A stretch of 64,000 nucleotides of DNA, taken from positions 1-64,000 of the forward strand of contig JAIBBI010000006.1 in the NCBI GenBank assembly GCA_019694755.1. Direction: 5' to 3'. Origin of the DNA: Gemmataceae bacterium (GTDB taxonomy: Bacteria > Planctomycetota > Planctomycetia > Gemmatales > Gemmataceae). Below the pieces are notes generated by a model. It saw only the letters and a list, made by a program, of their open reading frames with translations. It was not told the origin of the DNA and made no database searches. The translations under genes and the position numbers were made by a program. Shown here one piece after another: positions 1-64,000 of the stretch (position 1 is the stretch's first letter; every line of letters begins with the position of its first letter).

Positions 1-1
1 T

Positions 2-2035
2 TTCGTTGGCGCGGTGATCGTCGTCGTCGTGCTCGCATGGGCGGGATACCAGTTGATGCGGCCAGGCGACACGATCCTCCAGCACCTTCTCGGGCCGACG
101 AAGTTGCTTCCGTTGCTCGGTCCACTAGTTCTTGTCATCATTCCTGCCAAGTCGTTTCGCCCGAAGCACCGCGGCGATTACTGGGGTTTGCAACTCATCG
201 GCCTCATGGCGGTCGCGCTCGGGTGTGCCCTCGCGAGCGATACGATTGTGTCGATCCTCGCAGCGGCATACTCATTGTTTGCGGTTCGGTGCGTCATCGA
301 CTTCAACGCAATCGAAATGGAGGAAGGCACGACGCCGGGGATCTCTCGGGGAATTCGGTGGATTGTGCTCGCCGCATTCCTAGGGGTTATCGGATCCCTG
401 ATTACGCCACGGATCGGTGAAACGCCGTGGGACTACGGGACCATCGCAAATCGGTTTCGGACGGGAATCTCCGACGACCGCCCATCCATTGACTTGAATC
501 ACAGCGGAGAATTGCGGTCGAGTTCGGAAGAAGCGTTCGTGGTCACTGCATCACTCGCCGACGGTCGACCCAAGCTCGATGTCTCGCCGGATCAGAAATG
601 GCGAGGCGTGACTTTCAATTACTATGATCGTGGGCGTTGGGAGAACCGCCGGTGGGTATCTGCCGGCGAGTCGTCTCGCGGCCGCAACAAAGGACCGGAC
701 TCGCCTCGTCCGTTCGTGCCGCGCGGGCGTCCAGGATTTCCATTTGACGCCCCGACGAGTCTGCCGCGACTCAGTCCGCAGGAATACTTCTTCGTATTTC
801 CGTTTCCGACCAAGCCGTCGGCCGTTTTTTATCTGGCCGAGCCGATCTGGCCGCCGAAGTATCAGCCGGACACGGCGTTGTTTGGACCGGTAAGGACTGA
901 GACCGTCCGTGGAGATCGCGTGGCGTGGCTGGCAAGGTCTGATGGCGATGTCTATCCGGCAGTTCTGGCGTTCGGGCCGCCCAACGTCTGGTATCGACAA
1001 GTGACCGCACCCACTCCCATTCCGGACTTGAGTCCGCCAATCATCATCGACAAACCGTTTGCCGACCACCTGACAGCAGTCACCGGCCTGCCCGGGATGT
1101 TTGCGTTCTCCAACAAGGTGGTGGAGGAGTTGCGATCAGCGGGCCGACTTCCCAAGGCGACCGGCAAAGACTCAAACGAAGAACAGCACGAGGCAATTGC
1201 ACGTGGACTAGCGAGTTACCTCCGGCATTCGGGGCAATTTCAATACTCGATGATCGTCGAGAAGCCGGAAGGCGCGGCTGACCCCATCGAAGACTTCGTC
1301 CTTCGCGTCCGGCGGGGGCCGTGCAACCGATTCGCCTCTGCGCTTACCCTCATGCTGCGTTGCCAGCGGATCCCGGCGAGAATCGTGCTCGGGTACCAGG
1401 GCGCGGAATCACGCGGTGATGGCACGTACGTAGTCCGGCAAAGTCATGCTCATAGTTGGGTCGAGTGTCTCGTCCAAAGACGAGGGACAGACGGGCAGCC
1501 GACCTGGCACTGGCTCGTCCTTGATCCGACTCCCGGCGGCGGAAGCGAAGAACACGCAGTTTCCGCCTTCAGTCAGTGGGTAGACGATGCCCAAGTCGCC
1601 TTCGGGAACTTTTTCCGGATGTTCGTGCTCGATCTCACTCCCGAAAAGCAGTTGGCTCTTCGCGATCAATTGCTCGCAACCGAACCGTCGAGGTGGATGT
1701 GGGCCGGTCCGATGATCGTCGCCGGCGCTAGCCTGATCGTCTGGTGGTTGCGTCGCTCCCTGAAGGCCAAAGCAGCGACACGGCAAGACACTACGATGGA
1801 TCAACTGATGAGATTGGCTGAGACCCGTTTGCAACTGGTCCCGCAACCCGGCTGGACGCCGAACGACTGGCTGGCAGGTTTTGCACCGGTATCGCCGACA
1901 GCCGATCTTGCGGAAGCCGCCAGCCGGATCGTTCAGGATCATAATTTGCGTTGTTACGCTGGCGAGGCCGGGGACCAGGTTCGTGCGCGGGAGGACCTCG
2001 AGACCATCCGCCGGGGACTCGCCCTGCAACGATGA
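2..2035 (+). CDS. Transglutaminase-like membrane protein (TgpA/DUF3488 type), 5' partial
   Basis: The reading frame is open to the window edge (codons continue upstream of the GTG at 14), so the N-terminus is missing. What is visible starts with about four membrane helices, followed by a large extracytoplasmic region, a transglutaminase core, one more helix (MWAGPMIVAGASLIVWW) and a short cytoplasmic tail. The core shows the Cys-His-Asp triad of the family: Cys in RGPCNRF (about residue 437 counted from GTG 14), His in SHAHSWVE (about 480) and Asp in LVLDPTPGG (about 504). This is the architecture of TgpA-like proteins (DUF3488, transglut_core, DUF4129). In many bacteria such genes follow a DUF58 protein and a MoxR ATPase; that cannot be checked here. 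The substrate is unknown; action on envelope proteins is inferred from topology. Confidence 0.85.
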   Translation, partial: FVGAVIVVVVLAWAGYQLMRPGDTILQHLLGPTKLLPLLGPLVLVIIPAKSFRPKHRGDYWGLQLIGLMAVALGCALASDTIVSILAAAYSLFAVRCVIDFNAIEMEEGTTPGISRGIRWIVLAAFLGVIGSLITPRIGETPWDYGTIANRFRTGISDDRPSIDLNHSGELRSSSEEAFVVTASLADGRPKLDVSPDQKWRGVTFNYYDRGRWENRRWVSAGESSRGRNKGPDSPRPFVPRGRPGFPFDAPTSLPRLSPQEYFFVFPFPTKPSAVFYLAEPIWPPKYQPDTALFGPVRTETVRGDRVAWLARSDGDVYPAVLAFGPPNVWYRQVTAPTPIPDLSPPIIIDKPFADHLTAVTGLPGMFAFSNKVVEELRSAGRLPKATGKDSNEEQHEAIARGLASYLRHSGQFQYSMIVEKPEGAADPIEDFVLRVRRGPCNRFASALTLMLRCQRIPARIVLGYQGAESRGDGTYVVRQSHAHSWVECLVQRRGTDGQPTWHWLVLDPTPGGGSEEHAVSAFSQWVDDAQVAFGNFFRMFVLDLTPEKQLALRDQLLATEPSRWMWAGPMIVAGASLIVWWLRRSLKAKAATRQDTTMDQLMRLAETRLQLVPQPGWTPNDWLAGFAPVSPTADLAEAASRIVQDHNLRCYAGEAGDQVRAREDLETIRRGLALQR

Positions 2036-2074
2036 AAGTCGTTGAATAGACGATACTCCTTGCGGGCGAATGCC

Positions 2075-2647
2075 ATGCCGCTGTCCCGATTATCTGCCGC
2101 GACGACGACCATCGTAGTCGTCGACGTGCAGGAAAAGCTCCTGCCCGCCATTCCCGACGGACCACGACTCATACGCAACATCGCGTTTCTTCTCGATGTT
2201 GCGGCCCTGGTCGGCGTGGATGTTCGCGTCACGGAACAGTACCCGCAAGGATTGGGACCCACTGTTGCCGCCCTCTCTGGCAAGTTACCGCCAGATCGCC
2301 CAGCGAAGAAGACATTCAGTTGCTGCGGTGCACCGGGGTTCGTGGCGTCGCTCGACGCACACCGACCTTGGGTTCTACTTGTGGGCATGGAAACGCATGT
2401 CTGTGTTAGCCAGACCGCCTTCGATCTGATCCACCTCGGATTCCGCGTGGCCATTCCGGTTGATGCCGTGGCGGCCCGGTTTTCACTCGATCACAGCACG
2501 GCCCTTGAGCGGCTCCGCGGGGCCGGCGTCATCCTTACGACGGCCGAGGCAGTTGGATTCGAATGGATCGGTAGTTCTGAGAACGCCCAATTCAAAACCT
2601 TTAGCCGATTGGTCCAGGATCGGGCCAGGGAACTACTGAGCCAATGA
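2075..2647 (+). CDS. Isochorismatase-family cysteine hydrolase
   Basis: A 190-aa alpha/beta hydrolase of the isochorismatase/nicotinamidase superfamily. The catalytic triad is visible: Asp17 in VVVDVQEKL, Lys78/79 in PAKKTFS and Cys110 in METHVCVSQ. The pattern is that of the short YcaC/hydrolase-like members; nothing in the sequence identifies the amide or ester substrate. The frame opens earlier at TTG 2042, but ATG 2075 places the first beta strand at the expected distance and is preferred. The stop overlaps the hemB start by 4 nt (ATGA), so the two are probably translationally coupled. Nicotinamidase activity is possible but the metal-binding residues typical of PncA are not obvious. Confidence 0.85.
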   Translation: MPLSRLSAATTTIVVVDVQEKLLPAIPDGPRLIRNIAFLLDVAALVGVDVRVTEQYPQGLGPTVAALSGKLPPDRPAKKTFSCCGAPGFVASLDAHRPWVLLVGMETHVCVSQTAFDLIHLGFRVAIPVDAVAARFSLDHSTALERLRGAGVILTTAEAVGFEWIGSSENAQFKTFSRLVQDRARELLSQ

Positions 2648-3657
2648 TCACGCAGCAATTTCCGTCTACCCGGCTCCGCAGACTGCGGCACCATCCGCTC
2701 GTCCGCCAGATGGTGCGGCAGACGGAGTTGAATGCCGCTGACTTCATACTTCCGCTCTTCGTCCGCCCGGGCCGTGGTGTCCGGCAGCCGATCGCGCCCA
2801 TGCCCGGCCATGCCCAATTGAGCGTTGATGTCCTGCCCGACGTAGTCGGCCCGGCGATTGATCTCGGGGTGACTTCCTTCATTCTGTTCGGAATTCCGCC
2901 GGACAAAGATAATGCCGGTGATGTCGCTCTGAGCGATGAAGGAATAGTTCAGCAGGCTCTGCGGCAACTCAGGTGCACGTTCGGCGATCGCGCATTGCTC
3001 ATCACCGACGAGTGCTTTTGCGAGTACACCGACCACGGTCATTGCGGTGTGTTGACGAATCGCCACGGGCGCATGATGGTCGACAACGACGCGACTTTGC
3101 CCCGACTGGCGGCGCAGTGCGTCAGCCACGTCCGTGCGGGAGCAGATGTTGTCGCCCCGAGCGGAATGATGGACGGGATGGTATCGGCGATTCGTCGGGG
3201 CCTTGACGACGACGGATTCGACGACATTCCGATCCTGAGCTACGCCGCCAAATATGCCTCGGCCTTTTACGGCCCGTTTCGGGCGGCGGCCGAGTCGCCA
3301 CCGCAGTTCGGCGACCGCGGCGGGTATCAGATGGACCCCGCCAATAGTGACGAAGCCATTCGTGAAGTGGCGTTGGACATCGCCGAAGGCGCCGACATGG
3401 TCATGGTCAAGCCTGCGCTTTCCTACCTCGACATTGTCCGTCGGGTGAAAACCGAGTTAATGATGCCGACCGCCGCGTACAACGTCAGCGGTGAGTTCGC
3501 GATGGTGAAGGCCGCCGCCGCCAACGGTTGGATCGACGAGAGGAAGATCACCTTGGAGATATTGCTTTCCATCAAGCGTGCCGGCGCGGACATCATCCTC
3601 ACCTACCACGCGTTGGAAGCGGCCCGATGGTTGAAGGCCGGGGCAGTTGACCTATGA
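2644..3657 (+). CDS. hemB: Delta-aminolevulinic acid dehydratase (porphobilinogen synthase)
   Basis: Condenses two 5-aminolevulinate molecules to porphobilinogen in tetrapyrrole synthesis. The 337-aa length is normal. The zinc-binding signature is complete: Cys124, Cys126 and Cys134 in ECFCEYTDHGHC, as in the zinc-dependent class. The two Schiff-base lysines are Lys203 (SYAAKYAS) and Lys256 (MVMVKPAL). The ATG overlaps the isochorismatase stop and its own stop overlaps the kinase start, both as ATGA. hemL, which makes the substrate, lies two genes downstream, so the operon holds two steps of the C5 heme pathway with a kinase between them. Confidence 0.98.
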   Translation: MITQQFPSTRLRRLRHHPLVRQMVRQTELNAADFILPLFVRPGRGVRQPIAPMPGHAQLSVDVLPDVVGPAIDLGVTSFILFGIPPDKDNAGDVALSDEGIVQQALRQLRCTFGDRALLITDECFCEYTDHGHCGVLTNRHGRMMVDNDATLPRLAAQCVSHVRAGADVVAPSGMMDGMVSAIRRGLDDDGFDDIPILSYAAKYASAFYGPFRAAAESPPQFGDRGGYQMDPANSDEAIREVALDIAEGADMVMVKPALSYLDIVRRVKTELMMPTAAYNVSGEFAMVKAAAANGWIDERKITLEILLSIKRAGADIILTYHALEAARWLKAGAVDL

Positions 3658-5558
3658 TCGAGCCGGGAAAATACCTCGGGCCGTTTGTCATCGAGGGAGA
3701 ACTCGGCTCCGGCGCGATGGGCACGGTTTATAAAGCCAACTACACAGAGACGGGGCAGGACGTCGCCATCAAGATCATCGGCCTCGGGCTCGCCGGCAAC
3801 GAATCAGCCTTGGCGAGATTCGAGCGGGAAGCCGAGATCCTCAAACAACTTCGCCATCCCAATATTGTCAGGCTCTTTGCCACCGGCCGATACAAAAAGA
3901 CGCCGTTCTTCGCGATGGAGTATGTCGAAGGGGAATCGCTCGACAAGATTATGGAGCGGCGAGGCCGGTTGCCGTGGGAAGAAGTCGTTCACCTTGGTCG
4001 TCAACTTTGCCTCGCTCTGCAACACGCTCACGATAAGGGCATTATTCACCGTGATTTGAAACCGTCGAATCTCATGATCCTGCCGGACGGCACACTCAAG
4101 TTGACGGACTTCGGAATCGCCAAGGACACGGATGTCACAGCCCTGACCGGAGCGAATAGCACGGTGGGGACCGCGGCCTACATGTCGCCGGAGCAGTGTA
4201 AAGGCGAGCGGACTCTGACCAGCAAAAGTGATTTGTATTCGCTCGGTTGCGTTTTCTATGAACTCCTCACCGGCCGTAAGCCATTCGTCAAAGAGTCGCC
4301 CGTGGATATGTTTCTGGCTCACGTCAGTGAGCCCGTAGAGCGGCCGAGTCGGCTGGTGCTCGACATTCCACCGTGGCTCGATACGCTCGTCTGTCAGTTG
4401 ATGGAGAAAAAGCCCGAGCATCGGCCGTTCGATGCGATGATGGTCAAAAAGGTACTCGACGAGGTCGAAGACAAAATGACATCGCAACGGTCGGCCGGCC
4501 TGGACATGGTCAAGGCACGGGTGGCCGACCGCGCCGGGCCGGGGCCGGCCGACGTGACCGATCGCGAAGCCGCCCGCGCGTTGCGGACGGGGAAGAAAAA
4601 GAAATCTAAGGCCAAGTCGGCACCGGTCTACGAGAAAACTTGGTTCGTCGCGTCTGCGCTCGTAATCGGCCTCGGAATTCTGGCGACGATCGGGTGGTGG
4701 ATGACCCGGCCGGCGAGCCCGGATGTGTTTTTCAGCCGGGCCCAGTCGGCCCTCAGTTCCGGCTCTGACTCCGGAATCGACATCATTCGGGCCTACTTCG
4801 CCGCGTATCCGGATCGAAACGACGACAATGCCCGGAAGATGCAGGGTTGGCTTGAGACGTTGGAAACGGACAAGCTCGAGCGTCAGACCCACAATCGACG
4901 GAATCGTAAATTCACCCCCGACGGCGAATCGGAGAAAGTCGCATTTGCCGCATTGAACTACGAAGACGAGGGTAAACTGGACGAGGCGAAAAGGCGCTGG
5001 CAGGAACTGAGCGACGCAAATGCCAGCTCCGCCGGAGATGAAGCGAAGACCTGGAGTTGGCTGTCGAAGCGGAAGATCAAAGCCATCGAAGATATGCCGA
5101 TCATTGAAAAACGCTGGATCGATGCCCGGACTCAGCCGGACTTCAAGCCGGCAAACGATGCCGAGCGCAGGGCGTACACGGCTGTCCGATACGAAGTATT
5201 CGGTGACGCGCCGGCCGCGCACGAGGCATGGGCGAAGACCAAATCCACATTTGAAAAGGACCTGTCGAACCGGAACTATGTCGTGATGGCTGCAGGGAAA
5301 ATGCGAATGCTCGTCGGGCGGATTCCAGAGGGGGCGGACGCAATCCGGAACATGCGAAGGGACCTGCTGGCTACTCGGCTATCGGAACTCAATGCGTTGG
5401 CCAAACAGCCGACGCCCTTCAACGTGCGACAGGCCCGGGCGCTCGCCCGGGACTTCTCAGATCTTTATGGATCGGATGTCGACATGGAACTCGCACCAAT
5501 GGTCAAGCAGGCCACGGCAACGGCCGGGGCATTGCCTCTTGAGAAAGAACCGAAATGA
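3654..5558 (+). CDS. Membrane-anchored Ser/Thr protein kinase (PknB type)
   Basis: A 634-aa Hanks-type kinase. The N-terminal kinase domain has the glycine loop GELGSGAMGTVY (residues 16-26), Lys40 in VAIK, the catalytic loop HRDLKPSN with Asp134, and DFG beginning at Asp152; the activation loop ends in the APE-equivalent AYMSPEQ. A single membrane helix lies at about 329-349 (TWFVASALVIGLGILATIGWW). The remaining 285 residues are mostly charged helices with TPR-like spacing (ALNYEDEGKLDEAKRRW) and should be outside the cytoplasm. ATGA overlaps tie it to hemB upstream and hemL downstream. Planctomycetes carry many such kinases; placement inside a heme operon is unusual. The target is unknown. 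Confidence 0.95.
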   Translation: MIEPGKYLGPFVIEGELGSGAMGTVYKANYTETGQDVAIKIIGLGLAGNESALARFEREAEILKQLRHPNIVRLFATGRYKKTPFFAMEYVEGESLDKIMERRGRLPWEEVVHLGRQLCLALQHAHDKGIIHRDLKPSNLMILPDGTLKLTDFGIAKDTDVTALTGANSTVGTAAYMSPEQCKGERTLTSKSDLYSLGCVFYELLTGRKPFVKESPVDMFLAHVSEPVERPSRLVLDIPPWLDTLVCQLMEKKPEHRPFDAMMVKKVLDEVEDKMTSQRSAGLDMVKARVADRAGPGPADVTDREAARALRTGKKKKSKAKSAPVYEKTWFVASALVIGLGILATIGWWMTRPASPDVFFSRAQSALSSGSDSGIDIIRAYFAAYPDRNDDNARKMQGWLETLETDKLERQTHNRRNRKFTPDGESEKVAFAALNYEDEGKLDEAKRRWQELSDANASSAGDEAKTWSWLSKRKIKAIEDMPIIEKRWIDARTQPDFKPANDAERRAYTAVRYEVFGDAPAAHEAWAKTKSTFEKDLSNRNYVVMAAGKMRMLVGRIPEGADAIRNMRRDLLATRLSELNALAKQPTPFNVRQARALARDFSDLYGSDVDMELAPMVKQATATAGALPLEKEPK

Positions 5559-6853
5559 ACGTATCCCGAGTACCGCGGCCTCGCAGTCACGAGGCGTATC
5601 GACGGGCCCAGCGATTGATACCAGGAGGCGTGAACAGTCCGGCCCGCGCATTCGGAGCGGTGGGCGGCGAACCGCCGTTCATTGCCCGCGGCGAAGGGCC
5701 ATACCTCTACGACATCGATGATCATAAGTACGTCGATCTGATCGGCAGTTGGGGGGCCATGATTCTCGGCCACGCTCATCCCGAGGTCGTCGAGGCTGTT
5801 ACGGAGGCCATGAAAGCTGGGTCCAGCTTTGGCGCGCCGACCGAGCGTGAAAGCGAAATCGCGGAATTGATCACAGAAGCAGTACCGTCCGTTGAGATGG
5901 TCCGGATGGTGAGCAGCGGGACGGAAGCGGCGATGTCCGCCGTCCGGCTGGTTCGCGGCGTCACGGGGCGGAACGTCATCGTGAAATTTGAGGGTTGCTA
6001 CCACGGGCACGTTGACAGCCTCCTGGTGGCGGCCGGCTCGAGCGCTCTGACGCATGGCACGCCATCCAGCCCGGGTGTTCCACCCGGTTGCACTCAGGAT
6101 ACGCTGGTTTTGCGCTATAACGATGTCCACGGCCTCGAGGCCGCGTTTGCGTCCCGCGGCCGTGAGATAGCCGGGGTGATCCTGGAACCGGTTGTTGGGA
6201 ACATGGGTCTTGTGCCCCCTACGGCCGACTTTCTGACCGCACTTCGTTCGCTAACAACCCGATTCGGCGCATTGCTTGTATTCGACGAAGTCATGACGGG
6301 GTTTCGCCTCGCCTTTGGTGGGGCCCAAGAATTGTTCGGAGCGTCGCCCGATCTCACCATATTCGGAAAAATCATCGGCGGGGGACTGCCCGTGGGCGCG
6401 TACGGTGGCCGGGCGGATCTGATGAAGCATATCATGCCCGCCGGCAAGGTGTTTCAGGCCGGCACACTGTCAGGCAATCCGCTGGCGACGGCTGCAGGTG
6501 TCGCGACGCTTCGAATTCTCCGCGATCGCCCGCCGTACGACCATCTCGAACACCTGGGTCTGCGACTGGAGGACGGATTGCGTGACCTGGCGACGGCCGC
6601 CCGGATCCCCCACCAGGTTTCACGAGTCGGTAGTATGTGGACGCTGTTCTTTACTGAAAAGCCTGTGACAGACTTCGATTCCGCCCGACGCAGCGATACG
6701 GCGAGATTCGCGAGATTCTTCTGGTCGATGATGGATCACGGCATCTATCTTCCGTGCAGTCAGTTCGAGGCAGCATTCCTGTCCGCCGGCATGGACGAAT
6801 CGCACATCGACCGGATCCTGCACGCTGCGGGCCAGTCGTTCCTCAGCCTTTAG
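5555..6853 (+). CDS. hemL: Glutamate-1-semialdehyde 2,1-aminomutase
   Basis: A PLP enzyme that makes 5-aminolevulinate from glutamate-1-semialdehyde, the second step of the C5 pathway. The 432-aa protein is collinear with the family: the N-terminal motif RLIPGGVNSPARAF, the PLP-binding SGTEAAMSAVR, and Lys272 in IFGKIIGGGLPVGAYGG as the Schiff-base residue, preceded by VFDEVMTGFR. The start overlaps the kinase stop by 4 nt. The presence of hemL implies that 5-aminolevulinate is made from glutamyl-tRNA, not from glycine. The gene ends 4 nt into a convergent small gene. Confidence 0.98.
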   Translation: MNVSRVPRPRSHEAYRRAQRLIPGGVNSPARAFGAVGGEPPFIARGEGPYLYDIDDHKYVDLIGSWGAMILGHAHPEVVEAVTEAMKAGSSFGAPTERESEIAELITEAVPSVEMVRMVSSGTEAAMSAVRLVRGVTGRNVIVKFEGCYHGHVDSLLVAAGSSALTHGTPSSPGVPPGCTQDTLVLRYNDVHGLEAAFASRGREIAGVILEPVVGNMGLVPPTADFLTALRSLTTRFGALLVFDEVMTGFRLAFGGAQELFGASPDLTIFGKIIGGGLPVGAYGGRADLMKHIMPAGKVFQAGTLSGNPLATAAGVATLRILRDRPPYDHLEHLGLRLEDGLRDLATAARIPHQVSRVGSMWTLFFTEKPVTDFDSARRSDTARFARFFWSMMDHGIYLPCSQFEAAFLSAGMDESHIDRILHAAGQSFLSL

Positions 6854-7278
6854 TCGTCGTCCGCCAGGGTCAGCGACTGACAGATCGCGCGGAGGACAAG
6901 TTGATTCTGCGATTCAGTGTCGCACGCCTGCCAGTAAACAAGCAAGGTGCCACCGGAGACCGGAATCGCCCGGATTAGGCACGTGTTTGTCAGATCGAGT
7001 GCGATGAATTGCACGTCATATCCGACGGCAGGCGATCGGGCGATAGTGCCACCGGCCGGCTCCGAATCGAGCTGCGGGTACTCCCCGCGCAGAGTGGAAA
7101 GCGCCGCGTCGGCAAGTTCATTAGGATCGTCGACGCCCGCATCGTAGGTGACGGAGAGGAACGCCGTGTCCGGACTGTAGACGGTGACGGCCCAACCCGA
7201 TTCGTAATCGTCGGGTACGCATTCCCAGTTCTCCGGATATGCGAATCGGACCCCGGCACGCTCGAATTCACCTGTCAT
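6850..7278 (-). CDS. Small soluble protein of unknown function
   Basis: A 142-aa acidic protein with no signal peptide or membrane segment. It opens with EFERAGVRFAYPENWE, a pattern seen in DcrB/PsbP-like small beta-rich domains (beta strand, Tyr-Pro-x-x-Trp, then alternating strands), but I cannot assign a family. ATG 7278 was chosen because GGGAGAGGA lies directly upstream; GTG 7296 is the alternative. It is convergent with hemL (4-nt overlap) and divergent from the glycosyltransferase gene at 7353. No function is proposed. Confidence 0.65.
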   Translation of the reverse strand: MTGEFERAGVRFAYPENWECVPDDYESGWAVTVYSPDTAFLSVTYDAGVDDPNELADAALSTLRGEYPQLDSEPAGGTIARSPAVGYDVQFIALDLTNTCLIRAIPVSGGTLLVYWQACDTESQNQLVLRAICQSLTLADDD

Positions 7279-7352
7279 ACTGTCCTCTCCCGGCACTCCG
7301 CCGTTATACGTCTTGACGGACTGCCGGACCCGGGCTTACGATTGCCGGTCGC

Positions 7353-8936
7353 ATGGACGCAGTATCTTCCACGAGGCGGGCTTCGTGGTGGCCAGTGCTT
7401 CTTCTACTGGCCATCGCGCTGGCGGTGCGATCTTGGATTGTTGTCCGGACCGAAGTGGCCGCGCGCGATTCTGTCGGTTTCATCGTCACCGCTCTCCGAT
7501 TCGAGCACGAGCCGTTTGTGAGCGTGCTTCGAACCTCACAGCAGCCCCCGGGTTACCCGCTCGCCATCCTCGCTACTTCCTGGCCGATCCGGGCCGTTTC
7601 CGGTGGGCCAACTCCGGAAAACATGGCTTTGGCGGCCCAGATCGCCAGTTGCCTGTTCGGCGTTCTCCTCGTGGTCCCCATGGTGGGATTCGGCACGGAG
7701 ATTATCGACCGCCGATTTGGCCTTGCCTCAGCCGCTTTGTTTCAGTGCCTTCCCGCATGGGTGCGATTCACGAGTGACGGGCTCTCCGAGGCGATGTTTC
7801 TATTCTTCATCGCGGTCGGACTCTGGGCCGCGGCAAGATCATTCCGAACGGGTTCCGCATGGTCCTTTCTGGAGACCGGCCTGGCGGCGGGTATGGCCTT
7901 TCTGACCCGGCCGGAAGGCGCAGAACTGGCCGGGGCAGTCGCCGTCGTCATCGTCGGGGCCGCTTGTCTTGCCCGGGTCAGTTGGACGTCATCGACTGTT
8001 TCAATGGCGAGTCTGGCCATCGGCTTTCTGATCTTGGCTGGGCCATTCGTCGTGGCGACGGGTCGCATAACGAACAAACCGACGGGGAGATTCCTGCTAG
8101 GAGACCCGACGGCAGAGAAGTCGTTTTTTGGGAAGGCAGATCGACCGCCGGTTCTCCTCGCGGCCTGGTGGCAGGACGCCGGCGACCCGAATCGCAATCG
8201 CACACTCTGGGCGACCCAAACGCTGCTCACCGAAACGGCTGCCAGTTCCCGACAGTTTGGGCTGTTGCTGTCGCTCATCGGTTTGGCCGTATGGCATCGA
8301 CGGATTCGCAATTCTGCCGGCGGCGCGGTCCTGATCGTTCTGTCCGCGGCACACGCGATCCTGCTTATCAGAATGACATCTTCCGTAGGGTACCTCTCGG
8401 AGCGGCACACGGCGTTGATCGTGCTGACGGGTTGCTTCCCGGCAACACTGGGGCTGATGGAGGTCGTCGATTGGCTGTGCCGCCGCAGCGGAGGCGTGTT
8501 GCGAGTAAGTCCGGTCCTTGCAACGCTCGTCTTGGTGGCCGCCGCGGCAGCTATGCCCTCGCTAGCCAAGCCATTGCATGGGAACCGGGCAGGGCACCGC
8601 GCGGCCGGGCAATGGCTCGCGAAACACGCACCGGGCGAAGCCGGTATCCGCGACCCGTTCTGCTGGGGTCGCTACTATTCCGGGCGTGACTTCACCGACT
8701 CCGCCGCCGACGACCCAGATTTGCAGTATGTGATCGTCGAATTGTCGGACAACCAGCACTCGCGACTCCCGCTGCTGACGGAGGCGCGGGCCAAAGCGGC
8801 CGCGGGCGAACTCGTGTACCATTGGCCGGAGTCGAAGCCGGTGGAGAAGGCATCCGTCGCTGTCTATCGCTGGGTCAGGCCTCCGGCGAATCCCACCGCC
8901 AGCCGGCCATCTCCTCCAGCCGGCGGCGGTGAGTAA
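7353..8936 (+). CDS. Multi-pass membrane glycosyltransferase-like protein (ArnT/PMT type)
   Basis: A 527-aa protein with roughly ten hydrophobic segments. The first loop contains ARDSVGF followed by RTSQQPPGYPL, which matches the acidic residue and Pro-Pro-Gly-Tyr-Pro pattern of GT-C glycosyltransferases of the ArnT/PMT/GT83 group, which use polyprenyl-phosphate sugars at the outer face of the inner membrane. A C-terminal soluble portion (from about residue 430, HAPGEAGIRDPFCWGRYYSG) follows the last helix. The substrate is unknown; lipid A or glycoprotein modification are both possible. The 3' end overlaps the convergent surE gene by 62 nt. Confidence 0.8.
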   Translation: MDAVSSTRRASWWPVLLLLAIALAVRSWIVVRTEVAARDSVGFIVTALRFEHEPFVSVLRTSQQPPGYPLAILATSWPIRAVSGGPTPENMALAAQIASCLFGVLLVVPMVGFGTEIIDRRFGLASAALFQCLPAWVRFTSDGLSEAMFLFFIAVGLWAAARSFRTGSAWSFLETGLAAGMAFLTRPEGAELAGAVAVVIVGAACLARVSWTSSTVSMASLAIGFLILAGPFVVATGRITNKPTGRFLLGDPTAEKSFFGKADRPPVLLAAWWQDAGDPNRNRTLWATQTLLTETAASSRQFGLLLSLIGLAVWHRRIRNSAGGAVLIVLSAAHAILLIRMTSSVGYLSERHTALIVLTGCFPATLGLMEVVDWLCRRSGGVLRVSPVLATLVLVAAAAAMPSLAKPLHGNRAGHRAAGQWLAKHAPGEAGIRDPFCWGRYYSGRDFTDSAADDPDLQYVIVELSDNQHSRLPLLTEARAKAAAGELVYHWPESKPVEKASVAVYRWVRPPANPTASRPSPPAGGGE

Positions 8937-9648
8937 GGTCGAATTGTAATGGCGTCACGGTGATCCAACCCTCGTCGAGCAGTGTCGCGTCCGTGTCCGG
9001 GTGCGGCTCCGGTCCGTGTAGTTCTGGCAATGCCCAGAAATAGACCCGACCTCGCGGGTCAGTTCGACGGTCGAAATGCTCGACGTAAGGGCTGACGTTC
9101 TGCGGGACCACCTTCACGCCACGGACCGGTCCGCGCTCGAGGGCCGGGATGTTGACGTTGAATAGCGAACCCTCGGTGGGCTTGTGGGCGATGATCTGTT
9201 CGACGACCTGCCGGGCGAGTTTCGAAGCGGTCGCAAAGTCCAACGGCTGTGCCTTGGTGTACTCCAAGGAAGTAGCGATACTCGTCACCTTGTAGAACGC
9301 ACCCTCGATGGCAGCAGCGACTGTGCCGGAGTAGATGACGTTGATGCCCGCATTGGAGCCGGCATTCAGGCCGCTGACGATGAGGTCGGGCTTCTGGGGC
9401 AGTATCTCCTGGAGCGCAAGCTTGACGCAATCGGCCGGGCGACCCTCCACCGCCCAGCCGATCCGTTCGGTGTCATCGAAAACCTCCTGGACGAGCAGCG
9501 GGGTCAGCAACGTGATCGAATGGCCTGCCGCGCTTTGCTCCGTGGCCGGTGCGACCACCGATACGTCCCCGATCTTCATCAGTTCCCTGCGAAGCGCTCG
9601 CAGGCCCGGGGCGTAGATTCCATCGTCGTTTGTCAAAAGTATTCGCAT
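8875..9648 (-). CDS. surE: 5'/3'-nucleotidase SurE
   Basis: A 257-aa nucleoside monophosphate phosphatase. The N-terminus MRILLTNDDGIYAPGL carries the paired Asp8-Asp9 metal ligands, SAAGHSIT supplies the Ser loop, and VSGLNAGSNAG supplies the conserved Asn. These are the family hallmarks. It lies 2 nt downstream of uvrC on the same strand, so the two are likely co-transcribed. The C-terminal 20 residues are encoded in the 62-nt overlap with the opposing glycosyltransferase gene. Confidence 0.97.
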   Translation of the reverse strand: MRILLTNDDGIYAPGLRALRRELMKIGDVSVVAPATEQSAAGHSITLLTPLLVQEVFDDTERIGWAVEGRPADCVKLALQEILPQKPDLIVSGLNAGSNAGINVIYSGTVAAAIEGAFYKVTSIATSLEYTKAQPLDFATASKLARQVVEQIIAHKPTEGSLFNVNIPALERGPVRGVKVVPQNVSPYVEHFDRRTDPRGRVYFWALPELHGPEPHPDTDATLLDEGWITVTPLQFDLTHRRRLEEMAGWRWDSPEA

Positions 9649-9650
9649 GG

Positions 9651-10988
9651 TTAACCGTTGAGTCGCTTTCGTCGCAATGTGTGAAGGTAACTCTGTGCAA
9701 ATCGGTGGGCTTCGTCGCGGACGGATTGGAGGAGGCGCAACGCCGCGGACCGCCGGGGCAGTACCAGTGGCTCCTTCTCGCCCGGCAGGAACACTTCTTC
9801 GTCCTGTTTGGCGAGCGAGATCAGGCAGGGAGGTTCAATGCCCAGCGCCGCGAATGCGTCGCGGGCCGCGTTGAGTTGCCCTTTCCCGCCGTCGATCAGC
9901 AGGACATCGGGGAAGACGGATTCGTCATCTGCGGCTCGGCGGAATCGCCGCAGAACCACTTCGCGGATGGAAGCGAAGTCGTCGATCCCCTGAATCGTTC
10001 GCAGTTTGAACTTCCGGTATCCCTCCTTGAATGGAACTCCGTCGAGGAAGCAAACCAGGGATGCAACCGTATCCTCGCCGCCCAGATGGGCAATGTCGAG
10101 ACCCTCGATGGACCGTGGAGTCTCGCGAAGGTGCAGTGCCTTTCGCAGCCCGGCAAGCCCTCGGCGAGGGTCGATGACGAACACGTGTGGTTGGACGTCT
10201 TTGTTAACGTCGCCACGCAATTCCAGCTTGCCCAGGGCTTCCACGCTGTCGCGAAGGCGTGCCGCCCGCTCGAACTGAAGTGCGACCGCCGCCTCTTTCA
10301 TTTCGCGCTTCAATTCCCGGATCAGGCGGCCCTTTCGGCCCTCCAGAACAAGTCGCAGGCCTCGGATCTGTTTTCGGTATTCCTCGCGGGTGACTCGCAG
10401 ATTGCACGGCGCGGTGCATTGCCGGATGTTGTGCAGCAGGCAGGGGCGGTACCAGCGCCACCGGGGTTCGCTCTCCCGGATGTCGAGTGAACAATTGCGG
10501 AACTGGAAGATCTTTTGAAGCACGTTGACCGCTTGCCGCAAGCCGCGGACGCTGGTGAAGGGGCCGAAGAGTTTTACACCCCGCGACCGCGGTTTCCTCG
10601 TCACTTCGACCCGGGGAAACTCCTCCCGCATCCGGATTTGGAGGTAGGGGAATGATTTACCGTCCTTGAGGTCCTTGTTGAACCTCGGCTGCACGTCTTT
10701 GATCAACCGCGATTCGGTCAGCAGGGCGTCGACTTCTGTCCCAGTCTCGAGGTAATCGATGTCGGCGATGTGTTTGATCAGGTCCGCCGTCCGCGAATCG
10801 ATTGCGGCCGCTTTGTGGAAGTACGACGAAGCGCGGGACCGGAGGTTGCGCGCTTTTCCGACATAGATGACCACGCCCTGATCGTCCTTCATCAGGTAGA
10901 CGCCGGGCGTGGTCGGAAATGAGCGGACCTTGAGGGCCGGGCCAATGGGAGCGTCTTTTTCGTCAGTCGGCAGGGGATCCATCGCCAT
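9651..10988 (-). CDS. uvrC: Excinuclease ABC subunit C, short form
   Basis: The dual-incision nuclease of nucleotide excision repair. The order is: GIY-YIG nuclease (GVYLMKDDQGVVIYVGKA, residues 29-46), four cysteines at 166, 183, 191 and 195 that match the known Fe-S ligands, a UVR helix pair (about 225-252), and the RNase H-like nuclease with Asp298 (EGLDIAHLGG), Asp366 (LLIDGGKGQ) and His428 (RDEAHRF). At 445 aa it is well short of the about 610 aa of E. coli UvrC: the linker between UVR and the second nuclease is reduced to some 35 residues and the C-terminal helix-hairpin-helix pair is absent. Both active sites look intact, so this is a compact enzyme, not a fragment. Confidence 0.95.
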   Translation of the reverse strand: MAMDPLPTDEKDAPIGPALKVRSFPTTPGVYLMKDDQGVVIYVGKARNLRSRASSYFHKAAAIDSRTADLIKHIADIDYLETGTEVDALLTESRLIKDVQPRFNKDLKDGKSFPYLQIRMREEFPRVEVTRKPRSRGVKLFGPFTSVRGLRQAVNVLQKIFQFRNCSLDIRESEPRWRWYRPCLLHNIRQCTAPCNLRVTREEYRKQIRGLRLVLEGRKGRLIRELKREMKEAAVALQFERAARLRDSVEALGKLELRGDVNKDVQPHVFVIDPRRGLAGLRKALHLRETPRSIEGLDIAHLGGEDTVASLVCFLDGVPFKEGYRKFKLRTIQGIDDFASIREVVLRRFRRAADDESVFPDVLLIDGGKGQLNAARDAFAALGIEPPCLISLAKQDEEVFLPGEKEPLVLPRRSAALRLLQSVRDEAHRFAQSYLHTLRRKRLNG

Positions 10989-11010
10989 TCATTCTACCGG
11001 GCCCGAGACT

Positions 11011-12306
11011 CTATCGCGTGCGGGCGCGGATCACATCGATACCCATCCACGGACGAAGGATTTCCGGCACAACGATCGAACCGTCCTGCTGCTGATAGTT
11101 TTCCAGGATGGCGACGATGGCCCGCGTGCAGGCGATGGCGGTACCGTTTAGCGTGTGAACGAATTGCGTGCCCTTCTTACCCGTCGCCTTGGATCGAATG
11201 TTCAGGCGGCGGGCTTGGAAATCGGTGCAGTTGGAAGTGCTGGTCACCTCGCCGTACTCGCCGGCGGCGCCGCGGCCGGGCATCCACGCTTCGAGGTCGT
11301 ATTTACGGTAGGCCGGGCCACCGAGATCGCCCGTGCAGGTGTCGATCACATGAAAGGGAATGCCAAGCCCCCGGAAGATCTTTTCCTCGATCTCGCGCAA
11401 TTCCTGATGGATCGCCTCGCTCTGATCAGGCATGCAGAATGCAAACATCTCGATTTTTGTAAACTGATGCACGCGGTACAACCCGCGGGTGTCCCGTCCC
11501 GGAGCGCCCGCTTCGGTCCGGAAGCAATGCGATAGGCCGACGTACTTGCGGGGGAGGTCCAGTTCGTCGAATACATGATCGCGGTGCATGCCTCCGAGCG
11601 TAATCTCGGCCGTTCCGATAAGGCACAGGTCTGTCTCGGCAATGGTATACACCTGCCTGGTCTCGGGATTCGGGTCCCGCGGAATGAACCCGATGCCCTC
11701 AAGCACTTCCACCCGAGCGACGTCGGGGGTAATGACGGGAGTGTAACCTTCGCGGACCAGCGTCTGGATCGCGTATTGGATCAGCGCAAGTTCCAGTAAC
11801 GCGCCCTCGTTTTTCAGGAAGTAAAATTTCTGGCCGGCAACCGACGCCCCCGCTTCGAAGTCGACGAGTTCCAGCGCTTCTGCCAGCGCGACATGGTCTT
11901 TCGGCGCAAAGTTGAATTTGGTCGGTTCGCCGAATCGCGAGATGACCTTGTTGTCGGCTGCCGTGTGGCCGACCGGGGCATCCGGGTGTGTCATGTTCGG
12001 GATCATGAGCAGCGCGGCATGGAGATCCGCCTCCGCCTGCTTGAGTTGCTTTTCCAGCAACCCGACGGATTCGCGGACCTGTTTCCCCTCGGCAATCAGT
12101 GCCTGCTTGGCCGCCGGATCTTTTTCCTGCGGAATCTTCTTGGAGACTTCATTGGCCCGCTGCTGAAGCGATTGAGTTTCGTGGATCAGTCGCTTCCTGG
12201 CCTCATCGAGGATTACGATGGCGTCAATATCGGCCCTGACCGCTCGATTAACGCAATTGGCTTTGACGGCCTCAAGATTGGCGCGGACAAACGCAATATC
12301 GAGCAT
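11011..12306 (-). CDS. serS: Seryl-tRNA synthetase
   Basis: A 431-aa class II aminoacyl-tRNA synthetase. The N-terminal antiparallel coiled coil that grips the long variable arm of tRNA-Ser spans about residues 30-105 (LIHETQSLQQRANEVSKKI onward). Motif 2 is seen in FRTEAGAPGRDTRGLYRVHQF and motif 3 in NGTAIACTRAIVAILE. The active-site TAE loop is present as GTAEITLGGMH. Length and order are standard. It is followed on the same strand by uvrC after 22 nt. Confidence 0.98.
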   Translation of the reverse strand: MLDIAFVRANLEAVKANCVNRAVRADIDAIVILDEARKRLIHETQSLQQRANEVSKKIPQEKDPAAKQALIAEGKQVRESVGLLEKQLKQAEADLHAALLMIPNMTHPDAPVGHTAADNKVISRFGEPTKFNFAPKDHVALAEALELVDFEAGASVAGQKFYFLKNEGALLELALIQYAIQTLVREGYTPVITPDVARVEVLEGIGFIPRDPNPETRQVYTIAETDLCLIGTAEITLGGMHRDHVFDELDLPRKYVGLSHCFRTEAGAPGRDTRGLYRVHQFTKIEMFAFCMPDQSEAIHQELREIEEKIFRGLGIPFHVIDTCTGDLGGPAYRKYDLEAWMPGRGAAGEYGEVTSTSNCTDFQARRLNIRSKATGKKGTQFVHTLNGTAIACTRAIVAILENYQQQDGSIVVPEILRPWMGIDVIRARTR

Positions 12307-12409
12307 GGTAATCGCTCTGGCGGTGAGTAACGGTATTCATTTCGAAACCGAACCCGCATTTGACCCTGGTTCGGCGGGTCAAGCGGCGTGGGCGGGCGGC
12401 GAGCCCGAA

Positions 12410-13549
12410 TCAGGCTCGTTCGTCGAGCGAAACGTACTTCCGTTCCGCATAACCTTTGTAGATTTGCTCAGGGCGAAACAGCCGATTGCCTCCCACCTGT
12501 TCCAGCCAGTGAGCCAGCCAACCTGCCGTGCGGGCAATTGCGAACAGAGGCGTAAAGATGTCCTTCGGGATGCCCAGAGACTGATAGACGATACCCGAGA
12601 AGAAGTCGACATTCGGATGGATGCCCTTTGCGCCAAGTACCGGGAGAGCAACCTTTTCTAATTCGAGCGCCGTGTCGTAGCTCCGCGGACGGCTCGTCTC
12701 GGCGAATACGTGCTCTGCCAGATCCTGCAACACCGTCGCTCGGGGGTCCTTGACCTTGTAGACGCGGTGGCCGAAGCCCATGATCTTACCTTTGGTCGCC
12801 ACGGCATTTTCAAACCATGCCCTCGCGTTCGCAGCAGAGCCGATCACCTCGAGCATGTCGAGAACTTCTTCGTTAGCGCCGCCGTGAAGCGGGCCGGCCA
12901 ATGCTCCGACGGCAGCACTGATGACGCGATAGGGATCGGCCAAAGTTGAACCGACGACGCGGGCCGCGAAGGTGGAGGCGTTCATCTGATGCTCCGCGTG
13001 GAGGATCAGGCACGCGTCGAGCACCTTGCGCACGGCCGGCGATGGCTCCTTGCCCGTCAGCATGTAGCCGAGATTCCCGGCGTGATCCAGATCGTCGCGG
13101 GGTGCGAGCGGTTCGAGACCCAGTCGTACGCGATGAAACGTCGCCACAAGCGTCGGCACGCTCGCCAGGATTCGAAGGCACGACTCCCAATTCCCGGCCG
13201 GATCGCTGACTTCGCGGGTCGAGTGGAACATCCCGAGCGCGGCCACCGACGCCTGCAGCGCGTCCATGGGGTGCCCGGTGGCCGGCAGCGCCTTGAACAT
13301 GTCCGTCATTCGGAAATGCAGGGCACGCCGTTGGCGGAGTTGTGCGTCGAAATCTGCCAGTTCCTTCTGCCGAGGCAATTCGCCCTTAAGGAGAAGCCAC
13401 GCGGTCTCTTCGAACGTGCTCTCCCGGGCCAGGACCTCGACAGGAAAGCCGCGGTAGAGTAATCGGGCATTCTTACCGTCGATGTCGCTGATGGCCGACT
13501 CGGCTGCCGGCACGTCTGCCAAACCCGGTCGATATTCCGCCAAACTCAT
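12410..13549 (-). CDS. gltA: Citrate synthase
   Basis: A 379-aa citrate synthase of the shorter, type I (Bacillus/archaeal-like) group. The catalytic residues are in HGGANEEV (His), FGHRVYKVKDPR (His) and NVDFFSGIVYQSLG (Asp). The region SAISDIDGKNARLLYRGFPVEVLA is typical of citrate/2-methylcitrate synthases; the sequence does not separate the two by eye, and no prp genes are nearby, so citrate synthase is the more likely call. A TTG at 13582 extends the frame, but ATG 13549 has GGGGAG 5 nt upstream and is preferred. Confidence 0.92.
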   Translation of the reverse strand: MSLAEYRPGLADVPAAESAISDIDGKNARLLYRGFPVEVLARESTFEETAWLLLKGELPRQKELADFDAQLRQRRALHFRMTDMFKALPATGHPMDALQASVAALGMFHSTREVSDPAGNWESCLRILASVPTLVATFHRVRLGLEPLAPRDDLDHAGNLGYMLTGKEPSPAVRKVLDACLILHAEHQMNASTFAARVVGSTLADPYRVISAAVGALAGPLHGGANEEVLDMLEVIGSAANARAWFENAVATKGKIMGFGHRVYKVKDPRATVLQDLAEHVFAETSRPRSYDTALELEKVALPVLGAKGIHPNVDFFSGIVYQSLGIPKDIFTPLFAIARTAGWLAHWLEQVGGNRLFRPEQIYKGYAERKYVSLDERA

Positions 13550-13636
13550 GGGACTCCCCGGCAAGCTGGTGTCAGCGGCCAAATCCTAGGGATTGGCTCT
13601 ACCCTTCAAATTATGTTAGGCGCGGGGCATGACCAG

Positions 13637-14365
13637 TCACAGGAGTCGGCGGGATTCGGTTGAGAGGGCTTGAGAGAGGAACCTCACGGTCCTCCCGGCC
13701 AGGGCGTCGAAATAGCTCCAGGTGTGCCCCCCGGCACTGGTGGACAAGTCGCACTCGTGAGCGACGCCTAACGCCTTGAGCTTTTCGTGCAATCGGTCCG
13801 CCCCGCGTATCCAAAGCTCATCTTCCGGGTCGGTGGCCAGGAAGATGTGGCCGGGTACGTTGCTCGGGTGAATATGCATCGGCACGGTGTCCTGTCGGGC
13901 CTGTTCCGGACTTTCGTAGAGATGATCGAGCGATGAGCCCTGGCCGAAAAACTCATAATACTCGATGGCCGGGGCGACCGCCGCGACGGCCGGGAAGAGT
14001 TCCGGGTGCCGGAACCCGAGCCTCAGGGCCCCCTGTCCGCCCATGCTGATGCCAAAGATTCCTAACCGCGGTACATTTATTCCCCACCGTTCGGCGACGA
14101 AGGGGACGACCTGTTCGACAACATACCGCTCTGCAGTTTGCGGTGGCTCGAATTCCGGAGTCGGGCGATCCGTCCACCAACTCCCTCCACCATAAGGGCA
14201 GACACACGCCAGCCCGCTTTCCAGCAGCAACCGGGAGTACTCATCGCTGAAGGAAAGTGGCTGGCAGGCGGCATTATGCAGGAATACCAGTGCGCCGCGT
14301 CGGTCCTTCGGTTCGAGTAACTCGGCGGGTTTGCCGGCGATCGTCGTGGTTGTCCATTCGCTCAT
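13637..14365 (-). CDS. Alpha/beta hydrolase (esterase D-like)
   Basis: A 242-aa serine hydrolase. The nucleophile elbow is GISMGGQGAL, preceded by VPRLGIFG; the acid is probably in ATDPEDELW and the base His in SAGGHTWSYFDAL near the end. That pattern is shared with the esterase D/S-formylglutathione hydrolase and Fes-like enterochelin esterase groups. It starts inside the 3' end of the NAD-kinase-like gene (92-nt overlap if ATG 14365 is used), so it belongs to the SPFH/NAD-kinase operon. The substrate is unknown; a role connected to NAD metabolism is only inferred from position. Confidence 0.8.
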   Translation of the reverse strand: MSEWTTTTIAGKPAELLEPKDRRGALVFLHNAACQPLSFSDEYSRLLLESGLACVCPYGGGSWWTDRPTPEFEPPQTAERYVVEQVVPFVAERWGINVPRLGIFGISMGGQGALRLGFRHPELFPAVAAVAPAIEYYEFFGQGSSLDHLYESPEQARQDTVPMHIHPSNVPGHIFLATDPEDELWIRGADRLHEKLKALGVAHECDLSTSAGGHTWSYFDALAGRTVRFLSQALSTESRRLL

Positions 14366-15317
14366 GCGATCCATGATATTCGCCGGCCACGAGCCGGGCG
14401 GGCCGCCCGGCCGTGCGAATTCGGGCGACCGCGCCGGCATTGAATGTCAGCGCGTCGGACTCGATGCCGTCGGAGAAGATAACTCCCCCCTCGGCCATCT
14501 GCGACTCCACGACCAGCTCCTGACCTGGCAGCAGGAATCCTGCCGACAAGTCGGTTCCCGACGAGCGACTGGCGAACGGCTCTCGTACGACAAATGCCAA
14601 CCTGGGATCGTCCCAGTTCATGCGGCATTGCGGTATCTGCGGCACGTTGCCTTCCAGGAAGAGGCTTACGACGGCCTCGGCCATGTTCCGCGTGGAGCTG
14701 AGCCAGCCTGTCGACCCGGCCCCCGTCGAGATCAGGATTCCGCTCGACGACTGAACCTCTGTCCGTCCGGCCCAGTCGAGCCGGTACCGGGCGGATACGT
14801 GAGTTCGGGATCCGACGAGGAAGTCATTGAAGGCCAGGAGACTTTGGCCGTCATTGAGTTTCGCCTCGGCCATGGTCACCATTCGGGTTGCCGCCGTCCC
14901 TGCGAAGACGGTCGCCAATGCCAGGGCGACTCCATCGGGCTTGAACCCCAGGAGAATGCCGTCATTCCGGTCCGGGTCCGGATTGACGGCAATGAGCGGC
15001 TGGCCGTTCAGGTACTTGGCCGTGTTGACGACCAGCCCGTCAGGCCCCACGGTGACCACCGTGTCCGCGGGGCTGAACAGGAAACTCGGTACGACGCTGC
15101 GTTCCAGCAGTTGAACCGGCCGGTCGAATGTCCCCGCCAGTGACCGCACCCGCATGAGGCTACGGGAATAGACCTCGTGTTCCTCCTCATACACGGCCGG
15201 ATCAAGTTTCATGTGGCTCAGGTAGAATCGGGCCTGGGCCCACGAATTGAAACGCTCGAGGAGTTGCGTCAGCCGGGTTTTCCGAGTGACGATGACAATT
15301 TTGTCCAGAGTCTTCAT
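14274..15317 (-). CDS. NAD kinase-like protein
   Basis: A 347-aa protein of the NAD(+)/NADH kinase fold. The second domain shows FNDFLVGSRTH (about residues 163-173) and STGAGSTGWLSS (197-208), which match the substrate-binding ALND and TPTGSTAY motifs of NAD kinases. The signature GGDGT is altered to GPDGL at 91-95, and the N-terminal 85 residues carry an unusual helical segment (AVYEEEHEVYSRSLM). NAD kinases make NADP from NAD; whether this one is active or has another diphosphate or lipid substrate cannot be read from sequence. The start overlaps the SPFH stop (ATGA). The last 35 residues form a basic tail past the fold and overlap the hydrolase gene. Confidence 0.8.
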   Translation of the reverse strand: MKTLDKIVIVTRKTRLTQLLERFNSWAQARFYLSHMKLDPAVYEEEHEVYSRSLMRVRSLAGTFDRPVQLLERSVVPSFLFSPADTVVTVGPDGLVVNTAKYLNGQPLIAVNPDPDRNDGILLGFKPDGVALALATVFAGTAATRMVTMAEAKLNDGQSLLAFNDFLVGSRTHVSARYRLDWAGRTEVQSSSGILISTGAGSTGWLSSTRNMAEAVVSLFLEGNVPQIPQCRMNWDDPRLAFVVREPFASRSSGTDLSAGFLLPGQELVVESQMAEGGVIFSDGIESDALTFNAGAVARIRTAGRPARLVAGEYHGSHERMDNHDDRRQTRRVTRTEGPTRRTGIPA

Positions 15318-16282
15318 CGGTCCCTCCGCGAGGGTCTGAGGAGCGAATCGAGCAGGTCCGGGGAGATATTGAGCGTGCCGATCTTCTCGGCGTTGGACGC
15401 GATCTCCTGGAACCCCAAAGCGACCATGTGCCGCGGATCGGTCGAGCGGGCAGCCAGCACCTGCAGGGCCCGCGGATCGAGTGCGGCCAATGGCTTCAGT
15501 GTCGCCTCGACGGCGAATGCCTGGGCCTCCGCCCGCGTACGGATGTTGGCGGCTTCGCGCTCGACAAACACCTGGCGACGGCCTTCCAATTCGATCTCGG
15601 CCTCCAGTTTGCCTTCTTCGAGTTCCCGCTGTTTGGCCTCGACGGCCAGTTCGGTGTTCAGCTCGTTCTCTTTGATGACCCGCTCCTGCTCGACCGCGTT
15701 GTTGCGGCGGGCGTAGATCGCGTCGTCCGCCTCGCGCAGCATCTCTTCTCGGGCGCGTGCTTCGAGCGCTTTAGCCGTTTCCGGGGTCGGCCGAATGGCG
15801 AGAATCGAGAAGTCGAGGACCTCGATCCCCAAGGCGGAAAGCACGGGCGACTCACGGAGGCCCGAGTGAACATGGTCCGCGATGGCTTCGGCCTCCAGAA
15901 GGGCTTCGCGCAACTTACGTCGCTGGATTTCGGGCCGCAACGCCGTCTGAGCAGCTTGGGTGACGCGATCGACCAGTTTGTCGGGATCGTCGGATGAGTA
16001 CTGGCCATTGGCCTCCTGGCTGTAATCGAGAAGGCCGGCAAGCCGGACAGGATCGCTAACGCGGTAGGCCAGCGATCCCTGGACGGTGATGTCCTGGAAG
16101 TCAGCGGTCGTTTCCGTGATCATGAACGGCCCGTCCATCGAGCCGGCCGGCACGGCCACGATCGTCGACCAAGGGCTGAAGCAGAAAAAGCTCAGACCCG
16201 GGCCCGACCGGCGAATCCGGCCGCCCACAAAGTGCAGCACATGAACGGTCGGCGCGGCTTTGACGTAACGGATTCCAAGCAT
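15314..16282 (-). CDS. SPFH (stomatin/prohibitin/band 7) domain protein
   Basis: A 322-aa SPFH protein. Residues 5-190 form the band-7 domain (FVGGRIRRSGPGLSFFCF, then TVQGSLAYRVSDPVRLAGLL), and a long charged coiled coil follows at about 185-265, rich in Ala-Glu-Arg (ALEARAREEMLREADDAIY onward). There is no clear N-terminal membrane helix, so membrane contact would be peripheral or through the SPFH domain. Such proteins assemble into large rings on membranes. It is first in the operon SPFH - NAD-kinase-like - hydrolase, transcribed from a promoter at 16326-16354, with AGGGGG 7 nt before the ATG. The neighbour across the operators is an NrtR-like regulator. Confidence 0.88.
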   Translation of the reverse strand: MLGIRYVKAAPTVHVLHFVGGRIRRSGPGLSFFCFSPWSTIVAVPAGSMDGPFMITETTADFQDITVQGSLAYRVSDPVRLAGLLDYSQEANGQYSSDDPDKLVDRVTQAAQTALRPEIQRRKLREALLEAEAIADHVHSGLRESPVLSALGIEVLDFSILAIRPTPETAKALEARAREEMLREADDAIYARRNNAVEQERVIKENELNTELAVEAKQRELEEGKLEAEIELEGRRQVFVEREAANIRTRAEAQAFAVEATLKPLAALDPRALQVLAARSTDPRHMVALGFQEIASNAEKIGTLNISPDLLDSLLRPSRRDR

Positions 16283-16305
16283 CGGATGTCCCCCTGGAAG
16301 GTGGC

Positions 16306-16326
16306 TTACTGTCTTGTCTACAGTAA
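16306..16326. promoter_or_regulatory. Operator palindrome 1 (TTACTGT-N7-ACAGTAA)
   Basis: A perfect 7-7-7 inverted repeat. It shares arm sequence and spacing with the palindrome at 16339-16361 (consensus TTAYTGT-N7-ACARTAA), and the centres are 34 bp apart. It ends at the -10 box and covers the predicted transcription start of the minus-strand SPFH operon. The most likely binder is the NrtR-like protein encoded next door; that link is inference. Confidence 0.75.
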
Positions 16327-16354
16327 CTATACGGCTGGCTTATTGTGGAGTCAA
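16326..16354 (-). promoter_or_regulatory. Sigma70-type promoter of the SPFH/NAD-kinase-like operon
   Basis: Read on the minus strand: TTGACT (16354-16349), a 17-nt spacer, TATAGT (16331-16326). Each box matches the consensus at five of six positions with ideal spacing. The -35 lies inside operator 2 and the -10 abuts operator 1, an arrangement expected for repression by a bound dimer pair. The leader to ATG 16282 would be about 37 nt. Confidence 0.7.
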
Positions 16355-16361
16355 CAATAAG
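16339..16361. promoter_or_regulatory. Operator palindrome 2 (CTTATTGT-N7-ACAATAAG)
   Basis: A perfect 8-7-8 inverted repeat, the same architecture as operator 1. It overlaps the -35 of the minus-strand promoter and ends 8 nt before the ATG of the Nudix regulator, so one protein could control both directions, including its own gene. Confidence 0.75.
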
Positions 16362-16369
16362 ATGGAAGA

Positions 16370-17053
16370 ATGAAATCTTCACGCAGTGCCACGGCCCGGA
16401 CGTACGATTTTCCCCGACCCGCCGTCACGGTGGACGTGGCGTTGTTTCGGCCGACTGCGCCTGGCACACACGTGAGGCTGGAACTGTTGCTGATCCGCAG
16501 GGATCTGCCGCCATTCCGAGGCGACTGGGCGTTGCCGGGCGGCTTCGTCCGTGAGAACGAGGACCTGCCGGAGGCGGCCGGCCGCGAGTTGGAGGAAGAA
16601 GCCGGCCTGAAGCAGGTCGTACTGTATCAGGTCGGGGCAGTTGGAACTCCGGGCCGGGACCCACGAGGGCACACCGTGACCGTTTTGTTCGTGGGACTGA
16701 GCCGCAATCCCGGCGTGCTGTCGGCCGGTGGCGACGCGACCTCGGCCGACTGGTTTGTCGTCGATGAGCTACCCAAACTGGCCTTTGATCATGCCGTGCT
16801 GGTGACGGCCGCCCGAGCCTCGCTTCGCGAACGCGTTGAAGACATCCGCTTTCTGCAAGACTTGCTGCCGGCCGAGTTCACATTGGCCGAGCTTCAGGGG
16901 CTGACCGAGGCGGTTCTTGGCACCGAATTGGACGTCCGCAACTTCCGTCGGAAGGTTCGCGAAGCCGTTGTTGCGACGGGCGGCGTTCGCCGGGAGGGGG
17001 CCCATCGCCCGGCGCAGTTGTTCCGGTTCGCCCGAGGAAAAAGCCGACGGTAA
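16370..17053 (+). CDS. NrtR-like Nudix transcriptional regulator
   Basis: A 227-aa protein with an N-terminal Nudix domain and a C-terminal winged-helix segment (about 150-220: FTLAELQGLTEAVLG, then FRRKVREAVV), the layout of NrtR regulators of NAD metabolism, which sense ADP-ribose. The Nudix box at 58-80 is complete (G-x5-E-x7-REL-EEE-AGL), so hydrolase activity may be retained. It is divergent from an operon with an NAD-kinase-like gene, and two matching palindromes lie between them. It could alternatively be a plain ADP-ribose pyrophosphatase, but the C-terminal half favours a regulator. The ATG sits 8 nt after operator 2; the only ribosome-binding candidate, GGAAG, is very close to it. 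Confidence 0.85.
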   Translation: MKSSRSATARTYDFPRPAVTVDVALFRPTAPGTHVRLELLLIRRDLPPFRGDWALPGGFVRENEDLPEAAGRELEEEAGLKQVVLYQVGAVGTPGRDPRGHTVTVLFVGLSRNPGVLSAGGDATSADWFVVDELPKLAFDHAVLVTAARASLRERVEDIRFLQDLLPAEFTLAELQGLTEAVLGTELDVRNFRRKVREAVVATGGVRREGAHRPAQLFRFARGKSRR

Positions 17054-17125
17054 GTCGACTATGCCAACCGTGAGCGTTGCGGTTACAATCCGTGCCACTT
17101 GGTCCACGGACGGCACTCGGCTGAC

Positions 17126-18403
17126 ATGACGCCACTTGACGTTGCATACCTGACCGCGGCCGGCGGTTCGGCCCCCTGGCTGGCACATCGACTTCTGAAG
17201 TCTTCCAAGGGGCGAGTCGCGCTGCGTGAAAAGCTCACCGGTCGTGTACAGGTCACGCCGAAAGTCGGTCCCCGCGTCTGGTTTCATGGCGTAAGCGTCG
17301 GCGAAATCCACCTGTTGCGTGGGCTATTGCCGGAGTTCCGCAAGCACCGGCCTGATGTCGATATTGTCGTCTCGTCGACTACGGAGACTGGCTTGACCGA
17401 GGCCGGCAAGCTCGGCTTCCCTGTGATCGCCTGGCCGTTTGATTTTTCGTGGGCGGCCCGTTCGGCCCTTCGTCGTGTCGCGCCTGACCTGCTCGTGTTG
17501 GCAGAATCAGAGCTGTGGCCCGGCTTGCTTCTCGCAGCAGAGCATGCGGGCGTTCCCGTCGTCGTGGTCAACGGGCGAATGAGCCCGCGCAGTGCGGCCC
17601 GCTGGCGACGGATTCGCCCGCTCGCCCGGATGATCTTCGGCCGAGTCGCCGCCTTCGCGGTGCAGACTCCGGAGTACGCCGCGGGGCTGGTGGATTGCGG
17701 TGTCCCGCCTGAGCGGATCCATGTCACCGGTTCCATGAAGTACGACGGCGTCCTGTCGGATCGCGAAAGTTCGGCGACCCGCGAATTGCGGCGACACTTC
17801 AACATCCAGCCCGGCGAGACTGTCTGGGTGGCGGGCAGCACGCAGGCTCCCGAGGAGGCCGGCTGCGTCAGAATCTTTCGTGGACTTGTAAAGCGCGGCG
17901 TCCCGATTCGACTGATCATCGTACCGCGACAGAAAGAGCGATTCAACGAGGTTGCCGATCTGCTCCGGGCGGAGGGTGTTCCATTTCAACGTCGCAGTGA
18001 TCCGGCATCCGCTCCGGCCCCTGTCGTCCTTGTCGACACCATTGGAGAGTTGCGCGCCGTCTGGGGGCTGGCAGACATTGCATTTGTCGGCGGAAGTCTC
18101 GATGGCGCACGCGGAGGGCAGAATATGATCGAACCGGCGGCCATGGGTGCGGCCGTGACGTTCGGCCCCCACACCTGGAATTTTCGAGCGACAGTTGAGC
18201 AGTTGTTGGCGGCCGGCGGTGCCATCCAGGTGGCCGACTTCGCAGAACTCGAGCGCACCGCGTTAGAATTGCTCGATCCCGTTCGACGATCTCGATTGGC
18301 AGTAGCCGCGCAGCGGTTTGTGACATCGCAACAGGGAGCCACCGGTCGGACACTGGCATTGATCGATCAGTTTCTCCAAGTGCGGTCCCGACCGGCTGCG
18401 TGA
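17126..18403 (+). CDS. waaA: 3-deoxy-D-manno-octulosonic acid transferase (Kdo transferase)
   Basis: A 425-aa GT30 enzyme that adds Kdo to lipid A precursor at the cytoplasmic face of the inner membrane. Family motifs are present: VWFHGVSVGEI with the conserved Glu near the N-terminus, SSTTETG, FPVIAWPFDF, and in the C-terminal Rossmann domain WVAGSTQAPEE, FVGGSL and GGQNMIEPAAMGAAVTFGPHTWNF. Length equals that of E. coli WaaA. ATG 17126 is chosen over the in-frame TTG 17099 because homology starts there. The gene implies an outer membrane with Kdo-containing lipopolysaccharide. Confidence 0.95.
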   Translation: MTPLDVAYLTAAGGSAPWLAHRLLKSSKGRVALREKLTGRVQVTPKVGPRVWFHGVSVGEIHLLRGLLPEFRKHRPDVDIVVSSTTETGLTEAGKLGFPVIAWPFDFSWAARSALRRVAPDLLVLAESELWPGLLLAAEHAGVPVVVVNGRMSPRSAARWRRIRPLARMIFGRVAAFAVQTPEYAAGLVDCGVPPERIHVTGSMKYDGVLSDRESSATRELRRHFNIQPGETVWVAGSTQAPEEAGCVRIFRGLVKRGVPIRLIIVPRQKERFNEVADLLRAEGVPFQRRSDPASAPAPVVLVDTIGELRAVWGLADIAFVGGSLDGARGGQNMIEPAAMGAAVTFGPHTWNFRATVEQLLAAGGAIQVADFAELERTALELLDPVRRSRLAVAAQRFVTSQQGATGRTLALIDQFLQVRSRPAA

Positions 18404-18448
18404 ATTCGGCGAATCCTCGCGGGCGGGACGGCCATCTATACTGTCGCC

Positions 18449-19561
18449 ATGCGAAGCACTGCTCCCCGAACCCCGTCGCCCTTCCTGCCGATGCTCCTTG
18501 CCGCGATTATCGGCGGAGGAATGACTTACTGGTGGCTCCATCGACTTGGGCCGACCAATGATCCGGACGCGGCGGCCCGACTGGTCGTACCCCGTGGCGA
18601 ACTCGCGGCCGACGAGAAGTCGACGGTCGAGTTGTTCAAGTCGGCGTCTCCTTCGGTAGTCCACATCACGACGCTTCAGGCTGATCGATTCTCGTTTGAC
18701 GCGGAGGGCGTGCCGGCCGGAACTGGTTCCGGGTTTGTCTGGGACGATCAGGGGCACGTGGTGACCAACGCCCACGTCCTGCAGAACGCGAGCGCGGCGA
18801 AGGTCACGCTGAGCGACGGCACCACGTACAACGCTCGCCTCACGGGCATCGCTCCAGACTTTGATCTCGCCGTCCTGAAGATCGACACGGCCGGCAAGCG
18901 GCTCCCGGCCATAGTCGTGGGTGCGTCTCGCGATCTGCAGGTGGGCCAGAAAGTGTTTGCGATCGGCAATCCGTTCGGACTCGATCAGACTCTGACCACC
19001 GGGGTCATTTCCGCGCTGGGTCGGCGAATCAAGTCGCTGACGAATCAACTGATCGATGACGTCGTGCAAACGGATGCGGCGATCAACCCCGGCAATTCGG
19101 GTGGACCGCTACTCGATAGTGCAGGGCGGTTGATCGGCGTGAACACTCAGATCGTCAGTCCGTCGGGCGCGTATGCCGGGATCGGTTTTGCCATCCCGGT
19201 CGATACCGTGAACCGGATCGTCCCGGAACTGATCCGGAACGGCAGGATCGTCCGTCCGGTGTTGGGAGTGGAACTGGCCAACGAGGGGAACGCCCGACAA
19301 TGGGGTGTTCAGTCGGGCGTGCTGGTCCTCAGCGTGGTGCGCGGCGGCCCGGCCGAGAAGGCAGGGATTCTGCCCCTCCGCCGACTGGCCGGGGGCCGAC
19401 TCCTGGGGGACATCATTGTTGCGATCGATGATTCCGAAGTGAAAAATCAGGCCGATTATTTCCAGATCCTGAGCAAGAAAAAGGTTGGTGAATCCGTCCG
19501 GTTGAAAGTCCGCAGGGCAAAAGAGATTCTGGAGGTCGATGTCGTGCTGGCGGCGGGGTGA
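18449..19561 (+). CDS. HtrA/Deg-type serine protease with one PDZ domain
   Basis: A 370-aa S1C protease. An N-terminal hydrophobic segment (residues 11-30, PFLPMLLAAIIGGGMTYWWL) is an uncleaved anchor or signal. The trypsin-like domain shows His109 (TNAHV), Asp139 (DFDLAVLK) and Ser217 (NPGNSGGP), the full catalytic triad. A single PDZ domain follows (about 270-365, GVLVLSVVRGGPAEKAGI). This matches DegS/DegQ-like periplasmic quality-control proteases; one PDZ and the anchor are closest to DegS, but specificity is not readable from sequence. It lies 45 nt after waaA, same strand. Confidence 0.94.
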   Translation: MRSTAPRTPSPFLPMLLAAIIGGGMTYWWLHRLGPTNDPDAAARLVVPRGELAADEKSTVELFKSASPSVVHITTLQADRFSFDAEGVPAGTGSGFVWDDQGHVVTNAHVLQNASAAKVTLSDGTTYNARLTGIAPDFDLAVLKIDTAGKRLPAIVVGASRDLQVGQKVFAIGNPFGLDQTLTTGVISALGRRIKSLTNQLIDDVVQTDAAINPGNSGGPLLDSAGRLIGVNTQIVSPSGAYAGIGFAIPVDTVNRIVPELIRNGRIVRPVLGVELANEGNARQWGVQSGVLVLSVVRGGPAEKAGILPLRRLAGGRLLGDIIVAIDDSEVKNQADYFQILSKKKVGESVRLKVRRAKEILEVDVVLAAG

Positions 19562-19635
19562 CGCGTCCGATTTTGCGGATCCGGGAGGCGGCGTAAGGTG
19601 GGGAAAACTCCTGCCTGTAGAGAATTTACAAAAAT

Positions 19636-19683
19636 CGCTGGCATTCCTTGCCGGGCCCGGGTACCGGAATAGTTTACCCAGCG
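19636..19683 (+). other. Nested inverted repeat in the leader of the 58-aa gene
   Basis: Arms CGCTGG (19636-19641) and CCAGCG (19678-19683) enclose TTCC (19644-19647) and GGAA (19666-19669), which in turn enclose the self-complementary CCGGGCCCGG (19651-19660). As RNA this could fold into one long interrupted hairpin about 60 nt before the start of the small gene at 19743. It has no T-run, so it is not an obvious terminator for the protease gene. Confidence 0.4.
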
Positions 19684-19742
19684 CACGGATGGTCTATACC
19701 CGTCCGCGGGTTCTTTTCAATGGTGGTCCGGGAGTAGGTGTC

Positions 19743-19919
19743 ATGGAACGCATCATGACGGCGGACATCGACCTGATCGAGGAGTTGCGGCTCCGTCGCT
19801 GGGCACGTGAAAACTACGTGTCGGCCGAGCGGCGCGAAAGCGCCTGGCATCCCGTTGTGCTCGACGAGATGAAGAGCAAGGAACGCGATCAATCGACCGT
19901 TTTCGCTACGACGGCCTGA
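19743..19919 (+). CDS. 58-aa protein, conserved planctomycete type
   Basis: A very short, highly charged protein: MERIMTADIDLIEELRLRR, then WARENYVSAERRESAWHP and VVLDEMKSKERD. GGGAG lies 8 nt before the ATG and a strong terminator follows 26 nt after the stop, so it looks like a real, separately ended transcript. The Leu-Arg-Arg-Trp-Ala-Arg-Glu-Asn-Tyr-Val and His-Pro-x-Val-Leu-x-Glu-Met patterns resemble short hypotheticals I recall from planctomycete genomes; no function is known to me. The frame extends upstream to 19539 but that part lacks the composition of a coding region. Confidence 0.7.
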   Translation: MERIMTADIDLIEELRLRRWARENYVSAERRESAWHPVVLDEMKSKERDQSTVFATTA

Positions 19920-19945
19920 TTCCTGTCAGCAGGGCAACCACACGC

Positions 19946-19973
19946 AACGCGCGGCCGCCGGTCGCGCGTTTTT
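19946..19973 (+). terminator. Rho-independent terminator after the 58-aa gene
   Basis: Stem AACGCGCG (19946-19953) with CGCGCGTT (19963-19970), a 9-nt loop, and a T-run ending at 19973. Confidence 0.85.
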
Positions 19974-19993
19974 CATTTGTCGGAGACTGGTGA

Positions 19994-21151
19994 ATGGGCT
20001 TTCTGTCCGGGCGAGTCAGCTATACCCGGTTCCGCGTCAAAGGGCGGACACCCGGCACGTTTGGGGAGGCCCACCTCGAGAAACTCGCCGATTACGCGGC
20101 CGGAAAGCAGAAGGCAGTATCCGCCGACGGTGTCGAAGTCGGGTGGGTCGCCGGCGATCACGTGCTCGATACGGAGTTTGATCTGGCCAAGAATGTGGTC
20201 AACGACGCACTGGCGTTTCAATTGCGAATCGATCAGAACAAGCCGCCGGCCGACCTGCTTCGCGCCTATACGGCCATCGAGCTGAAAGGGCTGAGCCAGC
20301 ACAATCCCAGCGGCCACCCGAGCGCGCGGCAGAAGCGCGAGGCCCGCGAGGCCGCCCGCGAACGGCTAGAAAACGACAGTAAGGACGGCCGGTTTCTCCG
20401 TCGGAAGCTCGTCGACATGATGTGGGACGGCCGGTCCAACGAGATGCTCATCTCGTCCTCGGCCGTCACGGTGCTGGATCGGCTCTATCCTCTCTTTCAC
20501 GATACGTTCAGTGCCAAGTTCGAGCCGATCACGGCCGGGACGCTGGCTTTCGACCTCGCCGAACCGCGCCAGCAGGGAAAGCTCGTCGACGACGCCCGGC
20601 CCAGTGCGTTCGTGCCGGGGCCGGGAACGGGAGACGTCGCCTGGGTGCCGGACGAAACGAGCCGTGACTTTCTCGGCAACGAATTCCTGCTCTGGCTTTG
20701 GAACTGCACGGACCGCGGCGAAGACACTTTCGGACTGAGCGACGGCAGCTCCGTGGCCGTGATGCTGGCCCGGACCCTGACGCTTGAAGACCCGCGAGGA
20801 CAATCGGGCCGTGGCAGCCTCACCAGCGACGGCCCGGCCCGGCTCCCGGAAGCCAGGCGCGCGGTCCAATCGGGTAAGCTCCCGCGCAAGTGCGGGCTAA
20901 CCGTCGTCCGACAGGCCGACCAATATGAATTCACACTCAGCGCCGAGACGCTGGGGGTGTCTGCTGCCAAGCTGCCGGCAATTGAAGGCGACAGCGAGTA
21001 CGTCCGGCGATCGGAGCGGGTCGACAAGATCCGCCATCTGATCGAAACGATGGACCTGCTTTACGACGCGTTCGGCCAGGTGCGTTGCAGCGACGGTTGG
21101 ACCAAGGAACTTCACAAAATGCAGAAGTGGCTCAGAGGCGCGGACGAGTAG
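19994..21151 (+). CDS. RdgC-like protein (tentative)
   Basis: A 385-aa soluble protein without a clear motif-based family. It begins MGFLSGRVSYTRFRVKG, has GWVAGDHVLDTEFD near residue 50, a charged stretch with ARQKREAREAARERLEND at about 115, then LRRKLVDMMWDGRSNEMLISSS and GNEFLLWLWN near 230. The order (beta start, Gly-Trp-Val, Lys/Arg-rich linker, helical turn, strand with short turn, helix) resembles the recombination-associated protein RdgC, a DNA-binding ring protein, but identity is too low for certainty by eye. The ATG follows the terminator by 20 nt and a Shine-Dalgarno-like GGAG (19981-19984) is 9 nt upstream. Confidence 0.5.
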   Translation: MGFLSGRVSYTRFRVKGRTPGTFGEAHLEKLADYAAGKQKAVSADGVEVGWVAGDHVLDTEFDLAKNVVNDALAFQLRIDQNKPPADLLRAYTAIELKGLSQHNPSGHPSARQKREAREAARERLENDSKDGRFLRRKLVDMMWDGRSNEMLISSSAVTVLDRLYPLFHDTFSAKFEPITAGTLAFDLAEPRQQGKLVDDARPSAFVPGPGTGDVAWVPDETSRDFLGNEFLLWLWNCTDRGEDTFGLSDGSSVAVMLARTLTLEDPRGQSGRGSLTSDGPARLPEARRAVQSGKLPRKCGLTVVRQADQYEFTLSAETLGVSAAKLPAIEGDSEYVRRSERVDKIRHLIETMDLLYDAFGQVRCSDGWTKELHKMQKWLRGADE

Positions 21152-21217
21152 TTGGGATTGACCTGCCCAGTTTCCCCGGTTATCGCCGGCCCCGTGGAAC
21201 ATACGGAGGGCCGGCAA

Positions 21218-21457
21218 ATGGCTCGGAAATCAGGTTGGATTGCATTTTTGCTGCTCGCCGGGCCCGGATGCATGATGTGCGACCGGTACTGCGAACGGCA
21301 GCGCGAGAAATGCCATCAGTATTACCCGCCGAACAACTGTGTCCCGGCGCAGGCCCCGGCTTATTATCCGCCGAACAATTGTTACCCGGCTCCGGTTGCC
21401 GGCGCGCCGAGCGGCAGCCACTACCCGCAACCGGCCCCGAACCCGTACTGCCCCTGA
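21218..21457 (+). CDS. Small Cys/Pro-rich lipoprotein
   Basis: A 79-aa predicted lipoprotein. The signal (MARKSGWIAFLLLAGPGC) ends in a lipobox-like AGPGC. The mature part has eight further residues of interest: cysteines in MMCDRYCERQREKC and two direct repeats of YYPPNNC separated by VPAQAPA, then a Pro-rich tail. GGAGGG lies 7 nt upstream of ATG 21218, which fixes the start within a longer open frame. Such short Cys/Pro/Tyr-rich lipoproteins are common in planctomycetes; a structural envelope role is a guess. Confidence 0.75.
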   Translation: MARKSGWIAFLLLAGPGCMMCDRYCERQREKCHQYYPPNNCVPAQAPAYYPPNNCYPAPVAGAPSGSHYPQPAPNPYCP

Positions 21458-21465
21458 CCGGTGGT

Positions 21466-23061
21466 TCAATCGAGCAGCTTCAGTCCGTGATTGCGGTCGT
21501 ACCACGACCGCAATGCGGGCTCGCACGACGACTTAAGTCGCCTCGCCGCGAGTAATACGGCCAACCCCAACGCAAACGCGATCAGCACGAAGTAGCCCGG
21601 AGCGGCGTGAATCTGTGCGCCGTAGACCAGCCCAGGCGGCGTCAGCATGGCGAGTGAACCGGCATCGAGTCGGAATCCGACGTAGGCGAGCAGCGGCAAA
21701 CCCAGCACCATCATGCTTGCGATTCCGCTGCTCTGCAATCCACCTGAAAACACGTGGAACCCGACGGCAAAATGGCAGGCCCATAAGAGCGTCGAGCATG
21801 CGGCGACGAAACCGAGCTCCGCAAGACTGAGTCGCCCGGACCACCAGCCTGCCAGCCATAGCATCACGGCGACAATCAAGTATCCACGGCCGCGACTCCA
21901 CGCCGCCGCGGTCGCCGCGTCCCAATAGTCGGCACCATGCAATCGGGTGAGCAAGAGCAACTCCAGGCGACGTAGCCGATCCTGCGTACTCGAATCCCAC
22001 AGCCCGTATTGGAACGCTGCGGGTACAGCGGCGAGCAGAACAAGGCCGGTGGTCACGGCCGGTACGCCGCCAGACGCTTCGACGATCTGAAAAAAAGTGC
22101 GCCCCAGCCAGGTCGGCCAGGCGTCGCCGGCTACGAGATACAGTGCGTAAGCGGCTCCGAATCCGCCCGCAAGATAGAGGTTGATCCGTCCGGAATACTC
22201 CATGACTCGCCGGACGGCCCACCACGCGAGCGGGCGGTCCTCGATGCCCGCGGTGTCCGCGGGTACAGCCTCAGTAAGCGGGCGGTAATGGCGATCGTCG
22301 AAATGCCCCTTGAGCCGGTAGGCGGCTCGAAACATCACGAGGGTTGAGACAGAAATTGCCAGGAATGTCATCCCGGCCATTCGCTCCAACGCGACCATCG
22401 GGTGCATGTCCGGCAGAAACCACATTTCCTGAATGGCAAAGGGGTTCCACGTGTGGAGGGTCACGTAGGCTTCCATCAGGGGCTGCCCGACGAATTGTGG
22501 CAGGGCGCCGAGCCAGTCGCGAAGCTTTTCGCCGGCCAGCACGCCGACGATCAGGTAACACACAATTCCGGCGATCGCCATTCGTTCGCCGACCCGGCGC
22601 ACGCCACGCGATTCGTATGCCCAGGTGCTGAGTGCTATCCCGGTAAAACAGCCCCAGCACCATGGCTGTAAAACGAGGGGTAACAAGTCGGGCCAATCGG
22701 CCCGACCACAGAGTACGAGTGCAACGAAAACCGGAAGAGCCGAGAGAACGACGAGCCCGAGCCGGGCCATGCCGATGCCGGCTTCCAGCAAATACAGCCG
22801 GCTTGGCGAGACGGGGCTGACCAGCAGAAATTCGAGCGACTGGTTTTTCGGCAACTGAGTCAGTCGCCAACCGATCAGGATCGCGCCGAGGACGATGCCA
22901 CCGATCAGCCAGGCCTGAGAGGCTGGTCCGAGCCGAGCCGGATCGGCCAGGACGGCTAGACCGAGAACCGCAGACAGGCACAGCCACGAAATCGCAGCAA
23001 CCCGAAAGCCCTTCTGCCGCCCAGGTGCGGCCATTGCAAATCGAGCCAGTGTAGAGATCAT
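21466..23061 (-). CDS. Multi-pass membrane protein, ABC-2 permease-like
   Basis: A 531-aa protein with about twelve hydrophobic segments arranged as two similar halves (ISWLCLSAVLGLAVL onward, and again from INLYLAGGFGAAYALYLVAG). The motif QSLEFLLVSPVSPSRLYLLEAGIG between helices 2 and 3 and QDRLRRLELLLLTRLHGADYWDA in the second half follow the pattern seen in ABC-2 type permeases, where an amphipathic segment precedes a helix. No ATP-binding protein is adjacent. It is convergent with the small lipoprotein gene (8 nt apart). A related-looking permease is at 46677. Confidence 0.6.
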   Translation of the reverse strand: MISTLARFAMAAPGRQKGFRVAAISWLCLSAVLGLAVLADPARLGPASQAWLIGGIVLGAILIGWRLTQLPKNQSLEFLLVSPVSPSRLYLLEAGIGMARLGLVVLSALPVFVALVLCGRADWPDLLPLVLQPWCWGCFTGIALSTWAYESRGVRRVGERMAIAGIVCYLIVGVLAGEKLRDWLGALPQFVGQPLMEAYVTLHTWNPFAIQEMWFLPDMHPMVALERMAGMTFLAISVSTLVMFRAAYRLKGHFDDRHYRPLTEAVPADTAGIEDRPLAWWAVRRVMEYSGRINLYLAGGFGAAYALYLVAGDAWPTWLGRTFFQIVEASGGVPAVTTGLVLLAAVPAAFQYGLWDSSTQDRLRRLELLLLTRLHGADYWDAATAAAWSRGRGYLIVAVMLWLAGWWSGRLSLAELGFVAACSTLLWACHFAVGFHVFSGGLQSSGIASMMVLGLPLLAYVGFRLDAGSLAMLTPPGLVYGAQIHAAPGYFVLIAFALGLAVLLAARRLKSSCEPALRSWYDRNHGLKLLD

Positions 23062-23193
23062 CGCTGACGCAACTATAGATTATTCTGGTGGTAGGCGCCG
23101 AGTGCCCGGGCGATGGGGATTTGCATGGTCAATCCGGGGGAGATTGGTTACCATGCGAAGCGGGAGAATTCGAGCAATTCAGGAGGTCGAGCA

Positions 23194-24441
23194 ATGATCC
23201 GGACGCCGTTGTGCGTGTTGGCGATGGTGGCGATGGCGTGGCCGTTGCATGCGCAGGAAGCGGAGGTCTCGTTTCGCGACAAAGCGCTGGCCTTGAACAA
23301 TGTGACGGGCGACGAGGCGATACTCGGAAAAGTCAAGGAACTCCGCAAGGACAAGGACTCGCTGAAAAAGCTGCTTGCCGACGCCAAGTCGTTGGCCAAA
23401 GAGAAGGGTAAGGATCAGCCGTTCAGCTACAACGGCGCGTACATCCTGGCACGGTCGGCCCACAGCATCCGCGACTACGAGGGCGGAGAGTTCTTTTACA
23501 AGATTTGCCTGGAACACGCTTTCAAGCTACGGAGCACGCAAAAGCTGGCGCAGGTGTTCGACAGCCTCATCGATCTGTTTGATCGAGCCAAGAAGTACGA
23601 CGACGCCCTATTCACCTGCGAGAAGTTCCTGAGTCTGAAAGGCGCGGACGACGATGACAAGATTGAAAGCGTAAAGCCCTTCGTCATCGAGAAAATGATC
23701 ATGATCCAGTGCCAGAAGAAGGAATTCGACAAAGCGCTGGCCATGACGCAGAAAATGATCGATGCCGACAAGGGTGGCTGGTATTTTCAGCACCGCCGGG
23801 CGGAGGTGCTCCGCGAAGCCGGCAAGTTCGAGGAGTCGGCCCGGGAGTTCGAAGCGGTCCTCGAAAAGATCAAGGCCAACGAGCGGCTGACCAACGACGA
23901 CAAGGACCGGTTCGCCGGACAATGCAACTACCTCCTATCCAGCGTCTACCTCGACCTCGGGCAATTTGACAAGAGCGTGAAGCTGCTCGAAGATCTGGTC
24001 GCGCAGAATCCGAAGAATCCCGGATTTGCCAACGACCTCGGATACATCCTGGCCGACCACGACAAGCGGATGGACGAGGCCCAAAAGCTCGTGGAGAAGG
24101 CCCTCGCCATGGATAGCGACGCCCGCAAGAAACTTGTCGAAGAAGGGCAACTGTCGCAGGACGAACTGACGGAGAACGCGGCGTACCTCGACAGCCTGGC
24201 GTGGATTTACTTCAAGAAGAAGGAATACCCCAAGGCGCTGGAGCTGATGAAGAAGGTTGTCAAAGACGAAGACTCACAGCACGTTGAGATCTACGACCAT
24301 TACGCGGAGATTCTCAAGGCGAACGGCAAAAAGTCGGAAGCGGTCGAAGCGTGGAAGAAAGCACTGACGTTGGAAGAACTTGGACACCGTGACATTGCAC
24401 GGAAAGAGGCGATACGAAAGAAGCTGAAGGACAACGAGTAA
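23194..24441 (+). CDS. Secreted TPR-repeat protein
   Basis: A 415-aa protein with a signal peptide (MIRTPLCVLAMVAMAWPLHA, cleavage near HAQEA). The mature part is helical, with tetratricopeptide-type repeats at about residues 100-135, 150-260 and 270-400 (e.g. WYFQHRRAEVLREAGKFEES, and YLDSLAWIYFKKKEYPKALE). AGGAGG is 8 nt before ATG 23194, so the longer frame from 23113 is not used. It is divergent from the membrane protein at 21466, with a shared 132-nt region. A scaffold or assembly role in the periplasm is likely; partner unknown. Confidence 0.85.
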   Translation: MIRTPLCVLAMVAMAWPLHAQEAEVSFRDKALALNNVTGDEAILGKVKELRKDKDSLKKLLADAKSLAKEKGKDQPFSYNGAYILARSAHSIRDYEGGEFFYKICLEHAFKLRSTQKLAQVFDSLIDLFDRAKKYDDALFTCEKFLSLKGADDDDKIESVKPFVIEKMIMIQCQKKEFDKALAMTQKMIDADKGGWYFQHRRAEVLREAGKFEESAREFEAVLEKIKANERLTNDDKDRFAGQCNYLLSSVYLDLGQFDKSVKLLEDLVAQNPKNPGFANDLGYILADHDKRMDEAQKLVEKALAMDSDARKKLVEEGQLSQDELTENAAYLDSLAWIYFKKKEYPKALELMKKVVKDEDSQHVEIYDHYAEILKANGKKSEAVEAWKKALTLEELGHRDIARKEAIRKKLKDNE

Positions 24442-24453
24442 ACAGAATGCAGA

Positions 24454-24493
24454 AGGCCTCGTGCCGGGATTGTTCCCGACCCGAGGCCTCTTT
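24454..24493 (+). terminator. Hairpin terminator between the TPR gene and secA
   Basis: AGGCCTCG (24454-24461) pairs with CGAGGCCT (24482-24489), extended by GGGA/TCCC inside, followed by a short T-run at 24491-24493. The two flanking genes converge on it; the T-run is on the plus strand only. Confidence 0.7.
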
Positions 24494-24510
24494 CATGCGC
24501 CGGCATCGCG

Positions 24511-27500
24511 TTACTTGCGGGCCGGCTCGCTCCGCATATGGCAGTTCTTGTACTTCTTGCCGCTGCCACACGGGCAGGGGTCATTTCGGCCGACGCGTTC
24601 CTTGCTATTCCGGATCGGCTCCAGGACCTTCTCGCTGCTCGCCGCGTTGGTACTGGTGCCGTCGTGCGGCTGGCTGGTCGATTCGAACCGGGGCGCTGCT
24701 TCGTGGACGGTAGTAAAGGTGACCTCCTGGAAGCCTTCCTCTTCTTCCATCCGGAATACCGCGTCGGTGATCCGGTCTTCCAGCGCCGCCCACATTTCGT
24801 CGAAGGCCTTCATGCCCTCGCGTTTGTATTCCGTTTTCGGGTCGACCTGCGCGTACGAGACGAGTCCGATTCCGCTCCGCAGGTGGTCCATGGTGAGCAG
24901 GTGCTTTTTCCAGGCGTCGTCGAGGCGGCCCAACAAAACGCTGCGCTCCAGACCGCGCATTTCCGGCCGATAGCGGTCGTCGAATGCGTTCCACAGGATA
25001 TGGTTGGCCCCTTCCTCCGTGATCCCGGTCAGATGATCGACGGGGATGTCGATTCCAAACGTCGTGCGGAACCAGTCGGCAAGCTCCCGGGCGTCGCCCG
25101 ATTCGCTCTTGGTCGCGCCCTCGAAGGCTTCCGCGACTCGGGCGCGGATGGCGTCCTGACCGCCGGCCGGCATGCCCCCCCGACCGAGATCAGAGACCAT
25201 TTCGATCAATTTGGACCGCGAAAGCGTGCGGAAATCGTCTTCGTTCATTCGATCCGCCAGTGCCGGGAAGCGGAATCGCGTGAAGGCGTAGAAGCCGGCC
25301 CGGTCATACTTGGCCGCGCCACCCTGACCGCGGTCGCTCATGAACGTGTTGACCGCGGCCATGACCGGGAATTCGGTTTCCTTTTTCAGGTAGGCAGCCC
25401 GGACAAGTTCCTTGATCCTGGCTTTCACCTTGACGGCCGTCAGCCCGGCAAGGTCCTCGCCCGAGACACCCAACATGAACTTGCGGTTGGCCCAGTCACA
25501 GACGGATTGCAGGCTCCATTCCGGCGACAGGTACTTTTCCCCGTCACTGAGATCAATCTCGTTGATGACCTTTTCGCACTCGGCTTGAAGGTGGTCCATC
25601 AGGTTGTCGCGGCCGATGCGCTTGAGGTCGCGGTCGGTGAATTTCAGCCCATACCGACCCTCGATTTGCCGGGCCATGGCCTGCCATTGCCACTCGCTCT
25701 CGTCCATGTCCGTGCTCAGATTCTCCTCAAGCATGTCAAGGAAAGCACCGGGGAGACCCTGAATAGCACGATCGCGGGCCAGTTGGCAGGCCTCTTCGAA
25801 ATTGGTTTTTCGGAAGTCGTCAGCCTCAAATTCCGCGCCGAGCCGGTCGCCGGCAAACTCCGCGAAGCTTGCCGGACCGTAGTCGGACTGGAGTAACCGG
25901 TCGACGTTGGTATCAATCTGACGATCGATCATTTCAAGAATCGAGGCTTTCGGATTGGCGCCGTTCAGGATCGCCTGCCGGAAGCCGTACACGCGTTTTC
26001 GCTGATGGTCCATGACCTCGTCGTATTCGAGGAGGTTCTTGCGCGATTCGAAGTGTTGCTCTTCGACCTTTTTCTGTGCTTTCTCGATCTGGCGGGATAC
26101 CATTCGGCTTTCGATGGATTCGCCGTCCTGCATGCCGAGGCGAGTCAGCAAGGCGGCCATGCGCTCGCCACCGTAGATCCGCATCAGGTCGTCCTGCAAG
26201 CTCAGATAAAAGCGTGACGACCCGGGGTCACCCTGCCGGCCTGCGCGCCCGCGGAGCTGATTATCGATTCGCCGGCTGTCGTGCCGTTCCGTGCCGATGA
26301 TGTGCAGCCCACCGAGTTCAGCAACCTGTCGTCCTTGTTCCTTCATCTTTTCCGTGGATTCGATTTCATCGACGGTACGCTTCCAGATGTCCGGCGGGAC
26401 TTCGAGCCGGCTCGGGTACTCGTGCCTCAGTCGGGCCCAGGCCAATGTTTCGGGGTTGCCGCCCAGAATGATGTCGGTGCCGCGACCGGCCATGTTGGTA
26501 GCGATCGTCACCGCGCCAATCCGCCCCGCCTGCGCTACGATTTCGCTTTCGCGGGCCACGAATTCCGGCTTGGCGTTCAGCAATTCGTGCTTGATTCCGA
26601 CGCGATTGAGCTTGGTCGAGAGGATTTCCGACTTCTCAACGGATGCGGTGCCGATGAGTATGGGCCGCCCGGTCGCGTGGACCTTGACAACCTCTTCAAC
26701 GACCGCATCCCACTTCTCCTTTTCGTACCGGTATACGAGGTCCGAGCTGTTGATCCGGAGCATGGGCCGGTTGGTCGGGATGCCGATCACTTCCAGCTTG
26801 TAAATCTTCCAGAACTCGTTCGCCTCGGTCATGGCCGTGCCGGTCATGCCCGCGAGCTTTTCGTAAAGCTTGAAGTAGTTTTGAAGGGTGACAGTCGCGA
26901 GCGTCTGCGTTTCCTGCTTGATTTTCACGCCATCGCGGGCGTGTTTGGCTTCGACGGCTTGGTGCAGGCCGTCGGACCATTGTCGACCGAACATGGCCCG
27001 GCCCGTATGTTCGTCGATGATGATGATGCCGAGCTCGTTCGTGTCGCGGTCGGGCATCACCATGTAGTTCTTGTCGCGCTTGTAGAGGTGGTGAGCCTTC
27101 AGCGCGTTGTCGATCATGTGCGGCCAATCGGTGTTGCCCGCGGTGTAAAAGCTCTCGACCTCCGCCAGCTCTTCGGCCTTGCGGACGCCCGCATCGGTCA
27201 AATGGCAGGTATGCTCCTTCTCTTTGACCTCGTAGTAGGGGCCTTCGCCGCGTTTCTGGAGTTCCGTCAGACGCACGGCAATGTCGTTGGCCTGGGCGTA
27301 TCGAGCGACGTCGGAGAAGGCCGGGCCACTGATGATGAGCGGCGTCCGCGCCTCGTCGATGAGGATGTTGTCGACTTCGTCAATGATTGCGTAATGGAGT
27401 CGTCGCTGGCACTGCTGATACCACGGGTTGAACCGCGGATCACCCCAGCGGGCGGGCTTCATGTTGTCGCGCAGGTAGTCGAACCCGAATTCGCTGTTCG

Positions 27501-28155
27501 TGCCGTAGGTGATGTCGCATTCGTAGGCGGCCCGCCGGGCCATCGGTTCCATGTCCGACTGGATGAACCCGGCCGTCACGCCCAGGGCCGTGTAAATCGG
27601 CAGCATCCATTCGCAGTCGCGACGAGCCAGGTAATCATTGACCGTGATGACGTGAACGCCTTTGCCTTCAATGGCATTCAGGTAAGCGGGCAGGGTGGCG
27701 ACGAGCGTCTTCCCTTCGCCGGTGGCCATTTCCGCGATGTTTCCGCGATGCAGTACGATCCCGCCCAGAATCTGGGTGTCGAAGTGCCGCATGTTCTTCG
27801 TGCGACGACCGGCCTCACGGCAGGCGGCGAAGGCCTCGGGCAGGATGTCGTCGAGCGTTTCTGCGCGCGAGAGTCGCTCGCGGAATTGGGGCGTAAGCCC
27901 GGCCAGTTCCGTGTCGGAAAGGGCCTTCATTTTCGGCTCGAGGTCATTGACTCGGCCGAGAATGGAGCCCGTGATTACACGATGTTGCTGGCCCGCACCC
28001 CGGGGCCGAATGTAACCGAGTTTCCGAACATAGTTGTCATTCGAAGTGCCCAGAATGCGCGTAATTGCCCCGACGAAGCCCTCGGAAATGCTGGATAGAC
28101 CGTCACCGATCTTCTCAATGAAGCTCATCTCGGCAGTGTTGCTCGCATTCGCCAT
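24511..28155 (-). CDS. secA: Preprotein translocase ATPase SecA, enlarged form
   Basis: The motor of Sec secretion. Walker A is MATGEGKTLVA (near residue 150, versus about 108 in E. coli, so the N-terminus carries some 40 extra residues), with the DEAD-box helicase motif DEVDNILIDEARTPLIISGP and GRGTDIILGG further on. The C-terminus ends in the zinc and SecB-binding motif GRNDPCPCGSGKKYKNCH. At 1214 aa it is about 300 residues longer than E. coli SecA; most of the rest of the excess is in the helical scaffold/wing part after about residue 700, where TDMDESEWQWQAMARQ and FMSDRGQGGAAKYDRAGFY segments have no counterpart in short SecAs. Large SecAs are known in planctomycetes. Confidence 0.98.
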   Translation of the reverse strand: MANASNTAEMSFIEKIGDGLSSISEGFVGAITRILGTSNDNYVRKLGYIRPRGAGQQHRVITGSILGRVNDLEPKMKALSDTELAGLTPQFRERLSRAETLDDILPEAFAACREAGRRTKNMRHFDTQILGGIVLHRGNIAEMATGEGKTLVATLPAYLNAIEGKGVHVITVNDYLARRDCEWMLPIYTALGVTAGFIQSDMEPMARRAAYECDITYGTNSEFGFDYLRDNMKPARWGDPRFNPWYQQCQRRLHYAIIDEVDNILIDEARTPLIISGPAFSDVARYAQANDIAVRLTELQKRGEGPYYEVKEKEHTCHLTDAGVRKAEELAEVESFYTAGNTDWPHMIDNALKAHHLYKRDKNYMVMPDRDTNELGIIIIDEHTGRAMFGRQWSDGLHQAVEAKHARDGVKIKQETQTLATVTLQNYFKLYEKLAGMTGTAMTEANEFWKIYKLEVIGIPTNRPMLRINSSDLVYRYEKEKWDAVVEEVVKVHATGRPILIGTASVEKSEILSTKLNRVGIKHELLNAKPEFVARESEIVAQAGRIGAVTIATNMAGRGTDIILGGNPETLAWARLRHEYPSRLEVPPDIWKRTVDEIESTEKMKEQGRQVAELGGLHIIGTERHDSRRIDNQLRGRAGRQGDPGSSRFYLSLQDDLMRIYGGERMAALLTRLGMQDGESIESRMVSRQIEKAQKKVEEQHFESRKNLLEYDEVMDHQRKRVYGFRQAILNGANPKASILEMIDRQIDTNVDRLLQSDYGPASFAEFAGDRLGAEFEADDFRKTNFEEACQLARDRAIQGLPGAFLDMLEENLSTDMDESEWQWQAMARQIEGRYGLKFTDRDLKRIGRDNLMDHLQAECEKVINEIDLSDGEKYLSPEWSLQSVCDWANRKFMLGVSGEDLAGLTAVKVKARIKELVRAAYLKKETEFPVMAAVNTFMSDRGQGGAAKYDRAGFYAFTRFRFPALADRMNEDDFRTLSRSKLIEMVSDLGRGGMPAGGQDAIRARVAEAFEGATKSESGDARELADWFRTTFGIDIPVDHLTGITEEGANHILWNAFDDRYRPEMRGLERSVLLGRLDDAWKKHLLTMDHLRSGIGLVSYAQVDPKTEYKREGMKAFDEMWAALEDRITDAVFRMEEEEGFQEVTFTTVHEAAPRFESTSQPHDGTSTNAASSEKVLEPIRNSKERVGRNDPCPCGSGKKYKNCHMRSEPARK

Positions 28156-28608
28156 CGCAAATATCGCCTCGTCGCCGGCGCCGGAAAAGTCGTCCGGATC
28201 GTCGTAACCCGAACGGTAACAGGTAGTTTAAGGTTGGAAGAATAGGGGGTCAATACAGCCCGCTCCGCCTTCGCCCCCGACCATGCGACAGTCATCGATG
28301 CGCCGGGGACAGTGAAGACGGACGGTCCACAAGCCGGCCCTCGCCCGAATTGGCAGAAATGCACCACTTCCTCTAGCCTGCACGGATCAAAGCCTTAACA
28401 AGGCGATTTGCCGGACTACAGAACCTAAATGTAATGGGTGCAATTGGTTGTGGCGATATGAGGGTGTTGCATAATGGTTGCGAGTTGGCGAGTTATGAGT
28501 CGGTGGGCGCGTGGTTGTCGTCCAGGCCAAAGAAGTAGGTCGCGTGGTTGCTTGTCAGGATGGCAGGTTCTTGTACCATATCTGCTTACGAATGCAGGGG
28601 ATCCGGTC
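28156..28608. other. 453-nt gap between secA and rpmB
   Basis: No supported gene. Small frames on both strands lack coding character. The region must hold the divergent secA and rpmB promoters; the part nearest rpmB has a weak sigma70 match (see 28552-28579). From 28470 to 28550 the plus strand is unusually rich in TTG/GTG steps (gttgcg, ggttgtcg, ggttgctt). I see no tRNA-like or riboswitch-like fold. Confidence 0.5.
28552..28579 (+). promoter_or_regulatory. Possible rpmB promoter
   Basis: TTGTCA (28552-28557), 16-nt spacer, TACCAT (28574-28579). Five and four matches to the sigma70 consensus. The start of rpmB is 30 nt downstream. Sequence match only. Confidence 0.3.
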
Positions 28609-28872
28609 ATGGGAATGAAGTGCGCTATTTCCGGCAAGAAGCCGTCGGTCGGCAACAAGATCCGGTATCGTGGTAAGGCCAAGTATCTCGGTGGTGTCGG
28701 TAAGAAAATCACCGGCAAAACCAAGCGCCGATTCCTCCCGAATCTCCAGCGAATTCAGGTTCAGGATGAAAATGGGACGGTGAAGACGATTCGCGTCGCG
28801 GTGAGCGTCATTCGCAGTGGACTGGTCCAGAAACCGGTCCGCCGAAAGGCGTTCCAGATCTCGAAAGTCTGA
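28609..28872 (+). CDS. rpmB: 50S ribosomal protein L28
   Basis: An 87-aa basic protein with the L28 pattern: CAISGKKPSVGNKIRYRGK, then TKRRFLPNLQRIQV and VAVSVIRSGLVQK. AGGGGA precedes ATG 28609; a second ATG at 28615 is possible and would remove two residues. The open frame runs further upstream without L28 homology. The L28 zinc Cys pairs are incomplete (one Cys), so this is a zinc-free form. It is followed by a strong terminator. Confidence 0.96.
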   Translation: MGMKCAISGKKPSVGNKIRYRGKAKYLGGVGKKITGKTKRRFLPNLQRIQVQDENGTVKTIRVAVSVIRSGLVQKPVRRKAFQISKV

Positions 28873-28899
28873 TCCACAGTTCCGATCGCGATATTGTGG

Positions 28900-28928
28900 G
28901 GGCGGGGGCACGGCTCCCGCCCTTTTTT
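28900..28928 (+). terminator. Rho-independent terminator after rpmB
   Basis: GGGCGGG (28900-28906) and CCCGCCC (28916-28922) with a 9-nt loop, then six T (28923-28928). It ends only 22 nt before the gatC start. Confidence 0.9.
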
Positions 28929-28950
28929 GTTGGCCGCCGAGGTGTCTGCC

Positions 28951-29238
28951 ATGGCGTTGGACATTGAACAGGTTCGGTGGGTCAGTCACCTCGCGAGGCT
29001 CAAACTGAGCGACCCGGAACTCGCCATAATGACGAGGCAACTCGGCGCCATTCTCGAATACGTTGGCCAGCTTCGTGATGTCGCGACCGAAGGCGTCGAA
29101 CCGATGGCCCACCCGCTCCCGGTCGCCAACGTTTTCCGCCCCGATGAGCCGGTTCCGAGTCTGCCTGTCGATGAAGCGTTGAGCAACGCTCCCGTTCGAC
29201 TGGGAGACTTTTTCGGCGTACCCGCAATTCTCGACTGA
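28951..29238 (+). CDS. gatC: Asp-tRNA(Asn)/Glu-tRNA(Gln) amidotransferase subunit C
   Basis: A 95-aa GatC. Family pattern: [17 protein letters not shown] at the N-terminus, [21 protein letters not shown] in the middle and the C-terminal Arg-Pro-Asp-Glu (FRPDEPV). It stabilises the GatA-GatB pair that converts misacylated Glu-tRNA(Gln) or Asp-tRNA(Asn) into the correct species. gatA follows after 19 nt; gatB is not in the window. A terminator lies just upstream. Confidence 0.95.
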
Positions 29239-29257
29239 TCTTGGGGAGTTTTCGGGC

Positions 29258-30715
29258 ATGACCGGCGTCAATCGAACAGCGGCAGACCTGATCGCGGCCC
29301 AGCAGGCCGGGGAATCGGCCGAGTCCATTGTGACGGCGTTTCTGGACTCCATTGATTCCCGGGAGTCAAAAGTCCGGGCATTTCTCAGCGTTGATCGCGA
29401 ATCCGCCCTGGAGCAAGCGAGGGATGTTGATACCCGGCGTAAGTCCGGGAAGCCATTGGGATTGCTGGCGGGCGTACCCGTGGCCATCAAAGATGTCTTG
29501 TGTACCCGCGGGCAGGTCACCACGTGCGGCAGCAAGATACTTGAGGACTTTCGCCCGCCTTACGACGCTCACGTGATTTCCGCGCTCCGCGGTGCGGATG
29601 CCGTCATCGTGGGCAAGACGAACATGGACGAATTCGCCATGGGTTCGTCGACCGAAAACAGCGCGTACCAGGTGACCCGAAACCCTTGGGATTTGGACCG
29701 AATTCCCGGCGGTTCGTCGGGTGGTTCGGCGGCGGCCGTGGCGGCCTGCCAGGCGCCACTTTCGATCGGTACCGACACCGGGGGATCCATCCGCCAGCCG
29801 GCATCGCTATGCGGAATTGTCGGACTCAAGCCGACCTACGGGCGCGTCAGCCGGTATGGGCTAGTTGCCTTTGCCAGCTCCCTCGATCAGATCGGACCGT
29901 TCTCGCACGATGTTACCGATTCCGCCCTCATGCTGGAGGCTATCGCCGGACACGATCCCCGGGACAGTACGAGTGTTGATCGTCCGGTCCCGAAATACTC
30001 CAATTCGATCAATGAGCCTGTCGGACCGCTGACAATCGGGTTGCCTCGCGAGTACTTCGGGGAGGGGCTCGATCCCGAAGTGGAGTCGGCAGCCCGCGAA
30101 GCCGTGCGTGTCTATGAAAAGCTGGGAGCCAAAGTCGTCGAAGTTTCCTTGCCGCACAGTCGATACGCCATTGCTGTGTATTATCTGGTCGCCACGGCCG
30201 AGGCCTCGAGCAATCTCGCTCGGTTCGATGGCGTGCATTACGGGCACCGGGCGAAAGATTTCGACGGTTTGATCGACCTGTATGAAGCCAGCCGAGGCGA
30301 GGGATTCGGCCCGGAAGTCCGGCGTCGAATCATGCTGGGTACATTTGCGCTGTCCTCCGGTTACAAAGACGCCTATTACCTGAAAGCTCTGAAAGTGCGT
30401 CGTCTGATCAAGGGAGATTTCGACGCGGCACTGCGAACCTGTGATGTCATTATGGGGCCCACCGCGCCGACAGCCGCATTCCGGGTCGGTGAAAAGGCGG
30501 ACGACCCGCTGGCGATGTACCTCTCCGACATCTACACCATCTCATGCAACCTCGCAGGATTTCCCGGGATCAGCATCCCATGCGGATGGACTCGGGGTGG
30601 CCTGCCGATCGGCCTGCAGATTCAGGCCGGCCCATTCGAGGAGGAGAAACTCCTTCGAGTAGCCCGGATGCACGAACAGGCCACGGATTGGCACCTCCGA
30701 CGACCAACTCTTTAA
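29258..30715 (+). CDS. gatA: Asp-tRNA(Asn)/Glu-tRNA(Gln) amidotransferase subunit A
   Basis: A 485-aa amidase-signature enzyme that releases ammonia from glutamine. The Ser-cisSer-Lys triad is in VPVAIKD (Lys), [13 protein letters not shown] (cis-Ser) and [18 protein letters not shown] (nucleophile Ser), with [26 protein letters not shown] after it, which is diagnostic of GatA over other amidases. Length is standard. It is co-transcribed with gatC. Confidence 0.98.
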
Positions 30716-30736
30716 TTCATCCACGGGAGCCGATTC

Positions 30737-31855
30737 ATGGCCGACGAGAAACCGGAAGACAAGACAGCGATTCCTCTTCGCAGCGTCCATACCACGTCGC
30801 TGGCCGAACTGCTCACACAGATGCAGTGCTCGCTGCTGATCTCAACTTACCAGGCCGGCAAATTGATCGTGGCCCGCGTGGATGACGGTAAGATCAACAC
30901 GCACTTTCGCAGTTTCCACACGCCCATGGGCATGGCGGTGCAGGGCAACCGCCTGGCAATGGGAACGTTCGTGCACGTCTGGGAAATGGTCAATCAGCCG
31001 GATGTCGCGAGAAAGCTCCAGCCCGAGGGCAAGCATGATGCCTGTTACCTCCCGCGATACCAGCACTGCACCGGCAATATCGGGATCCACGAAATTGCAT
31101 ACGACGACTCGGGCGATCTCTGGATTGTCAACACCCGGTTTTCGTGCCTGGCCAAGCTGCGACGCGACGCGAGCTTTGAGCCGGTCTGGCGTCCGCCCTT
31201 CATCACGGGGCTGGCAAGCGAAGACCGATGCCATCTCAACGGGCTTGGAATGCGTGACGGCCGGCCGAAATACGTAACGGCTCTCGGCGAAACGAATACG
31301 AATGCCGGGTGGCGGAAAAACAAGGCGTTCGGCGGGGTCATCATGGATGTGCCGAGCGGCGAGTTCATCACTCGCGGCCTATCCATGCCCCACTCGCCTC
31401 GCTGGTACCAGGACCGTCTCTGGGTACTGGAAAGCGGTGCGGGGCATATCTCTATGGTCGACCAGTCAACCGGGAAGCTGGACATGGTGGCGCAGGTGCC
31501 CGGTTTTACCCGTGGCGTCGACTTTTTTGGCCCCATTGCTTTCGTGGGACTGTCGCAGGTCCGCGAGTCTGCCGTGTTCAGCGGCATCCCGATTACCGAG
31601 CGGCTCCCGAAGCCCGAGGATCGAAGCTGCGGAGTATGGGCCGTGGACTTGCGGAACGGTCAGACGCTCGGCTTCCTCCGCTTCGAGGAAGGAGTGCAGG
31701 AGATCTTTTCGGTTCTGGTCGTGCCGCATAAATTCCCCGAAGTGCTCAACGAAGAGAGCGACGAGAACATCGCTAATTCGTTCATGCTTCCGGACGAAGT
31801 CATGAATCAAGTCGAAGCCGGAACCCCGCCTCCGGAAGAACTGAAAGATAAGTAG
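30737..31855 (+). CDS. TIGR03032 family protein (probable beta-propeller)
   Basis: A 372-aa soluble protein matching the TIGR03032 pattern: SLLISTYQAGKLIV near the N-terminus, FRSFHTPMGMAVQGNRLAMG, the strongly conserved HDACYLPRYQHCTGNIGIHE, and LNGLGMRDGRPKYVTALGETN. Repeated short strands with Trp and Gly-x-Leu patterns (LWIVNTRFSCLA, RLWVLESGAGHI) suggest a beta-propeller. The family's biochemical function is unknown. It starts 21 nt after gatA with GGGAG before the ATG, so it may be read with gatCA, and it ends at a very strong terminator. Confidence 0.85.
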   Translation: MADEKPEDKTAIPLRSVHTTSLAELLTQMQCSLLISTYQAGKLIVARVDDGKINTHFRSFHTPMGMAVQGNRLAMGTFVHVWEMVNQPDVARKLQPEGKHDACYLPRYQHCTGNIGIHEIAYDDSGDLWIVNTRFSCLAKLRRDASFEPVWRPPFITGLASEDRCHLNGLGMRDGRPKYVTALGETNTNAGWRKNKAFGGVIMDVPSGEFITRGLSMPHSPRWYQDRLWVLESGAGHISMVDQSTGKLDMVAQVPGFTRGVDFFGPIAFVGLSQVRESAVFSGIPITERLPKPEDRSCGVWAVDLRNGQTLGFLRFEEGVQEIFSVLVVPHKFPEVLNEESDENIANSFMLPDEVMNQVEAGTPPPEELKDK

Positions 31856-31861
31856 CAATGT

Positions 31862-31894
31862 AAACGGCCGCGGCAGTGATGCCGCGGCCGTTTT
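31862..31894 (+). terminator. Strong rho-independent terminator after the TIGR03032 gene
   Basis: A perfect 14-bp stem (31862-31875 with 31880-31893) closed by a GTGA tetraloop and ending in TTTT. The near-symmetry means it may also stop transcription of the convergent gene at 31923. Confidence 0.93.
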
Positions 31895-31922
31895 ACTTTT
31901 TGTCTCGGATTGTACTCGGCGA

Positions 31923-34457
31923 TTACGGGTTGACCGTGACACGGAAGGTCAAATCCGCGAACCCGCCCGACAGGTCGGTGGCGCGGATGGTGATGTTGGC
32001 CGTGCCGGTCTGGCCGGCCACGAACTTCAGTGTCAGCTTGTTGCCGACAACGCTCGCCTGCACCAGTCCGTTATTGTCGTTGTTGCTAACCGAGAAGGTC
32101 AGCCGATCACTTCGCCTCGTCACTTGGACCGAGTTCAGGCCGGCGTAGTTTTCAAAGGTCGTGTCGGTCGGGAAGTTGGTGCCAGTGTATCCCCGCAACG
32201 GGATCTCGTTGAATACGCCGCCCTGGTTTTGTGGCGTAAATGATGCGAGTGAGTCAATGACGTCCTGGCCGCCGGTGACGTTGCCGAACACCGTGAATCC
32301 GCCGTTCTGGTTGTCCAGGTTGGCGGCGTTGTTGTTGAGGTTGAAGAAGAACTGGCTCGTTGCGCTGTTGGGGTCGCCACCGAGTTTGGCCATCGAGATC
32401 GTGCCGCGGGTATTCGACGCACCGAATTCGTTCTGGATTGGAGCGTTTGTCGGAATCGCGTTGAGTTGAGCAGGGTCGCTGCTGAACTGGAATCCGCCGC
32501 CCTGGAGCACGAAGTTGGTGGCCAGTCGATGGAAGATGCTGCTCGTGTACGCACCGCTGTCGATGTAATTGAGGAAGTTGGCAACCGTGATCGGTGCGTC
32601 CTTGTCGAGCAATTGGGCCGTGACGGCTCCCTGACTCGTGTTGAACTGCACGAGCGTCCCGACCAGATCGACGTCGTTGAACGCGTTCCGCAGATCGATG
32701 ACCTGATCGGCCGAGTTAACCGTGGTTGTAACGTCGCCGATAGGCGTACCGACCGTCGGTGCCGAATTCAGCGTGATCGAGAACGCACGCTTGCTGATGT
32801 TGCCGAGTGAATCGGACGCTTGGACCGTGAACGAGTTGACGCCCGCGCCGAGGGAGACGCCCGAGAACGTAAAGTTGCCGGACCCGTCCGCAGTGGTGGT
32901 CTGGTTGGTCTCGTTCAGTTTGACGCTGGCCCCGGCCTCGGTCTTGCCGTTCAGCGTTACGCTGTTGACGGAAGTGATGAAGTCGCCCTTGGTTCCCGTG
33001 TCGGAAGCGTCCGCCAGGGTAATCGTCGGCGTCGCGACCGTACTCTTCAGCGTGAAGTTGACGGTGACGGCCGAGGACGTGTTGTTCGACTTGTCGCGTG
33101 CGGTAAACCGCAGGACGTGAGCGCCATCGGCCGACCCGGACAAGGAGAAGTTCGTCGTGAATGTGAAGTCGCCGGTCGAGCTGTTGAACGAGACTGTCTG
33201 GGCCGCGCCGCCGTCGATCGAGACGTTGACGACCGATAGGCCGCCCGGCTTGTTGTCGAGGGCCTTGCCGGTCACCGTGAGATTCGTCTTCTGGGTCGGC
33301 GTGCCCACGGGCGAGGAGATCGTCAGCGTCGGTGCCTGGGTATCGGGCTGGTTCTTCGCAAACGGACCCGGCGTGAATACCGTTCCGCCATCCGCTTCGT
33401 AGGCGAAGAAGCTGACTTTGGCGGCCAGGGTGTCGCCGTCGAAGCCGCGGACGTTGGGGCCGCCGCCTTGGCCGGGCCCTGTAATGATTTCGTCGGCGCC
33501 CGACCCGTCGAAGTCCGACCGTGCGACGAAGACGCCGCCGATGAACCGGCTGTCGTAAGCGAAATACGATCGCGCTGCCTTGCCTGTGATGCTGTCGAAG
33601 ATCTGGACGTGGGGGCCGCCGCCCGGGCCGGCACCGGTCACGATGTCGTCCGGTCCGCCGGCCGTCAGGTTGGCAACCGCAACGCGGACGCCGCCGGTAA
33701 ACTTGGAATCGTACGCGAAGAATGTCCGATTAACCTTGCCGCCGTCGAACGGATTAATGACGCTGACGATCGGCGGGCCTCCCTCTCCCGAGCCGACCAC
33801 CAGGTCGGGCTTCGCATCGCCAGTGATGTCACCGGTGGCGATATAGACCCCGCCGGTGAACTTGCTGTCGAGAGCGGCCTGACTGAAGATCAGTTTGCTG
33901 TCCTTGCTGTCGTAAATCTGAACGACGGGGCTGCCGCCGGGGCCGGCTGCAGTCACGATGTCTGCTTTGCCGTCGCCTGTGAAGTCGGCGGCCGCGACCC
34001 GGACCCCGCCCTTGAAGTGCCTGCTGAAGGCGCTGAAGTCGCGAACCGTGATACCAGTCAGGACATCAATCGCCTTGACCCGCGGCGCACCGCCCGCACC
34101 CGCACCGCAAATGACCTCGGACCTGCCGTCGCCATTCAGGTCACCGGTTGCAACGTAGACGCCGCCGGTGAATGTCGATTCGAAGGCGTTGAACTGCCGA
34201 ATCAACGCGCCCGTCGCGCCACTGAAGACCTTCACGACCGGAGCGCCGCCCGGGCCGGCTCCGGTGACGAGGTCGTTAATCTTGTCACCGTCAATGTCGG
34301 CCGATGCTACCGACACGCCGCCCGTAAACGTTGCGGGCGCGAGTCGCGATTCGAGGGTGCCATTCCAGCGAACTTTGTGGATCGGCTTCCGGCGAATGGT
34401 CCGGGTGTTGCCAAAGAAACGGCGTGCGTCGGCGAGCCAACGAGAAAACTTCGACAT
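31923..34457 (-). CDS. Surface-type fusion: FG-GAP propeller, Ig-like domains, cyclophilin
   Basis: An 844-aa protein. It starts with a basic segment and LESRLAPATFTGG, the N-terminus found on many planctomycete exported giants, with no ordinary signal peptide. Residues about 43-355 hold six repeats of about 52 aa of the form F-T-G-G-V-x-V-A-x-x-D-x-x-G-D-G-x-x-D followed by G-A-G-P-G-G-x-P-x-V (VCBS/FG-GAP), with DxDGDxxxD calcium loops; repeat 5 has lost its loop (NLTAGGPDD). Two Ig-like segments follow (about 370-580). Then a cyclophilin domain: FNTSQGAVTAQLLDKDAP, FHRLATNFVLQGG, GTISMAKLGGDPNSATSQFFF, GFTVFGNVTGG. A final beta-rich domain closes the chain. Peptidyl-prolyl isomerase activity outside the cell is plausible. 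GAGAGG precedes the ATG. Confidence 0.9.
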   Translation of the reverse strand: MSKFSRWLADARRFFGNTRTIRRKPIHKVRWNGTLESRLAPATFTGGVSVASADIDGDKINDLVTGAGPGGAPVVKVFSGATGALIRQFNAFESTFTGGVYVATGDLNGDGRSEVICGAGAGGAPRVKAIDVLTGITVRDFSAFSRHFKGGVRVAAADFTGDGKADIVTAAGPGGSPVVQIYDSKDSKLIFSQAALDSKFTGGVYIATGDITGDAKPDLVVGSGEGGPPIVSVINPFDGGKVNRTFFAYDSKFTGGVRVAVANLTAGGPDDIVTGAGPGGGPHVQIFDSITGKAARSYFAYDSRFIGGVFVARSDFDGSGADEIITGPGQGGGPNVRGFDGDTLAAKVSFFAYEADGGTVFTPGPFAKNQPDTQAPTLTISSPVGTPTQKTNLTVTGKALDNKPGGLSVVNVSIDGGAAQTVSFNSSTGDFTFTTNFSLSGSADGAHVLRFTARDKSNNTSSAVTVNFTLKSTVATPTITLADASDTGTKGDFITSVNSVTLNGKTEAGASVKLNETNQTTTADGSGNFTFSGVSLGAGVNSFTVQASDSLGNISKRAFSITLNSAPTVGTPIGDVTTTVNSADQVIDLRNAFNDVDLVGTLVQFNTSQGAVTAQLLDKDAPITVANFLNYIDSGAYTSSIFHRLATNFVLQGGGFQFSSDPAQLNAIPTNAPIQNEFGASNTRGTISMAKLGGDPNSATSQFFFNLNNNAANLDNQNGGFTVFGNVTGGQDVIDSLASFTPQNQGGVFNEIPLRGYTGTNFPTDTTFENYAGLNSVQVTRRSDRLTFSVSNNDNNGLVQASVVGNKLTLKFVAGQTGTANITIRATDLSGGFADLTFRVTVNP

Positions 34458-34735
34458 CGGACCTCTCCGGGTCTAGCGGCTGGCCGGCCGGTTCGTGCCG
34501 GGCCTGGGTGCGGGATTTTCCAGCGGACCATGATCAACCGGTATGATCGCCGCTTTCGAACCGATCCCCGAGTCCTTTCACCGCGCGCACAAGCTGCCGA
34601 TTCCCAGAGGTACTGGATAGCTGCCACATGCAACCGCCCGCGTCAAGGAATTCGACTGATCTGTGACGGCGGAGGCGATTCGGTCGGGCAAACTCGGCGG
34701 GTGGAAGGACCTTTAGGGGCATTTTATCGTCGGGG

Positions 34736-35395
34736 TCAATCGAATCCGGGCCCCGTCGCAGCTACTACGTCTTCCGACCACCACCGGTTCGCGTTTTCGA
34801 TCAATTCCAGTCGCCATTCCGGAAATGTCGGGTTGTACCACCCCTCCGGCAGTGAATCCGGCATGGGTACGAAAAATGACTCGCCCGCAGGTGAAGCCCG
34901 AACTTCGAGCCGACTGACGCAACGTCCCCGGGCCGTCAGGTGGATCTGCAAATCCTCCCGCCGTTCGCCCACCACCCGCCCGGCCCAGCCTGCCGGGGAT
35001 TCCTGGAAACGAACCTCGCTTAGAAACTCGGGCCCCCGAACTTCCAGAAACGTCTCGGGGGCCGTCGATAACGGTTCAAAGTCGATTGTCAGATCATTTC
35101 TAGGCGTCAGGCATCGGGTAACATCGAATTCCGATAATCCGCCGACGAGCGCAAGTCCATTCAAAGAGGCTCGGAATTTGCCCCAACCGCGAAAAACAAG
35201 CCAGACCGACTCGTCGGCATCCAGGACGCGGGGCAATCCGAATCGACGGATGCCACGCATTCGCGACCCGGCCCACTTCGGATACTCACCCTGCCAACCG
35301 TCCGGCAGATTGACCCGCGAGGGTGGCTGCGAGCCCGAATCGGTCACACGACTGAATTCCCAGGGGCCTCGGAGTCGAATTCGGTGCGGATACAT
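34736..35395 (-). CDS. Beta-sandwich protein of unknown function
   Basis: A 219-aa protein without a signal peptide. It starts MYPHRIRLRGPWEFSRV and contains RRFGLPRVLDADESVWLVFRGWGKFRASLNG, a pattern close to the sugar-binding (galactose-binding-like) jelly roll at the N-terminus of family 2 glycoside hydrolases, but there is no catalytic domain. The upstream in-frame codon gives 8 more residues; ATG 35395 is preferred because AGGA lies 6 nt before it. It is divergent from the Gfo/Idh/MocA gene, 46 nt away. The 278 nt upstream of the fusion gene at 34457 separate the two minus-strand genes and show no gene. Confidence 0.65.
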   Translation of the reverse strand: MYPHRIRLRGPWEFSRVTDSGSQPPSRVNLPDGWQGEYPKWAGSRMRGIRRFGLPRVLDADESVWLVFRGWGKFRASLNGLALVGGLSEFDVTRCLTPRNDLTIDFEPLSTAPETFLEVRGPEFLSEVRFQESPAGWAGRVVGERREDLQIHLTARGRCVSRLEVRASPAGESFFVPMPDSLPEGWYNPTFPEWRLELIENANRWWSEDVVAATGPGFD

Positions 35396-35441
35396 GCACG
35401 TTCCTAAGATGCTCTCCACGAGTATCTAATGGGCGACCGTC

Positions 35442-36437
35442 ATGGCGAGCAAGCAGCTTCGGTGGGGGATTCTGGGAGTTGCCAAGATCAACGATCGGCT
35501 TCTCCCAGCCTTTGGTGATTCCGAGAATAACTCGCTCGTCGGAATTGCCAGTCGGTCTGCAGACCGTGCGAAAGAAGCGGCCAGGCTGGCCGGCATTCCG
35601 AGGTCATTCGGATCGTACGAGGAAATGCTCGCGGACCCGGAAATCGAGGCCGTTTATGTGCCGCTGCCTAATCACCTTCACGACGAGTGGACCCGTCGGG
35701 CGGCGGATGCCGGAAAACACGTGCTTTGCGAAAAGCCATTGACGCCGGATGCGACCTTAGCCAAAAGCCTCGCTTCGTATTGCCGTGATCGAAATGTCTG
35801 CCTCATGGACGGCTTCATGTGGCCACACCACCCGCGGACTGCCATGCTGCGACAGATGCTGGATGCCGGGCGGGTTGGCGACGTACGGCGCGTGGACGCG
35901 ACTTTTACCTTTCAATTGTCCCGCGAGGGATCCAACATTCGCTGGCAGGCGGACGCGGGCGGCGGCAGCTTGTTGGATGTGGGTTGCTACACCGTGTTCG
36001 GGATCCGCTGGGCAATGGCGGCCGAGCCAGTGCGGGTCTTCGCAACGGCGAGTTACTGGAACGGCGTCGATTCGTCGCTGACGGCAATTCTCTGGTTCCA
36101 GGAAGGTCGGGTCGCAACCATGGATTGTGGATTCGATTTGCCGCTGCGCCAGTCGCTTTCGATTACCGGGACCGAAGGGGCAATTCGCATCCCGCAGATG
36201 TGGCTACCGGACGAGGAATCCGCGTTCGAAGTATACGACCGCGAGGGGGCGTGCGAACTGATTGCATGCCCGTGCCGGAGCCAGATTGTCTGCATGTTGG
36301 ATGATTTCGCAGATGCAGTCCAAAATGGTCGGAATCCCTTGCCGGGGGCGGACGAATCAGCCCGAACTCTTCGAGTTATGGACGCGATCGCTCAGTCGGC
36401 CCGGGAGGAGAGGCCTGTCGAACTGATGCCGGAATGA
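35442..36437 (+). CDS. Gfo/Idh/MocA family NAD(P)-dependent oxidoreductase
   Basis: A 331-aa two-domain oxidoreductase. The Rossmann start is LRWGILGVAKI (a variant of GxGxxA), followed by the family strand AVYVPLPNHLHDEW and the signature GKHVLCEKPLT with the catalytic Lys. The C-terminal domain has GGGSLLDVGCYTVFGIRWAM, which holds the second conserved Asp and a Tyr-type motif. Proteins of this group act on sugars, inositols or related compounds; the substrate is not readable. The 3' end overlaps convergent queG by 46 nt. Confidence 0.92.
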   Translation: MASKQLRWGILGVAKINDRLLPAFGDSENNSLVGIASRSADRAKEAARLAGIPRSFGSYEEMLADPEIEAVYVPLPNHLHDEWTRRAADAGKHVLCEKPLTPDATLAKSLASYCRDRNVCLMDGFMWPHHPRTAMLRQMLDAGRVGDVRRVDATFTFQLSREGSNIRWQADAGGGSLLDVGCYTVFGIRWAMAAEPVRVFATASYWNGVDSSLTAILWFQEGRVATMDCGFDLPLRQSLSITGTEGAIRIPQMWLPDEESAFEVYDREGACELIACPCRSQIVCMLDDFADAVQNGRNPLPGADESARTLRVMDAIAQSAREERPVELMPE

Positions 36438-37456
36438 CGGGATTCGATCTGCCGAATGGCCCATTCTGCGATTTCGCGTACGGCCGGGTCCGTGTCGGCA
36501 ACCGCCTTCCGGAGAGCGGGAAGGGCGTCCGGTGTGCCGAAGTTGCCCAGGACGGCGGCCGCATTTCGGGCCAGGCCTTTTCGGTAGGTGCGGGATGCCG
36601 GTGTCCCGGTAAACCGGTCACGGAATTCGCCGAGTGTCTGCGTCAAGAGTGCAACGGCATCGGTCCGCGGAGTTGGCGAGACTTCTTTGCGATTCCAAGG
36701 GCAGACATCCTGACAGATATCGCAACCGAACATCCAGTCGTCGACCGCGGTTCGTTCAAACTCGCTAAATCGCCCCTTTACTTCAATGTTGATGTAGCTG
36801 ATGCACTTCCGGGCATCCAGTTCACCCGGGGCGGAAAACGCTTGGGTCGGACATGCTGTCAGGCAAGCCGTACACGTCCCACAATGCGAGGTGTCGTGCG
36901 ACAAGTCCGGTCGAAGGTCAACGTCCGTCAGGACCGCACCCAGCATCAAATAGCTGCCCCAGTGCTTGTTGATCAGCATCGTGTTTTTTCCGATCCACCC
37001 CAGTCCGGCCCGGCGAGCGAAGCCGCGTTCCAGGAGGGGAGCTGTATCGGCGACTGTACGGACCCGGCAGCCGGGTACTTCCGCATCAAGCCAGGTTTCG
37101 ACGGAGTCGAGCCGTCGCCAAATCGCCTGGTGGTAGTCGCGGCCCCAGGCAAAGCGGGCCACACGTCCTGAATTGGGTCCGTCGGCCGGGGGCCAGGTTT
37201 CCCGGCTTTCGTCGGCCCGGGGAACGGAATCCGCCAGGCCTACAACAACGACGCTTCGGACACCTGGCAGAATTCCCTCAGGGTGCCGGCGTTGTATCGC
37301 GTGATCCGCTAGAAACTGCATGGTGCCGTGTCGCCCGGCCGCGAGCCACTGTTCGAACTCGTCGAATCGGTCGGCGGGTTCGGCCCGCGCGATACCCACC
37401 ACCGCGAAGCCGAGATCGAGAATGTGCTTTTTGAGGCGGTTTTCCCGGTCCAACAT
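36392..37456 (-). CDS. queG: Epoxyqueuosine reductase
   Basis: A 354-aa cobalamin- and Fe-S-dependent enzyme that reduces epoxyqueuosine to queuosine at the tRNA wobble position. It has the flavin-free N-terminal cobalamin domain (GRVARFAWGRDYHQAIWRRL, TAPLLERGFARRAGLGWIGKNT) and two [4Fe-4S] clusters: CGTCTACLTACPTQAF and CDICQDVCPWN. A short HEAT-like C-terminus follows (ALPALRKAVADTDPAVREIA). The frame opens at TTG-type codons far upstream, but the 55 extra residues are not family-like, so ATG 37456 is used. It is divergent from the POT gene with a 182-nt gap. Confidence 0.95.
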   Translation of the reverse strand: MLDRENRLKKHILDLGFAVVGIARAEPADRFDEFEQWLAAGRHGTMQFLADHAIQRRHPEGILPGVRSVVVVGLADSVPRADESRETWPPADGPNSGRVARFAWGRDYHQAIWRRLDSVETWLDAEVPGCRVRTVADTAPLLERGFARRAGLGWIGKNTMLINKHWGSYLMLGAVLTDVDLRPDLSHDTSHCGTCTACLTACPTQAFSAPGELDARKCISYINIEVKGRFSEFERTAVDDWMFGCDICQDVCPWNRKEVSPTPRTDAVALLTQTLGEFRDRFTGTPASRTYRKGLARNAAAVLGNFGTPDALPALRKAVADTDPAVREIAEWAIRQIESRHSGISSTGLSSRAD

Positions 37457-37638
37457 GGATGGCGTCCGGACGGGTGCGCCGATAGAATCCCGGCTGACAC
37501 TGACAATATTACGGATGCGTGCATGCCGCGTACCGTTTCGCGAACCCAATTCCCATCGCGCCCGGGCGACGACTTCGTCGTCGGCGGGGACCGTCGGAAC
37601 TGGCAGCACGACCAACGCCACCGCACGGGCTTCCCGAC

Positions 37639-39840
37639 ATGAATCAAACCGTCCCGCAACAACGCACGTTTCTCGGCCACCCGCTTGGGCTCTACGTGCT
37701 GTTCTTTACCGAGATGTGGGAGCGGTTCAGCTATTACGGCATGCGGGCGTTGCTACTGCTTTACATGACCAAGTATTTCAAATGGGCCCAGTCTGACGCC
37801 TCGGCCGTTTACAAGTGGTATACCAGCCTCGTTTACCTCACCCCCATCGTCGGCGGATTCCTCGCCGACCGATATCTCGGAAACCGCCTCGCCGTCATCA
37901 TCGGCGCGACTCTGATGGCCATCGGGCACTTCCTCATGGCGTTCGAGGAATACCCGATCTTTTTCGCCGCACTCGTGTTTTTGATCATCGGCAACGGGTT
38001 CTTCAAGCCGAACATGAGCACGCAGGTTGGAAGACTCTACCCGAAAAACGACCCCCGCCGGGACGGTGCGTACACGATCTTTTACATGGGTATCAACATC
38101 GGCGCGTTTCTGTCGCCGATTATCTGCGGCTGGCTCCAGGAGAACACGGTCGGTGAATACCACTCGGGGTTCACGGCCGCGGGCATTGGCATGGTGCTGG
38201 GTCTGTGCGTTTATCTTTTTGGGCAGCGCTACGTCCATGAAATCGATCGCATTGCTCCGCCCGCACCGGAACGTGCCGGCAAGGCATCCACTGCCATTTC
38301 CGAGGGCCAGGCGGCGACGACACCATCCAACTTCCGGTTGTTGAACGACGTCGCCCCCGCATTGTTCACCGTCATTGCCGCGGGATTCGTGGTCGGGGCG
38401 GCCTGGAAGTACCTTCAGATCATGGACAAGCTGGCCGGGAAATCACTGACGGAAGCCCTGGTCATTTTCAGCAACGTGGTCATGCCGTGGGTGATCACGG
38501 CCTGCGTATTCGGGCTCGTAGCTTGGGTCGTGTCGCGGACCGAAATGGGAGTCCGCGACCGCGTACTGTCCATCGTCATGCTCGGTCTATTCGTCGTCTT
38601 CTTCTGGGCGGCATTCGAGCAGGCCGGCAACGTGTTGAATCTGTGGGCCGAAGACAGCACGAATCGTTACCTCACGACGGCCGCGCCGACCGAGTCTGTT
38701 TACCCGCCCACGCGAGTGCTTTTGCAGGAAGGCGATGCGGCCCGATTCGCCAGCGTCACGGACCGGTTCAAGAACATGTTTCGCATGAAGCCGAGGCCGG
38801 CCGATGCCGCCCCGGTCAATTGGGTGGAAGAGAATCTCAATCCAGTGCCCACGGCGCACTATCAGTCGATCAATGCCGTGCTCATCGTGCTGATCGCGCC
38901 GATCATGGCCTGGATCTGGACCCGGGTACGAATCTCGATTCCATTAAAGATGTTCTTCGGCATCGTGTTTATGGCTCTTTCGGTCGTGGTTATGATCGAA
39001 GCGGCCAGACGGGAGAATGCGCCGACTCAAACGGCGATGGCTTTTGGATCCCCCCCCGCAGGTATCGCGGTCGTCAATGGGAAAGTCTGTGAGGTAGTGC
39101 GAGACCGCGAGACGTTTGTACCGGACTCCAAGGATGCGCATCCGGTCGATGCGGGCCGGCTTTCCTACGACGCGACGGCCGGGCAGTTGAAGATGACGGG
39201 CGTTCTCGCGCGTACGGAATTCGAAAGGATCGTGCGGGCCACGGCGCCGATCGATTACCGGAAGAAGCTGAAAGTGGCCCGCGGCCAGCTTGAAGCCCAG
39301 AAGGCTGCCGGTCAGGCACCGAACGCGGAAGTCATTCTGGATGAAGTACCCCCAGGATTCGATCTGAAATACTCGGGATTTCCGGCCTCGGCGGTGAGCT
39401 TTGACCCGGCGACGAAGCGATTGACAATTCGCACGGAAGTCGCCGACAAAGATGAAAAATCGCTGCTTGTCGCGGCCGGTGAGCCGGCGTTCCGGGATGC
39501 GGTTGGAAAGCTCTTCGTTGAGTCGGCGCGGTTTAAGGTCAGCTCGTGGTGGCTGATGGCCGCTTACCTCTTTGCGACCATCGGCGAACTCTGCTTGAGC
39601 CCCGTCGGTTTGTCAATGGTCTCCAAGCTCGCGCCGGCAGCCATGGCGACTATGCTCATGGGAATGTGGCATCTAACCAGCTTCTTTGGCAACTTTGCAG
39701 CGGGCGCAACGGGCGAACTCTACGGTGATGTCGCCCCCGTGCCGTATTTCTCCGCGTTAGCGGCGGCCTTGGGAATCGCCGCGGCCGTGTTGCTGCTGAT
39801 GGTCAGAAAAACCAACTCGATGATGCACGGGGTGGAATAG
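37639..39840 (+). CDS. POT-family peptide transporter with large insertion
   Basis: A 733-aa proton-dependent oligopeptide transporter (MFS). The signature ETMWERFSYYG-type motif is present as FTEMWERFSYYGMRALL, followed by the FYMGINIGAFLSPIICG PTR2 motif. It is longer than the usual 450-550 aa by a soluble block at about residues 455-632, inserted after a helix (FFGIVFMALSVVVMIEAA) and before the last helices (WWLMAAYLFATIGELCLSP). This block has Lys/Glu-rich helices and beta-like stretches and matches nothing I know. A shorter loop of about 65 residues lies near 345-410. The stop overlaps the start of a second POT gene by one base. Confidence 0.93.
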   Translation: MNQTVPQQRTFLGHPLGLYVLFFTEMWERFSYYGMRALLLLYMTKYFKWAQSDASAVYKWYTSLVYLTPIVGGFLADRYLGNRLAVIIGATLMAIGHFLMAFEEYPIFFAALVFLIIGNGFFKPNMSTQVGRLYPKNDPRRDGAYTIFYMGINIGAFLSPIICGWLQENTVGEYHSGFTAAGIGMVLGLCVYLFGQRYVHEIDRIAPPAPERAGKASTAISEGQAATTPSNFRLLNDVAPALFTVIAAGFVVGAAWKYLQIMDKLAGKSLTEALVIFSNVVMPWVITACVFGLVAWVVSRTEMGVRDRVLSIVMLGLFVVFFWAAFEQAGNVLNLWAEDSTNRYLTTAAPTESVYPPTRVLLQEGDAARFASVTDRFKNMFRMKPRPADAAPVNWVEENLNPVPTAHYQSINAVLIVLIAPIMAWIWTRVRISIPLKMFFGIVFMALSVVVMIEAARRENAPTQTAMAFGSPPAGIAVVNGKVCEVVRDRETFVPDSKDAHPVDAGRLSYDATAGQLKMTGVLARTEFERIVRATAPIDYRKKLKVARGQLEAQKAAGQAPNAEVILDEVPPGFDLKYSGFPASAVSFDPATKRLTIRTEVADKDEKSLLVAAGEPAFRDAVGKLFVESARFKVSSWWLMAAYLFATIGELCLSPVGLSMVSKLAPAAMATMLMGMWHLTSFFGNFAAGATGELYGDVAPVPYFSALAAALGIAAAVLLLMVRKTNSMMHGVE

Positions 39841-41228
39841 TGCGATCAAGACACCCGTTGGGTCTTTACGTTCTGTTCTTCACGGAAATGTGGGAGCGAT
39901 TCGGCTTCTATTGCATGGAGGCTGTCTTCGTTTACTACATGAAGGTGAGCCAGTACGAATTTCTGCGTGAGAATTCAAGCCGGATCTACGGCATGTACCT
40001 GGCGGGTGTCTATTTCACGCCATTTTTCGGCGGACTGCTTTCGGAATGGCGGCTCGGCTACTTCCTATCCATCATCCTCGGCGGCCTGCTCATGGCCGGC
40101 GGGTATGGGTTGCTCGCGCTGGAACCCGCGGTGTGTTTTGCCGTCGGGCTTGCTCTGATCATTCTCGGAAACGGACTTTTCAAGCCGAACATTTCTTCGC
40201 TCGTCGGTAAACTCTATCCGCCCGGCGACTCCCGGGTCGATTCCGCTTTCACCATCTTTTACATGGGTATCAACATCGGCGCGTTGTTTTCGCCCATTGT
40301 GGCTGGCGTCGTCGGTAACCTCATGGCACAACGTTACGCAGCCACCACGGACGTCGCCGATTACAGCAGGTGGGGATACCTCACGGTGTTTCTCATCGCA
40401 GCCATCGGAATGGTCATCGGGGAGGTTATCTTTCTCTTCGGCAAACGCTGGGTGCGGGTCGCACAGACTTCGCCCGCGACAGCTCAGACCATTTCTGGTG
40501 AAGTTGATCCGGTTGTACAACGCCGACGGAACTTCGCGCTGATCATCTTCTTTGGCATCAACGTGCTGTTCTGGATGGCTTTCAAACAGCGAGCCAACTC
40601 CATGGCGCTCTGGATCAAGGACCGCACGGTCCTCGATTCCCCCGAATGGCTGACGAGCGGGCTCGGTATGGTGGGATTGGACAAGTTGATGCTCAAGGAC
40701 GGCCAGATTGCCAAGGAGTTGTTTCAAGCGCTCAATCCGCTGTTTGTGATCCTCCTCAGCCCGGCATTCGTCTGGCTCTGGGCCGCATTGAAGGCTGTCC
40801 GGATCAACGTGCCGACGCCGGCCAAACTCGTGTTGGGGTTTGCTTTGCTCGCCGGCTCGTTTCTGCTCATGTGGCAGGTTGCTGACGCATTGCCCTCCGG
40901 GGCACGAGCGCCGGCTAGCGTCATCGTCTGGTTTTACCTCTTGCTGACCGCCAGCGAGCTTTGTCTGAGTCCGATGGGATTGTCGCTGGTCAGTAAGCTT
41001 GCGCCGGCACGAACCCGGGCAATCTGGATGGGCCTGTTCTTCATTTCGACTTCGGTCGGCGGGCTGCTTTCCGGCGAGATCTACCAGTACTTCAAGTCGA
41101 TGGAGTTCGGAGTGTTTTTCAGGTCGATCATGATGACTTCGCTCGGAGCCATGTTCCTGATGTGTCTGGCCTACCCGTTGATCTCCCGAGCGCTCCGGAC
41201 CGATTCCTCGGGCACCGGCCGAGTGTAA
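39840..41228 (+). CDS. POT-family peptide transporter (second copy, normal length)
   Basis: A 462-aa paralogue of the preceding gene: FFTEMWERFGFYCMEAVFVYYM, FKPNISSLVGKLYPP and FYMGINIGALFSPIVAG. It has the standard POT length without the inserted block. The GTG start at 39840 uses the last base of the upstream TAG, so the two are one transcription and probably translation unit. Substrates are likely di- or tripeptides. Two tandem, unequal POT proteins suggest division of labour or heteromer formation, which is inference. Confidence 0.92.
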   Translation: MRSRHPLGLYVLFFTEMWERFGFYCMEAVFVYYMKVSQYEFLRENSSRIYGMYLAGVYFTPFFGGLLSEWRLGYFLSIILGGLLMAGGYGLLALEPAVCFAVGLALIILGNGLFKPNISSLVGKLYPPGDSRVDSAFTIFYMGINIGALFSPIVAGVVGNLMAQRYAATTDVADYSRWGYLTVFLIAAIGMVIGEVIFLFGKRWVRVAQTSPATAQTISGEVDPVVQRRRNFALIIFFGINVLFWMAFKQRANSMALWIKDRTVLDSPEWLTSGLGMVGLDKLMLKDGQIAKELFQALNPLFVILLSPAFVWLWAALKAVRINVPTPAKLVLGFALLAGSFLLMWQVADALPSGARAPASVIVWFYLLLTASELCLSPMGLSLVSKLAPARTRAIWMGLFFISTSVGGLLSGEIYQYFKSMEFGVFFRSIMMTSLGAMFLMCLAYPLISRALRTDSSGTGRV

Positions 41229-41237
41229 TGGAGCAGC

Positions 41238-42335
41238 ATGAGCGACTTCGAAACCGAACTGGGGGCTGGTGAGTGGGACGCTCGCGGTAACTCCTGGTCT
41301 ATTTCCAAGCGAACTCTTCATGGTGGCCTTCGCGACGGCGTCGAGACGGTCGAAGTATCGACCGGCGGGCTGAAATTCACGGTACTTCCGACCCGCGGCA
41401 TGGGGCTTTGGCGTGGCAGTTATCGCGGGAAGCCGCTCGGCTGGAATGCTCCCGTGATGGGACCGGTAAATCCCAAATTCGTCAATCTCACGGAGCGTGG
41501 CGGGCTTGGATGGCTGACCGGGTTCGACGAGTGGCTGTGCCGGTGCGGGCTGGCTTGGAACGGCCCGCCTGGTGACGATGCCGGCTTTCCGCTGACTCTT
41601 CACGGCCGAATCGCCAACAGCCCCGCCCATCGAGTCGTTGTATCAAAATCGGGAGATGTGATTTCGGTCAGAGGAAGTGTCGAGGAGGGCGGCCTGTTCT
41701 ACCCGCGGCTCCGGCTGGAGGCGAAGTACTCCATCGATCTCGATTCATCCATGATTATCGTCGAAGACCGGGTCTCGAATCCGGGCAATCAGCCCGTCGA
41801 AATGCAATTGCTCTACCATGTGAATTTTGGAGCGCCGCTGCTGGGGAAAGGAAGTCGCGTGCACGCGCCGTTCCGCGAGCTGTGGCCGCTGACAGCGCAC
41901 GCGGCAACTGGGCTGCACGATTACCGCAGGTATCCCGGTCCAACGCCCGGCGCAATCGAACAGGTATATTGCGGCTATGCCGCGGCCGACTACCAGCGAA
42001 AGACTCTGGCCGTGCTGCACGATGCTGATCGAGGTCTGGGCATGGCTATGCGGTGGGATACTCGGGAATTGCCGTGCCTGAACATCTGGAAAAACCCGGC
42101 CGGTATGGACGATGGCTATGTCACCGGCATCGAGCCAGCCACCGGTTTTCCCCTCTTCAAGGCCAAAGAACGTGCCGCGGGTCGAGTCGTGTTGCTCGAT
42201 CCGGATAAGACGTGGTCCGCCAACTGGTCCATGGAGTTCTCGGACGATTCGCAGATCGTAGATGATTGGGCAGCCGAGGTCGCCGAAATTCAGAAGTCTT
42301 GTCCTGAGTTGATCCACCATAAGCCGCTGAACTAG
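41238..42335 (+). CDS. DUF4432 protein, aldose 1-epimerase fold
   Basis: A 365-aa protein matching DUF4432 of the galactose mutarotase-like superfamily: GLKFTVLPTRGMGLWRG at the N-terminus, WLTGFDEWLCRCGLAWNG, LHGRIANSPAH (conserved His) and LLYHVNFGAPLL. Catalytic candidates are these His residues and the Glu in TGIEPATGFP. Family members include sugar mutarotase-like enzymes of unknown specificity. GGAG lies 5 nt before the ATG, 9 nt after the POT gene, so it is probably in that operon. The 3' end overlaps the convergent lipoprotein gene by 4 nt. Confidence 0.85.
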   Translation: MSDFETELGAGEWDARGNSWSISKRTLHGGLRDGVETVEVSTGGLKFTVLPTRGMGLWRGSYRGKPLGWNAPVMGPVNPKFVNLTERGGLGWLTGFDEWLCRCGLAWNGPPGDDAGFPLTLHGRIANSPAHRVVVSKSGDVISVRGSVEEGGLFYPRLRLEAKYSIDLDSSMIIVEDRVSNPGNQPVEMQLLYHVNFGAPLLGKGSRVHAPFRELWPLTAHAATGLHDYRRYPGPTPGAIEQVYCGYAAADYQRKTLAVLHDADRGLGMAMRWDTRELPCLNIWKNPAGMDDGYVTGIEPATGFPLFKAKERAAGRVVLLDPDKTWSANWSMEFSDDSQIVDDWAAEVAEIQKSCPELIHHKPLN

Positions 42336-43801
42336 CGGGCCGGGCTCTGGATTCGCGTCGCCTCGTCCTGCTGCACTGGGTCGGAAAGGGAAGGGCACTG
42401 AGCGGTCGCGCGGATGCGGGCGTCCCCGGGCGCGGTTCCCACCGCTTCAATTCGGAACTCCAGAACTTGTCCCGGCATCAGGCTGGTTGAGTTAAATCTG
42501 ATGCTTCGGTCCTCAATCTTCGGGACTGTCGCTCCGTAGCCATGAAGCGGCTTCATGTTCTCGGGCAAATCCAAACGGAAGAGGACGCCCGTCAGCGGCA
42601 TCGATCCGGTGTTTCTCAGAGTTGCCGTGTAGATCACCGGCGTGCCAACATCGACAGATGGGTCGGACGAGTGGATTTCGAGTTTGAGCCGCGGGACACC
42701 GACAGCTTCGAACGTCGCATCCGCACGCGACTCCGCGACCCGGTCGGCCGCGAAGGTTGCGAGAAGCGCCGACTTCGGGATCGCTCCCACCGGATGGCCG
42801 GACAGTGTCAGTGTGCGCGTGGCACCGGGTGCAAGCGAATCAAGCTTCCACGACGCAATGCCACCGGAGACGGTCCCGCCCTCGTCGATGCGGTCCACTT
42901 TCAGATTGGACGGAAGTGGCAGCCGAGCCACGACTCGCGTTGCGGGCGCGTTGCCCTTGTTTGTGATCTTGACCGTCCAAGATCCCGTCTCGCCGACTAA
43001 CAGCTTCTGCGGTCCGGACATTTCGCCCTGGATGCGTGCTCCGCGGGCATCGATGTAGACATCCTGTGATACAGTCTCTGCTCCGTCGGCCGAAACCCGC
43101 GCCAGCGACCTCAACCGGCCGGCCGACTTTACGAGTGCCGACACGTTGAGGGTTTTCACTTCCCCGGGCCCGATCGTGCCCAGCGACAACTCAACTTCCC
43201 TCCCGGCCGATGGATGGTCGAGGCCGGGATCGAGTTCCGCGTGCAGTTTCACCTGATGGGCCGGGAGTTGGCCAGCGTTGACAACGCGGGCTTCGTAACT
43301 CACCTTGTCGCCGACCGTCGAAGTACTGGGTCCGGTAATCCTCAATTCCAATCGGACGACGCCGACTGCGACCGTCCGTGGTTCACATGCTACTTCGTTG
43401 ATGCGTGCGTCTAGCGGAATTGGGGCAACTCGGGAAAGTCGGTAGGTTGCCAGAACAGTTCCCTCGCCGGGGCCAACTTCCCAGAGCAGGTTTTGGCCCG
43501 CGAGACGGGCCGGGGGATCCGTCCGCATGAGTTGCACGGTGCTCGGAATTGTCTGCTGCAGAGTTGCCGGGTCGCTGGACTTCCACCGAATCCTGACTGT
43601 CAGATCCTGGCCCGGCGTGATAACGGCGGGGGCATCCAGCTCGGCTGTCGCAGTCGGGGTCGTCGCAGCCGGATCCACTTTGCGCGCTGGCGCTGATGGT
43701 GCCTGCCAGTCCGGCGGTGGCGGTTGATTCGACTCGCGCTTCGATACCGTCCCGCAGCCGAGAGCGGCAACGAAAAACACGACTGAAAGGTACTCACGCA
43801 C
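42332..43801 (-). CDS. Lipoprotein with DUF11/CARDB-type repeats
   Basis: A 489-aa protein if GTG 43801 is used, which gives a signal ending in a lipobox (VREYLSVVFFVAALGC). An earlier ATG at 43885 is possible but adds residues with no signal character and would overlap the upstream gene. The mature part is Pro/Thr-rich at first, then carries three to four repeats of about 110 aa with the DUF11/CARDB pattern (VGDKVSYEARVVNAGQLPAHQV, VGETGSWTVKITNKGNAPATRV, VGTPVIYTATLRNTGSMPLTGV). These are Ig-like domains common on planctomycete envelope proteins; binding or spacing roles are inferred. Confidence 0.8.
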   Translation of the reverse strand: MREYLSVVFFVAALGCGTVSKRESNQPPPPDWQAPSAPARKVDPAATTPTATAELDAPAVITPGQDLTVRIRWKSSDPATLQQTIPSTVQLMRTDPPARLAGQNLLWEVGPGEGTVLATYRLSRVAPIPLDARINEVACEPRTVAVGVVRLELRITGPSTSTVGDKVSYEARVVNAGQLPAHQVKLHAELDPGLDHPSAGREVELSLGTIGPGEVKTLNVSALVKSAGRLRSLARVSADGAETVSQDVYIDARGARIQGEMSGPQKLLVGETGSWTVKITNKGNAPATRVVARLPLPSNLKVDRIDEGGTVSGGIASWKLDSLAPGATRTLTLSGHPVGAIPKSALLATFAADRVAESRADATFEAVGVPRLKLEIHSSDPSVDVGTPVIYTATLRNTGSMPLTGVLFRLDLPENMKPLHGYGATVPKIEDRSIRFNSTSLMPGQVLEFRIEAVGTAPGDARIRATAQCPSLSDPVQQDEATRIQSPAR

Positions 43802-43955
43802 GCAGCAGACAATACCGCACAATCTGGCCGGCACAAGTCGAGCCTGACACGCACTGGCGATTCGAATCGTCGCCTGTAAAATCATGGTGGGCAACGAGTT
43901 CGAGCGTGAATCGCCGGTGCCGTGCCCCGCAACGCCCAAAACTTGGAGGAATCCG

Positions 43956-44264
43956 GTGAGTCTCCCCGCGCTGACGCCGACTTCGGCCACTCAGAAGGTC
44001 GATCGTGCCCTCCTCGATTTCGTGAAGGCTCTGAAGTGCGGCGACGAGATTCGGATTACACAACGTGTCCGCGTCGGGTCGCGCCAATGGACGACGACTG
44101 TGACCGGAAAATTCCGGGACCTGAATTTCCTCGCCACAGGACTGGCAACTCAGCGCATCCCGGAAGACGACATCGTCATCCCGATGGTCCACTTCACGAA
44201 GCCGAATGGAGAACTCTCCAGCGTCGCTCTCGACGAATACAGCAAGGTCGAACGGGCGTCCTGA
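43956..44264 (+). CDS. 102-aa conserved protein of unknown function
   Basis: A small protein, probably soluble, starting at GTG 43956 with GGAGGA 5 nt upstream. It contains VDRALLDFVKALKCGDEIRIT, VRVGSRQWTTTVTGKF, LATQRIPEDDIVIP and VHFTKPNGELSSVALDE. The pattern looks like a small beta-barrel (GDEIRI, TTTVTGKF), but I cannot name a family. Similar short proteins appear in other planctomycetes as far as I recall. It ends 3 nt before the convergent RNase HII-like gene. Confidence 0.7.
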   Translation: MSLPALTPTSATQKVDRALLDFVKALKCGDEIRITQRVRVGSRQWTTTVTGKFRDLNFLATGLATQRIPEDDIVIPMVHFTKPNGELSSVALDEYSKVERAS

Positions 44265-44267
44265 AGT

Positions 44268-45176
44268 CTATTTGGTTCTCCATACGTCAGTGACCGCAAT
44301 TTCAAGGCGTTCCATCATCGGGCGAATAGCCGCGAAATACCTTTTAGCGTCAACCGGGTAGCCGGCTGTCGGCGCAAGCCCTGGGATGTGCTTCTGCCAG
44401 AATTCATTGAATCTGGCCATGAGCTTTTCGCGAAGGTACTTCGCGGCCATTGATGCGATTGCCACGCCCATGTGATTCGAGTCGGCCCGCGGCGCGAATA
44501 CGATGCGGACCTCCCGTCCTCGGTCCGACAGTGTGTATTCGCTGCGCGCTGCCGACTCGCAGACCGTCGTCGGCCATGAGTCCGGAAATGCCTCGGTGAG
44601 CAGCGGGGAGTAGTAATGACGCCCACCCTGCTTGTCGACCATGATGTCGAGCGGACCGACGGGAACGGACTCGGCCAATTGACGGAGCAGACGTTGCACG
44701 CCGGCGGAAGTGGCTGCCGCTTTCGTGCCGAACCGGTCAATGGCATGGTTGAAGTGCCTTGCAGAGGTGATCACAATGCCGCCCCACCGGACCTTTATAC
44801 CTGCCCGACTCAGGACCTTGCCCACACGATTGCGGTCGTTTATCCACTCGGTCTGAAGAAGTTCGGGCGCGAGGATTGACATGTCGGGCAGCCATTTTTC
44901 ATGTCGCAAATCTTGTGTCGTCGCTAACGGTGGAAATCCCCCCAGCAATGCATAAATACCGCGCTCGAGTGCGGTCAGGTTTTTGCCGGAATAGACTAAC
45001 TTCGAATCATCCACGGCAATGCGTCCGTCTTCGGGCTCACCGGCCCGTCGGACAACATCGGCAAGTTGTTTCCAGGGGCAACTATCGTCCGGAAGGCGCA
45101 GTGCGACGGCGGCCTGAACCATGGGTCCGAGATTCGGCCCGTAGCCAGCTTCGTCGATGCCTGCAACCCACTTCAT
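44268..45176 (-). CDS. RNase HII-like protein, divergent
   Basis: A 302-aa protein whose start VAGIDEAGYGPNLGPMVQAAV matches the RNase HII/HIII signature GIDEAGRGPxxGP, with Gly-Tyr-Gly in place of Gly-Arg-Gly. The first acidic pair (Asp-Glu) is kept, DDSKLVYSG matches the DSK motif, and DIMVDKQGGRHYY supplies the third Asp. It is about 100 residues longer than normal RNase HII; the extra lies between the DSK motif and the third Asp. The Arg of GRG helps recognise the ribonucleotide junction in HII, so specificity may differ. ATG 45176 is chosen over the TTG five codons earlier. It is divergent from the HIT gene, 38 nt away. Confidence 0.72.
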   Translation of the reverse strand: MKWVAGIDEAGYGPNLGPMVQAAVALRLPDDSCPWKQLADVVRRAGEPEDGRIAVDDSKLVYSGKNLTALERGIYALLGGFPPLATTQDLRHEKWLPDMSILAPELLQTEWINDRNRVGKVLSRAGIKVRWGGIVITSARHFNHAIDRFGTKAAATSAGVQRLLRQLAESVPVGPLDIMVDKQGGRHYYSPLLTEAFPDSWPTTVCESAARSEYTLSDRGREVRIVFAPRADSNHMGVAIASMAAKYLREKLMARFNEFWQKHIPGLAPTAGYPVDAKRYFAAIRPMMERLEIAVTDVWRTK

Positions 45177-45214
45177 GGCGTAAGAATACAATCTGCAAAC
45201 CGGGAGAAGAGACC

Positions 45215-45559
45215 ATGATGGCCGTGAATATCTTCCAGAAGATCATCGATCGCGAGATCAAGGCCGACATCGTTCACGAAGATTCCGAGTGCCTAGCCTT
45301 CCGGGACGTGAATCCGCAGGCCCCGGTACACATTCTGATCATCCCGCGACGAGTGATCCGCACGCACGCGGATATCGGCCCGGCCGATCGCGAATTGCTT
45401 GGTCACATGCACCTGGTGGCCGCAGACATGGCCCGAAAACTCGGTTTGGTCGAGGGCTACCGTCTCGTTATCAACTGCGGGCACGCGGCCGGGCAGACCG
45501 TGCCCCACTTGCACATGCACCTGCTGGGCGGGCGCGATCTTAGTTGGCCGCCCGGTTGA
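45215..45559 (+). CDS. HIT (histidine triad) nucleotide-binding protein
   Basis: A 114-aa HINT-type protein: FQKIIDREIKADIVHED, the beta strand VHILIIPRRVI and the triad VPHLHMHLLGGR near the C-terminus with three His. Such proteins hydrolyse adenosine phosphoramidates. GGGAGAAGAGA precedes ATG 45215, fixing the start in a longer frame. It overlaps the convergent sulfatase-like gene by 20 nt. Confidence 0.95.
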   Translation: MMAVNIFQKIIDREIKADIVHEDSECLAFRDVNPQAPVHILIIPRRVIRTHADIGPADRELLGHMHLVAADMARKLGLVEGYRLVINCGHAAGQTVPHLHMHLLGGRDLSWPPG

Positions 45560-46631
45560 GAATTGCGGCCATGATTGCCACATCGTCTTCTCGCTGTGTG
45601 GCCACGTCGCTTGCCTGCCACGGGTCGTCGGGAAGCAGATAAAGGCGATCCCCTTCCTTTGAGCGGACCAGAAGCCGGTCGCTCGTGATAACTGCTGTCT
45701 CGTTCGATCCCCGTATCTCGAGGTGCTCGTGAGAGTCCTGAAACAGGGTGCCAGTGCAATTGTCTGTGGATGATTGGAAATAGCGGGCGATAAGTTGGTC
45801 GATGTCCGCCGAACTCGTCAGAGTCGAGACGCGTTTTCCCGCGGCTTCGCGATGGGGAAGGCGAATCAAGCACGGCATATGGATGGCCGCATCTACGATT
45901 CGACCCGCCGGCCCGACGGACCCGTCCTCGCCGAGCGGCAGCCCGGCGGTTCCCGTCACAATTATCAGCGACTCTTTTCCGAATCCGCGAGTCCGGCAGC
46001 CGGCGAGTAGTCGTGTCAGTGACCGGTCGAGGTTGGATACCGCAGCCGCAAATGTGGACTGGACGCGTTCGTATGTCCCGTGGTCATCCACTTCGTCATC
46101 CGAGGGGAGAGGACCCCACCAAGGTTGCAGTGGCTCCGGGTCGTCGGAGTTCGGGCTGAGGTAGTAACTGAGCCACCGGGCCGGAGGGGCCCACGGTGGA
46201 AGCAGCGTCGATGAGTCCACCACAATCAAGGCCGGGGCGGTCGGTGGTAGGTGAGAAATCGTCTCGTAAAGCGCGCGCCGATGTGGGAGCAGCGAACCGG
46301 ACGGATGGTCGGCCCGGGCGACGGTGTCCGCATAGACCCATCCTGTTCGCCCGGAGGGTCGGTCTCCCACGTAGATGGTGGCAACGCCCGACCCGGCCAG
46401 CGTCTCAATCACGTCGGGGTCGGCCGGAAAGTACGGCGGTGATTGATCGGCAATCGGGGAGTCCAGCCGGTAATGTCGATCGAGGACGACACCCCGGGCG
46501 GCCAGGCGGTCCATGGCCGGCGTTCGGACCCATTCGTTCCCGTAGGGACCGATGAAGTGGGACGCCAGGCCGTGAATCTGCACAAGGACGGCCCGCCGGG
46601 GGCCAGTTGCTGACGGACCAACGGAATTCAT
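45540..46631 (-). CDS. Degenerate sulfatase-like protein
   Basis: A 363-aa protein of the sulfatase/alkaline phosphatase fold by pattern: MDRLAARGVVLDRHYRLDSP matches the family's N-terminal segment, and LLAGCRTRGFGKESLIIVTGTAGLPLGEDG matches the segment where sulfatases have TSDHGE. The catalytic features are gone: the first metal-binding Asp-Asp is replaced (VQIHGL), there is no Cys/Ser-x-Pro-Ser-Arg, and DHG is replaced by TAG. No signal peptide is seen. It is best read as a non-catalytic relative, function unknown. Planctomycetes are rich in active sulfatases, which supplies a plausible source. Confidence 0.7.
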   Translation of the reverse strand: MNSVGPSATGPRRAVLVQIHGLASHFIGPYGNEWVRTPAMDRLAARGVVLDRHYRLDSPIADQSPPYFPADPDVIETLAGSGVATIYVGDRPSGRTGWVYADTVARADHPSGSLLPHRRALYETISHLPPTAPALIVVDSSTLLPPWAPPARWLSYYLSPNSDDPEPLQPWWGPLPSDDEVDDHGTYERVQSTFAAAVSNLDRSLTRLLAGCRTRGFGKESLIIVTGTAGLPLGEDGSVGPAGRIVDAAIHMPCLIRLPHREAAGKRVSTLTSSADIDQLIARYFQSSTDNCTGTLFQDSHEHLEIRGSNETAVITSDRLLVRSKEGDRLYLLPDDPWQASDVATQREDDVAIMAAILNRAAN

Positions 46632-46676
46632 ATTCTAACTTTCTTCGCCTCAACTGAAGCTTGTCGTGGATTGGAC

Positions 46677-48482
46677 GTGCTCGGCCCCATCTTCGCCCGG
46701 GAATTCGTGACCGTCCCCCGGTCTGACAGACACTATACAGGCCGGGCCGCGGCACTGGGCGGTTTGTGGACATTGGGGATTACAGCCTGGCTCACGGCCA
46801 GCGCGCTCGGCCCCTCCATGACGCTGGGCGAATCCGCGAGGTTCGGCCGGCTGCTGTTTCAGATCTACGCGTTCGTTGCGCTCGTGCTGGTCGTTTTTTT
46901 CTCCTCACTGACGGCGGCAGGGGCCGTGGCCCGCGAAAAGGATCGCCGGACTTTTCTCCTGCTACTGCTGAGCGACCTGCGTGACTCGGAAATCGTGCTC
47001 GGGAAGATGCTGGGGAGTTTGCTGCCGATCGGCCTGTTATTGCTCGGGATTCTCCCGGTTCTCAGCGTACTCGTGCTTCTCGGCGGAATTCGGCCGGAGC
47101 AGGTGTTGCAGGCGTGGCTGGTACTTCTCACGTCAGGCATTGTATCGGGGTCTCTGGGAGCCTGTGTCGCTCTTTGGCGCGACAAAGCGTATCAATCGCT
47201 GGCATTTTCCGTCCTCGGCGTTGTTCTTTACCTCTGCCTGGTTCGAGTCGTGTCCTCGGTGGGTGCCGTCGTCTGGCCGCATTTGCCGTGGACTACAATT
47301 CTCGCATGGTCTGACCCTGTTACTGCCCTGTTGGCGGCAGTCGAACAAACGCCGGAATCGGTGGAGCAGTTCCCCGCCGCCATCGGCTATGCATTCGTTA
47401 TGGTTGCGTTCTCCGTGACGCTGAACCTGATCGGTATCTGGCGACTTCGTGTCTGGAATCCGGGTCGGGAAGCGATCCAGCAGCGCGAGTCGAAACAGGA
47501 CTATGAGCTGGACGAGAAAGCTCGGGAAAGAGCCCACGCCGCTCCGGGCCGTCCTCGGGAAGTTTGGCCCAATCCCGTGTTGTGGCGCGAGATTCGGACA
47601 CGAGCCTACGGGCGGCGGACGATCCTGGTGAAACTCCTTTACGCCGTAGTGATCGGTCTGATCGCGTATGCATCGCTGGCATCGATACGCGCCGACCGTG
47701 TGCCATTCGAGGCGGCCTACGGCCTGCTCCCTGTGGCTTTTCTCAGCTTTCTGCTCGTGGCCGCACAGGCGGTGACCTCTGTAACGGCCGAGCGCGACCT
47801 CGGCGCACTGGACCTCCTGCTCGTGACGGACTTGTCGCCCCGTGAGTTCATTTTTGGCAAGATGGCCGGCGTGCTCTGGAACGTGAAGGAGTTTTTGATT
47901 CCGCCGATCGCGCTGGCTGGTGCGTACGCGTGGTTCGGCCGCCTCGCCAGTGCGCCGCTGGGTGCTGCGGATCGCGCGTCGGGAATGAACGCCGAATCGT
48001 TTCTCGCAACCTCGCTGGGCCTGGCGCTCCTTCAGGTGTTTGTTCTGGTGTTCGGCGTATTCATTGCCCTCCGGGTGGCTCACAGCCGGCAGGCCATCCT
48101 TCAGACGCTCGGGACGGTCTTTTTTCTTTCAATTGGCACCTGTATCTGCATTTACCTGATCCTGATCAACGGAGGGACCTTCGAATACCAGTTCCTCAGT
48201 TTTGCCCTGTTTTTGATTGCCGGGATCGGTGGACTACTTTGGGTGCTCGGAGGAGACTTGCCTTCGGCCGCTCTCACGCTCGCCAGCGTGGCCCTTCCCC
48301 TGGGCGTGTTTTACGCAGTCACGAATGTGCTGGTCGCAAAGCCGGGATCCGTCGAATCCACACCGCCACTCGTGCCGTTTCTTGTCGTGACGGGCAGCTT
48401 CGGATTTGCCATCGCGGCCATGCTCGTGCCGCTGCTCAGCGAGTTTGACGTGGCACTCGGGCGGACCCGGGCCGCGGAATGA
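46677..48482 (+). CDS. ABC-2 type transporter permease
   Basis: A 601-aa protein with about twelve membrane helices in two halves. The N-terminus LGPIFAREFVTVPRSDRHY and the motif AGAVAREKDRRTFLLLLLSDLRDSEIVLGKMLG are typical of ABC-2 permeases (the Glu-Lys-Arg-x-x-Thr-x-x-x-L-L pattern); it recurs in the second half as VTAERDLGALDLLLVTDLSPREFIFGKM. A soluble loop of about 60 residues joins the halves. GTG 46677 is preferred over TTG 46671. No ATP-binding subunit lies nearby. The start is 45 nt from the divergent sulfatase-like gene. Confidence 0.8.
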   Translation: MLGPIFAREFVTVPRSDRHYTGRAAALGGLWTLGITAWLTASALGPSMTLGESARFGRLLFQIYAFVALVLVVFFSSLTAAGAVAREKDRRTFLLLLLSDLRDSEIVLGKMLGSLLPIGLLLLGILPVLSVLVLLGGIRPEQVLQAWLVLLTSGIVSGSLGACVALWRDKAYQSLAFSVLGVVLYLCLVRVVSSVGAVVWPHLPWTTILAWSDPVTALLAAVEQTPESVEQFPAAIGYAFVMVAFSVTLNLIGIWRLRVWNPGREAIQQRESKQDYELDEKARERAHAAPGRPREVWPNPVLWREIRTRAYGRRTILVKLLYAVVIGLIAYASLASIRADRVPFEAAYGLLPVAFLSFLLVAAQAVTSVTAERDLGALDLLLVTDLSPREFIFGKMAGVLWNVKEFLIPPIALAGAYAWFGRLASAPLGAADRASGMNAESFLATSLGLALLQVFVLVFGVFIALRVAHSRQAILQTLGTVFFLSIGTCICIYLILINGGTFEYQFLSFALFLIAGIGGLLWVLGGDLPSAALTLASVALPLGVFYAVTNVLVAKPGSVESTPPLVPFLVVTGSFGFAIAAMLVPLLSEFDVALGRTRAAE

Positions 48483-48485
48483 TCG

Positions 48486-50054
48486 CTAAACCTGCAAGAC
48501 GCCGGTCTTGAACGGCTTGCCGGCATCGTGCCGGACGGCCACGCTCAAAGCACGCAGGAGTACGGCCCGTGTGTCTTCCGGGGCAATGATGGCGTCCACC
48601 CAGAGTCGGGCGGCCGCATAGTCGATGTCCGTCTGCTCGGCATACGACGCGGCAACCTTGGCACGCAACTCTTCGAGTTCCTTGGCGTCCGGCTCATGGC
48701 CACGCTTCTTTAGAGTCTGAATCTGGACGTCGAGCAGCGTATTGGCAGCCTGCTGCCCGCCCATCACGGCGTACTTGGCTGTCGGCCAGGCGAGAATCAT
48801 CCGCGGGTCAAAAGCCTTGCCGCACAATGCGTAGTTGCCCGCGCCGTAGCTGCCGCCAACGACCAATGTAATCTTCGGAACAACGCTGTTGCTGATGGCG
48901 TTGACGAGCTTGGCGCCGGCACGAATGATCCCGGCCTGTTCCGACTCTTTACCGACCATGAAACCGTTAACGTCCTGGACAAACAGGATAGGAATCCGGC
49001 TCTGGTTGCAATCCATGATGAATCTGGCCGCCTTATCGGCCGCATCGACATAGATCACGCCGCCATACTGAAGCAGGCCGGACGCCGATTTGCAGCGTTT
49101 CTTCTGATTCGCGACGACGCCGATCGGTAATCCGCCAAGTCGGCCGTAGCCGCAGACAAGCGTCTGACCGAATTCTGCTTTGTACTCGTCGAACGGGGCG
49201 GCATCGAGGACCCCGCGGAGTACGTCGTGCATGTCGTATTCGGGTTGGCGGGTGATTTCCGCCAGCGGTTTCGGGGCGTGTCCCGATTCCGCGTGAAAGT
49301 CAACCTTGTGGCTATCGTCGGGAAGGGACTCGATAAGCCGGCGAAGTCGCTCGATACACCCCGGGTCGTCCTTTTCCCGGAAATCGATCGTCCCACTGAT
49401 GGCCGCGTGCATGGCCGCACCGCCCAGGTCTTCGTGGCTGACGGTCTGGCCGATCGCTGCCTTGACGAGGGCGGGGCCTGCCAGATAGAGGCCGCTTCCT
49501 TCTGTCATGAGCAACTTGTCGCACATCACAGGCAGGTAGCCGCCTCCGGCCACGCAGTTACCCATGATGGCGGCAATTTGCGGAATGCCGTCCGCCGAGA
49601 TGACGGCGTTGTTGCGGAAGATCCGGCCGAAATCGTCCTCGTCGGGAAACACTTCGTCCTGAAGCGGCAGGAATACGCCGGCCGAGTCGACGAGGTAGAT
49701 TAACGGCAACCGGTTTTCGTGGGCGATTCGCTGGGCGCGGAGTACCTTCTTACACGTCATCGGGAAAAACGCACCAGCCTTTACGGTGGCATCGTTGGCG
49801 ATGATCATCACCTCCCGGCCGTGGACCAGCCCGATCCCGGTTACGACCCCGGCCGAGGGCGCGCCGCCCCACTCGACGTACATGCCGTGCGCCGCCCAGA
49901 GGCCAATCTCAAACAACTCCGTCCCTGGATCGACGAGCAAGCCAATCCGTTCACGGGCCGTGAGCCGACCTTTCTCGTGCTGACGCTCAATGGCCTTCTT
50001 GCCGCCACCCAGGCGGATCGACTCGGCTTTCGACTGAATGGCTTCAGGATTCAT
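48486..50054 (-). CDS. Acyl-CoA carboxylase carboxyltransferase subunit
   Basis: A 522-aa carboxyltransferase (beta) subunit like those of methylcrotonyl- and propionyl-CoA carboxylases. Motifs: KGRLTARERIGLLVDPGTEL at the N-terminus, EWGGAPSAGVVTGIG, IANDATVKAGAFFPMT, CVAGGGYLPVMCDKLLMTEGSGLYLAGP, and GGSYGAGNYALCGKAFDPR in the C-terminal half. The closest pattern is methylcrotonyl-CoA carboxylase beta or geranyl-CoA types; exact substrate is open. No biotin carboxylase gene is adjacent. It overlaps the upstream rpoN gene by 11 nt. Confidence 0.9.
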   Translation of the reverse strand: MNPEAIQSKAESIRLGGGKKAIERQHEKGRLTARERIGLLVDPGTELFEIGLWAAHGMYVEWGGAPSAGVVTGIGLVHGREVMIIANDATVKAGAFFPMTCKKVLRAQRIAHENRLPLIYLVDSAGVFLPLQDEVFPDEDDFGRIFRNNAVISADGIPQIAAIMGNCVAGGGYLPVMCDKLLMTEGSGLYLAGPALVKAAIGQTVSHEDLGGAAMHAAISGTIDFREKDDPGCIERLRRLIESLPDDSHKVDFHAESGHAPKPLAEITRQPEYDMHDVLRGVLDAAPFDEYKAEFGQTLVCGYGRLGGLPIGVVANQKKRCKSASGLLQYGGVIYVDAADKAARFIMDCNQSRIPILFVQDVNGFMVGKESEQAGIIRAGAKLVNAISNSVVPKITLVVGGSYGAGNYALCGKAFDPRMILAWPTAKYAVMGGQQAANTLLDVQIQTLKKRGHEPDAKELEELRAKVAASYAEQTDIDYAAARLWVDAIIAPEDTRAVLLRALSVAVRHDAGKPFKTGVLQV

Positions 50055-51624
50055 CTGTGGGTTCGTCGGGTGTGGTAGGTTGTGTGTCCGGTTCTTCCGG
50101 CAAGGGCGAGTCCGCGTGCTTTCGCGGGAGCGACCAGTCCCGGCGTTCGCGGGACGATGGTATCGCCAGCATCTTGCGGTACTTGGTCACCGTTCGCCGC
50201 TTGACCTGAAGGCCCTGCGCCTCGAACATCGCTTCGATGGCGTCGTCCGAGAGCGGGTCCGACTTGTCCTCGGAATTGATCATTTCGATGAGCTTGTTCT
50301 TGATCGTCTCCCGGGCGATGTTTTCGCCCGTGGCCGATTGAGTGCCACCGCCAAAGAAACGCTTCAGGGGAAAGATGCCGCGGGGTGTCTCGACCCATTT
50401 GTCGTCGACCGCGCGGGAAACTGTCGTCACGTGAATTCCGATGGCATCGGCGATGTCCTGCATCTTGAGCGGCTCGATGTGATCCGGCCCGAGATCGAGG
50501 AACGCTTTCTGCCGGCGGACGATCTCGCGGGTGACGCGTTCCAGTGTGTATTTTCGCTGCCGGACGGCGTCGAGAATCCATGTGGCCGCCTGGATCTTGT
50601 TGCGAATGTACTTGCGGGCTTCAGGGTCGTTATCGCGATTCCGGGCCATTTCGATGACGGACCGGGGGACGTGAACGTCTGGCAGCCAGTCGTCCACGAG
50701 GCGCACTTCGTAATCGCCCGACTCAGTGCGTTCAACGATGACATCCGGCGTGACGTAAGGAATGTTCTCGCTGGAAAACGCCGACCCGGGTTTCGGGTTC
50801 AATTGTCGCAGTGCGGCAATCGCTTCCTGAATGGTCTGAATCGGCAGTCCGGTCCGCTTCTGGATCACGGGCAGTCGATTATGCTCGACGTCCGGCATGT
50901 GATTCAGGATCAGCGTGCGGACCACGTCGCGGTGAGGTACTTCCGGGGTCAATTGAAGCAGAAGGCACTCTTTCAGATCACGGGCGCCCACACCGGGGGG
51001 GTCGAGTTTCTGGATGGTCGTCAGGGCGTCTTCAATCTCATCCCGATCGACCGTGCCTTCCGGAAAATTTCGAGCCAACTCCTGTAGCGGGTCGGACCCT
51101 TCCGGTCCTCGCGAGTCAAGGTAGCCGCGTGCATCGATGTGTGCGATGACGTATCGAAGTATCTGTAACTCGCGTTCCGGGACTTCGAGATACGCCAACT
51201 GTTCTTCAAGGTATTCCTGAAGCGATTGCGGCCGCGACGGCGCACTGGCCATCACGTCCTGTTTGCGGTCGGACGCCTCTTCCAGAAAAGACCTTGATGG
51301 CCGGTGATCCTCGCTCAGCGGTTCGCCGAGGTGGTGCTCGAAATTGTCCAATCGATTGAAGTCGTCGGCCGCATCGTCTTTGATCACCAGGACGCCATCG
51401 GGATTGGGTCCGTCGTCGCCCTCGGCCGCGGGGTCGACGAAGTCATCCGCGCTCGGTTCGCGCAACTCCAGTGCGGGATTGTCGACTAACTCCTGCTGGA
51501 GCCGCTCTTCCAACGCCATTATGGGCAGTTGAAGGATTTCCATCGACTGGATCATGCGCGGCGCGAGAATCTGCCGCTGTTCCAGCCGCTGGCCGAGATG
51601 CAGGTTCAGGTTCATTCCGCTCAT
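50044..51624 (-). CDS. rpoN: RNA polymerase sigma-54 factor
   Basis: A 526-aa sigma54. Region I is LNLHLGQRLEQRQILAPRMIQSMEILQLP with the Gln/Leu-rich pattern for activator response, region II is acidic (residues 55-105), the core-binding domain follows, then the HTH (MQDIADAIGIHVTTVSRAV) and the RpoN box near the C-terminus (VKRRTVTKYRKMLAIP). ATG 51624 has GAGGG 5 nt upstream and lies 8 nt after recR; TTG 51636 is a weaker choice. Sigma54 needs AAA+ activators, none of which are in the window. Confidence 0.97.
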   Translation of the reverse strand: MSGMNLNLHLGQRLEQRQILAPRMIQSMEILQLPIMALEERLQQELVDNPALELREPSADDFVDPAAEGDDGPNPDGVLVIKDDAADDFNRLDNFEHHLGEPLSEDHRPSRSFLEEASDRKQDVMASAPSRPQSLQEYLEEQLAYLEVPERELQILRYVIAHIDARGYLDSRGPEGSDPLQELARNFPEGTVDRDEIEDALTTIQKLDPPGVGARDLKECLLLQLTPEVPHRDVVRTLILNHMPDVEHNRLPVIQKRTGLPIQTIQEAIAALRQLNPKPGSAFSSENIPYVTPDVIVERTESGDYEVRLVDDWLPDVHVPRSVIEMARNRDNDPEARKYIRNKIQAATWILDAVRQRKYTLERVTREIVRRQKAFLDLGPDHIEPLKMQDIADAIGIHVTTVSRAVDDKWVETPRGIFPLKRFFGGGTQSATGENIARETIKNKLIEMINSEDKSDPLSDDAIEAMFEAQGLQVKRRTVTKYRKMLAIPSSRERRDWSLPRKHADSPLPEEPDTQPTTPDEPTDES

Positions 51625-51632
51625 GCGGTCCC

Positions 51633-52235
51633 TCAAAACGCCCGGCGTCCGTCCAGAGCGTCGGTGAGCATTTGGGCATTGGCCAATTCAAGCGTCGATC
51701 CCGAGGGCAAACCTCGGGCCAGTCGCGTGATCCGGACCTGGGTATTGGCGAGCAGGTTGGAGACATACAGCGCGGTGCCGTCGCCTTCCAACGTCGGATT
51801 CGTCGCGAGAATTACTTCGCGTATTTCGCCGCGTTGCACCCGGCGGAGCAGGGCGTCGGCCGTGAGCTTTTCGGGGCCGAAGTTGTCGAGTGGTGCCAAC
51901 CTGCCGCCCAACACGTGATAAAGGCCGCGATAAGTGGCAGCCCGCTCCAGCATGGCGAGATCCCGAGGAGTTTCCACGACGCAAACCGTCGAGCCGTCGC
52001 GTCGGGCGTCGCTGCAAATCCGGCACACCGCGCCTTCCGTCAGGTTGAAGCATTCGCGGCAGGGATGCACCTTTTCAATCACGTCCTTCAGGGCTGCCGC
52101 CAACATCGCGGCCACGTCGCGGTCCCCTGTCAGGAGAAAGTGCGTGATTCTCTCCGCTGACTTGGGGCCGATCCCTGGCAGCCGCGTCAGTGCCGCGGCC
52201 AACCGCTCAACTGCTCCGGCCGGCTCACTGGCCAT
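51633..52235 (-). CDS. recR: Recombination mediator protein RecR
   Basis: A 200-aa RecR. N-terminal HhH (LTRLPGIGPKSAERITHFLL), the zinc finger C-R-E-C-F-N-L-T-E-G-x-V-C-R-I-C (four Cys), the Toprim domain with VVETPRDLAMLE and ILATNPTLEGDGTALYV, and the C-terminal ITRLARGLPSGSTLELA. Works with RecF and RecO to load RecA at gaps. Its ATG shares the A of the YbaB stop (TGATG), showing tight coupling with ybaB and dnaX upstream. Confidence 0.98.
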   Translation of the reverse strand: MASEPAGAVERLAAALTRLPGIGPKSAERITHFLLTGDRDVAAMLAAALKDVIEKVHPCRECFNLTEGAVCRICSDARRDGSTVCVVETPRDLAMLERAATYRGLYHVLGGRLAPLDNFGPEKLTADALLRRVQRGEIREVILATNPTLEGDGTALYVSNLLANTQVRITRLARGLPSGSTLELANAQMLTDALDGRRAF

Positions 52236-52576
52236 CAGCTCAATCCGGGAATGGACAGGCCGGGCGGGAGGCCGATCTCCTCGGCGACACGGCGGGCCTC
52301 GTCGGCGAGCATGGAACGGACCTTTTCAAGCGCCTGGTTCGTTGCCGCTTTGATCAGGTCCTCGAGCATCTCGCGATCATGCATCGGGGCAGTGGCAGGG
52401 TCGAGGCGGAGCGAGAGAACCTGCATTTTTCCGTTGACACGCACGACGACCATGTCGCCACCAGCTTTCCCCTCGGCCGTAATCTCTCCGGCCTTGGCCT
52501 GGAAGTTGGCCATTTCTTCCTTGATGCGGGGAAGTTTGCCCATCAATCCGGCCAGGGCACTCATTTCCTTGAACAT
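52235..52576 (-). CDS. YbaB/EbfC family nucleoid-associated protein
   Basis: A 113-aa YbaB/EbfC DNA-binding protein. Pattern: MFKEMSALAGLMGKLPRIKEEMANFQAKAGEITAEGKAGG (first part helical), then VVVRVNGKMQVLSLRLDP and the C-terminal helix ALEKVRSMLADEARRVAEE. GGAGGA lies 5 nt before ATG 52576, directly after the dnaX stop. The family sits between dnaX and recR in most bacteria, as here. Confidence 0.95.
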   Translation of the reverse strand: MFKEMSALAGLMGKLPRIKEEMANFQAKAGEITAEGKAGGDMVVVRVNGKMQVLSLRLDPATAPMHDREMLEDLIKAATNQALEKVRSMLADEARRVAEEIGLPPGLSIPGLS

Positions 52577-52577
52577 G

Positions 52578-54310
52578 TCAGTCCTCCTCCGCCCAATCCT
52601 GTGCCGTTTCCGTGTCGTCGTCGATTGCCAGCACGGGGGCTGTCGCTCCGAACCCGTCGTCAACGCGGACCATTCGGGCGTCGAGATGGTCCTTCAGGCC
52701 CTGGAAGAGCGGCTGGTCGACAGTGCTCGCGACAGCGACCGTTACCGCTTCCGGCACCAATTGCGGATTGCTCTGGTCAGCCGAGGGCGGACGGATCTCG
52801 TATTTAACCGCCCACTGTTCACCCGTCAGTTTCAGCAGTGCGTCCTGCACCCGCTGAACTCGACTGGGCTCCGAACAGGTCGAATACTGACGATTGTATC
52901 CGGACGGAAACGTAATCACTAGGAGATTTGGCCCAGAAATTGCAGGAGCGGTGGCTTTCTCGAGATCGCCCCCCAGCATGGGTCCTACCGACCGAAGTAA
53001 TTCTTTCCAAATGAGTTGCAGCGAATTGGCGTTCAGAGGTTCGGCGCGGGACTCCGGCTCAGCCTCTTTTTTTTTTCCGCCTCGGTGGCGGTGGGGGTTG
53101 AGCCAATCGATGTCGCCAGCCGTTCTGCGGCCGGCATTGGCGTTCCGCCGGATTGCAACATTCCCCAGATATCACCTACGCCGAGTATCTGATCGAGCCG
53201 TGCCAGCCTCACGACCGCCATTTCGACAAGAAGGCGCGGAAACGTCGAGAATTTCAGGCGGGACTTCGTGCCGGCCAGAATATCGAGCCCGGCGAGTACG
53301 GCATCCAGGTTTGCCGTGGAGAGCACCGATTGCAGCGTGGATGTCGGGTTGGTGAGTCCCGGCGCTTCGGGCCCACAACTCTGGACGAGCATCATATCCC
53401 GCCAGAATTCGATCATCTGATCGAGCAGTTCTCCGGCCTGGACTCCTTCGGCGAGCGACTCGCTGATGGCCTCCAAAGCAACGCGGGGCTCGCGGCGCAG
53501 CACGGCTTGTGCGATTGCAGCGATCCGTTCGGCCGCGGCCGTGCCAAGCAACTTATGGACCAACTCCGGAGTCACGGGCTCGCCGAAGGAGAGTAGCTGA
53601 TCAAGTAACGATTCCCCATCGCGCATCGAGCCGGCCGCCCGGCGAGCGATCAATGCGATGGCTCCGTCGTCCGCTTCACGATTCTCTTTTTGAACGATCG
53701 ATTTCAGATGTGCGGCAATCCGCTCCGTCCGAATGGTGCCGAAATCAAACCTCTGACATCGTGAAAGTATCGTTACGGGGATCTTGTTCACCTCGGTGGT
53801 CGCGAAGATGAATTTCACCCCGGCCGGCGGCTCCTCCAAAGTCTTCAGGAGGGCGTTGAATGCCGGCGTGGTCAGCATGTGGACTTCGTCGATGATGTAG
53901 ATCTTGAACCGGCCACGCGACGGTCGGAACTGCACGTTGGCCCGCAATTCACGAACCTCATCAATGCCGCGATTGCTCGCCCCGTCGATTTCGAGTACGT
54001 CGACATCCTCGCCAGTGGCGATACTCCGACAGATCGCGCACGAGTCGCACGGGTGGGGAGTGGGCCCCTTTTCGCAGTTCAGAGCTTTAGCGAGGATGCG
54101 GGCTGTCGAGGTTTTTCCGACCCCGCGGGCGCCGGTGAAAAGGTAGGCGTGGGCCACCCGGCCACCGGACAGCGCGTTCATGAGCGCCTGGGCCGAGGAT
54201 TCCTGACCGATCAATTCTTCAAACTGCTGCGGGCGATAACGACGCGCAACGACGGTGTACTCGGCCGCTACGGCTTCCTGCGGTTCGACTTCCGGTTTTT
54301 TCTTCGCCAT
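52578..54310 (-). CDS. dnaX: DNA polymerase III subunits tau/gamma with -1 frameshift
   Basis: The clamp loader subunit. The AAA+ part shows GARGVGKTSTARILAKAL (Walker A), four zinc Cys (CEKGPTPHPCDSCAIC), DEVHMLTTPAFNALLKTLEEP (Walker B) and the SRC arginine finger (LSRCQRF). The zero frame ends at 53033, ten residues after an A10 run (plus-strand T 53067-53076), giving a 425-aa gamma-like product. A -1 shift at A-AAA-AAG continues without a stop to 52578: first EAEPESRAEPLNANSLQLIW, then the tau domain ending in the DnaX pattern LKDHLDARMVRVDDGFG, about 577 aa in all. ATG 54310 is chosen because the longer frame runs into the SRP RNA. Confidence 0.92.
53066..53078 (-). other. dnaX slippery site (A10, A-AAA-AAG)
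   Basis: Ten A on the minus strand (53076-53067) followed by G. The in-frame reading is GAA-AAA-AAA-AAG; a one-base backward slip reads AAA-GAG-GCT and opens the tau frame. A purine-rich GAGGCGG sits directly upstream and could act as an internal Shine-Dalgarno stimulator, as in E. coli dnaX. Transcriptional slippage on A10, as in Thermus, would have the same result. I see no strong downstream hairpin. Confidence 0.8.
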
Positions 54311-54365
54311 GGCGGCTCTGGCCCGATCGCCCGGGCCGGAAAACAAGGTGCCCGCGGTTCGCGAG

Positions 54366-54460
54366 AAGAGGCGCTCCCACTGCACCAAGGATCATTGTTT
54401 ATGGCTGCACCTTCCGGCCTGACCAGGTTCACAACTGCCTTGTGCGTGGAACCCCTCCCC
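54366..54460 (-). ncRNA. ffs: Small bacterial SRP RNA (4.5S-type)
   Basis: On the minus strand the segment around 54404-54431 reads as the conserved apical part of SRP RNA: ACCTGGTCAGGCCGGAAGG followed by TGCAGCC, close to E. coli ACCAGGTCAGG-TCCGGAAGG-AAGCAGCC with the GGAA tetraloop and the CAGG/GCA symmetric loop. The arms pair outward: TTGT/ACAA, AAGG/CCTT, GCAC/GTGC, CCAC/GTGG and GAGG/CCTC. Ends are approximate (about 95 nt). It lies 55 nt before dnaX, a frequent neighbour. A GGGCAAATATGCCC palindrome (54470-54483) just upstream contains an AT-rich -10 candidate. Confidence 0.9.
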
Positions 54461-54509
54461 GAGTCCCGCGGGCATATTTGCCCAGACCGGAGGGTGTCCG
54501 CGATATCCT

Positions 54510-55364
54510 TCAGCGACCCTCCCGAGTCTCGATGACAACCGAACGGATGACGACCGGTTTGACCGGTTGCACCGTTCCCTCGACATTCGGTTGCTTCGAT
54601 ATCATACGGACGACATCCAGACCCGTCTCCACGCGACCAAAGATGGTGAAATTCCCGTCCATGGCCGGCGCTTTTGTGAGTGCGACATAGAACCGGCAGG
54701 CCGCGCTTTCGGGGCTGTCGTCGTGAAACGCTCCGAGGACACCCGGCTCGTGGAGGACTGTTTCGGAGAATTCCGGCTTGAGCCAGTAGCCGAGGTGACC
54801 CACGCCGGGCTCACCTGTTCCTACCGGACAGCCGCCTTCAATCAGATCGAGTTGCGAATCCGGCGTGTCGTCACCCTGTTGATGAATGACGTGTTCGAAA
54901 ACCAGCCCGTTGTAATAGCCCGCCCTCGCGAGGCAAACGAAGTTGCGTACGTGATTCGGAGCAATCTCCGGGCGAAGCGCGACGCTGAATGTGCCCGAGT
55001 CGGTCGTAAACACTGCCCGGTAGGCAATCGGCTTACCATCGCTGGTGGTAAACCGCACGGAATCCCAGAGCTTCTGGACCTCAAGCCGGACCTTGCCCGT
55101 CGAAAGTCCAGTCATCGTGCGATCAGGCGGGAGCTGTTGGTTTCCCGGGCTTTCTTCGGTCACGGCCTCGGAAAAGGGCTGATTCAGGTTGATCTGATCG
55201 ACGTTTACAGTCGGGCGCACCGTAGCAGTATCACCCGGATTGGCAACGGAGAGCGCTGGGGTCGGCTTGGCAGAGTTGGTCGGCGACGGCGCACTTCCGG
55301 ACCCGCAACCCATGGCCGCTGCCGTCGCTACTGCCGCGAGCCAACCGTACTTGTATCCGCGCAT
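54510..55364 (-). CDS. Cyclophilin-type peptidyl-prolyl isomerase, lipoprotein
   Basis: A 284-aa protein with a lipoprotein signal (MRGYKYGWLAAVATAAAMGC). A Ser/Pro/Thr-rich spacer precedes a cyclophilin domain from about residue 115: YRAVFTTDSGTFSVALRPEIAPNHVRNFVCLARAGYYNGLVFEH in part, and later AACRFYVALTKAP and GNFTIFGRVETGLDVV. The usual catalytic Arg in FHR is replaced (FEHVIH), so activity may be low. GGGAGG is 7 nt before the ATG. It lies upstream of the SRP RNA on the same strand. A second cyclophilin in this window is part of the fusion at 31923. Confidence 0.9.
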   Translation of the reverse strand: MRGYKYGWLAAVATAAAMGCGSGSAPSPTNSAKPTPALSVANPGDTATVRPTVNVDQINLNQPFSEAVTEESPGNQQLPPDRTMTGLSTGKVRLEVQKLWDSVRFTTSDGKPIAYRAVFTTDSGTFSVALRPEIAPNHVRNFVCLARAGYYNGLVFEHVIHQQGDDTPDSQLDLIEGGCPVGTGEPGVGHLGYWLKPEFSETVLHEPGVLGAFHDDSPESAACRFYVALTKAPAMDGNFTIFGRVETGLDVVRMISKQPNVEGTVQPVKPVVIRSVVIETREGR

Positions 55365-55454
55365 GACCTTGCCTCCCTGAAATCGACTGCCGCCCGGGCA
55401 TACCCGGACCGCAGGTGACGGTCAATCGCGATTGCTTCGTCCGCGACGTAACCT

Positions 55455-56285
55455 ATGATGGGACAAGGCATGAACGTACCTGCGCAACGCATCATTCTGG
55501 CCGGCATCGTGGGGCTCTTTCCCATGCTGGTCTATTGTCTACTCCTGATAGGCCTCAACAGTCGACGGCGGGCAAGCATGATCCCGGGCCCTTGGGATTT
55601 CGCCGGGGTCCTCCTGGCCACGTCCGGCTTTCTCCTCGGTGGCGGCCCGATGATCCTGGCCGGCCTCAACGGCAGTTGGCGGCGATATCTGCTTCATGGC
55701 CGCGTGGCCGACTGGCGGACGCTGAGCGGCGAAGGCAACGTGCTTGCTTTGGCCGCTTGGGCAGGCTTTTTCGTTTTCGTCGTCGCGGCGTGCGCCTTTC
55801 TCATCAGTCGCCGAAGGCATGTAACCGTGCTGTACAACGTCGACGTGCCTCATTTCGCTGCGGCGTTGGAGTGGGTTTTCGGTCGCCTTGCGATCGTCTG
55901 GAAAAAGACGGACCGGGGGTATGAACTCTTAAAGGCACACGAATCCGGCCGACGCCCTTGGCGACCGGCACTCCCGATCCAACCCGGAGCCGAGATTCCG
56001 CCCCGGCCGGAGATAGAACCGCGACCGACGCCGGCATGGCTGGTGGTCCAGCCTCTGCCGGGCAGTTGCAACGTGACCCTCCAGTGGCACGGCGATTACC
56101 ACGACCTCCGCCGGAAAGTGGAGGGGGAAATGCAGCAGCTACTCGTCAACATGCGGCCGGACGAGAACCCGATGCTCAATTGGGTTCTGTCGGTCGCCAT
56201 GATCCTCTTCGGCGTGATCGCCGCTTCCATGGTGTTCGTGGTCCTTACAACCGTCAAATTCCGTAACGCCTTCGGTATGATCTGA
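55455..56285 (+). CDS. Four-helix membrane protein of unknown function
   Basis: A 276-aa protein. Hydrophobic segments lie at about residues 12-34 (IILAGIVGLFPMLVYCLLLIG), 48-68, 95-116 (ALAAWAGFFVFVVAACAFLI) and 243-265 (WVLSVAMILFGVIAASMVFVVL). Between helices 3 and 4 is a soluble domain of about 125 residues (RRHVTVLYNVDVPHF onward, with a Pro-rich linker). I do not recognise a family. ATG 55455 and ATG 55470 are both possible starts; AAGG lies before the second. It is divergent from the cyclophilin gene. Confidence 0.65.
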   Translation: MMGQGMNVPAQRIILAGIVGLFPMLVYCLLLIGLNSRRRASMIPGPWDFAGVLLATSGFLLGGGPMILAGLNGSWRRYLLHGRVADWRTLSGEGNVLALAAWAGFFVFVVAACAFLISRRRHVTVLYNVDVPHFAAALEWVFGRLAIVWKKTDRGYELLKAHESGRRPWRPALPIQPGAEIPPRPEIEPRPTPAWLVVQPLPGSCNVTLQWHGDYHDLRRKVEGEMQQLLVNMRPDENPMLNWVLSVAMILFGVIAASMVFVVLTTVKFRNAFGMI

Positions 56286-56427
56286 TCACTTCGGATAACC
56301 GGCACATCTGGAATGCACCGGCGCGAAACTTCGATAAGGCCGTGCGGATTGCAAAACGCCGGCTGGCCGAAACGACGATTCTTTTTGTGCGGTTGAATCC
56401 ACGGAAGGGTACTCGAAAGGACTCGCC

Positions 56428-56793
56428 ATGCGCCATTTGCTGCTCGGGTTTGGGGCACTGATCGCCCTGTCTGCCAGCGTTCACGCCAACCCGCCGGGTG
56501 CCGGTTGCTCGTCGTGCGGCCCGGCGACCGGCGGCTGTTCCACCGGATGGGTGAATCCGTTCGCCCGATTCGGGACTTCGTCCTGCGGTTGCGGATCGTC
56601 CGCCCCCAGCCTGTTTTCCAAGGGGTGTGATTCGGGCTGTGGTTCGGGTTGCAACACGTTCAATCTCGGGATTTGGGACTGGATCAAATCGCCCTGCCCG
56701 TCGAGCGCTCCCTCACACCGCGCGTATGCACCGCTCGGCTTCCCGACGAGCCCGTACGTTCGCAGCCCGCGCGACTACTTCATGGTCGACTGA
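56428..56793 (+). CDS. Secreted Cys/Gly-rich small protein
   Basis: A 121-aa protein with a signal peptide (MRHLLLGFGALIALSASVHA, cleavage near HANPP). The mature part has about ten Cys in C-S-S-C-G, C-G-C-G and C-D-S-G-C-G-S-G-C patterns, then a Pro/Ser/Tyr-rich part ending SPYVRSPRDYFMVD. The last segment (Arg-Ser-Pro-Arg-Asp-Phe/Tyr-Phe-Met) resembles the end of many short exported planctomycete proteins as I recall them. AAAGGA lies 7 nt before the ATG. Function unknown; a disulphide-linked wall or matrix component is a guess. Confidence 0.75.
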   Translation: MRHLLLGFGALIALSASVHANPPGAGCSSCGPATGGCSTGWVNPFARFGTSSCGCGSSAPSLFSKGCDSGCGSGCNTFNLGIWDWIKSPCPSSAPSHRAYAPLGFPTSPYVRSPRDYFMVD

Positions 56794-56801
56794 CCGCCCG
56801 A

Positions 56802-57908
56802 TCATCCTTCGTTGTCTCGTTCGAGACACCGGATGTAATCGAGTGCCTCGTCGATAGAACATACGACCGCGCCGGGTTGCCTACCGGCGCGGTCGCATTC
56901 TGCCAGCAGCAACAAGTCGTCGAAATCCTCCGATCGTTGAAGTTTCAGTCGCTGTCGTTCCGGAAGTGTCCCGTCCCTGTATTCGTGCGCGTCCATGTGA
57001 TGCCGGATCAGGTACGCCGTCCGTTCCGTCACGTGGCTGGAAAGCGATCGCAATGCCGCTTCGACGTGATTTCGCGGTTCGATTCCTTTCCCCACGTCGT
57101 GCAAGAGCGCGGCCAGAAGGAATTCCGAGTCATACGGTTGCGCTTCCCGAGCCTGCTCGAATACTTGAAGCGAGTGATATAGCGCATTGCCCTCCGGGTG
57201 GTATTCGGCCGACTGTTTGACCCCTTCCAGGGGGAGAAGTAGGAGCCGGAATATTGGAAACGGGTCCTGTGCTCCGTGGCACGTCGTTTCGAGCGTCTCG
57301 AGGTCAACCTCCGGGTACTCCGTGGTCAGAAACTTCTCCAGTTCGCCGATGCTGGCTCGCTCGATCGGTCCGCCCGTGATGGAACTGCGAAACACATGGC
57401 GGGACAGGTCGGCCGCATACACGGTCAATTCGAACTCGTACCGGTCCGTCACGTGGATGTGGGTGTACTCCCGAGCTTCGAAGTCTTTTCGCACCGTCTT
57501 GCGTTCAATCTCGTACCGGAGGTCGAGCGATTCGATGATCTGGACGACGGCGTCCGTGGAATCGCTGAACACGTGGATGTCGATGTCGGAACCCGAACGC
57601 ACGTGACCGGTCAGCACGCTCCCGATCAGTCGGGGTCGAAACAGCCGCAGTTCGCGCATCATCCGCAACGCGGCGAACCGCATCGCCTTCAGATTGTCGG
57701 TTCGTCGATCGCCTTCGTGCAGATGGGCAAAGGTCTGGATGAGCTGGCGAATCTCCGCGTTGCTCGGGAGATCCTCCGGTTTGCACCTTCCCCGGCTCAG
57801 TCGCCGGGCGGCTTTCCATTTTGCCGTGTAATACTCGCTCTCGACACGGTCGTACATGAGGCGCGCCGCCTCGTGGGCGATCGCCTGCCGGAGTTTCAGG
57901 TCAGCCAT
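56802..57908 (-). CDS. Nucleotidyltransferase-HD domain protein
   Basis: A 368-aa fusion. The first half holds a Pol-beta type nucleotidyltransferase site: GSVLTGHVRSGSDIDIHVFSDS (Gly-Ser plus Asp-x-Asp), with the third acidic residue probably in FELTVYAAD. The second half is an HD domain: YHSLQVFEQA (His), LLAALLHDVGKGI (His-Asp), IRHHMDAHEY and LAECDRAG. The NT-then-HD order is found in CCA-adding enzymes and GlnD, but length and other motifs (no CCA B/D motifs seen, no ACT domains) fit neither. Possible roles: tRNA 3'-end repair or a regulatory nucleotidylation system. ATG 57908 is chosen over TTG 57944. Confidence 0.8.
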   Translation of the reverse strand: MADLKLRQAIAHEAARLMYDRVESEYYTAKWKAARRLSRGRCKPEDLPSNAEIRQLIQTFAHLHEGDRRTDNLKAMRFAALRMMRELRLFRPRLIGSVLTGHVRSGSDIDIHVFSDSTDAVVQIIESLDLRYEIERKTVRKDFEAREYTHIHVTDRYEFELTVYAADLSRHVFRSSITGGPIERASIGELEKFLTTEYPEVDLETLETTCHGAQDPFPIFRLLLLPLEGVKQSAEYHPEGNALYHSLQVFEQAREAQPYDSEFLLAALLHDVGKGIEPRNHVEAALRSLSSHVTERTAYLIRHHMDAHEYRDGTLPERQRLKLQRSEDFDDLLLLAECDRAGRQPGAVVCSIDEALDYIRCLERDNEG

Positions 57909-57989
57909 GGGGAGTGATTGCGGCGGAATTATTGGCCCGTTCAATGCGCCGCGGGGCCGAGGGTGCAGCTTTCGGGTCTGGCCCTGCTG

Positions 57990-59579
57990 CTATTCCGAGT
58001 ATAACTGAAAGTCGATTTCAGGGAAGAGGTTGTGCCGGGCTTCCAGATCGGCAAGGAATCCCTCGTCGATCGTGTCGGCTGCGATTTGTTCTTCCAAACG
58101 CAGGAAATAGTGTACATGCCACTTCGTGCGGTTCGCGGCGTACTCGGCCATGGTCGCGGTTTTGATGATAAACGCCCAGTCGCTGGCCTGTGCCAGGAGC
58201 AGTTCACGTGCGGCCTGATTGAGCGCGCGGCGACGGAGTGGTGACGGTGAGGGGTTGTCATCGGCGAGCGCCGTCATCCGGTCGGCAATTTCGTGAAGGT
58301 GCGGGTAAATCCAATCATTGCTCGGGTCGAGCCAAACCTCGTTGTAACCGTTCGCTCCCCAGGTTGACATGGGAGGCTGCGCTTCCTGACCACCGGCAAA
58401 TCGATCCAGGTATTCCCGGGGCGTCAGAGACTTCACGGTATCCTGGTCGGAATCAAGTTTCCGTAGCAGGAAATTGATCCATTCCGGCCCTTCGAACCAC
58501 CAGTGGCCGAACAACTCGGCGTCGTAAGGCGCGACGATCAGCGGCGGCCGGTCCATCTGACCTGCCAGCCATTCGACCTGTTTCTCGCGGTAGAAGACGA
58601 AGTTGGCCGCATGTTCGGCTGCTTTGCGGAGCGCGGCCCGCCTGTCATACGGCAGTCGCTGGCTCAGATCCCCCGGACCGGTGATGCGGTAATACTTGAT
58701 TCCAAGATTCGTGCGCACACCCAGCGAATGCAGGTGCGGCTTGACATAATCGAGATCCAGATCGAATCCGACATCGCGATAGAATTCGCGGTAGGCGGCG
58801 TCTCCGGGGTATCCCTCGATTGACGACCAGACCTGTTTGGAAGACTCCGCATCGCGGGCAAACGCCGCGACTCCGGTTTCCGGACACGCGACCGGGGCGT
58901 AGACACCATTGCGCGGCCGCGGTTTCGCATGCAGGACGCCGTGTGTCTCGACAAAGAAATAGCGGATTCCTGCGTCTTTGAGCAATCGATCAACGCCGGG
59001 CACGTAGCCGCACTCGGGCAGCCAGATCCCCTGCGGCCGGCGGCCGAAATGACGCTCGAATTCCCGGCAACCAATCTCGATCTGGGCACGACGGGCACGC
59101 TCATTGGGCATCAACGGCATGAAGCCGTGAGTAGCCGCACAGGTCATCAATTCGAGGTTGCCGCGCTCGAAATAATACTTGAAGCCATTGAGCAGGTTGT
59201 TGCCGTACTTGTTGACGAAAAGCTGCTTGCATCGCTGAAATCGAGCGTGATACATCTCGGCCAGTGCGAGAAACTCCGGATTCCAACGAGTACGTTCCAG
59301 CTCCTTGTGACTCAGCGACAGCAGGCTGTCGAGGTGCCGAACATACCGGTATTGCAAAAGTGGATCGGCCAGCATGGCTGCCAACGTCGGCGAAACGCTG
59401 ATGGTCAGCTTCCACTCGACCTGATCGCGCTCCAAACCCTCCATCATTTCGAGCAGGGGAATGTAGGTCTCGCTGATCGCCTCGAACAGCCAATCTTCTT
59501 CCAGACAATCGTCGTACTCGGGGTGACGGACGAAAGGAAGGTGCGCATGGAGGACCAGGCTCAAATAGCCCATCGGCAT
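57990..59579 (-). CDS. GH57 1,4-alpha-glucan branching enzyme (DUF1957 type)
   Basis: A 529-aa GH57 protein. N-terminal LSLVLHAHLPFVRHPE carries the family His-x-His, LMTCAATHGFMPLM follows, the nucleophile Glu is in GIWLPECGYVPG and the acid/base Asp in IVAPYDAELFGHWWFEGPEW. The C-terminal helical DUF1957 domain (after about 410) is diagnostic of the branching-enzyme subgroup over GH57 amylases. It introduces alpha-1,6 branches in glycogen. AGGAGG precedes ATG 59579. It is cytoplasmic: no signal is seen. No glycogen synthase is in the window. Confidence 0.94.
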   Translation of the reverse strand: MPMGYLSLVLHAHLPFVRHPEYDDCLEEDWLFEAISETYIPLLEMMEGLERDQVEWKLTISVSPTLAAMLADPLLQYRYVRHLDSLLSLSHKELERTRWNPEFLALAEMYHARFQRCKQLFVNKYGNNLLNGFKYYFERGNLELMTCAATHGFMPLMPNERARRAQIEIGCREFERHFGRRPQGIWLPECGYVPGVDRLLKDAGIRYFFVETHGVLHAKPRPRNGVYAPVACPETGVAAFARDAESSKQVWSSIEGYPGDAAYREFYRDVGFDLDLDYVKPHLHSLGVRTNLGIKYYRITGPGDLSQRLPYDRRAALRKAAEHAANFVFYREKQVEWLAGQMDRPPLIVAPYDAELFGHWWFEGPEWINFLLRKLDSDQDTVKSLTPREYLDRFAGGQEAQPPMSTWGANGYNEVWLDPSNDWIYPHLHEIADRMTALADDNPSPSPLRRRALNQAARELLLAQASDWAFIIKTATMAEYAANRTKWHVHYFLRLEEQIAADTIDEGFLADLEARHNLFPEIDFQLYSE

Positions 59580-59706
59580 GGCTTGGCCCTCCTGAAGAAT
59601 CGTATCGGTTACAGCTTATCCAGAGTACCTATCTGATAGGACGGCCGCGACTGGATTGCAAGCGTATGAATGGGTTTCGCCGGGGCCGGCGTGCGGATTG
59701 TGCCGA

Positions 59707-60867
59707 TCAGGCAATTCTCATTCCACCGGTCCAAGTTGCGACGACGCGACCTTCGCCGGCAAACAGCTCTTCCAGCGGATTTGCGGTGGATGCTCCGATC
59801 TGAACCGCGCACAGGTCGGCCCGGGAGCCCGGCTCCAGTCGGCCGCGATCCTTGAATCCAAGCGATATTGCGCCGTCGCTCGTTATCATTTGCAGCAGCG
59901 CGTCCGAATTCGGGAATTGAGGAAACAGGAACCGGGCTTCGTTAAGTACCGATAAGTCCGGATTCGAAGCGAGGGAATCCGTGCCGAGAGATACACGTAC
60001 ACCGAGATCGCGCATCTTGCGGAAAGGGTGTGGTTCGTGGCCGAACGCGGCATGGGTCCGTGGGCAGAAGACGATGGAAAGATTCGGCGGCAGCTTGACC
60101 TCGGGTCGGAGGTAGTTCCCATGAATCAGCAAGGTCGGTCCGCTGCGATTTGAGATCGTTTCGACGACATCCTCGATCGAAGGAGCAAGGCCCGATTCGT
60201 CCCATGCGCCGAGCCGCTCGAGAAACTCCCGAATCGGCCCGGAGCGATGATCTAGTAGTTTCACTTCCTCCGGCGATTCTGCGACATGCATGGCCAGCGG
60301 AACATCGGCGGGAAGGCAACCCAGACTCTGAAATCGAAACGAATACGGAGCATGGGGGCTCAGTGGCTCACCCCGCGAGATATGCGACATCGCCGTTTGA
60401 CTACGACTCTCCGACAGGCCGATCAGTTCGCGGAAAACGACTCCGGTAACTCCCGAGGCTGCAATGAGCGGAAGCGACGACCCGCACGATGAAATGTCCC
60501 CGACCAGCGTCGTTCCGCTGCCGGCCAATTGTGTGATCCCCTGAGCAATCGCAGGGATTACAACATCTTCGGGATTGGATCGTCGAAATCCGACAACGGA
60601 CTCCAGCCACTGACCGAAGTTTGGCCGCGGCGGTGTTTGTCCCGCCGCTCCCGAAAGGTCGAGGTGAGTGTGTGCGTTGACGAGGCCCGGAAGAATGATC
60701 GCGTCGTCCAGCCTGATGTCAACGGGTTGCCGGTCCCACGGCCCGACGGAGATTACCGAATCGCCCAGGATTTCGATGACGCCGTCAGCGATGGGAGTTC
60801 GGCCCGGACTCGCCACCCACTGCGCCGAAATTCGCTGCCGGCGCAACGGAGCAGGGGGGGCGCCCAT
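59707..60867 (-). CDS. Amidohydrolase, MqnX-like aminodeoxyfutalosine deaminase (probable)
   Basis: A 386-aa metal-dependent deaminase. Metal ligands: NAHTHLDLS, MHVAESPEE (His), IHGNY (His) and LGTDSLASNPDLS (Asp). The stretch FCPRTHAAFGHEPHPF is shared with aminodeoxyfutalosine deaminases (MqnX) of the futalosine menaquinone route and with S-adenosylhomocysteine/guanine-type deaminases of the same superfamily. Planctomycetes commonly use the futalosine route, so MqnX is the favoured reading, not proven. It starts 3 nt after the GNAT gene on the same strand. Confidence 0.7.
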   Translation of the reverse strand: MGAPPAPLRRQRISAQWVASPGRTPIADGVIEILGDSVISVGPWDRQPVDIRLDDAIILPGLVNAHTHLDLSGAAGQTPPRPNFGQWLESVVGFRRSNPEDVVIPAIAQGITQLAGSGTTLVGDISSCGSSLPLIAASGVTGVVFRELIGLSESRSQTAMSHISRGEPLSPHAPYSFRFQSLGCLPADVPLAMHVAESPEEVKLLDHRSGPIREFLERLGAWDESGLAPSIEDVVETISNRSGPTLLIHGNYLRPEVKLPPNLSIVFCPRTHAAFGHEPHPFRKMRDLGVRVSLGTDSLASNPDLSVLNEARFLFPQFPNSDALLQMITSDGAISLGFKDRGRLEPGSRADLCAVQIGASTANPLEELFAGEGRVVATWTGGMRIA

Positions 60868-60870
60868 GCC

Positions 60871-61575
60871 CTAGGCAATCCGCTTCAGGCGGAGAGGGGC
60901 GTATTCGCGGAGCATTTCGCCGTCTTCGCCGTCGATATCCAACAGGTAGACCTGCTTCAGCAGGCCACGGACGATCCGCCGCAGCCGACCCTCGTTGAAG
61001 TCGCTGGCCGAGTCGTCGACGGGCTTCAGGAAGAACTCGAGCGGTACGTCGCCCGCCTGAGGGCTCAGGTAATTGGGTGACGTGAACTGGATTCCTTCAA
61101 TCCAGTACCCTCCAACCTTCTTGAACAAATGCAGTCGTCGCTCCCAATTGACGCGGGCTTCCGGCCCGTCCGAAGGGCTTGGCGGCCGGCTATCCCATAC
61201 GAGGCAGGGCAGTTCGCGCTCAAGCGAATTGGCAGATCGTCGGAGCCTGCGGATCAGGGCGCGATACAACGCCGCGCCGACTCCCCGGCCTCGCGCCCGC
61301 GGATCGACCGCTACGTACGACAGGTATCCGCCGTACCTCGCGAGATAAGATCCGGTCACGAATCCGAGCAGATTGGATCTCGCTGTATCGCGTTCGGCCG
61401 TGATGAGGTGGGACCGCCTAAGCTGCCAGGGCATCGCGCTGACGGACCCGGAGAGCCACTCCCAAGGAATGCGCTCGGACGCACTGATCGTATGCTCGTA
61501 GAGCCAACGAACCTGCGTCAGCACCGGATCGTGTGGACGGACGATTTCGCGAAAGCTGATTGTGGCTGTTCGCAT
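60871..61575 (-). CDS. GNAT family acetyltransferase
   Basis: A 234-aa protein with the acetyl-CoA site VDPRARGRGVGAALYRALI (R/Q-x-x-G-x-G/A motif) at about residues 91-109, preceded by the strand GYLSYVAV. The C-terminal half is longer than in minimal GNATs and includes YWIEGIQFTSPNYL and a final basic helix. The substrate is unknown. It is followed after 3 nt by the amidohydrolase gene. Confidence 0.85.
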   Translation of the reverse strand: MRTATISFREIVRPHDPVLTQVRWLYEHTISASERIPWEWLSGSVSAMPWQLRRSHLITAERDTARSNLLGFVTGSYLARYGGYLSYVAVDPRARGRGVGAALYRALIRRLRRSANSLERELPCLVWDSRPPSPSDGPEARVNWERRLHLFKKVGGYWIEGIQFTSPNYLSPQAGDVPLEFFLKPVDDSASDFNEGRLRRIVRGLLKQVYLLDIDGEDGEMLREYAPLRLKRIA

Positions 61576-61963
61576 GTTGACACCAGAGGGGCGGAGTTTC
61601 GATCACTTCCGACCCCATTCTAACAGCCGGGTATTCCGCCGTCGAAAGTCCGTTGGGGCCCCGCACCTAGGTTACCCTGTCCGAACATCAAGAATCACCG
61701 GGGGTTTCGTCAAATGTGTGGCTATTGTGAAATCTTGCCCGAACGACCCGAATAATCGTCACGCGGCTTTTGGTGGGATAATGCGTAAAGCATTACATGG
61801 TAATGGTTTGCGACTCATGCTGTCTGATTAGATGTGCATGCTCTTGGTTGGCGAACCAGAGCTTCGGCGGACCGTGGACGGGGCAGAGAGTAGTTTGGCT
61901 GACCGGAATCGGACGGCACGGCGGACCGTCCGTATCGTGACCACAAGGTCGAGGAATGATCGC
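61576..61963. other. 388-nt gap before purD with overlapping palindromes
   Basis: No supported gene; in-frame codons upstream of purD lack family homology. It contains an extended -10 candidate TGGGATAAT (61774-61782) and, over it, TAATGC-N5-GCATTA (61779-61795) and CATTAC-ATG-GTAATG (61791-61805), which share the middle arm. The likely start would be at about 61789. Otherwise nothing visible. Confidence 0.5.
61774..61805 (+). promoter_or_regulatory. Possible purD promoter with nested operator
   Basis: Extended -10 TGG-GATAAT overlapped by two inverted repeats that share the arm GCATTAC. As DNA this could be an operator; as RNA the arms could form two exclusive hairpins. No good -35 is seen, as expected for an extended -10 promoter. 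Confidence 0.35.
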
Positions 61964-63250
61964 GTGGGTGACAAAACGAATCTGCTGGTGGTCGGAAAAG
62001 GTGGACGCGAGCACGCCTTGGTCTGGCAACTCGCCAAGTCGCCCCGGGCCGGCACGATCTTCGTCGCTCCCGGCAACGCGGGTACCGGCGACGAGGGCGT
62101 CAACGTCCCCATCGAACCGCACGAATTCGAGAAGCTCACCCGGTTCGCCAAAAAGGAAAACGTCGGCCTGACGATCATTGGGCCGGAAGACCCACTTGCA
62201 AACGGGATCGCAGACGCCTTCCAGAAGTCTGGCCTTACAGTTTTCGGCCCGTCGCGCGAGGCCGCCCAGATTGAAGCCAGCAAAGTCTACTCGAAACGAC
62301 TGATGCGACATGCAGACGTACCGACCGCTGACTTTCAGGTGTTTGACCGGCCAGACCATGCCCGGACCTGGATCGAGGCCCGCGAGTTTCCTTTGGTCGT
62401 CAAAGCCGATGGTTTGGCGGCCGGGAAAGGTGTCATCGTTTGTGGCAGCAAGATGGAAGCGATTGCTGCCATCGACAGAATCATGGTCCGCGAGGAGTTC
62501 GGCCGAGCGGCTTGCAGGCAAGTCGTCGTTGAACAACGACTCGATGGCGACGAGTTGAGTGTACTGGCACTCGTTTCCGGTCGTTCAATTGTCATGCTGC
62601 CGTCGGCTCAGGATCACAAACGGCTTCGCGACGGCAATCTGGGACCAAATACGGGAGGCATGGGCGCGTATTCGCCCGCGCCTTTGGCGGATGCTGCGTT
62701 GCTCCGGCGAGTCGAAGAAGAAGTGTTTGTCCCGACGATTCACGCATTGAAGCGCAAGCGGACGCCGTACCGCGGGGTGCTGTATGCCGGCATCATGAAC
62801 ACGCGGCGGGGACCCATGGTGCTTGAGTTTAACTGCCGGTTCGGTGATCCGGAGACTCAGTGCATTTTGCCGAGGCTGAAGACGGATCTCGTCTCATTGC
62901 TGGAAGCGGTTGCCCTGGATCAATTGAGTGAATTCGCGGCCGACGGGATTGACTGGGATCCCCGGCCGGCCGTGACGGTCGTTCTGGCGAGCGAGGGATA
63001 TCCGGGCAAATACGCCGCGGGCAAGGTCATTGAAGGTATCGACGAGGCCAACAAGGTGTCAGGGGTCAAGGTCTTTCATGCCGGCACAGTCATGGACGAC
63101 AGCCGCGTTCGTACGGCAGGTGGCCGGGTGCTGGCTGTGACGGCAACGGGCGACGACATCGCTTCGGCACGCCGAACGGCTTACGAGGCGGTCGCGAAGA
63201 TTAGGTTTCAGGGAATGGTCTACCGAACTGATATTGCGGCCAATCTCTGA
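61964..63250 (+). CDS. purD: Phosphoribosylamine-glycine ligase (GAR synthetase)
   Basis: A 428-aa ATP-grasp ligase of purine synthesis. LLVVGKGGREHALVWQL at the N-terminus, VFGPSREAAQIEASK, FPLVVKADGLAAGKGV (ATP site), SVLALVSGRSIVMLPSAQDHKRL, and RGVLYAGIMNTRRGPMVLEFNCRFGDPETQ are all family hallmarks. The start is GTG 61964 with GAGGA 8 nt upstream; the longer frame adds 44 unrelated residues. Convergent purN is 15 nt away, so two purine genes are adjacent but on opposite strands. Confidence 0.97.
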   Translation: MGDKTNLLVVGKGGREHALVWQLAKSPRAGTIFVAPGNAGTGDEGVNVPIEPHEFEKLTRFAKKENVGLTIIGPEDPLANGIADAFQKSGLTVFGPSREAAQIEASKVYSKRLMRHADVPTADFQVFDRPDHARTWIEAREFPLVVKADGLAAGKGVIVCGSKMEAIAAIDRIMVREEFGRAACRQVVVEQRLDGDELSVLALVSGRSIVMLPSAQDHKRLRDGNLGPNTGGMGAYSPAPLADAALLRRVEEEVFVPTIHALKRKRTPYRGVLYAGIMNTRRGPMVLEFNCRFGDPETQCILPRLKTDLVSLLEAVALDQLSEFAADGIDWDPRPAVTVVLASEGYPGKYAAGKVIEGIDEANKVSGVKVFHAGTVMDDSRVRTAGGRVLAVTATGDDIASARRTAYEAVAKIRFQGMVYRTDIAANL

Positions 63251-63265
63251 CCGGCCGGCCGACAA

Positions 63266-63847
63266 TCACCGGGCCGCGAGCAAACATATGGCCTCGGGAT
63301 ACGCGACGCATTCCGCGGCAAACACCCGGTCGGCGAGCGATTCCGGCGAGTCGTCACTCAAGACCGGCACTCGCTTCTGAAGAATTACCTGCCCTTGATC
63401 GTACTGGTCTGTGCAGAAGTGAATGGTGCAGCCCGACTCCGATTCGCCGGCCGCAAGCACCGCCTCGTGGACGTGGAGGCCATACATGCCGGGACCACCG
63501 AATTTTGGCAGGAGCGACGGGTGGATGTTGACGACCCTTCCCGAGAAATCCGGGGGGATTGCCAAAAGTTGCAGGAAGCCGGCGAGGCACACCAAATCAA
63601 CGCCCCCATCGCGACAGGCGTCGAAGATTCGCCGGCTGAATTCGTCGCCCGGATTCTCCTTTCGCGTGACCACGGCAGTGGGAACACCGTGTTCGCGGGC
63701 CCGGACGAGGCCGTATGCGTCCGCGCGATTGGAAATGGCCACGACCACCCGGGCGGGCCAATCGTTCCGCCGTTCCTGATCCAGCAGGTTTTGCAGGGTT
63801 CGGCCCGAACCCGAGAGTAGGACGGCGAGTCGCAGCGGCGGTGACAT
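63266..63847 (-). CDS. purN: Phosphoribosylglycinamide formyltransferase 1
   Basis: A 193-aa folate-dependent enzyme for the third step of purine synthesis. LAVLLSGSGRTLQNLLD at the N-terminus, LAGFLQLLA, the catalytic Asn-x-His in NIHPSLLPKFGG and the Asp in the GCTIHFCTDQYDQGQVILQ segment. GHH is GLHVHEAVLAAG. Length is normal. It is divergent from ileS with 43 nt between. Confidence 0.96.
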   Translation of the reverse strand: MSPPLRLAVLLSGSGRTLQNLLDQERRNDWPARVVVAISNRADAYGLVRAREHGVPTAVVTRKENPGDEFSRRIFDACRDGGVDLVCLAGFLQLLAIPPDFSGRVVNIHPSLLPKFGGPGMYGLHVHEAVLAAGESESGCTIHFCTDQYDQGQVILQKRVPVLSDDSPESLADRVFAAECVAYPEAICLLAAR

Positions 63848-63890
63848 TTCCTTAGAATTCTACGGTCCCGCAAACTTCCGAGGAGCCGCG

Positions 63891-64000
63891 ATGGCCCGGT
63901 TCGAGAAAGTTGACACGCAGGTCGATTTCCCCGCGCAGGAGCGGGAGTTGCTCCGCTGGTGGGACGAGCGGCAGATCTTCGCGAAGCTGAGAATGCAGAA
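63891..64000 (+). CDS. ileS: Isoleucyl-tRNA synthetase, N-terminal fragment
   Basis: Only the first 36 codons are in the window. The start MARFEKVDTQVDFPAQERE followed by LLRWWDERQIFAK matches the N-terminus of type-2 IleS (FExVDPxVxFPxLExxVLxFWKExxIFxK). GAGGAG lies 5 nt before the ATG. The reading frame is open to the end. ValS or LeuS starts differ in this region. Confidence 0.85.
   Translation, partial: MARFEKVDTQVDFPAQERELLRWWDERQIFAKLRMQ

Follow-up and report, generated by a model that had tools for sequence, protein, structure and literature searches.

An A-run conserved in dnaX of Gemmataceae and most of their class is probably a transcriptional slippage site, with gamma in the template frame and tau in the -1 frame of one assembly

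The window analysed here, a 64,000-nt stretch of DNA from a Gemmataceae bacterium, carries dnaX on the minus strand, starting with the ATG at 54310, followed in the operon by ybaB and then by a recR-like gene (Table 1). The identity of the DnaX core is clear. In the zero frame, the sequence across the A10 run reads GAG GCG GAA AAA AAA AAG, and the ten codons AGG CTG AGC CGG AGT CCC GCG CCG AAC CTC then precede TGA, so that the product as assembled ends in RLSRSPAPNL after the run. A sequence-only reading of the window had reported an A10 run at the end of the core, a zero-frame stop ten codons on, and the heptamer A_AAA_AAG of E. coli dnaX, all of which we confirmed. It had also described a -1 frame that stays open for some 150 residues up to ybaB; the frame does reach ybaB, but it has no stop for 162 codons, and its TGA, ending at 52578, is separated by 1 nt from the ybaB ATG at 52576. 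With AAG counted, stops end the two non-tau frames after 2 and 11 codons, whereas the third is open. Because neither NCBIfam nor Pfam models recognise the tau tail, we used a profile built from the tau tails of relatives, which matched the tail at 142-144 bits in the -1 frame and gave no significant match to the zero and +1 frames past the run; the tail is thus the recognisable tau C-terminus that it had been taken for. Insertion of one A at the run leads into the tau frame, and a transcript carrying one extra A is computed to encode a tau of 577 aa. Directly upstream of dnaX lies a signal recognition particle RNA (54323-54546, minus strand; Rfam Bacteria_large_SRP, 65.3 bits, barely above threshold).

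Table 1. Features of the dnaX region in the window
Feature	Position	Strand	Basis
dnaX zero frame as assembled, gamma-like, 425 aa	53033..54310	-	TIGR02397, 433 bits; Pfam clamp-loader domains
A10 slippage run (putative), T10 on the + strand; A_AAA_AAG at its 3' end	53067..53076	-	sequence
TGA closing the +1 frame, 2 codons past the A10 run	53059..53061	-	sequence
TGA closing the zero frame, gamma stop	53033..53035	-	sequence
Tau tail, -1 frame, 162 codons + TGA	52578..53066	-	profile of relatives' tau tails, 142-144 bits
Shine-Dalgarno (SD)-like GAGG, 3 nt before the run; may stimulate a ribosomal shift	53080..53083	-	sequence
ybaB, next in operon	52235..52576	-	sequence and position
recR-like gene, after ybaB	51633..52235	-	sequence and position

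The dnaX run at 53067-53076 is the sole A10/T10 in the 5.64-Mb assembly, for which base composition alone predicts about 0.76. It is unique, it sits in the dnaX linker, and relatives have a run at the same place, which together argue that it is more than a chance occurrence. Members of the Gemmataceae share roughly 54-67% identity in the DnaX core, and the window genome is the single species of its genus in the comparison. A run of A9-A11 stands at the matching linker position after the conserved core in 76 of the 88 evaluable Gemmataceae dnaX genes, and the remainder consist of seven with A7, two with A8, and three without a run; the short dnaX frame of G015 is truncated by a contig end. Most other sampled families of the class also carry the run, which is present in 17 of 20 members of a second sample chosen to span more of these families. 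In a sister family of the same order (f2), the long A-run is absent from all seven genomes sampled (L203-L207, L022, L025), so it is dispensable there. Beyond the class, A9-A10 runs soon followed by stops in the other frames occur in some Phycisphaerae, one Verrucomicrobia, and one Ignavibacteria sequence (L062, L070, L053, L056, L067). A9 runs are rare in the genomes compared, and three of them (G060, G071, and G078) have no A9 other than that in dnaX.

The stops around the run are conserved as well. Both non-tau frames stop within 10 codons past the run in 80% of family members, against background rates for such double early stops of 4.5% at other core positions and 5.5% within the tail; weighted by genus, both are closed early in 25 of 31. 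Since a -1 ribosomal shift would need one stop only, stops in two frames suit slippage by any number of bases. Run length is conserved among the relatives, whereas the phase of the run and the base that follows it vary, and the heptamer is not kept, with many runs ending in AAC or AAA. Of the conserved run and frame break that the earlier reading had suggested seeking in related genomes, the A-run was found, but the tau frame is uninterrupted in nearly all of them, where tau lies in the template frame. A cultured Gemmata strain, for example, has A9 and an in-frame tau. Relatives thus show one half of the pattern that would speak against that reading, an intact tau frame, without the other half, a missing run.

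Three lineages have tau outside the template frame, displaced to -1 in two of them and to +1 in the third. In the window, an A10 run places tau at -1 (tail profile, 142 bits). In G032 (L016), the run is A8 and tau again lies at -1 (169 bits), whereas two congeners have A9 and tau in frame. In G297 (L284), which belongs to another family, the run is A11 and tau lies at +1 (39 bits). Like that of the window, the flips in G032 and G297 may reflect an assembly error. Mixed shift direction is described by Antonov et al. (2013) as a mark of transcriptional realignment (PMC3711429), and the flips in both directions therefore favour this process.

The layout in which the zero frame gives gamma and a shift gives tau, which the sequence-only reading had presented as reversed logic, holds for the assembly as it stands, but it was already published in 2013. 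The main text of Antonov et al. describes 17 dnaX genes in 12 genera that need recoding for tau, nine of them with A10, and proposes transcriptional slippage for the A10 genes (PMC3711429). Their two-ORF dnaX genes have gamma in the zero frame and tau in the DNA-level -1 frame, and the window likewise has a zero frame that stops soon after the poly-A run with which the core closes, and a homologous tau tail at -1. The window dnaX is therefore a further case of a known type, because tau from a shift was described there. As far as visible in that main text, their species differ from that of the window, and, unlike the present analysis, the main text contains neither an analysis of stops in two frames nor a family-wide comparison (PMC3711429). 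The reversed dnaX layout is repeated in a 2016 review by Atkins (PMC5009743), and we found no report of dnaX slippage in planctomycetes in the open-licence literature.

Our results suggest that the A-run is probably a site of transcriptional slippage like that in Thermus thermophilus dnaX, retained over most of the class, with gamma made from the template and tau by slippage in the window. RNA polymerase would add or drop A's at the run, producing mRNAs in all three frames. The tau frame, -1 relative to the window template, would be entered when the transcript gains one A or loses two, and the other two frames, with their stops after 2 and 11 codons, would yield gamma-like proteins. Most relatives have a template whose length encodes tau, and slippage would yield gamma; in the window species as assembled the template encodes gamma, and tau would come from slippage. 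Bacterial RNA polymerase is known to slip where at least nine A's follow one another, inserting more readily than deleting (PMC6260861). As the T. thermophilus gene studied by Larsen et al. (2000) is described in PMC1088944 and PMC5009743, it resembles the window in having a late A-run, nearby stops in the non-tau frames, and two products. It differs in that its A9 run leaves tau in the template frame, whereas the A10 of the window leaves gamma there, and in that slippage has been measured in T. thermophilus (PMC1088944, PMC5009743), whereas for the window we infer it, together with its efficiency and the reality of A10. The features of the Thermus type found here are a conserved run of at least about nine A's in the linker after the core and near stops in both non-tau frames. 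In Shigella flexneri mxiE, an unrelated gene with a run of U's, slippage also joins two frames into a long protein (PMC1088944).

The strongest of the alternatives, although an unlikely one, is an assembly or sequencing indel, the true run being A11 or A8, so that tau would be in frame, like that of nearly every relative, and gamma would arise by slippage. The prevalence of in-frame tau among relatives speaks for such an error, as do the fragmentation of the assembly into 335 contigs and the fact that any error would hit the longest A-run of the genome, and the two-frame stop pattern would persist with A11. On the other side, other coding A9 runs of the genome lie in intact frames (L224, L225, L228), which is mild support only for the run as assembled. 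The occurrence of out-of-frame tau at the same site in two other genomes, and in the 17 genes described in the main text of Antonov et al. (PMC3711429), is weak evidence as far as the window assembly is concerned. If the run length is wrong, the window dnaX becomes an ordinary member of the family pattern, with gamma as the slippage product.

Programmed -1 ribosomal frameshifting on A_AAA_AAG, with faithful transcription, is the mechanism that the sequence-only reading had proposed by analogy with E. coli dnaX, and we regard it as improbable. E. coli dnaX, like that of the window, has the A_AAA_AAG heptamer and an SD-like motif upstream, and gives gamma and tau from one gene. In E. coli, however, the shift makes gamma and operates with a downstream hairpin and a single tRNA-Lys, whereas in the window it would make tau. 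The window does have the heptamer in phase, and both it and the GAGG upstream could serve a ribosomal shift, which weighs against slippage by the polymerase, although the GAGG is nearer to the slip site than the SD-like stimulator of E. coli dnaX. Upstream SD-like motifs are moreover enriched in relatives, being found just before the run in 25 of 76 against a 6% background, or in 41% against 12-17% when a wider motif set is used. However, no association between the SD-like motif and A_AAA_AAG was seen at the genus level, and the lack of conservation of the heptamer and its phase among relatives argues against a ribosomal site. No downstream hairpin was found either at the window run (z = +0.62) or in relatives, for which z averaged -0.11 across 32 genera. 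The genome contains tRNA-Lys genes with both CTT and TTT anticodons, unlike the single tRNA-Lys(UUU) on which the E. coli site relies (PMC5009743), and both the +1 direction of the G297 flip and the closure of two frames are unexpected for a -1 shift. The variable phase and heptamer, the lack of a conserved hairpin, the tRNA-Lys(CUU) gene, and the two-frame stops thus favour slippage by RNA polymerase over ribosomal frameshifting. The heptamer noted earlier exists, but a slip of the ribosome on it is probably not the main mechanism; transcriptional and ribosomal slippage may both act. Insertion of one A into the transcript and a -1 shift by the ribosome would yield identical proteins.

A broken gene, with tau lost or its tail translated separately from an ATG at 52979 and gamma alone functional, is very improbable: the tail does contain an ORF with its own ATG and an AGGA a few bases upstream, but the tau profile match spans the tail, including residues ahead of that ATG, a Met lies at the same place within the intact tau of some relatives, no second dnaX to supply tau was found in the genome, and a slip-prone run is expected to give some fused product. 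The genome has only one further match to DnaX, a holB-like gene with a tmk-like gene as its neighbour, and hence not a second dnaX.

The need of bacteria for both gamma and tau is a matter of long-standing dispute, and in E. coli it is tau that bears the polymerase and helicase contacts. That most of a class has retained a slippage site together with stops in two frames argues for the importance of producing both gamma and tau there. Class-wide conservation with repeated frame flips is a more useful result than the window case. We are evenly divided on a wider reading, in which a poly-A slippage switch in dnaX is retained by most of the class, and on some signs in further classes and phyla, while the template frame drifts. 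On this reading, tau has left the template frame in no fewer than three lineages, one of them shifted the other way, and is supplied there by polymerase slippage. Such drift could be tolerated because slippage would feed all three frames. Species with a gamma-encoding template would then be natural tests, in which tau would come through slippage only. Automated annotation will label such dnaX genes as truncated or frameshifted.

Two further sites were considered during this work. A CT duplication downstream of the run (CTCT near 53038) is possible as the origin of the frame break in place of a change in run length; judged by eye, it would imply that the usual close -1 stop was missing in the ancestor. 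At L217 (G000 contig 54, ~20924-20932), an A9 lies at the junction between a 285-aa PhnD-like ORF and a 401-aa propeller ORF that starts in another frame. Among the other A9 runs, this one was the clearest candidate for a homopolymer error, but the site probably represents two genes, as a separate propeller ORF of ~400 aa is present in two of three relatives.
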